NCBI GenBank assembly: GCA_025617745.1
Contig: CM046873.1
Coordinates: 28,657,410 to 28,721,409, forward strand
Length of the DNA: 64,000 bases
From: Heliocidaris erythrogramma
Lineage: Eukaryota; Echinodermata; Echinoidea; Camarodonta; Echinometridae
Direction: 5' to 3'
Positions 1 to 64,000 of the stretch are shown here, in pieces. Both the position numbers and the translations under genes were made by a program. Each line of letters opens with the position of its first letter. The first letter of the stretch is position 1. Under the pieces are notes generated by a model. That model was not told the DNA's origin. It worked only from the letters and a program-made list of their open reading frames with translations, and searched no databases.

Positions 1-1429
1 TGGGCTGCAGGGACGATTTGCGTGCATGCCCTGAGATTTATACTTTGCGGTTTTATAAGCTTATTTGCTCTCACAGTTAATAATTTAAATTCTAAGAATT
101 CATGAAAGATATTTATATAGGCCATATTAGGTTATATAGCGAGAGAAAAACACACAAACAAAAACAAGTCGCTCCTATCAAGGAGGTACTGGTACCGTCT
201 TGCTATAGGTGGCGGCGTAATCATGCGCCGTACTTAGCTCCCCTTCTCTTTCTTTCTTTCTTTCTCTCTCTCCCTCTCTTTCTCTCTCTCTCCACCCATT
301 TCAAATAATTAATAACAATAATATTTATATACAAAAATAATTGGTTATAAGTTGGATCAAGCTAGTATGCCATGGGAAAATAACTGATGTGTTCGACCAA
401 AATATTATTCCATAAAAATTGCCCTTAGCTTAGATGCAGTAAATTGCGCGTTTGACATAAAATTGTTTTTGTTGTTGTTGTTGTTGTGTTTGGTTTTTTT
501 TTTTGGGGGGGGGGAATATTTTGCTTTGATAATATAGCAGTGCTCATTTGATATCTTTTTTTTTCTAACAAGAGTTATAGACCCAAACAAGGGAGCGATT
601 CTTCAAGTGTTTTGTCAGTGATTTTAACCGACAACTGTTATAAGCTACTGAAATCCTTGCATCTGATTGGCTGAGATGATTTGATTTGATGATTTTAAAA
701 ACCGAATGCAATCTATCAACATATAGGCCTATAGCTCGTTAATACCACACATAAAAAAAAAAATTGTTTTGATTTTTTTTATTTTCATTACTCTGGCAAG
801 AGAGGGGGCTATATATATATCAGAATTAAATTTCCCGGTCTTGTCCTGGATCGCGAGGAAGGAAAACACTTTCTATTTTTGTCATCAAAGGTTTTCATGC
901 TTTATCAACTTTCTCGGGAGATCTAGTCCATCAATTCCTCTAGATAATTCAACCACCTGTATATCTCTTAATTTTCAAGGTAAGACATCCTTTAGTTTGG
1001 TAGATTTGAGTGAGAACATGATGTCTTGTTACTGCAGAGTGGATGAGAATGCATCATTGCCGGTGTACCGTACCACTGCAACACACGTGGATGTGATGTG
1101 TATAAACGGGGGAACTGGCCCGGCTCGCGCACACAATTTTTACACACATCAAATTTGCCGTTCCATTCAAGGTCGGTCGTTCTTGCACTTCGAGGGTTTT
1201 GGAGCCTCAGAATTTCCAATGTCACTTATGATTGTTTGCCTCATCGGCGGTGGTAAGCCAGGTATATTCTCTTCACCATTTTTACCATTATCTTCCACTT
1301 CTTCGATAATTCTTTGTTCGTCTCTTGTTTCCCCCTCCTTCAAATTTACCCCCGGAAACAAGAGATTTCCTGGGTTTTGGATTGTTTTGTTTTTTTCCCC
1401 TCCCGTGTTTGGGATCCATCAACAAAGAG
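1..1429. other. AT-rich flank, no gene recognised
   Basis: No convincing coding exon is seen on either strand. The stretch holds a CT/TTTC-rich microsatellite near 243-293, a G run near 505-514 and AT-rich sequence. An open frame from 769 to 1713 has no recognisable domain and an unprotein-like composition, so it is not called. Confidence 0.5.
243..293. repeat. CT/TTTC microsatellite
   Basis: Uninterrupted pyrimidine stretch of cttt and ct units, directly visible. Confidence 0.85.
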
Positions 1430-1715
1430 ACCCGGTTGGTCCTGCTCGAGCAACCGGCCTCGCTGGGGGGTCTTTGTTCGCGTGCCTGGCACGTGCCATT
1501 CGCGAGCCACTGAGCCTAACAAAGCGATATATGGCCAGGATTTGGGCTTTATTCTCCCCAAATGCTTTGTTCCTATTGGGTAGCACTGGGACCAGAATGG
1601 TCTATAATTTATGCACACTATCCTACTGTGTTGTGGTTGGGCTGAGTGATGTTTTGTTTAGCCTTCTTCATTATTATGGTCTAGCACACAGAACTGGACA
1701 AAGACAGTTTTGAGA
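1430..1715 (+). promoter_or_regulatory. Candidate promoter / 5' UTR exon of the SINHCAF-like gene
   Basis: This is the first GC- and CpG-richer patch upstream of the SINHCAF-like gene and contains gcacgtgcc, cgcgagcc and a cctattggg (inverted CCAAT) motif. It ends in a good splice donor, ttgag then gtaatt at 1716. The coding start exon at 7,242 has its own splice acceptor (cacaacag, ending near 7,211), so a non-coding upstream exon must exist. This patch is the best candidate seen, but no transcript evidence is available. Confidence 0.3.
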
Positions 1716-3527
1716 GGTAATTTTTCTTCCAGTGCCTCACAGTCACAGTTGAAATTTGGCAGCTCTGGATTTAGCTTGGATTTGCTAAAGTACTCCCAGG
1801 ACTTTTACCTCGATTAGGATAGAATAATAAAAGAAGAAACTGTTGCCATTGCCATCATGTGAGTAGTTTTTACCATTTATGTCTTCACTGTATTGTTTTG
1901 CAGCAAATATTTGCCCAGCCCCATGTTAATAAAGGGTGTAAACTCTTTTGACTTTGTTTTTGTTTGACATGTCATGATATTTACTTATTAAGAGGTTATG
2001 GTGTATCTAGTCTAGTCTAGATGTAGATCTTCATGCTAGTTGCTTTGTTTAATTTTACTATTGTCAGTTCAGCTGATCTTGTGTCTTTTATATAACACTG
2101 TCAATGGGATTTGCAGGTAATTATTGTTGTTTTCAAGATGGTTAAATAAACAGAGCAAGAACTAATCACAAAGTCATATTTTCATGCATCCACTGCTTAC
2201 AAAATAATAACTGGATTCTAGCAGTGCCACTGACATTTTATCATTTTTCCTTAAGACCAATGACGTCTAGTTTTCCCCTTTGTTTACGGCTATTATCTGT
2301 AAGATTCAATTGCAATTATTCCATATTATTATGCATTATGTCACATGTGACTGACTGTGACTATCTAATACAGTCTACTCTACATCATTGTATGTGCAAA
2401 TTCAATATTGTCATCATCAACAAATCAAAGCATAAATGATACCATTTATATATATTTAAAATATGCTTGCAGACACTTTAGTAGAATTGTAATTTTCTTC
2501 TCTTTACACTGTATGCAACATTATATCTACAAGTAGTGCTAACGGTTGTACCTGTCTTTAGATCACCCCCCCCCCCCCCCCCCCACCCCCGCAAAAAACA
2601 TCTTTAGCATTGTAAGTAATTGATAACCAATTATAACGTACTGCCTCAGTGTTTCAATATGTCAAATTACATTTTTGAAATCTTGATTCATATTTTAGCT
2701 CCATTGTCATTTCACTATGGTGCATGCAGAACATATGGGCAACCCCTTTGTGTATACATACATGATGCATCTATAGATTTCTTTGTTGCGTGCCATGCCG
2801 TTCCCATTTGATCAAGTCCCCTATGTCACATTTTCTCTCCCGCATGTCACCTTTCAGTTCATGTCCCTCTGATCAATATTTTGACACCCCCCCCCCCCCC
2901 CCTGGCCAGCTATACATAATATGCCACTGTGATGGTACATGCAGGAATCTGCTACATGTACAAAGTCTTTATGTATACCAGTATGACCAGCAGAAATGTA
3001 GAGACACGTACAATGTAGGCTTTAGGTTACTGGGTACAGGGAACTGTAAGCGATTCTAATTCAAGTTATAAATTATTGTAGATGAATTTGACAGTCTGAA
3101 AGTCATTACAGTTTCTGACCCTGGTGTTTTTAAAGATTTCTTTTTTTTTTCTTTCGTTTATTTAAAATGCATACATGTACATGTACATGTAGTTGTAGCA
3201 TGAATTGCAACATAATAATAAATCTCAAAGCCCCCTCCCCCCCCCCCCAAAAAAAATTAAAAAATATATAAATCCAAGTGGAGAGAGATTCAGCTCTTGG
3301 AAGCTCTGAATAAGCTCTGAAAATCTCAAAATGAGCTGTGGAAAATGATTTTAAAAAACATTAATTAAAATTCGTCAAGATATCTAGCTTTTTGCGTCTA
3401 CAGAAAATCCTGTAGAACCTCATGTGAAGAAAAAAAAGGGACAATAGAAATGTAGAATTATCGAGGGAGACACAAGGACATCTGTAATTGTGCCAAAAAG
3501 GGAATAAAGCAATAGTACATACATTGT

Positions 3528-3530
<3 letters not shown>

Positions 3531-3567
<37 letters not shown>
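3531..3567. repeat. (GA)n microsatellite
   Basis: About 18 perfect GA units, directly visible. Confidence 0.95.
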
Positions 3568-3569
<2 letters not shown>

Positions 3570-4543
3570 GGAATTCCTATCTTTCCTATAGATCTTCAAA
3601 CATACACACCATCATCATCAGATAGCAATTATGCTTTGACTGTTTATTATTCCAGAGTAGGATTTGAGTCAGGGAGACGAAAATAGCCCTGCTTGATCTG
3701 CAGATTTGGCCCTCGTTTTAAGGGTGTAATGAAAAACCAATTTCTGCTCTCACTGCAATACGCAATGATACAATCTGTGTGCTTCAGTTCCACAATAGAT
3801 ATATGTCTGTATCAAATTTATCTCAGGACAGAAAAAAATTGACAATAAAGGTTAGATTTACCCCATTTCCCCCCCCCCCCCCCCCCCAATACATTAGAAT
3901 TGCTTCTTCAGTGCAATAGAATTAAGTTCCCAATATTTTGTACCAATTTTTTTCATTTCATGTATTATTTATGTTTTTATACGCTTTCTTGCTCATTTCA
4001 TTATATTTCATGGATAGTTATTTTAAAGATATTTGGAATGAATTAAAAAACAATACCAGTACGGTAGTCAGCAGATTCTTATATCACATACTGACATTTG
4101 TTTAGAAATACACATGTAGATCCTGTACATGCTCTTTTGTAAATCTGATCTACATTCAGTGGGCTTATTGCACATCTAATGAGTATGACATTTTATATAT
4201 TGCAATAAAGAAATTACTTTATTCGTCCAAAAGATGTTCCGTACAGTGGGAGATCTATCCAAAATTTTGAAAAAAGAGTGTTGGGGCTGGGATGAGGGTG
4301 TACAGTACATGCATAAAGTTTATATTGCATGCTTGAGGAGTTTGCCCCAAAATAGATTTGTGGGTGCAAAAATCTTTTCGGCCTGCATGCATGCTAAAGT
4401 TGGTCAAAATAATGCTCTTATATCTCATTTAGAGCTAGGTGGATTGTTTATGGTTAAGTTCGATTGAACCAATGTATATTTCATTTAGCCTGTAGATTGT
4501 ATACATCCCAACCCCCCCCCCCCCCCCCCAACCTTTCCTCACA

Positions 4544-4544
<1 letters not shown>

Positions 4545-4582
<38 letters not shown>

Positions 4583-4995
4583 ACATGGCTTTACTTCCGA
4601 GGACAACGATTGTTCCTCTATTGTTACTCGTCCTCGGACAGTCGACGGAATAAGGCATAAATTCATTGTTCGACGTTCGAGGACTATTGTCCGCCTTCCG
4701 AGGACCATTGTTGTCATGATTTTTTTTTTGTTCTCTGTCCGAAAATGTCCTCGGACATAATGCTAAACAAACGCACACACACACACACACATACACGTTT
4801 ACATGGCTTTACTTCCGAGGACAACTATTGTTCCTCTATTGTTACTCGTCCTCGGACAGTCGACGGAATAAGGCATAAATTCATTGTTCGACGTTCGAGG
4901 ACTATTGTCCGCCTTCCGAGGACCATTGTTGTCATGATTTTTTTTTTGTTCTCTGTTCGAAAATGTCCTCGGACATAATGCTAAACAAACGCACA

Positions 4996-5035
<40 letters not shown>
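4545..5035. repeat. Two 218-bp tandem units embedded in (CA)n tracts
   Basis: The unit beginning acgtttacatggctttact at about 4577 recurs 218 bp later at about 4795 with only a few changes. Each unit is joined to a CA-repeat stretch, and a third CA tract closes the array (about 4997-5035). Inside each unit the motif tccgaggac and its complement gtcctcgga occur several times in both orientations, so each unit can fold into hairpins. Open frames across it are by-products of the repeat. Confidence 0.85.
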
Positions 5036-5037
<2 letters not shown>

Positions 5038-5626
5038 ACCACTCATGCAGAATAAAAGATAATACGATAAAGAGGCATAGATAGGCGTACATTTATACAT
5101 TACATTTTATGCACATGATAAAGCAGGTACACATATATATACATGTGTAAGAAGTCATTAATTATGTTCCAAGATTTTAAAAAAAGTAAGAAGTCATTAA
5201 TTAACTGTGATTGTTCACACTCAATCTGAACGGATGACTCATACGCGATAAGGTCAACCCCATGCTCAGACCCAATGCCTGTACACATATATAGAGCTAG
5301 GGAACGTTCACACTAGGTGACTCATCAATGGCAATCAGTTGATTCAGTGATCTTTGCGCAGGTGATTAACTCAGTTATAATGTGAATCATCTCATGCATA
5401 TGCATGAGGTATAAGTAGATAATCATAATCTATATTCAATTAATTATAGGTGCTCAATATTGGTGCAAATGATGCATGTGCACTTTAATTAAGATGCTCA
5501 ATATCATGTACATGGATTATGTATTAGCTCAAAATCTGATTAGTGTCCTCTAAACCTTGGATTGCAAAGTTATAGGGCCTACGTGTACCATGTGTATGAT
5601 TGTACAATATACATTTTATATTGTAA

Positions 5627-5812
5627 TACAGTGAAACCTGTCTATAAAGACCACTCAAGGGAGACAGTGGTCTTTATGAGCAGGTGGTCTTTATGGACAG
5701 GTTCCTTTAATACACATTTCAATGAGAAACGTGCAAGGGAAACGAAAATTGTGGTCGTTATAGACAGAGCGGTCTTTCTATACAGGTGGTCGCTAAAGCA
5801 GGTTTGACTGTA
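5627..5812. mobile_element. MITE-like element, family 1 (tacagt...actgta ends)
   Basis: About 186 bp with imperfect inverted ends: tacagtgaaacctgtctata on the left and the complement of gctaaagcaggtttgactgta on the right. Internal copies of tggtctttatg are present. A second copy lies at 16,047-16,224. No coding capacity, so a non-autonomous DNA element is the likely class. Confidence 0.7.
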
Positions 5813-6861
5813 GTTGCATACAATAGGTTAATATGCAAAATACACAATGTACAGTGAGTGGATGTGATTATGTTACATGTATGTAAGCTCCATGTAACAG
5901 AAAAAATACATTCCGTAATTTACATGTACCAACTACATGTACCTGTATGAAATTAATTTCACTGGTAAATTTTCATATATGATATGATGAGATTTATAAA
6001 TAAAATGTATGTCATGAATGGATTTTTATTTCTTTTGAAATACATTGACCAAACGATCCATATTTTTTTAAAAAATTTTAAAGTAAGCATGTAATATTTC
6101 AAATGTTATTTAGTGCCAAATTGGGTGGACCCACATTTTTACTGTCAAACCTTTCACCCTTTCATTTCAGTGTGTTTCATGTAAAACTAAAACACTGTTC
6201 ATGGTTCTAATCTTTGTAGAGCCATGTTCCCATTTCATCTTAATCGACTGCTTACAATGTACTGTACATACATGACTCATCTCGCATCACTTTCATCATA
6301 CATGCATACCCTGGTTTCTCATCATTGGAATCCATCCCTCCTCCCAAAGAACAAAATGAGTTGAACTAATTGCATACATGTACATGGAGTATTGTATGTC
6401 ACTATATATGTACAGTACTTCAAATTGGGGTAGTATAGAACTGCACAAACAATGTATTCCATACTCGTTTTTGTCAGGGTAAAAAAAAAAATTACATGTA
6501 CATGTATACATGTATGTTCACTGGAGCTGTTTCGGCTTTCAAAAATTCTGAAAATGAGATTTTCTCCCAGTGGATTTTATGTGTTGATTTTTCAAAAATC
6601 TATTGTAAGTGAGCTTTTGGAGCTTTGCAGAGCTTCTCTCCCATGTAGCTTTGTCACATGAACTATTTTTTTTGTTGAAAGAATGAAATGAGGTAAGGTG
6701 AGATGGAAGATTTGATATAAATATCCTATGATTGTACAGTGTACATGTAAGATGGATTACAATGTAGTCTATATTATCCAGACTCTGGTCTTGAATACAC
6801 TCATGTACATGTATGTACGCCTTCCTCGTTAGTCGAAGTACCCCCTTTCTACACTTCTCAT

Positions 6862-7058
6862 TACTGTAAACGTGGAATATTTTGCGGTGTGGAAATTTTC
6901 GCCTATTTCGCGCGGCATGAAATTAAGGCAAAAATAAAAATACACAAATATTTTTGCCCATGAGCCTAGCGCGTCGGCAAAATTAAAAACATGTGAAATT
7001 CACTGTACTCGGCTGAGCGCGAAAAATTAATCACGTGAAAATTTCCCCTTTTACAGTA
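6862..7058. mobile_element. MITE-like element, family 2 (tactgtaaa...tttacagta ends)
   Basis: The left end reads tactgtaaacgtggaatatt and the right end aaatttccccttttacagta, forming an inverted repeat over roughly 24 bp. The interior is CpG-rich with gcgcgg and gcgcgtcgg. It sits between two near-identical copies of a tcgaagt-cccc-ctac-acttct motif. Confidence 0.65.
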
Positions 7059-7241
7059 TTCGAAGTGCCCCTCTCTACCACTTCTGTTGATTCCTAGAGA
7101 GCTGCATCAGATGCATTCACATTCAGTCATATTCTCCTCTATACCTGTACATTTACATAAATGACTTGTAATCTTCTACATGTATGAACAGTGTACTCAT
7201 CTCCCACAACAGATTGCAGACCTGTGCAAAAATAAGAAGCC

Positions 7242-7329
7242 ATGTTCACATTCCATCGTCCCAAGATCTACCGCAGTGTAGCTGGATGCTGTATCTGCAA
7301 GGCCAAGTCTTCTAGCTCCAGATTCACAG
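7242..7329 (+). CDS. SINHCAF: SINHCAF-like, coding exon 1
   Basis: Starts with the initiator ATG, about 30 bp after the acceptor cacaacag; ends at the donor cacag/gtgagt in phase 1. Encodes the conserved FHRPKIYRSVAGCCICK block and SSSSRFT. Confidence 0.92.
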
Positions 7330-10300
7330 GTGAGTGTGAACAGGAGGGGCAGTGTTATCATTGGGGGGGGGGGGGGGTCTTGTACTTTCCTTTTTTCCCT
7401 CTTCTTTTCATTTTTGTTCTTCATATAATCCACTCCCATTACTGGGTACACAATTTTTTCCCGCTCATCATTCAAATTAAGACACTTACCTTTGCATGCC
7501 ATTTACACCTGTTCCAGAAAAGCCATCTATAAGGTCATGCATTTTTTTTTTGTTAAGGAAATGATTTGTGAATTCCTTCCATGAAAAACTGTCCAATATT
7601 CCTGTACATTTAGTAATGTACAATGTAGTAAATATAACAATTGTCGTACAGTGTAATGTGATTGATTGAACCAGCAGAGTATTTACAGAATAGTGAAAAC
7701 TAGCTGAAAACATGTATGAGATGATATTGTAGTCCAGCTAGAACCCATTGATCATTGTGTGTTGTTATACACTGCACATTTTCTATCAGATTCCCTTGGG
7801 AAGTACATGTAATATCCGTGCTATTGGTGGTATTCTGAGATTTATTTTATTTTGATTTTAGTGAAATAATTTTAATTGTCATAACTTATGGCGCATCATT
7901 GGTTAATTCCCGCGCAAAAGTGGCTGTGTACGCGGAATTCATCTGCGCAAACAGCAGTGAAATGTTGCAATTTGAAATTTGTTATGACAATTAAAATCTT
8001 TTCACTAAAATCAAGATAAAATAAATCTCAGAATACCACCCCATGTTTTTAACATTCATTTATAAAAGTATTGTACTCTGTAAAAATGTAATATTTTTTC
8101 AGTCATCATGAAAAATCGAGACATGACCCCCTTAACACACAAGTTTACCTGTGACTGTGGTATGGCCTTTTCAATGATTCCTATCACACACTTGCCCTAC
8201 TATGTACATGTTCCTATACTACATGTGTACTCATGTTATGAGTCATTCATTTACAACCCGAGTCTAGGGTTAATTTCCTTAATTCATGAATAATGGTGGA
8301 ATGATTCAAAGCTATGATTGCATGAATGAAATATTCCTTGCTGTTACAAACGGTACATGGTATATGAATAATTACAATTTATTCATGGATGTTCTTAATA
8401 TTTCTAGGAGGCATTCTCTTTCATCCTGAAATAATTCTGATGACTGATAGCTCTCAAAACGTTTCTTGTATTTCTTTAATTGTACCAAACTAAGGTTGCT
8501 TCCTTGGAGAGAATACTGGTAAAATTTACAAATAACACTGTGACAGGGTTTTAACTTGTGTTAGTAGAGGTTTTCTTATTTCATTCTCTCTCTCTCTCTC
8601 TTTTAATCTCTCTCTTTTTATCTGTTTATTGTTAAAGCATTAGTTTAAAGCCCATTTATTTATTTTCTTTGGTAATTAAGGCTCCCCAACTTTGATTTGT
8701 GATAACAAATAGTGAGATACCAGTGATATGAGTATATATATGTACATGTATTTAGCAATTTTCATTTCAATATCCTTTTTCTTACAAAGTACTAAAGGCT
8801 ATACTTTTATGCCTCGTCCCAATTTACATTTGGTATATTCTTCTATGCATCTACAGACAGCAAGAAGTATGAAACCGAGTTTAAGGACTGTTTCAACCTG
8901 ATGGAAGGACAGAAGAGAACAGGAGAGATCTGTAATGCCTGTGTTCTACTCATCAAGAGGTGGAAGAAACTCCCCAAGGGAACTGAGAGGAACTGGAACC
9001 ATGTAAGTTTCATCTGTTGTCATGGTTACAGCCTGAAAGTCTGGAGATTTTGACATAGTGGACTTTGTGTGCAGGGGCGGACTGGCCATTGAAATTTTGA
9101 GGAGTTTTCCCCACGGGCTGGTCAATATTTTGGTTAAAGAGGGCCGGTCATACAACAAAAAAGGGCCGGTCAACCAAAAAGAGGGCAAGTCGCTCCAAAA
9201 TTCCCCACTCCAATTTTATTCCCAGTCCGCCCCCATTTGTGTGGTAAATGGTATCTTCACAATCGGTTTCATACATTAAACCTATGATGCCTATTGCCAA
9301 GAGTGAATGGATAGGACAAGAACTGCAATAAACATGGTCAGCTAATTGAACAAGCAAGCCATTTTGAACCCTTTGTTTTTTAGATTGAGCAAGTGGAATA
9401 TATACACTTGTTAGATTTTTACAGTGGTACAACTTGCGTGCTAGTCTTGATTGATACATTCATGTCCATGCACTGCAATTACAATCCCACACCTGTAAAA
9501 AAAAAAACATACAGTGTATGTAAATGCATGAGCATTCGCTGCCACAACTAACTTTACATTTTACTTTCAATGAACAGGTTGTAGATGCCAGGGCAGGTCC
9601 AGGGGGGAAGTCCCAGCTGAGGCAGAAGCTGAAGACCCAGAAGACCACGCCCTCCAATCTCTACTCCAACAACTGCAACAATAACAACAACCCCGGCTCC
9701 GTTGTCTCAGAGCACGGCTGGAGCAGGAGACACAAGAGGAGGAATGCTGAGAGGAAGAAAAGGATGCAGCTCCTGGATGGACTGAGAACAAGGAATCACC
9801 CTGACAGTAAGACTGTCCCCTTTAAATCACTCACTGTACTGTAAAATCAGTAACTTTTATGTGTATGAATCTTTCTCACAAATTTTTCAAGTGGAAAAGA
9901 ATCGCGAAAGTTTCATGTAGGAAAATCATTTATCATAACATAGACTTTTTCCAATTTGCGAAAGTTCCTTGCCGTAAAAACAACTATCATTAACAACTTG
10001 TGAAAATTTTATTTTTGCAGAAAGTTCTAGTTTCTCAATATTGTCCAGTCCCATGGATAGGATGTTAAAGCCCATGTAAACATTTTTATAAACTGCAAAA
10101 GCGTTTCAGTTTCTTTTCAAAAGTTAATATATGTAATATAGTTAGACACTCAATATTCTAAGATAATACAGAAATTTTTTTTTTCATTCGGCAAGAGAGA
10201 AATGAACTAATGAGAGGTGACAAGCCAGAATTATTTTTGTAATCTAATTTGTGTTATTGTTTCTACAGTATATCAGAACTCTGTAAACAAGAACACATTT

Positions 10301-12788
10301 TAATTCCTTGATCCTGTTAGCAAGGTAGATGGCGTATAAAACTCTAGATTCTATGTCTGCTTATAATTATTCCTGGCTTTTCAAATATGAAAATAACCAT
10401 ATAAACTCTGTGAAACTGTTCTATCAAAAAGAAAAAAAAAAGTAGTCATATATTAATAGCACTATCAACTGTGATTTTGATATTAAATCAAGTTTTCTGT
10501 GTCTACCTCCCAGCGGAAGATGCATCCCCGCCCAGCCCCACTCCTAGTGACGTGTCTGACACGTCGGTAGCTTCACAGCCAGGCTCCAGGACAGGCTCCA
10601 TATCATCGGATGACTTGGATGAACTACCCCCTCTATTGGCCTCCATCATTGATACTTCATATTGGAAAATGTAGGCAACTGTGTTTTCTACTTAGAATCA
10701 CCAAAGCACTAAGCCATGTATTTATAGATGAGTGCTTTTGTAGTACTGTGGCTGCCGCCCTGCGCCTCTTGGCAAACAGGTCGGAGTTTCAAACTCATAC
10801 ACTCCAAGAGAAATATATTCATAGAACCGGTATTGGCTTGTGCGAAATAACTTTATTCCTCATCCCAACTTCCAAGATAAAATACTGAATATAAAACAAA
10901 GAGAAAATACATTTTTAGATATTCAATTCCACAAAGATATAATGGGTACAAATCTAAGACTCTGATTGTATTGGTCTTAAACTATCAAGAACTTTACTAT
11001 GATACCAAGGAACATTGATATTACATTAAACAACTACAACCAAATACTGCCAAAACGATACATACATGCACATGTAATGTAAACATACATGTATAATGTA
11101 TAATTATATCAACTAAATTCTAGTGAAAACTTAGTATAAAATAATACCTGAACAGTAGAGTCCTAATTGCATATGACAGAATGTAACACATATATATATA
11201 TCTACTTCAATACATTCTCAATTCATCTTTCAAAGAGGAACAATGTACATTTATATCACTATTATTGTAAACTCTTAATTACATGACATGAATATGTTAT
11301 TTATGATATGCAGTTCTAAAATATCAACAGAAAAGGGAAAATCACCAATTGGAGGCTTTGAACAGATTACACCTTTGCACTTTTGCGTGAACTGCAAGAA
11401 ACTACTTTTATGTGACAATCAACTGGAGTTCTCTCTCTGGTTACTCTAACTTGAACTAATAGCTTTTAGCTTTTTCTCTCTATATATAAGAAGAGCATAG
11501 ATGCTGAGCTGGCTAAGATGACTCACTGAGCAGACCTAAAGGCTATTGTTCTCAGACTAAAAGGGTGCTGGTACTAACCAGGGCTTAACACCTAGTAGAC
11601 AATGAACTTGGCCAACATATACAATTTAAAACAATAAAGGTGTGCCTACTATGTGCATTACAACTTAGTAAATCTCCCCATATACTATAACACAGAGCAC
11701 CTCCTATTGGCTTTCATGCACAAAGGGATTAGAGCAGGCAAAAGGTGAACAAGAGTCCTAGAACTAAAAATATCACAAAATCTAAGATTTACAAAAACTA
11801 TATGAAATATGGCTATAATATCCTCACTGCAGACTGCTGCAGTGACAAGTACATGTATCTTCTAGTCATATTTTAAATTTATGGTGTTAAATCACTGTTG
11901 AACTCATCTGTAGGTTATATTGTGATAAAACATTTAGCATACAAGATTGACATTGCAGAGTTCTGATTTCAAAGAAAAAATGTTTCAATGAAATTTATTG
12001 CTAGCAATTTGTTTAGGTTGGCTGTGTAGAGACCTTGTTAGAAGGATTACCAAAAATAATCATTAAAAAAATAGTTTTCATATTTTATCTTGATATGATC
12101 CTAGAATTATTGTTATCATAGTTACATTATCTTCATCATCATCATGATCTTCATCACCTTATGATCATCATCTTCATCATCAACATCATCATCATCATCA
12201 TCATCATCATCTTCATCATCAACATCTTCATCATCAACATCATCATCATCAACAGCATCAACAGCATCAACAGCATCATCATCATCTTCATCACCTTATG
12301 ATCATCATCATGATCAGCATCATCATTACTGACTCCTTCACTCTTGTCATAGTTTATCTTATTTTATCATACATTATGCTTATTATCGTTTTGATCTTGT
12401 TTTTTTCAGGGAGAAGATATGTTGTGGGACCATCTTCAAGGGAGTCAGAGGAGAGATCATGGTACATCCACAGCTCCTCAGACCATGTGCGAACTCCTGC
12501 CTGGGGTCAGGGGTCAGAAGACCCACCCCCAGCCCCGCCCACAGGTCACCATCCGACCCCTCCTCCCAGCTCAAGACAAGCCCTGCCCTCTCTTGCAACA
12601 AGGGTGTGGTCAGTGACCCCATCACCCAGGCGACCAGCAAGCGTGGGGCCAGGCAAGACAGTATTGGAAGTGAGGGATCCAACGACAGCTCGGAATCGGA
12701 CGATCTCAGCTTAGCTCACTCAGTAGAGGTCAAAGGGCAGAGGTTAACAGGAAGTGATATCATTGATGACATCATGGAATCGTGCTAA
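7242..12788 (+). CDS. SINHCAF: SINHCAF/FAM60A-like SIN3-HDAC complex subunit (five coding exons)
   Basis: Coding exons are 7242-7329, 8857-9002, 9578-9806, 10514-10670 and 12410-12788, all with GT-AG borders and matching phases (1, 0, 1, 2), giving 332 residues. The N-terminus holds the family block FHRPKIYRSVAGCCICKAK, then GEICNACVLLIKRWKKLPKG and NWNHVVDARAGP, which carry the Cys pairs expected of the putative zinc-binding region. A Ser/Pro/Asp-rich middle precedes SYWKMEKICCGTIFKG, matching the family's TYWK-QKICCG block. The family is a nuclear subunit of SIN3-HDAC corepressors. The vertebrate protein is about 221 residues; this one is longer through its Asn/basic segment in exon 3 and a low-complexity Ser/Pro/acidic C-terminus ending IIDDIMESC. 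Start choice: first ATG after the acceptor, agreeing with the family start MF-FH. Identification is by recall of the family sequence and is strong for exons 1, 2 and the start of 5. Confidence 0.92.
7826..8040. mobile_element. MITE-like element in the intron after coding exon 1
   Basis: 215 bp with nearly 60-bp inverted arms: ggtggtattctgagatttat on the left, ataaatctcagaataccacc on the right, both also carrying the attttaattgtcataac block. The centre is CpG-rich (cccgcgcaaaa, gtacgcgg). No coding capacity. Confidence 0.8.
8857..9002 (+). CDS. SINHCAF: SINHCAF-like, coding exon 2
   Basis: Acceptor ctacag, donor cat/gtaagt, ends in phase 0. Encodes YETEFKDCFNLMEG followed by the second Cys pair in ICNACVLL and KRWKKLPKG. 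Confidence 0.93.
9074..9234. mobile_element. MITE-like element with ggggcggactgg ends
   Basis: 161 bp. The left end ggggcggactgg is mirrored by ccagtccgcccc at the right, and gggccggtca repeats occur inside. It lies in the intron between coding exons 2 and 3 of the SINHCAF-like gene. Confidence 0.75.
9578..9806 (+). CDS. SINHCAF: SINHCAF-like, coding exon 3
   Basis: Acceptor tgaacag, donor gaca/gtaaga, phase 1. Begins VVDARAGPGGK, the conserved continuation, then changes to a variable Asn- and Arg/Lys-rich stretch that may be disordered and may hold a nuclear localisation signal (RRHKRRNAERKKR). Confidence 0.9.
10514..10670 (+). CDS. SINHCAF: SINHCAF-like, coding exon 4
   Basis: Acceptor cctcccag, donor aaaat/gtaggc, phase 2. 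Encodes a Ser/Pro/Asp-rich linker with SISSDDLDELPPLL and ends in DTSYWKM, aligned with the family TYWK block. Confidence 0.88.
12137..12320. repeat. ATC/TTC trinucleotide-rich repeat
   Basis: Long run of atc, ttc and aac triplets in the last intron of the SINHCAF-like gene, ending about 90 bp before the exon 5 acceptor. Confidence 0.9.
12410..12788 (+). CDS. SINHCAF: SINHCAF-like, terminal coding exon 5
   Basis: Acceptor ttttttcag; opens with EKICCGTIFKGVRGEIMVHP, the conserved C-terminal Cys-Cys block, then a Ser/Pro-rich tail unlike the short vertebrate C-terminus. Stop TAA at 12786-12788. Confidence 0.9.
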
Positions 12789-13237
12789 TAATACACAAGG
12801 TTTCCTTCCAAGAGCTATAAGACTTCCTGAACTGTTGATATTGTTTATACCCTCTAAACCTTGGTGCAAAGATTCTTGTGTTTGTTCTGGAATGTCCGTG
12901 CCAGAATCAAGTAACTTCTTCCTTGAAGTGGTCCTGTCTTGGGTAGAATCATTCTGTTTAGAAAGAGAGAGATGCGAATTAGTCTGGTGGCCATATCTGT
13001 GGTCTTGCCGTGTAGACTGACCTGGATTTGACTCCCAAGACATGTCTTTAGGATCGATGGCGCTATTTTAAAGGTCAGTCGGAGACGCGAATAATCAGAT
13101 TGACGCACGTGTAATTTATAATTGATGCCCTGCGTAAGTGTGGTTTTCAGAGAGGCGGCTTCAACAGCATGTCAGCTGACTTGGTGCATGGTGACAGTAT
13201 GGCCGGAACTCTCTTTCTTTCCTACTGTTGGTCCCGT

Positions 13238-13400
13238 CGTTTAAAACCATGGTTTTACAACCAAAACCGCTGTATAACCATGCTTTTACAGCCAAAACCA
13301 TGGTTTTATATAACCATGGTTTTTTAACTTTTAAACCTTTTTTTGCTCTGATTGCAAAACCATAGATGGTTATTGGTCCATTGCAAAACCATGGTTTATC
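13238..13400. repeat. CCATGG palindrome array, block 1
   Basis: Repeated cores of aaaaccatggtttt separated by short spacers such as acaaccaaaaccgctgtat. Each core is self-complementary. Continues the same family as the larger block at 13.9-14.5 kb. Confidence 0.85.
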
Positions 13401-13899
13401 CACCGTTATGACGGTAAAACCAGAAAGAAATTTCTACAAGTCCAATCACTTAGACCAGTGAAAACCAGTATAACCAGTTTAACTATTTGACCTTGGTTTG
13501 TTACAAGATATGAAACTCTTGTACTAGTAACTACCAGTGGCAGTAGAAACAAGTTACTCTGGTATGTCTGCAATACTTCCAAAGTGCAATGGAATTTTGA
13601 AGACTTTGCATATTTGAAGTGTGAGGGAATCGTCCATATATATGTATTGAATGAACATATTTTAGTTCCTGGTTAGTGTTTCCTTAATTACTGTTTAATT
13701 ACATGTAATTGATACCAGTAAATGAATTATTCTAGTAATCGTTTGTTGACCCATCTTTGTATTTGATAAACGTTTTGGTGTACTCTAAATCATCAACAAT
13801 GAAGAAATGTACTGCAAATTTTAATAAATAATATGAAAACGTGAATACACAAGCACCCAGTATTTAATATGCAAATTAAGTGGTTTCTATTGGTTTTAC

Positions 13900-14472
13900 A
13901 ATCAAATCCACGGTATAACCATGGTTATACAACCAAACCCATTGTATAACCATGGTTATACAACCAAAACCGCTGTATAACCATGGTTTTACAATCAAAT
14001 CCACGGTAGAACCATGGCTTTTACAATCAAAACTCAAAACCACGGTATCACCATAATCAAAACCACGGTATCAAAATCACTGGTATCACTATGGTTTTAC
14101 AATCCAATCCATGGTAGAACCATGGTATAATAATGGATTTACAACCAAAACTATGGTATAACCATGCTTTTACAGCCAAAATCATGGTGAAACCATGGTT
14201 TAACCCTGGTTCTATAACCATGGTAAAACCGTGGCTTAACCATGGTTTATCCATGGTAATTTAACCATGGTAAAACCGTGGCTTAACCATGGTTCTATAA
14301 CCATGGTTATTTAACCATGGTAAAACCATGGTTTATCCATGGTTTTACCATGGATTTGATGGCAAAACCATGGATGGTTATTGGTCCATTGTAAAACCAT
14401 GGTTTTCCATGGTTATGATGGTAAAACCATGGTTATACCATGGTTCTGACAGTAAAACCATGGTTATTTTTT
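13900..14472. repeat. CCATGG palindrome array, block 2
   Basis: About 570 bp made almost entirely of degenerate roughly 30-bp units, each holding an aaccatggtt core or a one-base variant (ccacggt, ccatgct). Spacing is irregular and both strands read alike. Confidence 0.9.
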
Positions 14473-14479
14473 ACAAGGG

Positions 14480-14585
14480 TAATGTATGCAAAATGGATTC
14501 CATCTATAGAGATGCCATTATGCATAGCAGGTGCACCAAATAGTTGCATAAAGTGCAGTAAATTAGTAAACAGGTCTATTGAGAG
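14480..14585. repeat. Fragment of the TIR element found at 20.1-20.7 kb
   Basis: The segment with tgcaaaatggattccatcta, gcaggtgcaccaaatagttg and aaattagtaaacaggtctat matches 20,245-20,370 and 44,855-44,985 but lacks about 30 internal bases. It abuts the CCATGG array. Confidence 0.8.
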
Positions 14586-14832
14586 GCTAACTGAGTCACA
14601 TAGGGTTCTAAGATGGCCTCCATATGTGAAAGATGAAAACGGTCCCAAGGTTATTTTTGTGAAACATATGCACACACTTGTACGAAAATCATTCATCCCA
14701 AAGACCGTGTTGGCGTATTTGTATGAAAAGGGATCAAATTGTTAAAGTGTGCATACACGAGTTCCTGACATACCAGGTAATTTGTTAACGCTATATACAT
14801 GTAGTTGAGCAGAATGATATAAAGCATATTCT

Positions 14833-14900
14833 GTTGAGAACCAGAAGGGCATGAGCTCCGTTGTAAACGACATGCGCTAATGTCCTTCTGCTTCTGAGCA
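14833..14900. repeat. ccagaagggc hairpin repeat, copy 1 (diverged)
   Basis: Arms gagaaccagaagggcat and gtccttctgcttctgagc face each other across about 30 bp. Same family as the copies near 15.8, 18.0, 26.4 and 52.6 kb. Confidence 0.6.
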
Positions 14901-15817
14901 CATAATTTATGGGGTGAATGTTGTGGAGAGGCAAATAAGCGTCTTTTGTGTCATTCAGCTGTCATAAAGACTTCAAATATGTACACTGGATGAGTCATTG
15001 TCAAATGGTAGATGTATGTTTGATGTGCCAATAGTTTTGATTGATAGAACCGCTACTTTATTCATATAAATTCATTTTGAACTTTCAACAGTACAATGCA
15101 AAGTCTGCACTTAACTTTTCAAATTCAGACATACATACGTTTTTGTTTGTCTACATTCGAGCAAATGCTGACTGGAAACATAAATGGGCAATACAAAGTG
15201 AAGCTGGTATCATTTATACATTTCAGACAAAATTCTCTGCTTTTCACTTGCTGTAAGAAACAAAAAAAGAAGCAAAATTGGATAAATATACCTGTAGCTT
15301 AGTGCTCTGAATGCACTTAACCCTTTCAAGACCTTTCGGATGTGGTTTGGCTCAACAACTTTTGATTCAGAGGTCTAAAAAAATATAGGCTTACCAGATG
15401 CATGAGTAGAAAGAGCAAAAATTTTCTGCACACACTATGTCCAATTTTATTGCATGACCATATCGCGTTTGATTCCAGGAATTTTGAAAAGGAGAATAAG
15501 CTTTGAAATCCTTAAATTGGCAACACATTGAGATGTTCAAAATCATTGTTTTTCATCAAAATTGGCAATTTTTTCAACTTTTAGACAAAATTCTTAACCA
15601 TGTATATTGTTCTCAAAGACATTACACCTTATTAAAACCATGTAGCACTAAAATAAAAACATTATTGTTGCCAATTTGAAGAAAGAAATGTGATCAATTT
15701 AGCCCTTGAATAATTCCCGTCCTGAAAGGGTTAAAGGATAGATTACTAATAATATGCAAGTCCAAGCTACATGTATATTGTCCCATATGTTACGGACCAC
15801 ATCTAAGATTTTGATAC

Positions 15818-15888
15818 ATATCGTCTGTTTGGAGCCAGAAGAGTATTAACACAGAGTTAACGCCCTTCTGGCTCTCAACGGACGATAT
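15818..15888. repeat. ccagaagggc hairpin repeat, copy 2
   Basis: Arms atatcgtctgtttggagcca and tggctctcaacggacgatat are near-complementary, with gttaac inside, so most of the 71 bp can pair into one long stem. Confidence 0.8.
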
Positions 15889-16046
15889 GTTGGATAACTT
15901 TATGAAGCTGAGAGCTCTTCCAGAGCTTGGGTCAGACAAAATATCAAGTAAAATGATATTTTTATGTCAATTTATGTTCACAACTCATAATATAATCTCA
16001 TAATGCTTTGTACCATACTGATATAAAATGTTAATGTATGATTAAT

Positions 16047-16224
16047 TACAGTAAAACCTGGCTATAAAGACCACTCAAGGGAGACAAGAAAAGTGGTCTT
16101 TATGAGCAGGTGGTCTTTATGGACAGGTTCCTTAAATACACATTTCAATGAGAAACATTTGTTCAAGGGAAACAAAAATTGTGGTCTTTATAGACAGGTG
16201 GTGGCTAAAGCAGGTTTTACTGTA
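16047..16224. mobile_element. MITE-like element, family 1, second copy
   Basis: Same element as 5627-5812: begins tacagtaaaacctggctata and ends ctaaagcaggttttactgta, with accactcaagggagaca and tggtctttatgagcaggtgg inside. The ends agree more closely with each other here than in the first copy. Confidence 0.75.
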
Positions 16225-17956
16225 TTTTCAAAACTTTTGTTGGTTTAATGTGCTGGGAGAAATGAACTGAAGTCCGATAGAACCCCTGGACGACCACAAA
16301 GCCAGGAATTCCCTCTTTTCTTTGTAGCCAAACAGTGTAAACAACCTTTTTTTTTTTACTGTTATTGAATGTTGATTGCTGTTGTATGGTGTGGAAACGT
16401 GAGGTTTATTATGTATGCATAATTTTATTATAGATGCATTATTTTCCTGATGAAATGTGTTGCAATTGAAAGTATTTTTTGAGTGTTGTTACTACAGAGA
16501 GAAAGGCTAATTTTTTTATTCAGATGCTCTTATTTTTTAACTCTATTTATTGCCAAAAAGGGCCAAAAGAGAAAGAAGAAAATGGATGTATGGATATGAA
16601 GTATATTATTATGAAAGAATGTAAATATGTATTCTATGTGTGTATGTGTCTTTGTATATGTTAACCAGCAGTGTTTGTTTTCAGTGTTTGTGTGTATACA
16701 TCATGTATATGTACATGTCGGAAATATTTTGCATTTTGTACTCCAGAGAGATCAGTCCGGAAAGCACCAAGAGTGTCGTCCATATAGCACCGAGAGAACG
16801 TTCTTAGGAACTTTATTTCTTGATGCAATCGCCAACTAGATTTGGTTTTGTTAAATTCTTACACTGAAGTCTTGCGCATTATGTCCTAAATGTGTATGTA
16901 CTCTAGTGTTAATTCTTATTACTTTTATTACCCATTTTTATGACCCTTTACATACATAGTAGTGTTGAGCACCTACATGTAATTTCCAAAGTGGTGCTGA
17001 GCCAGAATCCAACATTGGACTTTTTACACTGCAAGCTAAAAGTGGTGTTGGCATAGTGGTTACACACCGACTCTATGCATACTTAGTGAGTTTATATCTA
17101 CACTGCAAAGATATACCTTTTAAACTATGTATATCATTGGACAAATTTTAAAACCCTATTGTTGCATTGCTCAGGAATATATTTCTTACCGTAAAAAAAT
17201 GCTTATCCTCTATATCCTGTTGAACAAAAAAGTATTATTTATGTGTTATCTCCTTCATGTCCATATAAGGATGTTCTATATTTTTCTTTGTGCAATGACT
17301 AAATTTGGTTAATTCTTGCCCTTTGAATTCAAGCTGAAAAAATATTTACCTCCAGAAATAAAAAACACCTTGCCTTGTGTAATCCTTATTAATCCTTCCA
17401 TACTGTTTATTATTTTTCATGAGTAATTGTAATTCATCATTATTATATATATGTATGATGTTATTGTTCACAGAAGAAGACCAAAGACTTTTTGGAAAGT
17501 TTCAGGAAGTCCCCCTTTTTTTCCATCATAGCGTAAATGTGTAGACACAGTATGTGGGTAGACTGTTCTCTTGTAGACATTTTCATGTAGATGTTTTACT
17601 GATCCTATGTAGACCGTGGAGTATAGTCTACAACCTGGTTAGTTCCGTACATTGATCTCCCAGTCTGAAACCTATCCTATATTCATGACAAAAAATGATA
17701 GAGAAAAAAAAGGGAAACACAGACAAGATGTTATGATCATTCTAATCAAAACTAAACTGTAACCGACCTAATACTCTCTGTGCAGTCTGTGGAGACCTTT
17801 TATAATTGCACTGTATATGGAAAGCAAGGCCGGCGTGAATATATTTCCCCTTCCTTTAATCTCTTATGCAAATGTTCAATACACATGGTATTGTCTTATC
17901 AAATGTTAAACCAGGAAACAAGCTTGCCCATAATTGTACATGCCTGTCTTTGTTTC

Positions 17957-18051
17957 TGATATCGTCCACTGAGATGCAGAAGGGCGCTAATCCACACAAT
18001 TAATTTAACACAGTAGCGTTAATGCCCTTCTGGCTCTCAGCAATTGATATC
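17957..18051. repeat. ccagaagggc hairpin repeat, copy 3
   Basis: Arms gatatcgtccactgagatgc / agaagggcgctaa and ttaatgcccttctggctctc / attgatatc face each other over about 95 bp. Same family ends (atatcgtc) as copy 2. Confidence 0.75.
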
Positions 18052-19744
18052 AAAGAGTTTCAATTCTTCCATTTGCCTCAATTATTGGACCGTGGTACGT
18101 CCAAAAAAAACATAAGCAATACTTAAATGTGAACTGTTGTCTTAATTTTCTTTTATTAATTTTTTTTTTTTGGTGAAAGTATGTAATTGTGGATATGTTA
18201 AAGTCACATGATCTTAGAATTCTTTGGCTGATGCATACATGACCATTTTAGAGGCAGAAAGCCTCTAAAATGCACCATTATACTTATTAGTTGCAAGAGG
18301 ACACTAATGATTGCAGAATTCATATTCATCTCGACAATATATTTAGAAGTAATAATAAACTTATGTCAAAATATATGTACATGTACTGAAATTTGAACAA
18401 ATTTACAGAAAATTCAAGTAGATTTTTGAATGAGCAATGTTGCAATTATATTTTCCTTGAAAAAAAAAAGAACAGTAATATTTGTGGTACGTAGGTATTA
18501 ATTATAAAAAGCCAACGTGAAATGGATGTAGACATACATGTACAGGTATTTTCAAAGTGATATTATGAACTTGTGGCAAATTGAGATTACTGAAATTCAA
18601 GTGGATATTTAAAAAAAAAGTGATTGAAATTATCTATTGCAAAATAACAACAATGGTTGGGAAACAATATACAATGCATGTATTTTAAAGAAAAACTGAA
18701 AAGAATTGATGTACGCTTGTTTACTGTGTAAACTGTAATAACTCTGGACAGTTTGGACAAAACACAACAAGATTCAACATATTTTGTCTCATGAAGAGTA
18801 TTATGAACACGCTGTGCGTATGCCAATTCAACCATATACCTTCTTCTTTTTATAATTTGTAAACTTTGTGATTGTGAAATAAGGAAACAGTATTTTACAC
18901 TGATTGCTGTGATTGTAAAAGTACTTGCGATAATATTTCTGTTTTTTCATATTTAATTTTTTTTTTATTGAAGACAGCTAATTTTACTTTAACAACGTTC
19001 CAAAAGTCGCATGTGAATGTTGATAAATGTCTAACTGTGTCATTGCCTATGTATTTGTATATCACAAAAATCTTCCGTCATGACGCTCCCGACAATTTTG
19101 AGCTGTCGAATTATGCGTGGACTGAGAATATACTTACAGGGTTTTTATGTGGCCGATATGCTTCATGGTCAAATTTCGATAAAGATAAAAATAAAGAATA
19201 AATAAATAAAAATAAAGGAGAAATAAACAATTTCTAGGTGAGGGGAGGATGAATGGCATAAGAGCCATTCCGTATCAAACGATTGTCCCTTGTAAAAACA
19301 TTGCTAATTTTCTCAAGTCTTATTTCCATTTGCAATGAACTTGCCAATTTTACTCTCAAATTACAATGCGAAAACAAATGTTTTACAGCTTTCTTTATCA
19401 AATATGATAAGGAGCTTTTAGGGACAAATAGATCTACATTTTGAATCTAAAGTTGAATTTAGTGTACATAATGCTAAATATGCAATACATATTTTGCAAT
19501 ACTTATTTATTTGTATAATGATGTGCATCTCAATTTGTGTACATATTACTGTGGAGTGACGTCTAGACTATAATCCTGAATAGTTGTGAATACTGTTGAT
19601 GTGCCTGCGATATAAGCAAGCCTTGTGTGTATTCGAGTCGTGGTGAATTATTTGAACAAATTAAAAGGAGGTAAAAGTGCTATTTCATGTGATATGTTTC
19701 GATTTAACGTGAATTATTTTGATATGAGAACAACGGTTGGTTTT

Positions 19745-19990
19745 GACGGAGGGATGGGTGGACAGAGAGATAGAGAAAGAGAAGGTGGAAAAGATAGAGT
19801 GAGGGGGAGAGATGTAGAGAAAGAGAGAAAGAAAATTAGAGAGTGGGGAGGGGCTCAGAGAGAGAGAGAGAGAGAGAGAGGAAGTGAGATAAAAGTTATT
19901 GATAAAGAGAGCTGGTGCGAGAAGAAGAGAGTGCGAGAGGAGTGACAGAGAGCGAGGGAATAGATGTCAAAGTGGGAGAAAGAAAAACAG
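19745..19990. repeat. Purine-rich (GA) low-complexity tract
   Basis: Dominated by gagaga and ggga units followed by a G run near 20,016-20,030. It recurs in copy B at about 44,358-44,615 with a different GA length. The open frame across it is a low-complexity artefact. Confidence 0.8.
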
Positions 19991-20063
19991 TGAGTCATTG
20001 TGACAGATTCGAGAGGGGGGGGGGGGGGTGGGGATCTTTGGATGCGCTAGAAACTAATTTGTA

Positions 20064-20707
20064 GAAAATAAGCGATTTCGTAATTAGGATTTGCGCTTGA
20101 GCAGATAAAGGTCATTTGACATAAACTGGCATGTTCGTTTAAAATAGACCTGTTTACTAATTTTATGCATACTTTTTGAACAAAAGTTTCTCTTGACGAC
20201 TCAAAAGCTTGCCAGAGGCTTGCCCGGCATAGCAACAACTAATATATGCAAAATGGATTCCATCTATAGAGATACCATGATGCATAGCAGGTGCACCAAA
20301 TAGTTGGTAACTAAGGATTCTGGAGAGAAACATGCATAAAGTGCAGTAAATTAGTAAACAGGTCTATTCACTGAGATAAGCATCGACTGTGATGTAATGA
20401 TCATTTAATTATACTTTTCATTAAATCCACTGAACAGCAACAACGTGTTTCATTGATGGTTGGTATTTGACGGTCTGCCAAATGATAGCCAACTTGCAAA
20501 CAATGCGCTTTCCCAAGTGTTCATTGACGTGCTATTCTAGTCACCTGGTCTACGATGTCTTTCTTTCATAGAGTTTGAATTCTGTAGGTTGCTATGTCGG
20601 GTAAGCTTACGTATTATCTTTCTTTGAAAAGATGCCTATCCTAATGAAAAAAGGGAAAAGTCATTTGCAAAAAGTTGTTCATGGGCCAACTACGAAATCG
20701 CTTATTC
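20064..20707. mobile_element. TIR DNA element candidate (copy A)
   Basis: Left end aaaataagcgatttcgtaat is mirrored at the right by tacgaaatcgcttattct. A second, inner inverted pair is formed by acctgtttactaatttta near 20,157 and taaattagtaaacaggtct near 20,346. No transposase frame is seen, so it is probably non-autonomous. Confidence 0.6.
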
Positions 20708-21164
20708 TGAAAGCCATAATTACATGTAGAAATGTCATGAGAGAATATAAAAGAAATAATCAAAAAGAGACTAACGTGATCAATGCCTACTTATCATGAA
20801 GCGTGACCACTGACCATCACAATGCAATGGTCAAGAAAATCGGATATTGGTCACTGAGAGTACTCCTACACAAGTGACCATCAAGATTTGAAACTGGAGG
20901 CCCATGCCTATGACCATAAGTTACAATAGTAATGATTTTACATGTTCCATATGGAGTCAAACCATGTTTTACATTATTGAAGCAAAAATGAAATATATGA
21001 TATTTCATATGATAAAATTTGTTAGGTCTGTTGTCGGTCTGGCGTCGTTCTTGTCAGTGTGACTGTGCTATTACTGTATGTTAAAAAATGTAAAAAGACA
21101 GATAGCGATCTTCTTTCAGCAGAAATGGTTAATATGTATATTGTCCTCCATATCCGTATCATAC

Positions 21165-21283
21165 CACGGTCACACGGTCACACCGCCAAACCGACCCCAC
21201 GCCGATTACAAACCGATCTATTCTTGGCCATCGGTCGCAATGGAATATTTTGGTCGGTCTGGCGTCGGTCTTGTCGGTGTGAC
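21165..21283. mobile_element. Short TIR element, gtcacac...gtgtgac (copy A)
   Basis: Left gtcacaccgccaaaccgacc faces ggtcggtctggcgtcggtct then ttgtcggtgtgac. Similar ggtctggcgtcg and cagtgtgac motifs occur just upstream (21,035-21,065), suggesting an older relative beside it. Confidence 0.6.
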
Positions 21284-22221
21284 TGACCTTGCCCGCATTT
21301 CCCTTCATCCTCGAGTCGTAGTCAATGTCTTGTCAAATTTAATTTCAGTTTACCATCTGACCATGGTTACATCAGCCATGCTGGTGTTTGGAAAACGTAT
21401 ATTTTTAAGACCAACAAAAAATTCTTTGCCATCAGTTGTGTCAATGATTTCTTATCATTTCTTTAAAATTTATAAGTGGTATCTTCAAAGTATTCTTCTT
21501 ACAATAAACGGAAATTGTATGTGTATTTTTAAAATGTAAATTATTTATGGGACATTTCCCAAAGAGTTATGAAAGTGATGAGGTGTAAACATCTATAATT
21601 GAAATATTTAAAAAATAATTTAAAATGATACAATGTAAATCATGTAATATTTTGTTTGTTTGTTTGCAGATGCTTTTCTGCATTTATTTCATAATCAATG
21701 TAAACAACAGTTGCTTTCAAACGTAACATATAATGGATGAGGCGATAAACTTACATAGAAATAATTGAGTGTTACATCATGATTGCAAACCATCTTTCAG
21801 TGACAATATTATATACACGTACCAATAACACAGTGAGTATGGATATAATTCTATATAAAACATTTGATGATGTAGGTACAATTATTTACAAAATGCAGAG
21901 GGCAAAACTATCATAAGCAAATGCTTAAGACGATAGCAGCCCGGAATTGCATGCGTATAGATGAGGATTCAGGAAATGTATATAGAAAGAATTTGCCATA
22001 TTGTAAATTGAAGAAAATTGCATACATTGAGAATCACTTATAACTCGCCATATTGTAATTTTAAGGGAATTGCATATATCTGTGCCGTGAGTGCGCAGGT
22101 GCAAAGTGCATATAGCTGGGGATTATGGTTTTGCAGATAATGTAATTGTATGGAGGGAAATTGAGTTTGGTTTAAGGATAACAATGGATACACGACAATC
22201 AGGGGTCGATATTCAAAGCAA

Positions 22222-24144
22222 TCATTCATGGTTGTAATTTAGCAGCAGATGTTTCTTCATTAGAGCTTTAAAAGAAAAATGAGAAGAGGCAGTTTTTATA
22301 TTTCCAGGTAGTGAGTTCCATATATCAGGACCATTGTGTCTAATAGTTTTTTGCGCTATGAATAGTCTGGGATTGTTCAAGTGAATATCAGAAGAATGAC
22401 GTGTTGGATAGGAATGAATGCTGGAGTTTTGAGTGAAAGCATTTTGAAGAGTACTAGGTAGAGACTGTTTCGAGAATTTAAACATAAAAATAGCCGTTTG
22501 GAATACATGAATGTCATTTATTTTAAGTGTTTTGAGTTTGTAAAATAACGGATCTGTGTTTGCTAAATAGTGCGAAGACGTACAAATGCGCAGCGCTTTT
22601 TTCTGGAGTAAAAGTAATGAATTGATTCTTGTTTTGTAGGAATTTCCCCATGCCAGGTTACAGTAAGATAAATACGGATAAACTAGCGCATTATACAATA
22701 TAAATAAGGATTTTTGAGGTAAACTGTCTTTTAGTTTGTTTAATATACCTACTCCTCTTGACATGTTAGATGATATACATGTATATGATAATGATGGCGC
22801 AGAATGAACAATGTCGTTAACATAAATTAGAAAGAGGAGTGGACCCAAAATGGATCCTTGGGGAACGCCACATTTTATAGTGGATGTTTGTGATCTACTA
22901 TTATTATATTGAACAAATTGGGATGTATTGGAAATGTAACTTTTAAACCAAGATAGGGTATTTCCCCTTATTCCATAATGCCTAAGCTTTTGTATTAGAA
23001 TTGAATGATCAATGGTATCGAATGCTTTCGAAAGGTCCATAAAAATTCCAATTGTGTGCTCCTTTTTAGAGAGAGATTTAGTAATTTTATCAATTAATTC
23101 AAGGATTGCATAGTCAGTTGAAAGGTTCTTTCGGAATCCATATTGGTTGGGAGTAAGTACATTATTTGTGGCCAAAGAAGAATATAATCTCTTGTAGCCA
23201 ATTTTTCCCAGTATTTTGGATATGCTTGACAGTAAAGAAATCGGACGATAGTTACTTATTAAAGATGGATCATCTTTTTTGTGGATGGGAATTACTTTCG
23301 CAATTTTCAGTGCATCAGGAAATATTCCCGAGGAGAGGGATAAATTAAAGATGTGAGTGAGGGGAGATGTTATGTAATAAATAATTTGTTTTAGGAGATG
23401 AACGCTTATTTCATCATGTCCACTTGAATTTGTATCATTTAATAATCGGACAATTTCTAAAATCTCATAGTCATTAGTTGGATTAAAAAATAAAGAGGCG
23501 TTGTTATTGTTTGGAAGGTATTGGGAAAAATGTCCATGGTCTGTTTGAATTTTTGATGCTAAATCTGGTCCAATATTTATAAAGAAATTGTTAAAAGAAT
23601 GTGCTATTTCATCAGGGTTATTGATAACACGGTTATTATGAGTGAATTCTATTTTAGGGTGAGAGTCTTTCTGGCGACCGAGTATATTATTTACAGTTTT
23701 CCAAAGGGAACCCGTGTTATTTTTATTGTTTTCAATTGTTCGTGAGAAGTATAATTTACGAGAAATGAGGATAACTGTTGTTAATTTATTACGGTATTTA
23801 GTGTATTTTGTATGATTCTCAGTATTTGGTTGACGTAGTGATTTTCTATATAAGATATTTCTGGTATGTATTGATTTAATAATTCCTCGTGTAATCCAAG
23901 GATGTTTACTACGGTTTTTATGTAACTTTATTTTTTGTAAAATGATGTTTTTGTTATAATAATATGAGAGCTTTTTAATAAAAATTTCATAGGCTTTATT
24001 GACGTCATCTTCATAGAATACGTCCTGCCATGCTTCTTCATATAAATCAGGAATAAATGCATCTATATTTTGTTTTGTTTCAGCCCTTTGCATTCGAAAA
24101 CTATTTTTTTTCTCCGGTACAATTTGCTTTACTCTAGTTATCAT
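22222..24144 (-). pseudogene. LINE reverse transcriptase frame, copy A (core deleted)
   Basis: 640-codon open frame. It runs from the linker after the endonuclease through the RT fingers and palm (KVIPIHKKDDPSLISNYRP, AFDTIDH, GVPQGSILGPLLFLIYVNDI). At SAPSLSYTC it jumps, because of an internal deletion, to the downstream SNMSRGVGILNKLKD thumb-like region. The deleted part would contain the FADD box. The rest reads to MKKHLLLNYNHE at the C-terminus. Confidence 0.88.
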
Positions 24145-24910
24145 GAATACAGGAAGATGTCAGAAATGTCATAATACAGTACACCATTGTCTTTATTAAT
24201 AGGATCATTAGAGAAAATATTATCGATTATTGATTGTGTTGAGCTGGTAATCCTGGTTGGTTTATCGATATGTGAATGGAGAGAATGGGATGACAAGATG
24301 TTTATAAGTTGAAGGCAGTGGTAACTGTGAGGGGTTGAAAAATCAATATTAAAGTCTCCTACAATGTATTTGAATTTGTTTTCTGTGGAAATTTTATCAA
24401 GGCAAACGTCTATACTTTGTAAAAATGATTCAGTTTTATTGTTTGGTGGTCTGTATACAACTCCAACTACTGTGTTTTTTGATTTACTATCTATCAGTTC
24501 TAGGAATAAGTCTTCAGCATCTTCAATGTCTATGTCCGGTCTTAGCTTATATTTTAAGTCTTTATGAATATAGACGGCGACCCCACCGCCTCTTCCAATC
24601 TGGCGATCTACTCGAAAGAGATCATAATTTGGAATATCATATATAGGTGGAGAATTATGATTCAACCACGTTTCCGTCAATGCGATTAGGGAAAACTGAA
24701 AATTTTTAAGGACTGACAGAAGTAAATTGAAATTATCAAAACTTTTGTTCAAGCTTCTATAGTGTTTAGATGAATTAGACTAAGTCCATTTGTAGAAGTA
24801 TCATTGTTTCCTGCATTTAAAGAATTAAACTTAGTATTAAAATCCTCAGTTGTATAGTAATCACTATGAATATTCAAGGCCTGATTATCATTAAGGTCAT
24901 CGTTGTTCAT
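24141..24910 (-). pseudogene. LINE endonuclease (EEP/APE type) region, copy A
   Basis: The frame 24,141-24,752 gives SFDNFNLLLSVLKN, LTETWLN, GGGVAVYIHKDL, VVGVVYRPPNN and GDFNID, the usual apurinic-endonuclease-like order. The first about 50 codons (MNNDDLNDNQALNIHSDYYT) lie upstream in a shifted frame. In copy B they are joined in one frame. Confidence 0.85.
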
Positions 24911-26310
24911 TTTTTGTGGATAGATTGTGTGACGTTATCCTCAACTTATGCCCTGTTGTGCTGTGCGTGCACGTTGGTGCGTAGTGAAGGTGGGTACATG
25001 GTGTGTTATAAAGATTAAAGTAAAGAGAGTACATTAAAGTATACAATCTTTCAATGCCAAAAGAAAAAAAAAAGAAAAGGTTATTTGACAGTCTGCCGGG
25101 GGTACCAAGGATAAGTAATTGTTGATTAGATACAGCATATAAATATGGAGGAAACAGTTTGAATACAACCATAGCATATAGATTCTAGAGTTTAATTCCG
25201 GTATGGACCAGTGACCGGGTAGACCCGGTAGGTCGCTGAAATTGAAAAGAAAATGTGTGTAATTGTTCTCATTACAAAGTATGAGGCAAAGGCTGTACAC
25301 AGTATGTAGCAATGAGTCTATAGGGAAACCTAGTACAAAAGGATAGTTGCGTAATTTTTTAGACTTCGGGATGGAGCAGAACACGAGCATGTTTGGAAAT
25401 AATAAGTGTAGTGCAGTTGGTTTGTTCTTGCAAGTGTAATGGCGAAAGAAAGGCAGCAAATGAGTGAAGCAGAATTTGCTGTAAGGATGCTGAAATTATA
25501 AATTGGGAAAAAGTAGAGCTGTTTGTTGACATAACAATACATGATTATATGGTTTTCAATTTCTAAAAGAGAAAAGAAACACCTAGAGCGATTAACATCA
25601 GTATGAGTACTTAAATAACATACATTGGTGGTGATTGAGCGGCATATAGCAATCTTAATACTTATGTAAGGTACACATCGACTGAAATCAATTGTCAAAA
25701 GGCAATCTGTTCAGTTTCAGTATGAAGTACATAGCACAGGAGTACAATACATGGTTATATGTTAAATAACAAAGGAGTACAATACATTGTTATACCATTA
25801 GGGTCAAAAGTTTGGGAGAATGTGGCCTCAATATACGGTTTTATTTTCAGGATAATGCTGAGAACGCAATTAAAAAGTACTGTTTAGATTTGTTTGTTTA
25901 GTTAAACGCAGACCCCATCTCCTTGTTCTATTGAGGCGATCAAACATATGACATTGACAATGGTGCTGTGAAGATTCATACCATACTATTCCAAACCACG
26001 TATTTGTGGTATTTCTTTCTTATGGGTTAAACACAGAATGAATAAGTGAGATGCTATAAAAACCCTGAGGTAATTGACCGGCATAACAAGTTAAATACCT
26101 ACGTTAATAAAAAGGCCCTACATTGACCAAGGTCGAATAGCCGAAAGACAAATTGTTTTGTATGATCCGAAGCAAAATAAAGAGTAAAACACCAATTGCA
26201 TAATAGTTCACATGCAGGAGAGTGGACTCAAAATAAATCTTTGTTGATTGATTTTTTTTTTCAGAAAAAGGCTGAGAATGCAATTAAAAAAGACTATTCA
26301 GAGTCGTTTT
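24911..26310. other. Sequence upstream of the LINE ORF, function unknown
   Basis: Nearly identical in copy B (51,135-52,520). It may be the LINE 5' UTR or unrelated sequence; no ORF1-like domain (zinc knuckle, RRM or PHD) was recognised. Open frames here lack family features. Confidence 0.4.
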
Positions 26311-26422
26311 AACGTTTGAAATCTAAACACAAGCCGTTATCTCCTAATGCGATCATCACAATAGTTTATGAAGAAAAAAATGTAAAGCCTCGCGACCATT
26401 CTCCCAGTCAAAATTCCAAAGT

Positions 26423-26509
26423 ATATATCGCCCGTTTAGAGCCAGAAGGGCGCCAACTCATATGTTTTAACACAGAGTCTACGCCCCTCCGGCCCCCAAC
26501 ACACGACAT
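26423..26509. repeat. ccagaagggc hairpin repeat, copy 4 (in duplication A)
   Basis: Left arm tatcgcccgtttagagccag and agaagggcgccaac; right arm ctacgcccctccggccccca. The right arm has decayed relative to copy 2. Duplicated at 52,631-52,717. Confidence 0.65.
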
Positions 26510-27181
26510 TGCAACCCGAAAAACAAATAAGAGCTTAATTTATTCAAAATCGGGCTCAGATATAGACAATCGTAAAAAAAAAAATAAGTAGGATACTGGT
26601 CTATACAAGGTGTAATATATACCTTCGAGTTTCAAATCTAATCAGATCGTTTTACTGTTACTACATTCATTGTGATAATCACATTTTGTTAATGTTAAAA
26701 GAGAAATACGTACATCTTATGTTATTTTTCGTTCGAGGTTTCATATCCATTCTGAAAACGCAATGAGATAAAATAATAATAGTAATAATACCGAAATTTC
26801 AATTTCTGTAAAACACATGTATATTCTTAGATATTTGTTTGTTGTTTGTTTTGATGTCTGAACCCTTTTCATAATTTTGCGTCACAAATTCCTGGAAAAA
26901 TGTTACGTGCTTGATAGGACAAGCACGTTTAAGGACATTCCTATCGTTATGTGCATTTTAACAACAGACGGCAATGTTTACCGATCTTACAAAGATTGTA
27001 AGACAACATGAAAAGAAACAATTTAGAAGACGACCTCGGCTTTGCTGATAGTTCTGATTTGTCATCATGTTATGTTATAGGGCCTACGTCTAATCTCCCT
27101 TTAAGCTACAGCCTGCAAATACAGGTATCCTAATCAGAGCATTTAATAGGACCTATGTATAGAAAAGATTACAGGTGAATA

Positions 27182-27541
27182 ATTTTCGTCCCTCCGAATA
27201 GCAGAGCGACACTTAGAAATCCCCTATTTTACAGAATGTACAGTCCGTCCGGAGTGAAACACGTCCTGCGCAAGGTCAGTTCAGCCATTCTGACACCTGA
27301 TTGGTCAATCTCTAGCAAGGTGCGTCCATCTTGTCGGGGACTTGATGAATAAGGTGAAGTGTCGGCGTCATGTTGAAACACTAGCAAACGAATCATTCCG
27401 CTGACGGACCACGCAGGCGACCAGCCGACACACATTTACGCTCAGAGCACCATTTTCTACAATTTACACATTTTGAAGTTCTATCGCAAATAATTTAAGA
27501 GACATTGGCAGAAGTCTAGCGCAGACGACAGAATTATTTAG
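27182..27541 (+). promoter_or_regulatory. Candidate promoter and 5' UTR exon of midkine-like gene A
   Basis: GC-richer island with gtccgtccggagtg, a ctgattggtcaatc (inverted CCAAT) motif near 27,297-27,310 and gcgcagacgac. It ends with the strong donor attatttag/gtgagt after 27,541. Coding exon 1 at 32,522 lies only 6 bp after its acceptor, so a non-coding 5' exon is required and this is the best candidate seen. Conserved without change in copy B. Inference only. Confidence 0.4.
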
Positions 27542-28168
27542 GTGAGTTCGATATATTATTTGAGATGTGTCTGTTGTATTAATATATTATGTACGTAAAT
27601 ACAAACAGTGTGCATGCAGCGGTTATCATTGATAGAAGCTTTGTAAGATGTTGGTTTTTTCATCAGTGGCAGATGTTAGCTCCAGCTCGTTTTAATAAGC
27701 ATGATGAGAGACGAGTAATAAAGATTCACGTCACAAACAAGTTAATTATATCCCAGGTGTAGTGGTTCCCATGCATTTAGAGAGCAAGAGAGAGAGAAAA
27801 CACAACATCATGGACTTCAGTCAAAGAATGATTTGCTATATAGTAGCTGAAACGAGATTTATATATGTAATACGTCTTATAGAGCGCATACTGATATTTT
27901 GTTTCGCCAAACTCGTATTCTCAAAATTCATGACTTTATCGATTTCAGCTGTACCAATTCATGTACAATCTTTATAAAAATAATATTCCATTCGCTTTGA
28001 AACAACTGTTTGCAAAAATAGCATTTTACAAAGGTATTACACCAGGCAGGCAAACGATTATCATTTACCCAAAACTCGAACGGCTTTTGCCAGTAGAATT
28101 ATTTTTTCAATGGTCATAAGTATTGGAAATCATTAGAACAGAATTTAAAACTTACGCCTAACTTAAGT

Positions 28169-28389
28169 ACACAGTAAAAAAGTTACTGTTGGAAGTACGG
28201 TAAATTACTGGCAACCCGGCTGCACAGTAAAATACTGTATCATATACAGATTTTTTTATTTTTTTATACAGTTATATACTGCTTTTTACAGTTTAACTGT
28301 AGAATAAACAGTACAATACCGTGATTTACTGTGCCATTTACGGTTGCCAGTAATTTACTGTAAATTCCTACAGCATTTTTTTACAGTGT
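28169..28389. mobile_element. MITE-like element with acacagtaaaa ends (copy A)
   Basis: 221 bp. Left acacagtaaaaaagttactg, with ggtaaattactggcaacc further in, is mirrored by ggttgccagtaatttactgt and tttttttacagtgt at the right. Internal tactgt motifs are plentiful. Lies in the presumed 5' intron of the midkine-like gene. Confidence 0.8.
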
Positions 28390-31300
28390 AGGTTCAAATA
28401 TCTTGTGAAGAAACACTTGACTGATTTATACTCTAACCCGGGGACTAAATGGAACGTTTTGACCGGACCCGAGGACGTTTTGACCGGTCACCATCTAAAT
28501 AATTCACTTTGCTTTTATTTAATTTTGTCTTTTCGTTCCATAATAATGTATTTATCTTGTTTTTATATTAGTTATAAATACAATATACTGCTTTCCACTC
28601 GAAATCTCTTTTATTTCACCAATCTTATTTTGTAATGTTAGCTCAACTGTATATAATGTACATTATGTTTTTAGTAGTTTTCTCCCTCTCAAACAATAAC
28701 ATTGATTTATTAAACGAAAATCATTTTTTAAACATAAAATTGTATCATTATTCGATTAGGGGGTCTACATCACACAAGCTAAGCTTTTTAGTAGATCCCT
28801 CCACATATCCTTTTATCATCTTTCTATGTCATATCCATGTATTCTCTGTTTTTGCAGTGCTGGTAATTTGTTCATGTTGTAATTTCATTGTAAATGTGGA
28901 ATCTGAGTAAAATCAAATCAATCAATTAATCAAAACCTTAAAACATGTTATTGTTTTGAAGGAACGTCATCCAATTTGTAATTGTATGCACTATTCTCTT
29001 TTCATGATAACTGTGGGTCTGTTCCTAACAAAACTTGAACAGAACAATTGTACAGTATTTGATTTTATGAGGCGGGCCATCAACTCACTCTTGGACGATC
29101 TTTGTTTTTCCTCGAATTATTTAACCACATAACATTTATTTCAACCATCATCATGAACGCACGCCATCATAATAATAAGCCAGTTCGGGGTTAGCGCATG
29201 GTACAAATGACCCCAAATATCCACAGATATTTTAGACATGGAGGGTCCCTTTATGTGCACTTCAGAAAAATAACTCTGGGAGTGATAGAGGTGCCTCATG
29301 AATAGCTTTTGTTTCCCCATTTAAAAAGAATACTTCCACCTGGATATCATGGAATGCACCATTAGTGCATAATTGAATAATGATTACATGACATTCATGA
29401 GCACATATCGAATATTAGTGTCAGTGGGTTTTAGAATTTGGTACAGATGACCTTTATCTGCTCATGCTCAGATTGCATCTCCGAAGTGGCTTATAATTAT
29501 ACCATGTCTGGCCTAGGCCAGTTGTCTGGGTCGTGTGACGTGCATGACGTCACAATGCTCTACATTCTCATATCCGGCCTTTGTTTAAATGTAGCTCCCC
29601 ACCCCAAACATTGTTGATCACCCCACAAAAGCTTAGTTTTCGGTTGGTCATGCACTTTTGTCATGCCCTGTTATATTCCACATTAACGAGGTAGACCTAA
29701 CCATAGTACTATATGCAGGTACCTGCATGTGTATTGAATGCACGCAATATTACATAAGAAGGCAGAGCCGGATATCACAAGAATATGGTCGACTAAAGTC
29801 TAAAAAGCCAGATTTTTTTTCTTGGAAGGGGGGGGGGGGGGGTGTTAGCACAAAGAAACGTTTTGACAGGAATGCACGTTCATATTTTCCGACAAAAATG
29901 AACTGTCTTACAAAATGTTTAAAAACTAATTTAATAAACATGATAAGGTGGGGGGGGGGGGGGTATTATAGCCGGCTTACTTGTGTATTAGAAAGTAATA
30001 CAGCTGGTTCTAAAAATGCGGGGAAGAAAATTAAGCCCATTCTGAAGAGAACATGGTTTACGTTGGTTTGAACATCAACAATCGGTACCCTATGACGTCA
30101 CCCATCTCTTTCCAAATTAGCAAAGGATGAATTCTGTCTATAGTTTTAAACTGGTTTCGAACCATTATTATAGCAGTATTGGCAGGGATCAACGCGACGC
30201 GACCCTACCCACCCTTTCGTACAAGCCACTTTGGCTAACTTTTTGGCAAAATTTGGTCCAACAACCCTCATTGAAATATGTCTGTAGCGATGCTCCCTCC
30301 CTCTAATATCCATGCAGACAAACCTGTTTCGTCTATAACAGATTTTTATATCAACGTGCAAAATTACCTGAACAATTTTACATATACGTTGTCTTATTTT
30401 ACCCATTTCTACTTCATACATAGTCTTGTAGTATAGTCAAATCATTATTCTTTTTCTTTTTAATTTGACAAAGGCAAAACCAAGAAATCTGTGAATACAA
30501 AACAACAGAAGAGATTCACGTGGATTCGGGAAAAGATTAACTATAAACCGAAGGTACATTATAGGTGCTAGTAAACAATGGTATCGAGAATAACACAGAC
30601 ACAGCGTGACAGGATGTTACTGTAAATAAAAAAAAACCCTGGACGAATAAAGATAAGGACTGTTATCTGGTAAAACTAATGGTCGTAATGAGAGGTTGAC
30701 CTCATCATAAAAGTTTATTTTTATTATCCTTAAAAAAGACATTTTAAACAAATACAGTTTATTATTCACATTGAACGAACAAATATTTTCGAATGGAATA
30801 ACCTATAGGTTGTTTGATGCGGGTACTGAAAAATAAAACGAAACAACGTGTGACGTCATAGGTACATGGGTAAAGTATTAAGAAGGGTAGGTCCACATGT
30901 ATAACAGGACGAATTTAAATGGGCTAAAAGGACAAACGCCATGAAGAGTATTCCTCAATGGGATGTTGGTATTTTTTCTAGAATATTACGTTCGGAGTTG
31001 GAGTAAGAGAAAATTATAGAGAAAAGTGAAAATGTGACCAGGCACAACAAAACCACCCAAAAGTCGCTAGATATGAATTTTTAGTTAAGGCCTGATTCTG
31101 ATAGAGGAGATTCTCAGCTTTAAAACGATATATAACTCATTAGCATTGGATGTTCCTAACTCACTATACAAAGAGAAGAACGCAAAGTCCCTCACAATGT
31201 TACTTCTGAGAAATAAGGGTTTAAAGGGCGAGTCAATTAGAATCAACATTGGGGCTAAAAATGTAGTACATAGGTCCAATGACACAATTCTGACATTTTT

Positions 31301-31869
31301 ACAGAAAAAAAATTGCCCAGTAACAAGAAATTGGTCAAAAAACTCACTAATTTGGGAACGCCCCCAAAAATTGACAGCTGATTGGCTAGAGCGATTTGAC
31401 GTAGCATCGGGAAGTCCCCCGCGAAGCCACTAAGTTTGACTAATATGTTGGCAATGTAAATGAATGATAATTTATCCATTTTCATATCACTATTTATACA
31501 ATTTCGACAATCTTTAAGTCCCCCAAAAGGATTTGAATAGGTTGTTTAGACATTTTAGTAGAGGTCAAATGACAAGTCTGGCATTTTTTCAAACACTTTA
31601 CCCATGATAATTCCTCTTTTGGATTAGGTTTATGTTTTGGAAAAACGTAATATTTTACAGACAAGTAGACGTGTGGACAGTCGCTTTACTGCTGACCGTA
31701 CCTTGCGAATCTTTGTGTGCGTGCTTATGATAACAACCAAGTACACTGAAAGACTGGATGAAAGTCTAAATATATTACAACAATTACAGCAAAATCGTGT
31801 GCTGCAAGCTAGCTGCCTCCCGGGGGGGGGGGGGGGGGGGGGCACTCACATATATATGTCACACATGTA
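28390..31869. other. Presumed 5' intron of midkine-like gene A, no gene recognised
   Basis: Near-identical to copy B. Contains two G runs (about 29,828-29,842 and 29,950-29,963) and, at about 31,030-31,240, one arm of the gtgaccaggcac inverted-repeat family that also occurs at 45.6-46.3 kb. No domain-bearing open frame seen. Confidence 0.5.
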
Positions 31870-32330
31870 TGTGCCGCTGTGACGTCCCCCATTTTCAACC
31901 TTCTCGGGTCGTTCCATGATATGCGATTTTCAGATTTTCACTAACCGCACCTCGATTGGCTTCCGACTCGCTCCCTAGAATATGAGAAAACAATGCGCAC
32001 AGCCTATTGTCCGGGAACGGTCGCTCCCTAGCCTCCCAGGCCAGCGCAGCGGGGAGCTGGGCGGCCTAGTGCCCCCTAACTGAACGCGGTATTACTAGTG
32101 CTAGCGGCGGCTCAGCGAGATCAATCTGCATGCGACATCCAGCCAGTGCAGTGGCCCGGCATGTACAGCGTTAAAAACAGCGCTGCGACCGCTGACTCAG
32201 CTCATGCACCGTATGTGTACCAGAGTAGACAGTAGTGAGATCGCGAGCAGCTAAAATTAGCTCTGCCCATGAGCCCGTTCGCTCCTTAGACCCTCAAAAA
32301 TGAGCTTCCTCAATTAACCATTTAGCTCCT
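31870..32330 (+). promoter_or_regulatory. GC/CpG-richer block before midkine-like exon 1, possible alternative promoter (A)
   Basis: Contains gctgtgacgtcccc (CRE-like tgacgtc), cctcgattggcttc (inverted CCAAT), cgcagcggggagc and agcgctgcgacc. Its base composition is clearly different from the AT-rich surroundings and it lies about 200 bp before the exon 1 acceptor. It could be a second promoter or an ancient repeat; sequence alone does not decide. Confidence 0.3.
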
Positions 32331-32521
32331 TAGCCCCCTGTTTTGAGATTGGCAGCGGCACACCCACATCCAAAAACGACGATGATGATGGGGCTGAAAG
32401 AGAGCAATCATTTAACTCATAATCACATCTGTGCATATTCATAATTTAAAATGCAGGAACACCGTAATAAAACAAAACAACATAATAACCTTAATATTTT
32501 CTCTCTCCTTTGCAGACCAAA

Positions 32522-32642
32522 ATGAATCGATTCCTGGTCCTGCTGGTCGTGCTGGCCCTGGTCCTGGGCCTAGTCGCTGCTAGGTCCCAACCTAAAAAGA
32601 ATAAAGGCAGGAACAAGGAAGGCGGAAGGCGTGTGGGAAAAG
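32522..32642 (+). CDS. Midkine-like A, coding exon 1 (signal peptide)
   Basis: Acceptor tttgcag ends 6 bp before the ATG; donor aaaag/gtacct. Encodes a signal peptide and the basic PKKNKGRNKEGGRRVGK stretch. Only one silent change from copy B. Confidence 0.9.
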
Positions 32643-35600
32643 GTACCTTAGATTAAATCATTCTCAGACAAAATGTATGAGCCAGAGCAGGCTTCGGAAA
32701 TGACCTGCGTTGATAAGGAATGATGGGCCCTACTATCGGCCGTCTAATTAATGATGGTTGTAGCAGTTGGGAATAACATTGATCATCAAGAAGTAAACAA
32801 ACCAAAAAGCAAAAACAAACAATAAGCACACACACACAAAAGGGACAAGCAATGACAGAAAGTAAAATCTCTCTAAGTCTCCCCCTCTTGATAAAGGCCA
32901 CTTGGCTATAGTGACCCCATAAATTTTCTCCCTCCAAAAAAGAAAAATACCATTCATCTGTCTACATTGGTTACGTTTTGTATTTTCATTGGGTTGCCCT
33001 AATATAAATATTCGACTCATTTGGGAAAGGAAAAATGATACAATTGTATGTAAGCTTGAGAATATAATAGAAGCATGGGTGTATTCCGAAAAACGGGGGG
33101 GGGGGGGGTTAGAATATATTTCGCTATCTTTGAAGTTTCGGGAGCCGTTAGACCGACTGCAAGTTGACTTTACCCCAGGCCTTCAAACAACGGATGGGTT
33201 TGGGGGGGGGGGGGGGGGGGGGCTCATCACCTCGAAGGAAGAAGTATCTTGCGCACTTCTCATTTCCAATAATTATTTTCATTTAATAAATCGTGATATA
33301 ATTCTGATCGGATCTCTGGTTTTCACCAAGTTCGACATGTGTGATGTGCCTTGGGTAAGGCAAAACTATTAAAAAGCTGTAAAAAAAAAAAACACGTCGG
33401 AGTCAGATATTGAAATCATGATAAATACATGTATGTTTATAGAAATGGGTTCATTGTAGACATGGTAGAATCTATGTTCTTTCGTCAATCAAATTAATCA
33501 GTGGTGGAACGCTATTAATCTCAAATTTATATCACCCATGCATGCACAGGCAACACCGAACCCGCAGCCGAAGTAGAATGGACGTGGAGCGAGTGCGTAC
33601 CAAACAAAGGCTCATGCGGCAAGGGACAGAAGACCGGTAACTGCAGCGGTGAGTTGTGTGAAGTCGCCAACAAGACAGCCGACTGCCGCGTCAAGTGCGC
33701 AAAGGAAGTGGACACAACCGAAGCTCCGGCTATAAGCGATGTTGAAGGGGCGGTTGCGGATGCAGCTCCGGCTCGAGGCGGCGGTAGACCCGGTAAAGGA
33801 CGTCGACCGGGCAAGGACGGGACTGGGAAGACTCAGGAGAACAACGGGAACGGGAATGGGAGGAGGGAGAAGCCACAAAGAGGGGAGCGAAGACCCAACA
33901 AGACCAACAAACCAGCTAAGACAAAGGGTGAGCTAAATAACCAACATACCAGGGCCTCGTTATCAATAAAAGGTTCCAATAATCGTTAAAAGCTACTGAA
34001 ATCCTTGAATCTGATTAGCTGAGAGCGAATTTGTCACAAAAATGAGGCAGGTTTTACTAATAACAACTTTTATGAAACGGGGCCGAGGGGTCCATTTAAG
34101 AAAGCTTGTTATCAGCACCACCTGTCACGACATCCTCTAACAATATGTACGAACAGCGAAAATTCTTAGTAGCGTATCTTTATCAATTATTGTAAAACGA
34201 TATTGATAACAAACTAAATGAATCAATGCCAAGATCACAAATGCTTAAGTTATGCATGTCATTATGCATATACTTATCTACTAAGATAAATACTCAAAAT
34301 AATACTAATATTATTATACCTTGTGATTACGGATAACGGTGAATGCAATAATTGGTATATTGGCTCTCAGTGAGTAAGCGCCAATACATTTGAAAACATT
34401 AGTACACTGGGTTAATTCTTATAATTACCCATGGATCTATTCCAAGTTTAAGCTTGTGATGGGGGTTGTAATCAAAATGGTTGTTTTGGCGCATGAAGGC
34501 CGGAGAAAGTATGAATTGAGATAAAAATACTATTGTCCGGTGTAATCAAGAAATTTACTAATAAATGTAAAATAGAGATGCTCTTCATACTTGCCCTTTT
34601 CCCAAAAGCTATTACTCACCGTCATAAAGGCCGTACAATGTTGGAACCCCCCATAAACAAACAAAAACAAAACAAAAATTGAATAGTACTACCGATTATA
34701 ATGTAGACCTATAACTCTTTGATTTTCCTTTATTATCATTCTTTCCTAGAATGCACATACGCAGGAGCGACGATGTCCGAATGCGACCCGATCACCAACA
34801 GAATGAACAAGACCCGGGCCCTGATGGGAACCCCTACCCCAGAATGTCCTGAGGTAGTGGTAGAAACGGTGCGGTGCGATAGGATCACATTGAGGAGAGA
34901 GAACAGAAGTGAGTATTTGTCTGGTTTAGAAGGGGCGAATCCAGAAATTTATAATGGGGGAGGTGAAAGTGACCTCGCTAGAGGGGTGCATGAGGATGGC
35001 TTGTCACATCCCGATTCAAAATGATCTGCAACAACCATGCCGAAAGGTGGGGGCGGATGGGGAGGCGGAATGTTGACCCGCGGTAAGTTTTATTGATGTT
35101 TTCTTGGTGTTTAAACTGTGAGGAACGTAGGGTCGACTTCTCCCTATCATCCATGATTTATTGTAGATAGACACTCTCTAGACCCCGTCTAAGAAAAAAA
35201 CAACTTGCAATTCAATTGAATCGACCACGAGTCCTCTAAGTAATTGCAAATGGACTCTACCAACAGCTATTTTGAAAAGAGATTAACCAGCGGAGGCAGA
35301 AATAATCGTCTGGTATGGGGGAATTGTTTGATAAGAACAGACTTTGTCAGTATGGAGAAGGTTGACGAATGTCATTTGTAATAAACAATTCCTCACATTA
35401 GACGATTTTCTATCTATATCCAACCCGGCCTGGTTTTATCGATGTTTCAAGAAGTATGACTGATGGTTACAGTTATTAATTATGAGGTTTGCTCGGTCAT
35501 TGCACCTAATCATTTTTAATTTCCTTGAAATGTTTGCGACCGTGTTATATCAACTTCAAGTGTTTCTTTTTAAACTTTAACCTCAGATTGTAACTACACG

Positions 35601-37913
35601 ATGGGTGAGTTTGGACCTTGCAATGAGACGACAAACCGTATGACCAGACAGGACACACTCTCAGACCCCGACCAGGTTTCTGAGGAGTGCAGATTGGTGA
35701 GGACCATCGAGAAGAAATGTCCCAGATCAGGTATGGAAATCTTCATCATCCACTAGCGGATCCAGGGGGGGGGGGGCCGAATCTGCCGCGGCCCCCCTAT
35801 TGGCGTCGAAAAAAGAGGGGAATTTTTTTTTTGTTCCTACACCCCCCCCCCCCCCCCCCCCCACTGAGCGACTTTTCGAGAAGCTGGCGAGACCGAAAAA
35901 ATACGGGTCAACCTTTTCAAAAAAAAAAAAAAATTGTTCCTAAACCCCCCCCCCCCCCCCCCCCCCCCACTGAGCGTTTGCGAGAAGCTGGCGGGACCGA
36001 AAAAATACGGGTCTACCTTTTCAAAAACTTTCATTTTTCGGCCCCCTCTTTTACTCAATCCTGGATCCGCCCCTGATCATCGTCATCATCATCACCATGA
36101 TGAACACCATCGCTATCACCATCAACACCACCGCTACCACACCAGTGTTAATATATCACGATCATTACCTTCTTCATCATCGTACTCACTACCATCAATC
36201 ATCATCACGACCACCATGAATATAATCCCCATCATTATTGTCATTATCGTCGTCAGTGGCGGGTCTGGGGGGACCCCATAACCCCCCCGAGCGAATTTGA
36301 GGTCTGGTGATTTTTTTTGTCTACACCCCCACCCCCGAGCGACTTTTCGAGAAAAATAACAGGTCTACCTTTTCCAAAAGTTGACAAACCTGCATTTGTG
36401 TGGCCCCATATACTAAATCCTGGATCCGCCCCAGATCGTACACTGCAGCAGCATCATCATCATCATAATCGCAAATGATCATTATAATGATCATTAGTGT
36501 TACCCTGATTACCGATAACAGAGACGGACAATAAAATATCGTTCGAAAGGGAGGAGTAATTGTTCATGTGTACATGTGTACGCATTCAAACCGATGACAT
36601 GTGTGGGTGTGTGTATGCGTGTGTGTCAAATGTTTGTTGGTGGGGGATAAGGGGTTATATCTTCCTTTTTAACCCTTGGGGACAACTTTGAAGCGAGACG
36701 CCCTTTTTCGTAAGACCTAAATGACAAATTTATGAATAGGTGGACATTCTTTTTTTTTGTTTTATCATCGTCTGCAATTTTATTATACCGAGTAATCTTA
36801 TTTCCATTTGTTTGACAATCTCGGCTAACTGCCCCTTTAAAATATTCTGCGTCGTTATTACAGTCGTATGACCGAATAGCTAGGCCTACCCGCATTTATG
36901 AATATCAAATTTGTCTTTTATCTTTCTCTCACACATCGTAGAGAATAGTGGTAGGTCTGTGCGATGCAGGTATAACTGGGAGCTAGCCCCTGCCTGCGAC
37001 GAAACCACGAATAAAATCACCTTGACTGGCTCGCTTGTGATTGTAGAGGGCGCCCCAGCTGACTGCGAAGCCGTCAGGACACACGAATTGAATTGCAAAC
37101 GAGGCAAAGGTAGGTGATACTCTTCCTTTCTTGTGATTTCATCCAGATTTGGGAGTCACTAGGGGTGTCAACTATTTTTTTGTCATAGAAAGGGATGGGG
37201 GACTAATCGATTGGGGATATCGATTACAAAGGTGGACAGATGCACTCTGGATTATCACCAGTGTTCAACATTCTCTAAACCAATCAGATGCTTCACCCTA
37301 TTACCTTAATTCATGGCATAGTCTATATTTATGTACTCATAATGGTTTAGATATTAGAGATTATATAATGTTGATTCTGTTCTAAAGGTTTCAGGCTGAC
37401 GATAGAGTCTGCACGACTCCGAAACATGTATTCTCTGTTGTTTTTAAGTTAAAGCTGTTATGATGTCGTCCTTTTTGATTATGTTCAATCTTCCTACCCC
37501 TCCTTCCCATTGATGTCTTCCGATTTGCTATGCTCTTTTACGTAACAAAACAATGATGAGAGACAATGGGACAGACAGGACTTGACGTGTGTGTTTTTGA
37601 AAACAATTTCTCACCAACCGGAAATATCTAACGTTTGAAAAATCAGCAGAAACGGTAATATTGGATATGGATGGTAACGATGGTGCGGGAATTCTGTAAA
37701 ATTACGCTTGTTATGTTTGATGTTATGTTTGATAAAAACACCCTCTCCTCTCCTCTCCTCTTCTCTCCTCTTCTCCTTCCAGTACCATGTTCACTAGGTG
37801 AATGGGGTGAATTCAGCGAGTGCCTGAACGGAATCCAGACTCGAACCCGTGAGCTGCAGAAAGGCCCTCACATCTGCCAACGTCTCATGCGGGAGTCGGT
37901 CACTTGTGAATAA
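32522..37913 (+). CDS. Secreted midkine/pleiotrophin-like protein with four C-type modules, gene A
   Basis: Six coding exons (32522-32642, 33550-33927, 34750-34908, 35587-35730, 36942-37109, 37783-37913) give 366 residues; every intron is phase 1. Order: signal peptide (hydrophobic LVLLVVLALVLGLVAA), a basic stretch (PKKNKGRNKEGGRR), an N-type PTN/MK domain opening EWTWSECVPNKGSCG with six further Cys, and a Gly/Arg/Lys-rich linker. Four C-type modules follow, opening ECTYAGATMSEC, NCNYTMGEFGPC, RCRYNWELAPAC and PCSLGEWGEFSEC. Vertebrate midkine (about 120 mature residues) has one N and one C domain, so this is an expanded form. The family is extracellular and binds heparan or chondroitin sulfate; the basic segments fit that. 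Receptor and role here are unknown. ATG choice: only start giving the signal peptide, just after acceptor tttgcag. Confidence 0.9.
32643..33549. other. Intron after coding exon 1, gene A
   Basis: Contains G runs near 33,095-33,108 and 33,203-33,222. Divergence from copy B rises sharply from here on, compared with the almost identical upstream 11 kb. Confidence 0.6.
33550..33927 (+). CDS. Midkine-like A, coding exon 2 (N-type PTN/MK domain and basic linker)
   Basis: Acceptor gcatgcacag, donor aaagg/gtgagc. Aligns with midkine EWAWGPC...CRVPC through EWTWSEC and CRVKC. The second half is a Gly/Arg/Lys/Asn-rich linker. Thirteen residues differ from copy B, none of them Cys. Confidence 0.9.
33928..34749. 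other. Intron after coding exon 2, gene A
   Basis: AT-rich, no gene or intact element recognised. Differs from copy B by several indels, including B lacking the stretch around 34,460-34,600. Confidence 0.5.
34750..34908 (+). CDS. Midkine-like A, coding exon 3 (C-type module 1)
   Basis: Acceptor tttcctag, donor cagaa/gtgagt. ECTYAGATMSECDPITNRM with later Cys in TPEC and ETVRC follows the midkine C-domain spacing. The frame stays open about 120 bp past the donor, so intron retention would give a short alternative tail. Confidence 0.88.
34909..35586. other. Intron after coding exon 3, gene A (unfilled AATT site)
   Basis: Holds the empty site for the two AATT-flanked elements of copy B, at about 35,371-35,400 (aaacaattcctcac). 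Otherwise no feature is recognised. Confidence 0.7.
35587..35730 (+). CDS. Midkine-like A, coding exon 4 (C-type module 2)
   Basis: Acceptor aacctcag, donor atcag/gtatgg. NCNYTMGEFGPCNETTNRM resembles midkine DCKYKFENWGAC; closing Cys in SEEC and EKKC. Confidence 0.9.
35753..36075. mobile_element. MITE-like element with tagcggatccag / ctggatccgccc ends
   Basis: The left end ctagcggatccaggg is mirrored by tcctggatccgcccctg. The interior has two copies of a gagaagctggcg-gaccgaaaaaatacggg unit, each after a long C run. It lies in the intron after coding exon 4 of gene A and is missing from the matching 303-bp intron of copy B, so its insertion is younger than the duplication or it was lost in B. 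Confidence 0.7.
36076..36230. repeat. ATC/CAC trinucleotide-rich tract
   Basis: Runs of catcatcatcacc-type triplets between the two MITE-like elements. Open frames through it are artefacts. Confidence 0.8.
36254..36433. mobile_element. Second ggatccgcc-ended MITE-like element
   Basis: Starts cagtggcgggtctgggggga and ends atcctggatccgcccca; the internal gcgacttttcgagaa is shared with the previous element. Also absent from copy B. Confidence 0.65.
36942..37109 (+). CDS. Midkine-like A, coding exon 5 (C-type module 3)
   Basis: Acceptor catcgtag, donor caaag/gtaggt. RCRYNWELAPACDETTNKI with closing Cys in ADC and LNC; ends in basic KRGK. Confidence 0.9.
37783..37913 (+). CDS. Midkine-like A, terminal coding exon 6 (C-type module 4)
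   Basis: The acceptor follows a long ctcctctcctc polypyrimidine tract. PCSLGEWGEFSECLNGIQTR and closing Cys in HIC and VTC, then Glu and stop TAA at 37,911-37,913. This module is slightly shorter than the others. Confidence 0.9.
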
Positions 37914-40900
37914 AATGAACATGACACACGCAAACCGTCATTAAAGGGGACCAGTTGCACATAAATAAGTTTTATTTGCAGAGGTTTTTTGGTTGTTTGT
38001 TCCATGTCGGTGTACTATATCCAAACTATCAGCTTAAAATGTTTAAATATGTAAAGCCCTGCTCACACGCGTCGTTTCAATCGCGTCAGTATATACCTGC
38101 GCTAATTGAGCCTCTAAATGATACGTTACGTTACTAAAAGTATTCTTGCGCTATTCATTTGGCGATCACTTTTTGAAGAGTATTACTCTTTCACGACGCG
38201 TTTAAAGACCATACAAGTTACTGAAGCGGTCCTAAAGCCTCGTATGAGCCGGTCTTTAGAGAAATAGCGAGTCTAAATACTCTGTTAATGAAGGTTTGGT
38301 GACTTGTGAGCGACTGCTCGACGCACCCGCATGCGTGCGCGTATGCACGAACAAAGAACCCAAGTCCGACTTGGTTTCCGTGCGTCGGTTTTTTTTTTTA
38401 TATTATCCTCTGTTTTCTCTATACTCCTAAACCACTCAATCATAATGTTGGGTTATATGTGGGTTTTTTTTCTTTTACACATACTAACTCTGTAAAAAGT
38501 ATAATTATTATCGATGACTGGTCCCCTTAAACACAACAAGGATTACAGTACGTGGGATCGCGCTTGGCCCAGGGTATGGTGGACGGGGCAAAGGTGTGAT
38601 TGGGTGTGGTTTTGATGGGCTGGACTGGGCGCCAGGATTTATTGAGGGTGATATTTAAAGTAAGATTAAAGCAGTTTACGCACGTGCAGTCTGGAAAGCT
38701 TGTAATGGGTCGCGAAAATGGCATGAATTTCCTTTGAAGCATCCCCGCTTTGTTCGTCCTGGTCCAAGTTGAGGGCTGCAGGAACTCGTGTGGTCTCATT
38801 ACCCTTTATTACCCCCAAATCAAATAAAGCCAGATCTGGAAAATATATTAACCCCTGCCCCCTTTCCCATCACAACGCTCGAAGAGCCGTCACTGGTTAT
38901 AATCATCGTCATCATGATGGGCTGAGCTGGGCTGGACTGGGCGGGGTTGGGGTGGGAATGGGCGTGGTCAGGATGGAGTGGGTGCTAGGGTTTATTGAGG
39001 GTGATATTCTTAGTAGGATTAAAGCAGTTTACGCACGTGATCATTCATTTTGCTAAAACAGATGAAATACGTAAGAAAAATGGTCTGCATTGACTAAAAT
39101 GATAATACCATGTGATAAATATAAAGACAAGAAAAAGAAAACTTAATCTTAATTTTCGTGATATATTCGTAAACTGAATGCTTCAAAAATATTTTGGGTG
39201 TAGTTATGGAGAGTTGCGATTTTCAATATTCAACGTGACCAAATGAGAAATTTCTAGTGTCCTATTAACATTTTATGGTAAATATGTTGGTTATATTTTG
39301 CAGCCTTTTTGTACTTTGTATTTTCTCAACCTTTAGTGACGAAATAAAAGGTAAAAACCTGGCACATAATATTTGGACACTTATGTACTTCTGTGTTTTT
39401 AAAATTGAGATAGAATGGGAGAGAGGGCGAGAGAGATTTTAGCACTGAAATTTAAAGGACCTCATCAAACACCTTACTGTTTAAACTTGGCGTGTTTGTG
39501 TCTCATGTATTGTGCAAGAATGCATAGTCAAATTTAAGATTGTTTTTCTTATTTATGCAAATATGCAATTTTTTTTCAAGGAATTCTCACTTTTTTCAGT
39601 TTTCCCCCCATTTATGGAGAAAATGCATTCAAATTTGGCATGTTTGTAGCTTGTCATATAATCTAAAAAGATAGCTAAGTGCATTTGAATATGTGTATTG
39701 AAATTTCCTATTCATACTTAGATTAATTATGCAAATAAGCTAATTTTTCTTCGACATCTACATGTAGTATAACTCATTATAATCCACCATAAACCACCAT
39801 AAACAACATGAAATGTGTGAAATTATCTGTCCATTTAAATTTTTTTAGATTGATTTTCTTTTTTCACTTTGTTGACCAATATTTATGTATTTCTTTGTTT
39901 TTAAATCTTTTGTTTTTCATTGTTCTGTTATATAGAATAGTCGATGATAGTCAAACGAGATGTTATCTGAAGAAAAACAGAAAAAACATTCTTTTGACAA
40001 CACTTCTTGTAAAGCCCATACATTGTATACACAAAATTAATGGAAACCGCCATTTGTTGTGCCATTGGTCATGAATATGTGCTATAATTTATCTCCGCAA
40101 CCGTACCCCTAATTTTCACAAATATGGTCTTAAAATGTGCACGAGACGTGAAAGGAAAAATTCATGAAATTTCAGCACGAGATCTTTTCGCGTTAAAAAA
40201 TTATCGCCCAAAATGTCGAAGGGGGGCTAATTTAGCCCCCCCCCCCCCAGGGCTATTGTGGGTTAAATGTGTTGAAAGAAAATATAGCTCTTGCCAACTA
40301 TTTGCTTCCGAGTGCATTCCTTAAACACGCAAGTGGGTAGTTCATCTGGTGTTTGCTCGTTGGATATGGACATAGCCCATTAAATGGTTTATATCACCTT
40401 TCTTTTTTCCCTTTCTCTCTCACCTTTCTCTCCCCTCTCTATATCCGCACATCCCTCAAAATAATTTTTGGACACTCCTAAACCTAAAGTAAAAGGACAT
40501 AAGTCGATTGAAAACGAGAAAGAGCATAGATAAAATAAAGAAATAAGGTAGGGGAGAGAGAGGTAGTGAGGGACAAGAGCAAAATTAAAAGATGTTAATA
40601 GAGGGCGGCACGATGAGTATGGACAAAATGAGGAAGAGAGAGAGAGATACAGAGAAAGAGGCAGACAGAGAGGGAGAAAGAAAACAAAAACAAAAGAGAA
40701 AACAAACAAGAGAAAACAAAAACAATAGAGGAGAGGGAGAGGACATTATTAGCTGGGCTGTACAAGCGGTATATTACACAATTATTAAAAGAAATTCGAC
40801 AGAGTCAAAGTTTTATGAATCAATAAAAACACGTTTAATTTGTCAAAACAGAATTCAAAGCGTTTTGATTGTCACTTGCAGTGAAATTCATATAAAACAA

Positions 40901-41048
40901 ACATATTGCAACATCCAATATTTCTGTTAGAAATGTAAGCCTGGTTACAAGAAAAAGAATGAAATTATTTTCATAAATGGAAATGAAGTTGACGATTATT
41001 TAAAAGTGCATAATGCTTTTCTCCATCGTAATTCGTGACAACATTGGT
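37914..41048. other. Midkine-like A 3' UTR and spacer, no gene recognised
   Basis: No coding exon recognised. Contains a repeat unit at 38,703-38,919 that recurs at 41,265-41,481, a G/C hairpin at about 40,216-40,247, and a purine/pyrimidine-skewed tract at 40,395-40,740. The rest is AT-rich. Confidence 0.5.
38703..38919. repeat. Dispersed repeat unit, copy 1
   Basis: Shares taatgggtcgcga, atggcatgaatttcctttga, agttgagggctgcaggaact and ggttataatcatcgtcatca with 41,265-41,481 at roughly 90 percent identity. Ends at a decayed agccgtcactgg terminus matching the ggatccgccactg element family. Confidence 0.8.
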
Positions 41049-41458
41049 CAGTGGCGGATCCAGGATTCTCAGATGGTGGGCAAGGGGGGGGGGGGGGGGG
41101 GGGTAGCGTTACAAGTCTTAAAATTATCTTGTCAGGAAAGCAACACAAAATGAATTTATAAAGGTTTTCCTACTTCCAGGAGCCTTTTGAGATCTTAATT
41201 ATATTCCTCTTTTATTTTAATTAGAGGTACTTTAATCAATTCAAACGACGGTGTGGAAACATTGTAATGGGTCGCGACAATGGCATGAATTTCCTTTGAA
41301 ACATCCCCGCTTCGCTCGTCCTGCTCCAAGTTGAGGGCTGCAGGAACTCATGTGGTATCATTACCCTTTATTACCCCGAAATCAAATAAAACCAGATCTG
41401 GAAAAAATATTAACCCCCGCCCCCTCCCCCATCATAACGCTCCAAGATCCGCCACTGG
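41049..41458. mobile_element. MITE-like element with cagtggcggatccagg ends
   Basis: The left end cagtggcggatccagg is mirrored by ccaagatccgccactg at the right. It includes a G run near 41,086-41,103 and the dispersed unit also seen at 38.7-38.9 kb. Its right end lies about 110 bp from the stop of the minus-strand gene. Confidence 0.7.
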
Positions 41459-41481
41459 TTATAATCATCGTCATCATGGAG
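41265..41481. repeat. Dispersed repeat unit, copy 2
   Basis: Second copy of the 38,703-38,919 unit. Here the terminus (gatccgccactgg) is intact. Confidence 0.8.
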
Positions 41482-41569
41482 CAAATTCATCACGCCGAAT
41501 TATCATTTGAAGGCCTACTTCGCATAAAAATGAGTAAAAATAATAATCGTTTTAAAGAGCAAGAGTTCT

Positions 41570-42027
41570 CTACTCGTCATCATCGTCATCTTCATCATCA
41601 TCATCGTCGTCGTCGTCGTCGTCATCATCACTGCTCAACATTGACATCAAGCCTTTTCTGCTTCCATCCTCTTTGCGGGTGGACTTGAAAGTTGCCATAC
41701 TCTCAAGTCTGTTTGATAGGGTGCTGCCAAGCCCCTTCTGCCCCCGTCCCGCCCTCTCCTTGCGTGTTCCATGAAAAGCTATCATGGAGTAGTCTTCAAA
41801 AGTTTCCTTTTTGACCAATCTCTCCTTCTGCCTCTCTTCCATTCTTTTCCTCATCATCAGAAACTTTTCCTTATCGCTCAGTTTGGGTTTATCCTCGGCT
41901 AGCGGCGGTGGGGTTTCGGGTGTCGTCTCAGCAGAGTCATGATCGATAGCTACAGATGCTGAAGGACTGTCTCTATAAGGTGATGAAGATGATAAAGATG
42001 GCAGTCGAATTTTGGTTTCAGCACTCT
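41570..42027 (-). CDS. Unknown acidic protein, terminal exon
   Basis: About 152 codons, from SAETKIRLPSLSS to the acidic tail and stop. The tail codons form a gat/gac trinucleotide run, so its length is likely to vary between alleles. Confidence 0.6.
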
Positions 42028-43116
42028 CTGCACTTTCCTTCTTTTCAGTGTGTGTGTGTGTGTGTGTGTGTAATTGGGTTTTTTTACAGACGTGTATCAA
42101 TCAGATATGATTATTTACGTCTGGGACCGACCTTTAACGTCACCATCCGAAAGACGTGACTCAGTCTCGAACCTGGGTCCGCTGAATCAGTTTATAACTT
42201 CCACTGGTAGCTGGATTACAGGCGCACGCCACAACGCCCAGTTCCGTCGTCAACAGATTTTATACTGGAAGATTTTGATTTCGTCGACTTTGATTTTGTC
42301 CTCTCATTTCGGGTCTGTTTCTTCGTTTTGAATGATTTTGTAGAAGGCGGGGGTGACGGTGGTGGTAAAATGTCCGGCTGTGTTATAATGGGTTCGTCCA
42401 TCATCATTGGCGGTTCGATATCACTATCATGGCTATCGTCACTATCACTCCTCTGTCGTCTGCGAAGCTTAACCTTCCGTGATTTGTTCGTGCGGAGAAA
42501 GTCCACCAGCGGTTTGTCCGTTTGCGCGCCATCCACACAACAAGCCTCGCAACTTCTGCGAAAATGCGTCGGAGAATGAGAAGGTGCGCGTGCGGGTTTT
42601 CTGCGCTTCTCGCTATCTCGTCTTCCCTGTATTTTCTTCTCTTCCTCCTCGACGTCAATATTCAACACATCCCAGTTGTTGATGTGCGATTGGACGTATC
42701 GCATATCGAAGTTGAGATCTACGTGTGGGCGTGGACTAGTTAAATCTAACGCTTCAAATATGGCAAGAGGCTCGCTGTTTGCCATCGTCATGTTCTCAAT
42801 CATTTCCGAGGCCTCGTCATTTTCAATTTCTTTCTCCACCATGTCTTTATACCACTCCTCTGGGCCCGTCTCGTCCATTGTCATTCGAAGCCCTTCTTCC
42901 ATGGCCGAATTTCCCCGCGCTGTCTGTCCGTCGAGCTGTCGCCTGACCGCGCGTAGCTTCTTGCAGAGCGCAACATCGAGTTGTTCCTTCGCGTCGATGA
43001 GCCGACGGTAGGTGGGCGAGTTGCTTCGAGAGTGGTATCCATATTTCGAAGGCTCAACGGTGACTTCTCTATTGGAGTCTCGCTTGTGTCTTGTCTGAGA
43101 TGTGACGGATTCCAGT
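41570..43116 (-). CDS. Unknown acidic Ser/Lys-rich protein gene (partial, at least two exons)
   Basis: Two frames on the minus strand join if splicing uses donor ttcca/gtataa (42,266) and acceptor aagtgcag (before 42,027), both phase 1. The upstream exon stays open past MEEGLRM (ATG at 42,902) to an acceptor-like ccatctag at 43,117, so the true start may lie in an exon not seen. Visible parts: a charged, helix-prone start (RRLIDAKEQLDVALCKKLR), an acidic stretch (EEWYKDMVEKEIENDEASEM), VDLNFDMRYVQSHINNWDVL, a basic Ser/Lys run, KLSDKEKFLMMRKRMEERQK, and an Asp/Glu tail of about 18 residues before the stop. No domain recognised; function unknown. Its non-repetitive middle, spliceable frames and CpG-rich coding composition argue for a real gene. 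Confidence 0.6.
42049..42070. repeat. (TG)n microsatellite in the intron of the unknown gene
   Basis: Eleven TG units just upstream (on the minus strand) of the terminal exon acceptor. Confidence 0.9.
42266..43116 (-). CDS. Unknown acidic protein, upstream exon
   Basis: About 284 codons open without interruption, with CpG-rich codons unlike the AT-rich surroundings. Contains the acidic and NNWDVLNIDVEEEEK blocks and a Cys pair in CEACC. The start is uncertain. Confidence 0.6.
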
Positions 43117-43439
43117 CTAGATGGGAGTGAGTTCAGGCGGGGTGATATCAGAAATTAATAAAACAATAAAAAAAAAAAAAAATTAATTTTGATACCGAAA
43201 TTCTTTTTATGTACAATTGTTTGGAATGTAACAAGGAATGTTTACACCAAAAATCAGCATCCTAGAAGCTTTATTTAGTGATTTAGGGCAAAAAGTATGT
43301 TTTTACGCATAAATTAGAATAATTAAATAATTCAAAATAATTAATGAATATTTTTCGAAAATATGAGTATGCAATTTTGTAGTCTATGCGAGGCTTTACG
43401 CGCGTGCAAAATTTTGCGACGATCGCGCAATCAGCGACC

Positions 43440-43482
43440 GTTATCTCAGGGGGGGGGGCCTTTAGGCCCCCCCCCCCCCAGT
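43440..43482. repeat. G-run/C-run hairpin
   Basis: A G run, ggcctttaggcc at the centre, then a C run: a perfect snapback of about 12-14 bp per arm. It sits just before the left edge of duplication B. A similar hairpin (ggggggctaatttagccccc) lies near 40,216-40,247. Confidence 0.8.
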
Positions 43483-44357
43483 TTTCCAGCCTCCAAAATA
43501 CCCCAGTCTTTTTAGGGTTAAAGAAAAACCGAAAAAGAATTGATTTATGCTTGTTTACTGTGCAAATTATAATAACTCTGGACAAAAAACAACAAAATCC
43601 AACGTATTTTGTCTCACGTTCCCAAAATGTGAATGTTGATAAATGTCTGTGTCATTGCCTATGTATTTGTATATCACAAAAATCTTCCGTCATGACGCTC
43701 CCGACAGGTTTTTATATGGCCGATATGCTACCCGATAGGCTACCCTGGGTAAACAAGACATGTTATTATTATTAATATTATTATTATTAATATGCTTCAT
43801 GGTCAAATTTCGATAAAGATTTAAAAAAATAAAGAAGAAATAAACAATTTCTAGGGGGAGGGAAGGATGAATGACATAAGAGCCATTCCGTATGAAACGA
43901 TTGTCCCTTTTAAAAACATTGGTCATTTTCTCAAGTCTTATTTCCATTTGCAATGAACTTGCAAATTTTACTCTCAATTTACAATGCGAAAACAAATGTT
44001 TTACAGCTTTCTTTATCAAATTGATGAGGAGATTTTAGGGACAAATAGATCTACATTTTGAATCTAAACGTGAATTCAGTGTACATAATGCAAAATATGC
44101 AATACATATTTTGCAATACTTATTTATTTGTATAATGATGTGCATCTCAATTTGTGTACATATTACTGTGGAGTGACGTCTAGAATATAATCCTGAATAG
44201 TTGTGAATACTGTTGACGTGCCTGCGATATATAGCAAGCCTTGTGTGTATTCGAGTCGTGAATTATTTGAACAAATTAAAAGGAGGCAAAAGTGCTATTT
44301 CATGTGATATGTTTCGATTTAACGTGAATTATTTTGATATGATAACAATGGTTGGTT

Positions 44358-44615
44358 TGGACGGAGGGATGGGTGGACAGAGAGATAGAGAAAGAGAAGG
44401 TGGAAAAGATGGTGACCAAGATAGAATGAGGGGGAGAGACGTAGAGAAAGAGAGAAAGAACATTAGAGAGTGGGGAGGGGTTCAGAGAGAGAGAGAGAGA
44501 GGAAGTGAGAGAAAAGTTATTGATAAAGAGAGCTGGTGCGAGAAGAAGAGAGTGCGAGAGGAGTGACAAAGAGCGAGGGAATAGATGTCAAAGTGGGAGA
44601 AAGAAAAACAGAGAG
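44358..44615. repeat. Purine-rich (GA) low-complexity tract (copy B)
   Basis: Counterpart of 19,745-19,990, with a shorter GA run and a 12-bp insertion (tggtgaccaaga). Confidence 0.8.
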
Positions 44616-44673
44616 AGTCATTGTGACAGATTCGGGGGGATGCGCTAGAAAATGATGTAGAAACTAATTTGTA

Positions 44674-45330
44674 GAAAATAAGCGATTTCGTAATTGGGAT
44701 TTGCGCATGAGCAGATAAAGGTCATTTGACATAAACTGGCATGTTCGTTTAAAATAGACCTGTTTACTAATTTTATGCATACTTTTTGAACAAAAGTTTC
44801 TCTTGACGACTCAAAAGCTTGCCAGAGGCTTGCCCGACATAGCAACAACTAATGTATGCAAAGTGGATTCCACCTATAGAGATGGCATTATGCTTAGCAG
44901 GTGCACCGAATAGTTGGTAACTAAGGATTCTGGAGAGAAACATGCATAAAGTGCAGTAAATTAGTAAACAGGTCTATTCACTGAGATAAGCATCGACTGT
45001 GATGTAATGATTATTCATATATTCATTTAATTATACTTTTCATTAAATCCACTGAACAGCAACAACGTGTTTCATTGATGGTTGGTATTTGACAGTCTGC
45101 CAAATGATAGCCAACTTGCAAACAATGCGCTTTCCCAAGTGTTCATTGACGTGCTATTCTAGTCACCTGGTCTACGATGTCTTTCTTTCATAGAGTTTGA
45201 ATTCTGTAGGTTGCTATGTCGGGTAAGCTTACGTATTATCTTTCTTTGAAAAGATGCCTATCCTAATGAAAAAAGGGAAAAGTCATTTGCAAAAAGTTGC
45301 TCGTGGGCCAATTACGAAATCGCTTATTCT
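44674..45330. mobile_element. TIR DNA element candidate (copy B)
   Basis: Counterpart of 20,064-20,707. Left aaaataagcgatttcgtaat and right attacgaaatcgcttattct are fully complementary here, supporting the terminal assignment. Confidence 0.65.
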
Positions 45331-45491
45331 GAAAGCCATAATAGAAACGTCATGGGAGAATATAAAAGAAATAATCAAAAAGAGACTAACATGATCAATG
45401 CCTACTTATCATGAAGCGTGACCACTGACCATTACAATGCAATGGTCAAGAAAATCGGATATTGGTCACTGAGAGTACTCCTACACAAGTG

Positions 45492-46876
45492 CAAGGTCGA
45501 AATCAACAGGTTTTCTGGCCGAAGTTGAGTTCTGGGAAAGGTATAGAATAATTTGTGAGCTTTCTCATTCTTTTTATATTATTTTAGTTTGGAAAATTAT
45601 CATTGCAGATATGTCCCCTGAAAAGGATTGCTCTTCAAATGTGACCAGGCACCACAAAACCACAAAAAAGTCGCACTGTGTGATGTTCAGTTAGAGCTCA
45701 ATCAATGTGTTTTTGGTTGGCATGGTCTTGAAAGGGTATCCTTTTTTCTAAGTAATCTAAAAATTTGGAGGCACCAGACAATCTAAAAGTGGTATTTTTA
45801 AAAGTTTTTTGTTAGACTTTTGTGTGTCTTCTCTGGATTTTGTGGTATTGCTTATCTTTTTTACGACCCTGAATACTTGTCTCATTTTGATCTCCCATAA
45901 CTTCAGTAAGCAAAGTAAGTACATGTACTTGCATTGATACTTGTGCACTATGATGAACAGGAAATGACTAATTAGTACGCCAAGCCTTTTAGGACAATCT
46001 GATAATCCCTTCATAGAAATTTTCGTGGAGTTCTTATCCTCCTTTTGTCACCTTAGCGCAGCACCTTGCAAGAGTGCTTCAATAGACTGCAAACTTTAAA
46101 CCCTTATTTCTCAGAAGTAACATTATGAGGGACCCTGCATTCTTCTCGTTGTATAGTGAGTTAGGAACATCCAATGCTAATGAGTTATATATTTGTAAAC
46201 AAATTTTTAGGCATTTTTATATATATTATTTTAAAGCTGAGAATCTCCTCTTTCAGAATCAAACCTTAACTAAAAAAATCGTATCTGCCAACTTTTTGGT
46301 GGTTTTGTGGTGCCTGGTCACAAATGCTCTCCTATTCAAAATGTGACAAGAAACCGCTGAAATGTTCGGGCCGAATATTTGTTGTGTGTAGTCCCAAATA
46401 CACATTTATGTGTGCAGTGCATGTGACTCTCAGCAGGATTGAGTCCATTTCTTACCATTTTGGTGATTCCGAAACCTTACAGCATACACCAATTCTTATG
46501 TGTTATATAATCAACCTTTTCCAATTGCTTTGAGACAGTTTCTTTCACAATTCAATCTCACGACCAGAACTCAACTTTATCGTTAAAGGCCAAGTAAACC
46601 TCAATATCAAGTTGATTTGAATAAACAGAATAAAATTAAACATGCATAAGAGTAAAAAATTCACTGAAATCGGATGTAAAATAAGAAAGTTATGGCATTT
46701 TGAAGTTTTGCATTATTTCATGAAACAGTGATATGCATAGCATGGGCGGTATGCAAATGAGTGGACAGATGATGTCACACACTCACTTTTCCTTATGTAT
46801 TTTATTATATGAAATTTCAGATATTTCAATTTTTATAGATGTGATAATAAAGAATCCCTTCCTTGTACGAAAATAG
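45492..46876. mobile_element. Nested inverted-repeat insertion found only in copy B
   Basis: Copy A has about 50 bp where B has 1.4 kb. Outer arms: gttgagttctgg near 45,524 and ccagaactcaac near 46,563. Inner arms: atgtgaccaggcaccacaaa at about 45,639 and ttttgtggtgcctggtcaca at about 46,303. The inner right part (46,100-46,320) matches in reverse the single arm at 31.03-31.24 kb and 57.3-57.5 kb. The outermost right part (46,585-46,800) is another interspersed repeat with aaagttatggcattttgaag. No coding domain seen. Confidence 0.7.
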
Positions 46877-47123
46877 GTTACACTAGTAATGATTTTACAT
46901 GTTCCATATGGAGTCAAACCATGTTTTACATGATTGAAGCAAAAAATGAAATATATGATATTTCATATAATAAAATTTTTTCGGTCTGTTGTCGGTCTGG
47001 CGTCGTTCTTGTCAGTGTGACTGTGCTATTACTGTATGTTAAAAAAATGTAAAAAGACAGATAGCGATCCCCTTTCAGCAAAAATGTTTAACATGTATAT
47101 TGTCCTCCATATCCGTATCATAC

Positions 47124-47235
47124 CACGGTCACACCACCAAAACCGATCCCACACCGATTACAAACCGATCTATCCTTGGCCATCGGTGGCAATGTAATTT
47201 TTTGGTCGGTCTGGCGTCGATCTTGTTGGTGTGAC
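47124..47235. mobile_element. Short TIR element, gtcacac...gtgtgac (copy B)
   Basis: Counterpart of 21,165-21,283 with visibly higher divergence than the sequence further right. Confidence 0.55.
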
Positions 47236-47595
47236 TAGTATTACCTTGCCCGCGTTTGCCTTCATCTTCGTAGTCTTGTTAAAATTTAATTTCAGTTTAC
47301 CATCTGACCATGATTACTTAAGCCATGTTGGTGTTTGGAAAACGTATATTTTTAAGACCAACAAAAAATTCTTTGCCATCAGTTGTGTCAAATATTTTCT
47401 TATCATTTCTTTAAAATTTATAAGTGGTATCTTCAAAGTATTCTTCTTACAAAAACGGAAATTGTATGTGTATTGTTAAAATGTAAATAATTTATGGGAC
47501 ATTTCCCAAAGAGTTATGAAAGTGATGAGGTGTAAACATCTAATTGAAATATTTAAAAAATAATTAAAAATGATACAATGTAAATCATGTAATAT

Positions 47596-50500
47596 TTTGT
47601 TTGTTTGTTTGCAGATGCTTTTCTGCATTTATTTCATAATCAATGTAAACAACAGTTGCTTTCAAACGTAACATATAATGGATGAGGCGATAAACTTACA
47701 TAGAAATAATTGAGTGTTACATCATGATTGCAAACCATCTTTCAGTGACAATATTATATACACGTACCAATAATACAGTGAGTATGGATATAATTCTATA
47801 TAAAACATTTGATGATGTAGGTACAATTATTTACAAAATGCAGAAGGCAAAACTATCATAAGCAAATGCTTAAGACGATAGCAGCCCGGAATTGCATGCG
47901 TATAGATGAGGATTCAGGAAATATATATAGAAAGAATTTGCCATATTGTAAATTGAAGAAAATTGCATACATTGAGAATCACTTATAACTCGCCATATTG
48001 TAATTTTAAGGGAATTGCATATATCTGTGCCGTGAGTGCGCAGGTGCAAAGTGCATATAGCTGGGGATTATGGTTTTGTAGATAATGTAATTGTATGGAG
48101 GGAAATTGAGTTTGGTTTAAGGATAACAATGGATACAGGACAATCAGGGGTCGATATTCAAAGCAATCATTCATGGTTGTACTTTAGCAGCAGATGTTTC
48201 TTCATTAGAGCTTTAAAAGAAAAATGAGAAGAGGCAGTTTTTATATTTCCAGGTAGTGAGTTCCATATATCAGGACCATTGTGTCTAATAGTTTTTTGCG
48301 CTATGAATAGTCTGGGATTGTTCAAGTGAATATCAGAAGAATGACGTGTTGGATAGGAATGAATGCTGGAGTTTTGAGTGAAAGCATTTTGAAGGGTACT
48401 AGGTAGAGACTGTTTCGAGAATTTAAATAAAAATAGCCGTTTGGAATACATGAATGTCATTTATTTTAAGTGTTTTGAGTTTGTAAAATAACGGATCTGT
48501 GTTTGCTAAATATTGCGAAGACGTACAAATGCGCAGCGCTTTTTTCTGGAGTAAAAGTAATGAATTGATTCTTGTTTTGTAGGAATTTCCCCATGCCAGG
48601 TTACAGTAAGATAAATACGGATAAACTAGCGCATTATACAATATAAATAAGGATTTTTGAGGTAAACTGTCTTTTAGTTTGTTTAATATACCTACTCCTC
48701 TTGACATGTTAGATGATATATTATCAATGTGATTTTTCCACGTTAAATTGGAATCTATTAACACCCCCAAGAACTTTGTTGAATCTTTACTAGTAAGGGT
48801 AACATCGTCAATAATTATATCGTCGTGGAAAAAATTTGCTGAACTCGCAGTCTTAAAGTATATGAAGTTAGTTTTGCTTATATTTAACGAAAGTTTATTG
48901 CATTTAAACCAATGGGATATATTGATTAATTGTGTATTAATTGTTTCAATTAGTTCATTTAAATCCTCATGGGAATGAAATACATTAGTGTCATCTGCAA
49001 ATAATATATATGATAATGATGGCGCAGAATGAACAATGTCGTTAACATAAATTAAAAGAGGAGTGGACCCAAAATGGATCCTTGGGGAACGCCACATTTT
49101 ATAGTGGATGTTTGTGATCTACTATTATTATATTGAACAAATTGGGATTTATTGGAAATGTAACTTTTAAACCAAGATAGGGTATTTCTCCTTATTCCAT
49201 AATGCCTAAGCTTTTGTATTAGAATTGAATGATCAATGGTATCGAATGCTTTCGAAAGGTCCATAAAAATTCCAATTGTGTGCTCCTTTTTGAGAGAGAG
49301 ATTTAGTAATTTTATCAATTAATTCAAGGATTGCATAGTCAGTTGAAAGGTTCTTTCGGAATCCATATTGGTTGGGAGTAAGTACATTATTTGTAGCCAA
49401 AGAAGAATATAATCTCTTGTAGCCAATTTTTCCAGTATTTTGGATATGCTTGACAGTAAAGAAATCGGACGATAGTTACTTATTAAAGAGGGATCATCTT
49501 TTTTGTGGATGGGAATTACTTTCGCAATTTTCAGTGCATCAGGAAATATTCCCGAGGAGAGGGATAAATTAAAGATGTGAGTGAGGGGAGATGTTATGTA
49601 ATAAATAATTTGTTTTAGGAGATGAACGCTTATTGCATCATGTCCACTTGATTTTGTATCATTTAATAATCGGACAATTTCTAAAATCTCATAGTCATTA
49701 GTTGGATTAAAAAACAAAGAGGCGTTGTTATTGTTTGGAAGGTATTGGGAAAAATGTCCATGGTCTGTTTGAATTTTTGATGCTAAATCTGGTCCAATAT
49801 TTATAAAGAAATTGTTAAAAGAATGTGCTATTTCATCAGGGTTATTGATAACACGGTTATTATGAGTGAATTCTATTTTAGGGTGAGAGTCTTTCTGGCG
49901 ACCGAGTATATTATTTACAGTTTTCCAAAGGGAACCCGTGTTATTTTTATTGTTTTCAATTGTTCGTGAGAAGTATAATTTACGAGAAATGCGGATAACT
50001 GTTGTTAATTTATTACGGTATTTAGTGTATTTTGTATGATTCTCAGTATTTGGTTGACGTAGTGATTTTTTATATAAGATATTTCTGGTATGTATTGATT
50101 TAATAATTCCTCGTGTAATCCAAGGATGTTTACTACGGTTTTTATGTAACTTTATTTTTTGTAAAATGATGTTTTTGTTATAATAATATGAGAGCTTATT
50201 AATAAAAATTTCATAGGCTTTATTGACGTCATCTTCATAGAATACGTCCTGCCATGCTTCTTCATATAAATCATGAATAAATGCATCTATATTTTGTTTT
50301 GTTTCAGCCCTTTGCATTCGAAAACTATTTTTTTTTCTCCGGTACAATTTGCTTTACTCTAGTTATCATGAATACAGGAAGATGGTCAGAAATGTCATAA
50401 TACAGTACACCATTTTCTTTATTAATAGGATCATTAGAGAAAATATTATCGATTATTGATTGTGTTGAGCTGGTAATCCTGGTTGGTTTATCGATATGTG

Positions 50501-51134
50501 AATGGAGAGAATGGGATGACAAGATGTTTATAAGTTGAAGGCAGTGGTAACTGTGAGGGGTTGAAAAATCAATATTAAAATCTCCTACAATGTATTTGAA
50601 TTTGTTTTCTGTGGAAATTTTATCAAGGCAAACGTCTATACTTTGTAAAAATTATTCAGTTTTATTGTTTGGTGGTCTGTATACAACTCCAACTACTGTG
50701 TTTTTTTATTTACTATCTATCAGTTCTAGGAATAAGTCTTCAGCATCTTCAATGTGTATGTCCGGTCTTAGCTTATATTTTAAGTCTTTATGAATATAGA
50801 CGGCTACCCCACCGCCTCTTCCAATCTGGGGATCTACTCGAAAGAGATCATAATTTGGAATATCATATATAGGTGGAGAATTATGATTCAACCACGTTTC
50901 CGTCAATGCGATTAGGGAAAACTGAAAATTTTTAAGGACTGACAGAAGTAAATTGAAATTATCAAAACTTTTGTTCAAGCTTCTAGTGTTTAGATGAATT
51001 AGACTAAGTCCATTTGTAGAAGTATCATTGTTTCCTGCATTTAAAGAATTAAACTTAGTATTAAAATCCTCAGTTGTATAGTAATCACTATGAATATTCA
51101 AGGCCTGATTATCATTAAGGTCATCGTTGTTCAT
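47596..51134 (-). mobile_element. CR1/L2/jockey-type LINE, copy B
   Basis: Same insertion as 21,651-24,910, same tail (gtttgtttgtttg on the + strand). This copy keeps the LFADDTNVF catalytic box and so defines a frame of about 990 codons from the ATG at 51,134 to the stop at 48,167. Its breaks differ from those of copy A: one-base length changes near 49,295, 49,433 and 50,330, a two-base loss near 48,427 and a stop codon near 50,653. Several lie in homopolymers and could be assembly errors. Confidence 0.9.
48167..51134 (-). pseudogene. LINE endonuclease-RT frame, copy B
   Basis: Pieces in order: 51,134-50,706 (endonuclease start MNNDDLNDNQALNIHSDYYT to LFLELIDSK), 50,347-49,319 (linker and RT start), 49,318-49,052 (FMDLSKAFDTIDH to GSILGPLLF), 49,097-48,423 (FADD box, KCNKLSLNISKTNFIYFKT, thumb) and 48,460-48,167 (C-terminus). 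Non-functional as assembled. Confidence 0.85.
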
Positions 51135-52630
51135 TTTTTGTGGATAGATTGTGTGACGTTATCCTCAACTTATGCCCTGTTGTGCTGTGCGTGCACGTGG
51201 GTGCGTAGTGAAGGTGGGTACATGGTGTGTTATAAAGATTAAAGTAAAGAGAGTACATTAAAGTATACAATCTTTCAATGCCAAAAGAAAAAAAAAAGAA
51301 AAGGTTATTTGACAGTCTGCCGGGGGTACCAAGGATAAGTAATTGTTGATTAGATACAGCATATAAATATGGAGGAAACAGTTTGAATACAACCATAGCA
51401 TATAGATTCTAGAGTTTAATTCCGGTATGGACCAGTGACCGGGTAGACCCGGTAGGTCGCTGAAATTGAAAAGAAAATGTGTGTAATTGTTCTCATTACA
51501 AAGTATGAGGCAAAGGCTGTACACAGTATGTAGCAATGAGTCTATAGGGAAACCTAGTACAAAAGGATAGTTGCGTAATTTTTTAGACTTCGGGATGGAG
51601 CAGAACACGAGCATGTTTGGAAATAATAAGTGTAGTGCAGTTGGTTTGTTCTTGCAAGTGTAATGGCGAAAGAAAGGCAGCAAATGAGTGAAGCAGAATT
51701 TGCTGTAAGGATGCTGAAATTATAAATTGGGAAAAAGTAGAGCTGTTTGTTGACATAACAATACATGATTATATGGTTTTCAATTTCTAAAAGAGAAAAG
51801 AAACACCTAGAGCGATTAACATCAGTATGAGTACTTAAATAACATAATTGGTGGTGATTGAGCGGCATATAGCAATCTTAATACTTATGTAAGGTACACA
51901 TCGACTGAAATCAATTGTCAAAAGGCAATCTGTTCAGTTTCAGTACGAAGTACATAGCACAGGAGTACAATACATGGTTATATGTTAAATAACAAAGGAG
52001 TACAATACATTGTTATACCATTGGGAGAATGTGGCCTCAATATACGGTTTTATATTCAGGATAATGCTGAGAACGCAATTAAAAAGTACTGTTTAGATTT
52101 GTTTGTTTAGTTAAACGCAGACCCCATCTCCTTGTTCTATTGAGGCGATCAAACATATGACATTGACAATGGTGCTGTGAAGATTCATACCATACTATTC
52201 CAAACCACGTATTTGTGGTATTTCGTTCTTATGGGTTAAACACAGAATGAATAAGTGAGATGCTATAAAAACCCTGAGGTAATTGACCGGCATAACAAGT
52301 TAAATACCTATGTTAAGAAAAAGGCCCTACATTGACCAAGGTCGAATAGCCGAAAGACAAATTGTTTTGTATGATCCGAAGCAAAATAAAGAGTAAAACA
52401 CCAATTGCATAATAGTTCACATGCAGGAGAGTGGACTCCATATAAATCTTTGTTGATTGATTTTTTTTTTCAGAAAAAGGCTGAGAATGCAATTAAAAAG
52501 ACTATTCAGAGTCGTTTTAACGTTTGAATTCTAAACACAAGCCGTTATCTCCTAAGGCGATCATCACAATAGTTTATGAAGAAAAAAATGTAAAGCCTCG
52601 CGACCATTCTCCCAGTCAAAATTTCAAAGT

Positions 52631-52717
52631 ATATATCGCCCGTTTAGAGCCAGAAGGGCGCCAACTCATATGTTTTAACACAGAGTCTACGCCCCTCCGG
52701 CCCCCAACACACGACAT
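52631..52717. repeat. ccagaagggc hairpin repeat, copy 4' (duplication B)
   Basis: Identical in its arms to 26,423-26,509, so duplicated with the segment. Confidence 0.65.
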
Positions 52718-53415
52718 TGCAACCCGAAAAACAAATAAGAGCTTAATTTATTCAAAATCGGGCTCAGATATAGACAATCGTAAAAAAAATAAAAAATAAG
52801 TAGGATACTGGTCTATACAAGGTGTAATATATACCTTCGAGTTTCAAATCTAATCAGATCGTTTTACTGTTACTACATTCATTGTGATAATCACATTTTG
52901 TTAATGTTAAAAGAGAAATACGTACCTCTTATGTTATTTTTCGTTCGAGGTTTCATATCCATTCTGAAAACGGAATGAGATAAAATAATAATAGCAATAA
53001 ATACCGAAATTTCAATTTCTGTAAAACACATGTATATTCTTAGATATTTGTTTGTTTGTTTGTTTTGATGTCTGAACCCTTTTCATAATTTTTCGTCACA
53101 AATTCTTGGAAAAATGTTACGTGCTTGATAGGACAAGCACGTTTAAGGACATTCCTATCGTTATGTGCATTTTAACAACAGACGAGTACCAGCTAATATC
53201 CTCTACAATGTTTACCGATCTTACAAAGATTGTAAGACAACATGAAAAGAAACAATTTAGAAGACGACCTCGGCTTTGCTGATAGTTCTGATTTGTCATC
53301 ATGTTATGTTATAGGGCCTACGTCTAATCTCCCTTTCAGCTACAGCCTGCAAATACAGGTATCCTAATCAGAGCATTTAATAGGACCTATGTATAGAAAA
53401 GATTACAGGTGAATA

Positions 53416-53775
53416 ATTTTCGTCCCTCCGAATAGCAGAGCGACACTTAGAAATCCCCTATTTTACAGAATGTACAGTCCGTCCGGAGTGAAACACGTCC
53501 TGCGCAAGGTCAGTTCAGCCATTCTGACACCTGATTGGTCAATCTCTAGCAAGGTGCGTCCATCTTGTCGGGGACTTGATGAATAAGGTGAAGTGTCGGC
53601 GTCATGTTGAAACACTAGCAAACGAATCATTCCGCTGACGGACCACGCAGGCGACCAGCCGACACACATTTACGCTCAGAGCACCATTTTCTACAATTTA
53701 CACATTTTGAAGTTCTATCGCAAATAATTTAAGAGACATTGGCAGAAGTCTAGCGCAGACGACAGAATTATTTAG
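53416..53775 (+). promoter_or_regulatory. Candidate promoter and 5' UTR exon of midkine-like gene B
   Basis: Counterpart of 27,182-27,541 with essentially no changes; donor tttag/gtgagt after 53,775. Confidence 0.4.
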
Positions 53776-54405
53776 GTGAGTTCGATATATTATTTGAGAT
53801 GTGTCTGTTGTATTAATATATTATGTACGTAAATACAAACAGTGTGCATGCAGCGGTTATCATTGATAGAAGCTTTGTAAGATGTTGGTTTTTTCATCAG
53901 TGGCAGATGTTAGCTCCAGCTCGTTTTAATAAGCATGATGAGAGACGAGTAATAAAGATTCACGTCACAAACAAGAAGTTAATTATATCCCAGGTGTAGT
54001 GGTTCCCATGCATTTAGAGAGCAAGAGAGAGAGAAAACACAACATCATGGACTTCAGTCAAAGAATGATTTGCTATATAGTAGCTGAAACGAGATTTATA
54101 TATGTAATACGTCTTATAGAGCGCATACTGATATTTTGTTTCGCCAAACTCGTATTCTCAAAATTCATGACTTTATCGATTTCAGCTGTACCAATTCATG
54201 TACAATCTTTATAGAAATAATATTCCATTCGCTTTGAAACAACTGTTTGCAAAAATAGCATTTTACAAAGGTATTACACCAGGCAGGCAAACGATTATCA
54301 TTTACCCAAAACTCGAACGGCTTTTGCCAGTAGAATTATTTTTTCAATGGTCATAAGTATTGGAAATCATTAGAACAGAATTTAAAACTTACGCCTAACT
54401 TAAGT

Positions 54406-54627
54406 ACACAGTAAAAAAGTTACTGTAGGAAGTACGGTAAATTACTGGCAACCCGGCTGCACAGTAAAATACTGTATCATATACAGATTTTTTTATTTTT
54501 TTTATACAGTTATATACTGCTTTTTACAGTTTAACTGTAGAATAAACAGTACAATACCGTGATTTACTGTGCCATTTACGGTTGCCAGTAATTTACTGTA
54601 AATTCCTACAGCATTTTTTTACAGTGT
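54406..54627. mobile_element. MITE-like element with acacagtaaaa ends (copy B)
   Basis: Counterpart of 28,169-28,389. One base of the left arm (ctgtagg for ctgttgg) restores pairing with the right arm. Confidence 0.8.
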
Positions 54628-57600
54628 AGGTTCAAATATCTTGTGAAGAAACACTTGACTGATTTATACTCTAACCCGGGGACTAAATGGAACGTTTTGA
54701 CCGGACCCGAGGACGTTTTGGTATCACCCGGGGACGTTTTGACCGGTCACCATCTAAATAATTCACTTTGCTTTTATTTAATTTTGTCTTTTCGTTCCAT
54801 AATAATGTATTTATCTTGTTTTTATATTAGTTATAAATACAATATACTGCTTTCCACTCGAAATCTCTTTTATTTCACCAATCTTATTTTGTAATGTTAG
54901 CTCAACTGTATATAATGTACATTATGTTTTTAGTAGTTTTCTCCCTCTCAAACAATAACATTGATTTATTAAACGAAAATCATTTTTTAAACATAAAATT
55001 GTATCATTATTCGATTAGGGGGTCTACATCACACAAGCTAAGCTTTTTAGTAGATCCCTCCACATATCCTTTTATCATCTTTCTATGTCATATCCATGTA
55101 TTCTCTGTTTTTGCAGTGCTGGTAATTTGTTCATAATGTTGTAATTTCATTGTAAATGTGGAATCTGAGTAAAATCAAATCAATCAATTAATCAAAACCT
55201 TAAAACATGTTATTGTTTTGAAGGAACGTCATCCAATTTGTAATTGTATGCACTATTCTCTTTTCATGATAACTGTGGGTCTGTTCCTAACAAAACTTGA
55301 ACAGAACAATTGTACAGTATTTGATTTTATGAGGCGGGCCATCAACTCACTCTTGGACGATCTTTGTTTTTCCTCGAATTATTTAACCACATAACATTTA
55401 TTTCAACCATCATCATGAACGCACGCCATCATAATAATAAGCCAGTTCGGGGTTAGCGCATGGTACAAATGACCCCAAATATCCACAGATATTTTAGACA
55501 TGGAGGGTCCCTTTATGTGCACTTCAGAAAAATAACTCTGGGAGTGATAGAGGTGCCTCATGAATAGCTTTTGTTTCCCCATTTAAAAAGAATACTTCCA
55601 CCTGGATATCATGGAATGCACCATTAGTGCATAATTGAATAATGATTACATGACATTCATGAGCACATATCGAATATTAGTGTCAGTGGGTTTTAGAATT
55701 TGGTACAGATGACCTTTATCTGCTCATGCTCAGATTGCATCTCCGAAGTGGCTTATAATTATACCATGTCTGGCCTAGGCCAGTTGTCTGGGTCGTGTGA
55801 CGTGCATGACGTCACAATGCTCTACATTCTCATATCCGGCCTTTGTTTAAATGTAGCTCCCCACCCCAAACATTGTTGATCACCCCACAAAAGCTTAGTT
55901 TTCGGTTGGTCATGCACTTTTGTCATGCCCTGTTATATTCCACATTAACGAGGTAGACCTAACCATAGTACTATATGCAGGTACCTGCATGTGTATTGAA
56001 TGCACGCAATATTACATAAGAAGGCAGAGCCGGATATCACAAGAATATGGTCGACTAAAGTCTAAAAAGCCAGATTTTTTTCTTGGAGGAGGGGGGGGGG
56101 GGGTGTTAGCACAAAGAAACGTTTTGACAGGAATGCACGTTCATATTTTCCGACAAAAATGAACTGTCTTACAAAATGTTTAAAAACTAATTTAATAAAC
56201 ATGATAAGGTGGGGGGGGGGGGTATTATAGCCGGCTTACTTGTGTATTAGAAAGTAATACAGCTGGTTCTAAAAATGCGGGGAAGAAAATTAAGCCCATT
56301 CTGAAGAGAACATGGTTTACGTTGGTTTGAACATCAACAATCGGTACCCTATGACGTCACCCATCTCTTTCCAAATTAGCAAAGGATGAATTCTGTCTAT
56401 AGTTTTAAACTGGTTTCGAACCATTATTATAGCAGTATTGGCAGGGATCAACGCGACGCGACGCGACCCTACCCACCCTTTCGTACAAGCCACTTTGGCT
56501 AACTTTTTGGCAAAATTTGGTCCAACAACCCTCATTGAAATATGTCTGTAGCGATGCTCCCTCCCTCTAATATCCATGCAGACAAACCTGTTTCGTCTAT
56601 AACAGATTTTTATATCAACGTGCAAAATTACCTGAACAATTTTACATATACGTTGTCTTATTTTACCCATTTCTACTTCATACATAGTCTTGTAGTATAG
56701 TCAAATCATTATTCTTTTTCTTTTTAATTTGACAAAGGCAAAACCAAGAAATCTGTGAATACAAAACAACAGAAGAGATTCACGTGGATTCGGGAAAAGA
56801 TTAACTATAAACCGAAGGTACATTATAGGTGCTAGTAAACAATGGTATCGAGAATAACACAGACACAGCGTGACAGGATGTTACTGTAAATAAAAAAAAA
56901 ACCCTGGACGAATAAAGATAAGGACTGTTATCTGGTAAAACTAATGGTCGTAATGAGAGGTTGACCTCATCATAAAAGTTTATTTTTATTATCCTTAAAA
57001 AAGACATTTTAAACAAATACAGTTTATTATTCACATTGAACGAACAAATATTTTCGAATGGAATAACCTATAGGTTGTTTGATGCGGGTACTGAAAAATA
57101 AAACGAAACAACGTGTGACGTCATAGGTACATGGGTAAAGTATTAAGAAGGGTAGGTCCACATGTATAACAGGACGAATTTAAATGGGCTAAAAGGACAA
57201 ACGCCATGAAGAGTATTCCTCAATGGGATGTTGGTATTTTTTCTAGAATATTACGTTCGGAGTTGGAGTAAGAGAAAATTATAGAGAAAAGTGAAAATGT
57301 GACCAGGCACAACAAAACCACCCAAAAGTCGCTAGATATGAATTTTTAGTTAAGGCCTGATTCTGAAAGAGGAGATTCTCAGCTTTAAAACGATATATAA
57401 CTCATTAGCATTGGATGTTCCTAACTCACTATACAAAGAGAAGAACGCAAAGTCCCTCACAATGTTACTTCTGAGAAATAAGGGTTTAAAGGGCGAGTCA
57501 ATTAGAATCAACATTGGGGCTAAAAATGTAGTACATAGGTCCAATGACACAATTCTGACATTTTTACAGAAAAAAAATTGCCCAGTAACAAGAAATTGGT

Positions 57601-58124
57601 CAAAAAACTCACTAATTTGGGAACGCCCCAAAAAATTGACAGCTGATTGGCTAGAGCGATTTGACGTAGCATCGGGAAGTCCCCCGCGAAGCCACTAAGT
57701 TTGACTAATATGTTGGCAATGTAAATGAATGATAATTTATCCATTTTCATATCACTATTTATACAATTTCGACAATCTTTAAGTCCCCCAAAAGGATTTG
57801 AATAGGTTGTTTAGACATTTTAGTAGAGGTCAAATGACAAGTCTGGCATTTTACTTTACCCATGATAATTCCTCTTTTGGATTAGGTTTATGTTTTGGAA
57901 AAACGTAATATTTTACACACAAGTAGACGTGTGGACAGTCGCTTTACTGCTGACCGTACCTTGCGAATCTTTGTGTGCGTGCTTATGATAACAACCAAGT
58001 ACACTGAAAGACTGGATGAAAGTCTAAATATATTACAACAATTACAGCAAAATCGTGTGCTGCAAGCTAGCTGCCTCCCGGGGGGGGGGGGGGGGGCACT
58101 CACATATATATGTCACACATGTAT

Positions 58125-58590
58125 GTGCCGCTGTGACGTCCCCCATTTTCAACCTTCTCGGGTCGTTCCATGATATGCGATTTTCAGATTTTCACTAACC
58201 GCACCTCGATTGGCTTCCGACTCGCTCCCTAGAATATGAGAAAACAATGCGCACAGCCTATTGTCCGGGAACGGTCGCTCCCTAGCCTCCCAGGCCAGCG
58301 CAGCGGGGAGCTGGGCGGCCTAGTGCCCCCTAACTGAACGCGGTATTACTAGTGCTAGCGGCGGCTCAGCGAGATCAATCTGCATGCGACATCCAGCCAG
58401 TGCAGTGGCCCGGCATGTACAGCGTTAAAAACAGCGCTGCGACCGCTGACTCAGCTCATGCACCGTATGTGTACCAGAGTAGACAGTAGTGAGATCGCGA
58501 GCAGCTAAAATTAGCTCTGCCCATGAGCCCGTTCGCTCCTTAGACCCTCAAAAATGAGCTTCCTCAATTAACCATTTAGCTCCTTAGCCC
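58125..58590 (+). promoter_or_regulatory. GC/CpG-richer block before midkine-like exon 1, possible alternative promoter (B)
   Basis: Counterpart of 31,870-32,330 with the same CRE-like and CCAAT-like motifs and essentially no changes. Confidence 0.3.
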
Positions 58591-58775
58591 CCTGTTTTGA
58601 GATTGGCAGCGGCACACCCACATCCAAAAACGACGATGATGATGGGGCTGAAAGAGAGCAATCATTTAACTCATAATCACATCTGTGCATATTCATAATT
58701 TAAAATGCAGGAACACCGTAATAAAACAAAACAACATAATAACCTTAATATTTTCTCTCTCCTTTGCAGACCAAA

Positions 58776-58896
58776 ATGAATCGATTCCTGGTCCTGCTGG
58801 TCGTGCTGGCCCTGGTCCTGGGCCTAGTCGCAGCTAGGTCCCAACCTAAAAAGAATAAAGGCAGGAACAAGGAAGGCGGAAGGCGTGTGGGAAAAG
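58776..58896 (+). CDS. Midkine-like B, coding exon 1
   Basis: Same signal peptide and basic stretch as gene A; single silent difference (gca for gct). Confidence 0.9.
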
Positions 58897-61800
58897 GTAC
58901 CTTAGATTAAATCATACTCAGACAAAATGTATGAGCCAGAGCAGGCACCGGAAATGACCTGCGTTGATAAGGAATGATGGGCCCTACTATCGGCCGTCTA
59001 ATTAATGATGGTTGTAGCAGTTGGGAATAACATTGATCATCAAGAAGTAAACAAACCAAAAAGCAAAAACAAACAATAAGCACACACAAAAAAACAGAGG
59101 GACAACCAATGTAAAATCTCTCTAAGTCTCCCCCTCTTTATAAAGGCCACTTGGCTATAGTGACCCCCTAAATTTTCTCCCTCAAAAAAAAGAAAGAAAT
59201 ACCATTCATCTGTCTACATTGGTCACGTTTTGTATTTTCCTTGGGTTGCCTTATTATAAATATTTGACTCATTTGGGAAAGGAAAAAATTATACAATTGT
59301 ATTTAAGCTTGAGAATATAATAGATTCAGGGGTGTTTTTCCGAAATTTAAAACCGGGGGGGGGGGGGGGGGGAGGGGGTAGGATATATTTCGCTATTTTT
59401 GAAGGTTCGGGAGCCGTTGACCGACTGCAAGTGGAATTACCCCTGGCCTTCAAACAACGTATGGGTTGGGGGGGGGGGGGGGGGCTCATCACTTCGTTCG
59501 GAAGGAAGAAGTATCTTGTGCACTTCTCATTTTCAATAATTATTTTCATTAAAAAATCGTGATAAAATTCTGTTCGGATCTTTGGTTTTCACCAAGGTCG
59601 ACATGTGTGATGTGCCTTAGGTAAGGCACACCAATTAAAGCTTGAGAGTAACGATTAAAAATCTGTAAAAAATTGAGAACACGTCGACGTCAGATATTGG
59701 AATCATGATAAATACATGTATGTATATAGAAAGAAACATTCGTGTTCATTGTAGACATGGTAGAATCTATGTTCTTTCGTCAAATTAATCAGTGGTGGAA
59801 CTCTATTAATCTCAAATTTATATCACCCATGCATGCACAGGCAACACCGAACCCGCAGCCGAAGTAGAATGGACGTGGGGCGAGTGCGTACCGAACAAAG
59901 GCTCATGCGGCAAGGGACAGAAGACCGGTAACTGCAGCGGTGAGTTGTGTGAAGTCGCCAACGAGACAACCGCCTGCCGCGTCAAGTGCGCAAAGGAAGC
60001 GGGCACAACCGAAGCTCCGGCTAACGGCGATGTTGAAGGGGCGGTCACGGATGCAGCTCCGGCTCGAGGCGGCGGTAGACCCGGTAAAGGACGTCGACCG
60101 AGCAAGGACGGGACTGGGATGACTCAGGAGAACAACGGGAACGGGAATGGGAGGAGGGAGAAGCCACCAAGAGGGGAGCGAAGACCCAACAAGACCGACA
60201 AACCAGCTAAGACAAAGGGTGAGCTAAATAACCAACAGACCAGGGCCTCGTTATCAATAACAAGTTCTGATAATCGTTATAAGCTACTGAAATCCTTGAA
60301 TCTGATGGGCTGAGAGCGAAGTTGTCACAGAAATGAGCCAGTTTTTTTTAACTAATAACACCTTTTATTTAAGAAAACTTGTTATCAGTACCACCTGTCA
60401 CGATATTCTGTAACAAAATGGACTAACAGCGAAAATTCTTAGTAGCGTATCTTTATCAATATTGTAAAAAAAGTTAAATGTTACAAGTTAAGTTACAAGT
60501 TAAATGAAACAATGCCAAGATCACAAATGCTTAAGATATGTTATGCATGTAATTATCTGCTAAGCTAGTTACTCAAAATAATACTATAGCTTGTCAGAAG
60601 CTTGCCGGAATAACAATAACTTATTAATGTGATTTATCACTATCAAATATTATACCTTGTGATTACGTATACCGGTGAATGCAATAATTGGTATTTTGGT
60701 TCTCGGAGAGTAAGCGCCAATACATTTGAAAAGATTAGTACACCTGTGTTAATTCTTATAATTACCCATGGATCTATTCCAAGTTTAAGCTTAACTATAT
60801 GCCCTTTTCCCAAAAGCTACTAGTCACCGTCATAAAGGCCCTACAATGTTGGACGCCCCCCTAAACAAACAAACACAAAAACAAAACAAAACTGAATAGT
60901 ACTACCGATTATAATGTAGACCTATATCTCTTTGATTTTTGCTTTATCATTCTTTCCTAGAATGCACATATGCAAGAGCGACGATGTCCGATTGCGACCC
61001 GATCACCAACAGAATGAACAAGACCCGGGCCCTGAAGGGAACCCCTACCCCAGAATGTCCTGAGGTCGTCGTAGAAACTGTGCGGTGCGAGAGGATCACA
61101 TTGAAGAGAGAGAACAGAAGTGAGTATTTGTCTGGTTTAGAAGGGGCGAATCCAGAAATTTATAATGGGGGGGGGGGGGGCATTATTCTTCCGACCGGGG
61201 GAGGTGAAAGTGACCTTGCTAGAGGGGTGCAAGAGGATGGCTTGTCACATCCCGATTCAAAATGATCTGCAACGCCCCTGGCGAAAGGGGGGGGGGGGCG
61301 GATGGGGAGGCGGAATGTTGACCCGCGGTAACTCCGAAGTGGCTTATTATTGCAAATGGACTCTACCAACAGCTATTTTGAAAAGAGATTAACTAGATAA
61401 TCGTCTGGTATTGTTTATAAGGACAGACTTTGTCAGTATGGAGAAGGTTGACGAATGTCATTTGTCAACAATTTACTGCAATAAATCATATATACCTACC
61501 TATTATGCCAGTAGTCTTGACTACGGGACCCTTCGAGAATTTAACACAAATGAGTCACAATATTGTGCGCACCCCCCGTAATCCTATTGTCCCCTTCGCC
61601 ACTCACGCGCGTCAACACGCTACGGCCATCTTCCTCTTTCTTGCTCGCCCCCGACGAGATAGGACGTATAGTCACAGCGCTCCTGAAATCAGGTCGTATA
61701 GTATCTTTTAGGTGCGCTTTTTCGCACATTTAAAGCACTTTTAGGTACCTATATTCGCTTAGATTATAGTACTGTATGTTTAGTAGTCACTTTTGCCGAT

Positions 61801-64000
61801 TGCAAGGGATTTTTGATATCCTTTTCTTGGCATTTATTTTTCCCTTTCACGGTCAGCCCCACGTAGATATTTCTGTGTGTTTGCGGGTGTTTCCGTTTGT
61901 CACCGAGCCTTTGGGTTCGGTGTTTGTTCTAACGGTTTTTTGGCTGTGAAAATCTTTTGTGCGTATCTCCCAAATAAATTTTACTCTTATTTTACTGCAT
62001 TCAGTTGAAGTATTTCTTATTTCGAAAAGTATACTTTATTGTCTGTTTTATTGCAGTGGTATGAATTCGGGTTTCTCAGATGGTTCGGGGATTTCCAATT
62101 CCCCGCTGTTAAGTGGTGTGATTCGGTCGTTCTTTTTGAAGCGACCTCCTTGTTCTAGGTTAGTGCCGTCTTGGAGTCTGCCTAAGGTCCTGGAGGCCTT
62201 GGCGAAACCTCTTTTCGAACCGTTAGGTGAAGCTCTCTTCATCATCTTACGGTTAAGACGCTCTTTTTGGTAGCTTTTGCCTCTGGGCAGAGGCGCAGTA
62301 CTCTTCAGGCTCTCTGCCTTACTCCTGGTCATGTTCGCTGGGAGAGAAAAGGCGTTAGATTGATTCCTAAGGCTTCTTTTATTGCCAAGAATCAGACAGC
62401 TGCCTCTGGCCCTGTTGAGATTTTTCTTTGTCTGCTTTCTGGGTTTTCGTCAGTGCGCGAGGACAAAGTTTGGTGTCCTGTTAGGGCTCTCAAATGGTAT
62501 ATTGATAAGACTAAGTCTTATCGTAAGGATGATCAGTTGTTCCTGATCACTAGAGAGCCTTTTTCTCCTGCTTCTCTTGATTCCATTTCTAGATGGATTG
62601 TCGAGGCTATTAGGGCTGCTGGCACAGGGGCTCTTTTTTCCGACAGTAAGCCTCGTGCTCATGACACTCGTAGTGTCGGCACTTCTTGGGCTCTGTTTCA
62701 AGGTGTGGCGCTTGATGATATTTTGAAGGCTGCTTATTGGCGTTCGCCCAATTCCTTCATTTCTTGCTACCTTAGGGATGTTCCCGCAGGTGAGGCTATG
62801 TTTGCGTCAGCCACCTTGAAGGCCGCTGTGTCTTTGTATTCTTCGCTGTAATCCTATTCCCTTCTGCTTGAAACATGCCTCCCGGTCTTTGAGTTGGCGC
62901 TGGTCTGGCATAATAGGTAGGTATATATGATTTATTGCAGTAAATTTGTAAAATCAGCACTGATTTTCTTATTTACTATATAAATCTATATACCTACCTA
63001 TTATGCCAGTAGTCTTGACTACGGGACCCCTTCGAGAATTTAACACAAATGAGTCACAATATTGTGCGCACCCCCCGTAATCCTATTGTCCCCTTCGCCA
63101 CTCACGCGCGTCAACACGCTACGGCCATCTTCCTCTCTTGCGAGCAATCCCAAGTAGAAACATGTTGCTTGCAAGGTGAGGGGAAGGAGGGAGGGTCATA
63201 GGTAGGTATATAGATTTATATAGTAAATAAGAAAATCAGTGCTGATTTTACAAATTCCTCGTATTAGACGTTTTTCTATCTATATCCAACCCGGCCTGGT
63301 ATGACTGATGCTTACAGTTATTTATTATGAGGTTTGCTCGGTCATTGCACCTAATCATTTTTAATTTCCTTGAAATGTTTGCGACCGTGTTATATCAACT
63401 TCAAGTGTTTCTTTTTAAACTTTAACCTCAGATTGTAACTACACGAGGGGTGAGTTTGGACCGTGCAATGAGACGACAAACCGTATGACCAGACAGGACA
63501 CACTCTCAGACCCCGACCAGGTTTCTGAGGAGTGCAGATTGGTGAGGACCATCGAGAAGAAATGTCCCAGATCAGGTATGGAAATCTTCATTTGGTAAAA
63601 AAAAATATGCATTTTGACCATTAAAGGATCAGCCCTTTTGTCTATTGTGCCCACCCCCTTTTAGAATGAAAACCTGTTTTTTTTTAACTTTTTTTTTTAA
63701 TCATCGTCTGCAATGTTATTATACTGAGTAATCTTATTTCCATTTGTTTGAAAATCTCGGCTAACTGCCCCTTTAAAATATCCCGCCGTCGTTATTACAG
63801 TCGCATGACCGAATAGCTAGGCCTACCCGCATTTATGAATATATCTTTTGTATTTTATCTTTCTCTCACACATCGTAGAGAATAGTGGTAAGCCTGTGCG
63901 ATGCAGGTATAACTGGGAGCTAGCCCCTGCCTGCGACGAAACCACGAATAAAATCACCATGACTGGCTCGCTTGTGATTGTAGAGGGCGCCCCAGCTGAC
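58776..64000 (+). CDS. Secreted midkine/pleiotrophin-like protein, gene B (runs off the window)
   Basis: Coding exons 58776-58896, 59841-60218, 60961-61119, 63432-63575 and 63879-64000 (cut) have the same lengths, phases and borders as gene A. The signal peptide is identical. The N-type domain opens EWTWGECVPNKGSCG, and the modules open ECTYARATMSDC, NCNYTRGEFGPC and RCRYNWELAPAC. All cysteines match gene A; about 22 other residues differ. No stop or frameshift is visible in the exons present, so it looks functional. The last module expected from gene A lies beyond the window. Symbol left blank because orthology to vertebrate MDK or PTN cannot be assigned. Confidence 0.9.
58897..59840. other. 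Intron after coding exon 1, gene B
   Basis: Counterpart of 32,643-33,549, with G runs near 59,355-59,372 and 59,468-59,484. Many small indels against A. Confidence 0.6.
59841..60218 (+). CDS. Midkine-like B, coding exon 2
   Basis: Same 378-bp length as in A. Changes such as WTWG, NETTAC and KEAGTTEAPANGD are spread over the domain and linker; the Cys are conserved. Confidence 0.9.
60219..60960. other. Intron after coding exon 2, gene B
   Basis: AT-rich, no feature recognised; diverged and indel-rich relative to A. Confidence 0.5.
60961..61119 (+). CDS. Midkine-like B, coding exon 3
   Basis: 159 bp as in A. Five replacements (G to R, E to D, M to K, D to E, R to K) and four silent changes. 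Confidence 0.88.
61474..62942 (+). mobile_element. Tyrosine-recombinase element (DIRS-like or Crypton-like fossil) with perfect TIRs and AATT flanks
   Basis: 1,469 bp. Perfect 38-bp inverted ends: tactgcaataaatcatatat outward at the left and its complement at 62,905-62,942. AATT lies at both borders (61,470-61,473 and 62,943-62,946). The only coding part seen is a tyrosine recombinase region in its right half, recognised by RRSTLQALCLTPG, RAHDTRSVGTSWA and LKAAYWRSPNSF. No reverse transcriptase part is seen. The family is closest in style to DIRS-type recombinases; the small recombinase-only layout also recalls Cryptons. It looks broken, with about one visible interruption. The insertion is missing from copy A, so it is probably younger than the duplication. 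Confidence 0.75.
62947..63252. mobile_element. Non-autonomous partner element with 55-bp perfect TIRs and AATT flanks
   Basis: 306 bp. Perfect 55-bp inverted ends starting tgtaaaatcagcactgattt, with AATT on each side (62,943-62,946 and 63,253-63,256). After the TIR it shares about 130 bp (tagtcttgactacgggaccc to cacgctacggccatcttcct) with the left part of the neighbouring element. No coding capacity. Confidence 0.8.
63432..63575 (+). CDS. Midkine-like B, coding exon 4
   Basis: 144 bp as in A; one replacement (YTM to YTR) and one silent change. Confidence 0.9.
63576..63878. other. Intron after coding exon 4, gene B
   Basis: 303 bp against 1,211 bp in gene A; lacks the two ggatccgcc elements. 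Nothing else recognised. Confidence 0.7.
63879..64000 (+). CDS. Midkine-like B, coding exon 5 (cut by window end)
   Basis: The first 122 of an expected 168 bp; three replacements against A (R to K, S to P, L to M) and none silent. Confidence 0.9.

Follow-up and report, generated by a model that had tools for sequence, protein, structure and literature searches.

The locus considered herein raises the question of whether two perfect pairs of inverted repeats, lying end to end and sharing a single AATT, are two mobile elements or one. Within the window (the whole 64,000-nucleotide stretch of Heliocidaris erythrogramma DNA that was analysed), the first pair of inverted arms, at 61470-61511 and 62905-62946, spans 42 nt at 100% identity (38 bp plus AATT), the second, at 62943-63001 and 63198-63256, spans 59 nt, again at 100% identity (55 bp plus AATT), and the single AATT in the middle is common to both. 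The original prediction read these as two adjacent inverted-repeat elements. The perfect 38- and 55-bp repeats and the shared AATT of that reading are confirmed, whereas its division into two units proved wrong: the region is almost certainly one copy, with an internal deletion, of a DIRS1-like (tyrosine recombinase) retrotransposon present in high copy number, and its right-ITR segment was most likely flipped by rare recombination between arms. Specifically, what had been called 38-bp TIRs are the left terminus and the left ICR, the 55-bp TIRs are the right ICR and the right terminus, and the middle AATT belongs to an internal circle junction (the ICR) rather than to a boundary of two elements; longer copies carry, in order, the left end, RT/YR, ICR and right end.

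The evidence for a single element comes largely from its other copies. A search of the genome from which the window comes (26 contigs, 1.06 Gb in all), with a query in the inverted form, gave 163 matches, the best 40 of 5352 candidates being scored. The join of the two supposed elements, that is, the ICR, was covered by each of the 40 top rows of this list, which argues that the join belongs to the element. When the modules of the window copy were mapped onto each of 20 stretches of 9 kb, copies followed the order left end, leader, internal region, 3' part of the YR, ICR, right ITR segment and right end, and 16 of the 19 copies with both ends measured were 5.1-6.7 kb long, the rest being 4.9, 7.3 and 8.0 kb (a count made without the three window-locus copies and without one 8520-bp row of L028, in which the ends of two copies had been paired). 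The window copy is ~1.8 kb; its interior is gone, so that the leader now abuts the 3' part of the YR. The ICR is the inverse complement of both termini. The family encodes a reverse transcriptase (RVT_1 at L028:3322-6015, E = 1.6e-21 in Pfam), borne on a natural ORF of 898 aa that runs on into the same YR region, and the deleted window copy is without it. Inverted terminal repeats are likewise a property of the family, as seen in 2321 exact matches genome-wide (1134 + 1187) to the canonical ICR-to-right-ITR pattern (e.g., L009-L024); in the window copy, the outer termini are alike only in part, and the conserved part of the ITR is direct, not inverted. The features that mark the family as DIRS1-like are its termini, its ICR, its reverse transcriptase and its clean insertion. 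For Gag, RNase H and methyltransferase, the ORFs tested, which were fragmentary, gave no accepted Pfam match.

Taken at the window locus alone, the perfect TIR pairs and the AATT at all three borders would suit two separate DNA transposons or MITEs standing side by side, each with its own TIRs and its own AATT target duplication. Set against the rest of the genome, this alternative retains a negligible probability, given that the ICR join of the two "elements" recurs genome-wide in 2321 + 44 exact pattern matches, that the YR and left-end sequences are part of longer copies (5.1-6.7 kb in 16 of the 19 measured), and that the borders of other copies are unlike those of the window copy. Nor does either unit have a 4-bp target duplication of its own, as would be required of TIR DNA transposons and MITEs.

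Read as one DIRS1-like copy, the window element runs along the plus strand from 61471 to 63253 (1783 bp with one ATT), as delimited by its inverted arms, the module maps and the empty sites, and it is bordered by a host A at 61470 and by the target ATT at 63254-63256. The left terminus (61471-61511) starts with ATT and is the exact inverse complement of the left ICR at 62905-62945. The conserved left ITR (61504-61637) was placed by module matches and by a direct repeat of it within 63002-63137; left-end stretches of 43 and 109 nt are repeated directly at 62987-63029 (D2) and 63028-63136 (D1). An ATTCGG at 62065-62070, located by eye, sits at the internal-deletion junction, where the 5' leader meets the YR 3' part, and a reading by eye against the leader of L009 and the ORF of L028 suggests that it is a microhomology. 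The 3' part of the YR ORF (62231-62851, 206 aa), assigned by putative motifs, precedes the ICR (62905-63001), an inverted circle junction that joins the inverse complement of the left terminus, AAT/ATT and the inverse complement of the right terminus, with its AATT at 62943-62946. Beyond it lies a 196-bp right-ITR segment (63002-63197), which comprises an ITR copy and ~56 bp of unique sequence and is inverted relative to the canonical form, and finally the right terminus with its right extension (63198-63253), which ends in ..GATTTTACAA and is the exact inverse complement of the right ICR. As DNA, the hairpin at 62943-63256 folds far beyond chance (z = -16 against 100 shuffles); an RNA fold of a canonical right segment did not stand out (z = -0.43).

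The YR ORF of the window copy carries RRSTLQ, HDTRS and AYWRSPNSFISCY, with the Y following AYW, which we take to be the R, HxxR, W and Y catalytic residues of a tyrosine recombinase; most other copies read RRSTLH. Across the 42 segments compared, an HDTRS-type box lies in the longest frame of 40 and a Y box in that of 33, in the position expected. Searches of Pfam and NCBIfam gave no match to the putative YR, a PDB sequence search returned three unrelated matches only (E 0.9-1.4), and an AlphaFold model of one YR ORF, made without an alignment, was of no use (pLDDT 35).

How, then, does such an element join its target? The suggestion that AATT is a core shared by a recombinase was right in kind, in that a short crossover sequence is shared and the target is not duplicated, and wrong in extent, in that ATT alone is involved. 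By the refuting condition that the original prediction set for itself, a strict AATT at both borders is refuted by the other copies, which show it in just 6 of the 22 insertions with both borders read. Of the 22 left borders, 11 have an A before the ATT, 10 have a T and one has a G (the anchor required TTTACTGC, and two of the 24 distinct left contexts, being reads of the ICR, were left out). All 23 left ends displayed in the module-mapped stretches read xATTTACTGC, three of these being duplicates of the window locus and one end being displayed twice. On the right, the trinucleotide after ..TTTTACAA was ATT in only 29 of 88 borders (20 of 38, plus 9 of a further 50), which falls short of the "identical 3-bp" target of the published model. 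One insertion (L001, L003) is counted twice in the 88, and the further 50 exclude duplicates with shared flanks, L069 and L099 (no right end in the stretch), and five copies that continue with ATTTACTGC. At the same time, the flanks do not vary freely: T occupies the second place of the right trinucleotide in 35 of 38 and 45 of 50 borders. Judged from these borders, the element's putative crossover trinucleotide is ATT, not AATT, and ATT at the target would be preferred rather than required, or may have been altered since insertion. Such a weaker core, in which the element's ATT crosses with an ATT-like target, fits the DIRS1 model as given in the excerpted text of PMC3266345.

Three insertions have a known empty sequence, and they show no target duplication; the target was ATT in all three, preceded by A, T and T. 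For the window insertion, the expected single AATT at the matching place in copy A, a paralogous segment of the window, was borne out: the empty site (35384-35394, plus strand) reads AACAATTCCTC, as does that of a second empty paralog, L062 (C21:28753.6 kb), against AACA-ATT...ACAA-ATTCCTC at the filled site, and filled and empty sequences also show a 3-bp difference a few bases to the left of the insertion site. A copy nested in the leader of another copy reads CTTT-ATTTACTGC on its left and ...TTTTACAA-ATTGTCTG (ACAA-ATTGTCTG) on its right, and the intact leader reads CTTTATTGTCTG there, that is, an empty CTTT followed directly by ATTGTCTG. A third copy, nested in the right ICR of a different copy at a site between TTCTT and ATTTAC, has TTCTT-ATTTACTGC as its left junction and ACAA-ATTTACTATATAAATC as its right junction, where the intact right ICR reads TTCTTATTTACTATATAAATC. 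Two transposons with AATT duplications are ruled out as a description of the locus by these nested and empty sites. Beside the window insertion, in the locally duplicated region, positions 60975-61118 of the window are exon-like and resemble the pleiotrophin/midkine C-terminal domain (PTN_MK_C), with an E-value of 8.4e-05 that does not reach the Pfam cut-off.

The remaining peculiarity of the window copy lies in its right end, where the segment at 63002-63197, flanked by the right ICR and the right terminus, is oriented so that its ITR copy forms a direct repeat with the left ITR; in canonical copies, the segment points the opposite way. Both orientations were counted by exact patterns, which miss mutated ICRs, that of L003 included. 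From 100 places listed of the 2321 canonical matches, 30 were read, and 28 of these were canonical at both ends; the other two comprised one with an unclear right end and one without a right end in the stretch. The inverted-type pattern gave 60 exact matches, consisting of 44 flipped copies, nine nested left ends, five canonical copies followed by ATTTACTGC, and two recombinants. By source, these 60 were 20 flipped copies already collected, 30 that were fetched, the nine nested left ends, which were read from the match itself (one of them, L043, had been collected as well), and L044. The 44 flipped copies reduce to 39 insertions when grouped by shared right flanks, and they make up 44 of 2365, or ~2%. 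A near 50:50 ratio of flip to flop was rejected as an artefact of the inverted-form query and of the best 40 of 5352 candidates, the pattern counts being 60 versus 2321.

Several copies deserve mention on their own account. In L044 (C13:5596050-5596900) and L069 (C2:64857140-64857591), the ICR passes straight into the left ITR and leader, for which we propose either recombination between direct ITR copies or a template switch. L042 (C10:51013660-51014130) is canonical and has lost most of the 196-bp segment while keeping both arms. Three flipped copies, L072, L081 and L090 (on C5, C11 and C19), have the same right flank over more than 100 bases; either a single insertion was copied along with the sequence around it, or the target was a repeat. 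Finally, 45 of the first 100 canonical copies listed lie within 3.8 Mb (C1:42.8-46.6 Mb, G000), a density of ~12 per Mb, compared with 1 per Mb elsewhere in the part that was listed, and this region is perhaps a pericentromere.

The nine nested left ends bear on where the family inserts, each being joined into a right ICR between CTT and ATTTAC. A pattern for the corresponding right junction occurs at 16 places in the genome; insertions into the right terminus, where the letters are identical, would match it too. For four of the nine left junctions, a same-strand right junction lies 5.6-6.5 kb off (on C4, on C7 and twice on C21), one such pair alone having been read base by base (L043, L061); a rough back-of-envelope expectation under random targeting of ATT is ~0.2. 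These junctions point to the right-ICR ATT of the family's own copies as an insertion hotspot. In the five canonical copies in which ATTTACTGC follows the right end, the YR side of the ICR is on the other strand. In L067, L068, L080 and L086, the 29 bases read past the right end continue as the left terminus, and we take these for head-to-tail joins, presumably circle junctions that became fixed in the chromosome. The right flank of the fifth, L076 (C8:40677452-40677905), starts with ATTTACTGCA like the left terminus and then diverges; its target may have matched the circle junction over a longer stretch.

With respect to the timing of the flip, the window locus itself is informative. A single locus is present in three duplicates, L001, L002 (the window) and L003 (C21:28.72, 28.74 and 28.77 Mb), which share both insertion point and internal deletion. 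Between L001 and L003, the flanking sequence has 21 differences over 2765 aligned bases, with 11 gaps in addition, and their 196-bp segments match at 195 of 196 positions solely as reverse complements. Because the insertion point and the deletion are shared while the segment is reversed in L003, the flip followed insertion, in one branch of the duplicates, barring an assembly fault; inversion after insertion is thereby shown for this one locus, in one assembly. Flipping also seems to have recurred, since the canonical label changes eight times (bootstrap 7-9; at least four changes forced by the starred branches) on a tree of YR segments with 42 rows (20 flipped, 20 canonical and 2 recombinant; 40 different), a biased sample (inverted-form query, best 40 of 5352 candidates) in which 23 of the 37 inner branches are open.

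On the same tree, labels are more clustered than shuffled ones, which tells against a wholly scattered origin: the canonical label changes eight times, against 14.4 times on average after shuffling (1 of 500 shuffles went as low), and the inverted label ten times, against an average of 14.1 (14 of 500 went as low). This clustering, along with an older clade of 10 inverted, 2 canonical and 2 recombinant rows, would be consistent with a breeding sublineage of inverted copies, propagated as such. We consider that explanation distinctly unlikely, as the inverted form amounts to ~2% genome-wide and is found in the other well-supported clade as well (7 of 24 rows), and as near-copies cluster by themselves in a sample drawn with an inverted-form query from the best 40 of 5352 candidates.

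The flipping can be placed within a general scheme, most of which is drawn from the published model. There, RNA would be copied to cDNA and the ends completed on the ICR as template, a circle carrying right end-ATT-left end would form, and the element's recombinase would exchange strands at ATT with an ATT-like target. To this we add that the segment at 63002-63197 would have been turned round by rare recombination between the 59-bp inverted arms, that is, the right ICR and the right terminus. One candidate agent is the element's own tyrosine recombinase, acting in a Flp- or Fim-like manner between the ICR core and the right-end or circle-junction core. Identical inverted arms adjoin the ICR core and the right-end core (59 bp, or 97 bp in the circle by the circle model), the inversion recurs on the YR tree (eight changes of the canonical label, in a biased sample), and one flip is found at a locus with an ATT right border. 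Nevertheless, we regard this agent as rather doubtful. Free inversion in the circle would be expected to produce a balance, from which 44 inverted versus 2321 canonical copies is far removed, and a recombinase flip on the chromosome should favour core-matching right borders, whereas flipped copies had no significant excess of ATT there (15 of 39 flipped versus 14 of 49 canonical, P = 0.37; P = 0.35 in an earlier test of enrichment). Given the ~2% of inverted copies and the lack of significant enrichment at perfect ATT borders, flipping by host recombination or by template switching at the hairpin is favoured over the element's recombinase. A bolder version, in which the DIRS recombinase would use the ICR and the right end as an invertible switch that flips the right ITR inward or outward, like bacterial promoter-flipping recombinases, and would so create rare forms possibly between inverted and split direct repeats, is an analogy that we hold to be improbable.

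Overall, a supposed pair of AATT-using transposons gives way to a well-populated DIRS1-like family, whose putative crossover trinucleotide, clean insertion and self-targeting can be read from sequence. In the excerpted text of PMC3266345, DIRS1-like elements have inverted terminal repeats, ICRs overlapping on a 3-bp circular junction and a right extension; their ends are NTT, most often ATT, and they make no target duplication. A table in the same source gives SkoDIRS1 of Saccoglossus as ATT / ATT / AAT, with a length of 6052 bp. The present family is the same as these elements, so far as those passages describe them, in its inverted termini, its ICR on a 3-bp circular junction, its left-end ATT, its right extension, the lack of target duplication, the putative YR at the 3' end, upstream of the ICR, and a size of ~6 kb. 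The window copy departs from them through its internal deletion and through a right ITR whose conserved part is direct rather than inverted, a form absent from the same passages.

Dictyostelium DIRS-1 offers a second comparison. In the portions of PMC5633606 used here, it is reported to insert preferentially into DIRS-1 copies, with which the self-insertion read in the present family agrees. Both of its ITRs are promoters, the right one being believed to drive an antisense RNA that feeds silencing, according to excerpts of PMC4482531; if these promoter roles apply to the present family, transcription from a flipped copy would run outward and its antisense RNA would be lost. A flipped right ITR has no mention in the excerpted literature on DIRS structure and inversion (PMC3266345, PMC9210276, PMC5633606, PMC4157794, PMC6681497, PMC4482531, PMC5941688).

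Finally, the flipped copies invite comparison with the split direct repeats of PAT and Ngaro, as described in passages of PMC4157794 and PMC9210276. They are like them in repeating a left-end stretch directly before the right end and unlike them in that the ICR and the termini stay inverted, the A1-B1-A2-B2 order being absent; the family does not belong with the split-direct-repeat elements. Intermediates between split direct and inverted repeats are needed but "are not observed", in the wording of the excerpted PMC4157794, and by analogy the flipped copies would be, at most, a one-step rearrangement toward such intermediates, infrequent and perhaps leaving no descendants. The rare inverted right ITRs reported herein are the kind of structural form that those passages of PMC4157794 call unobserved, and they offer a concrete test of whether a DIRS recombinase inverts DNA.
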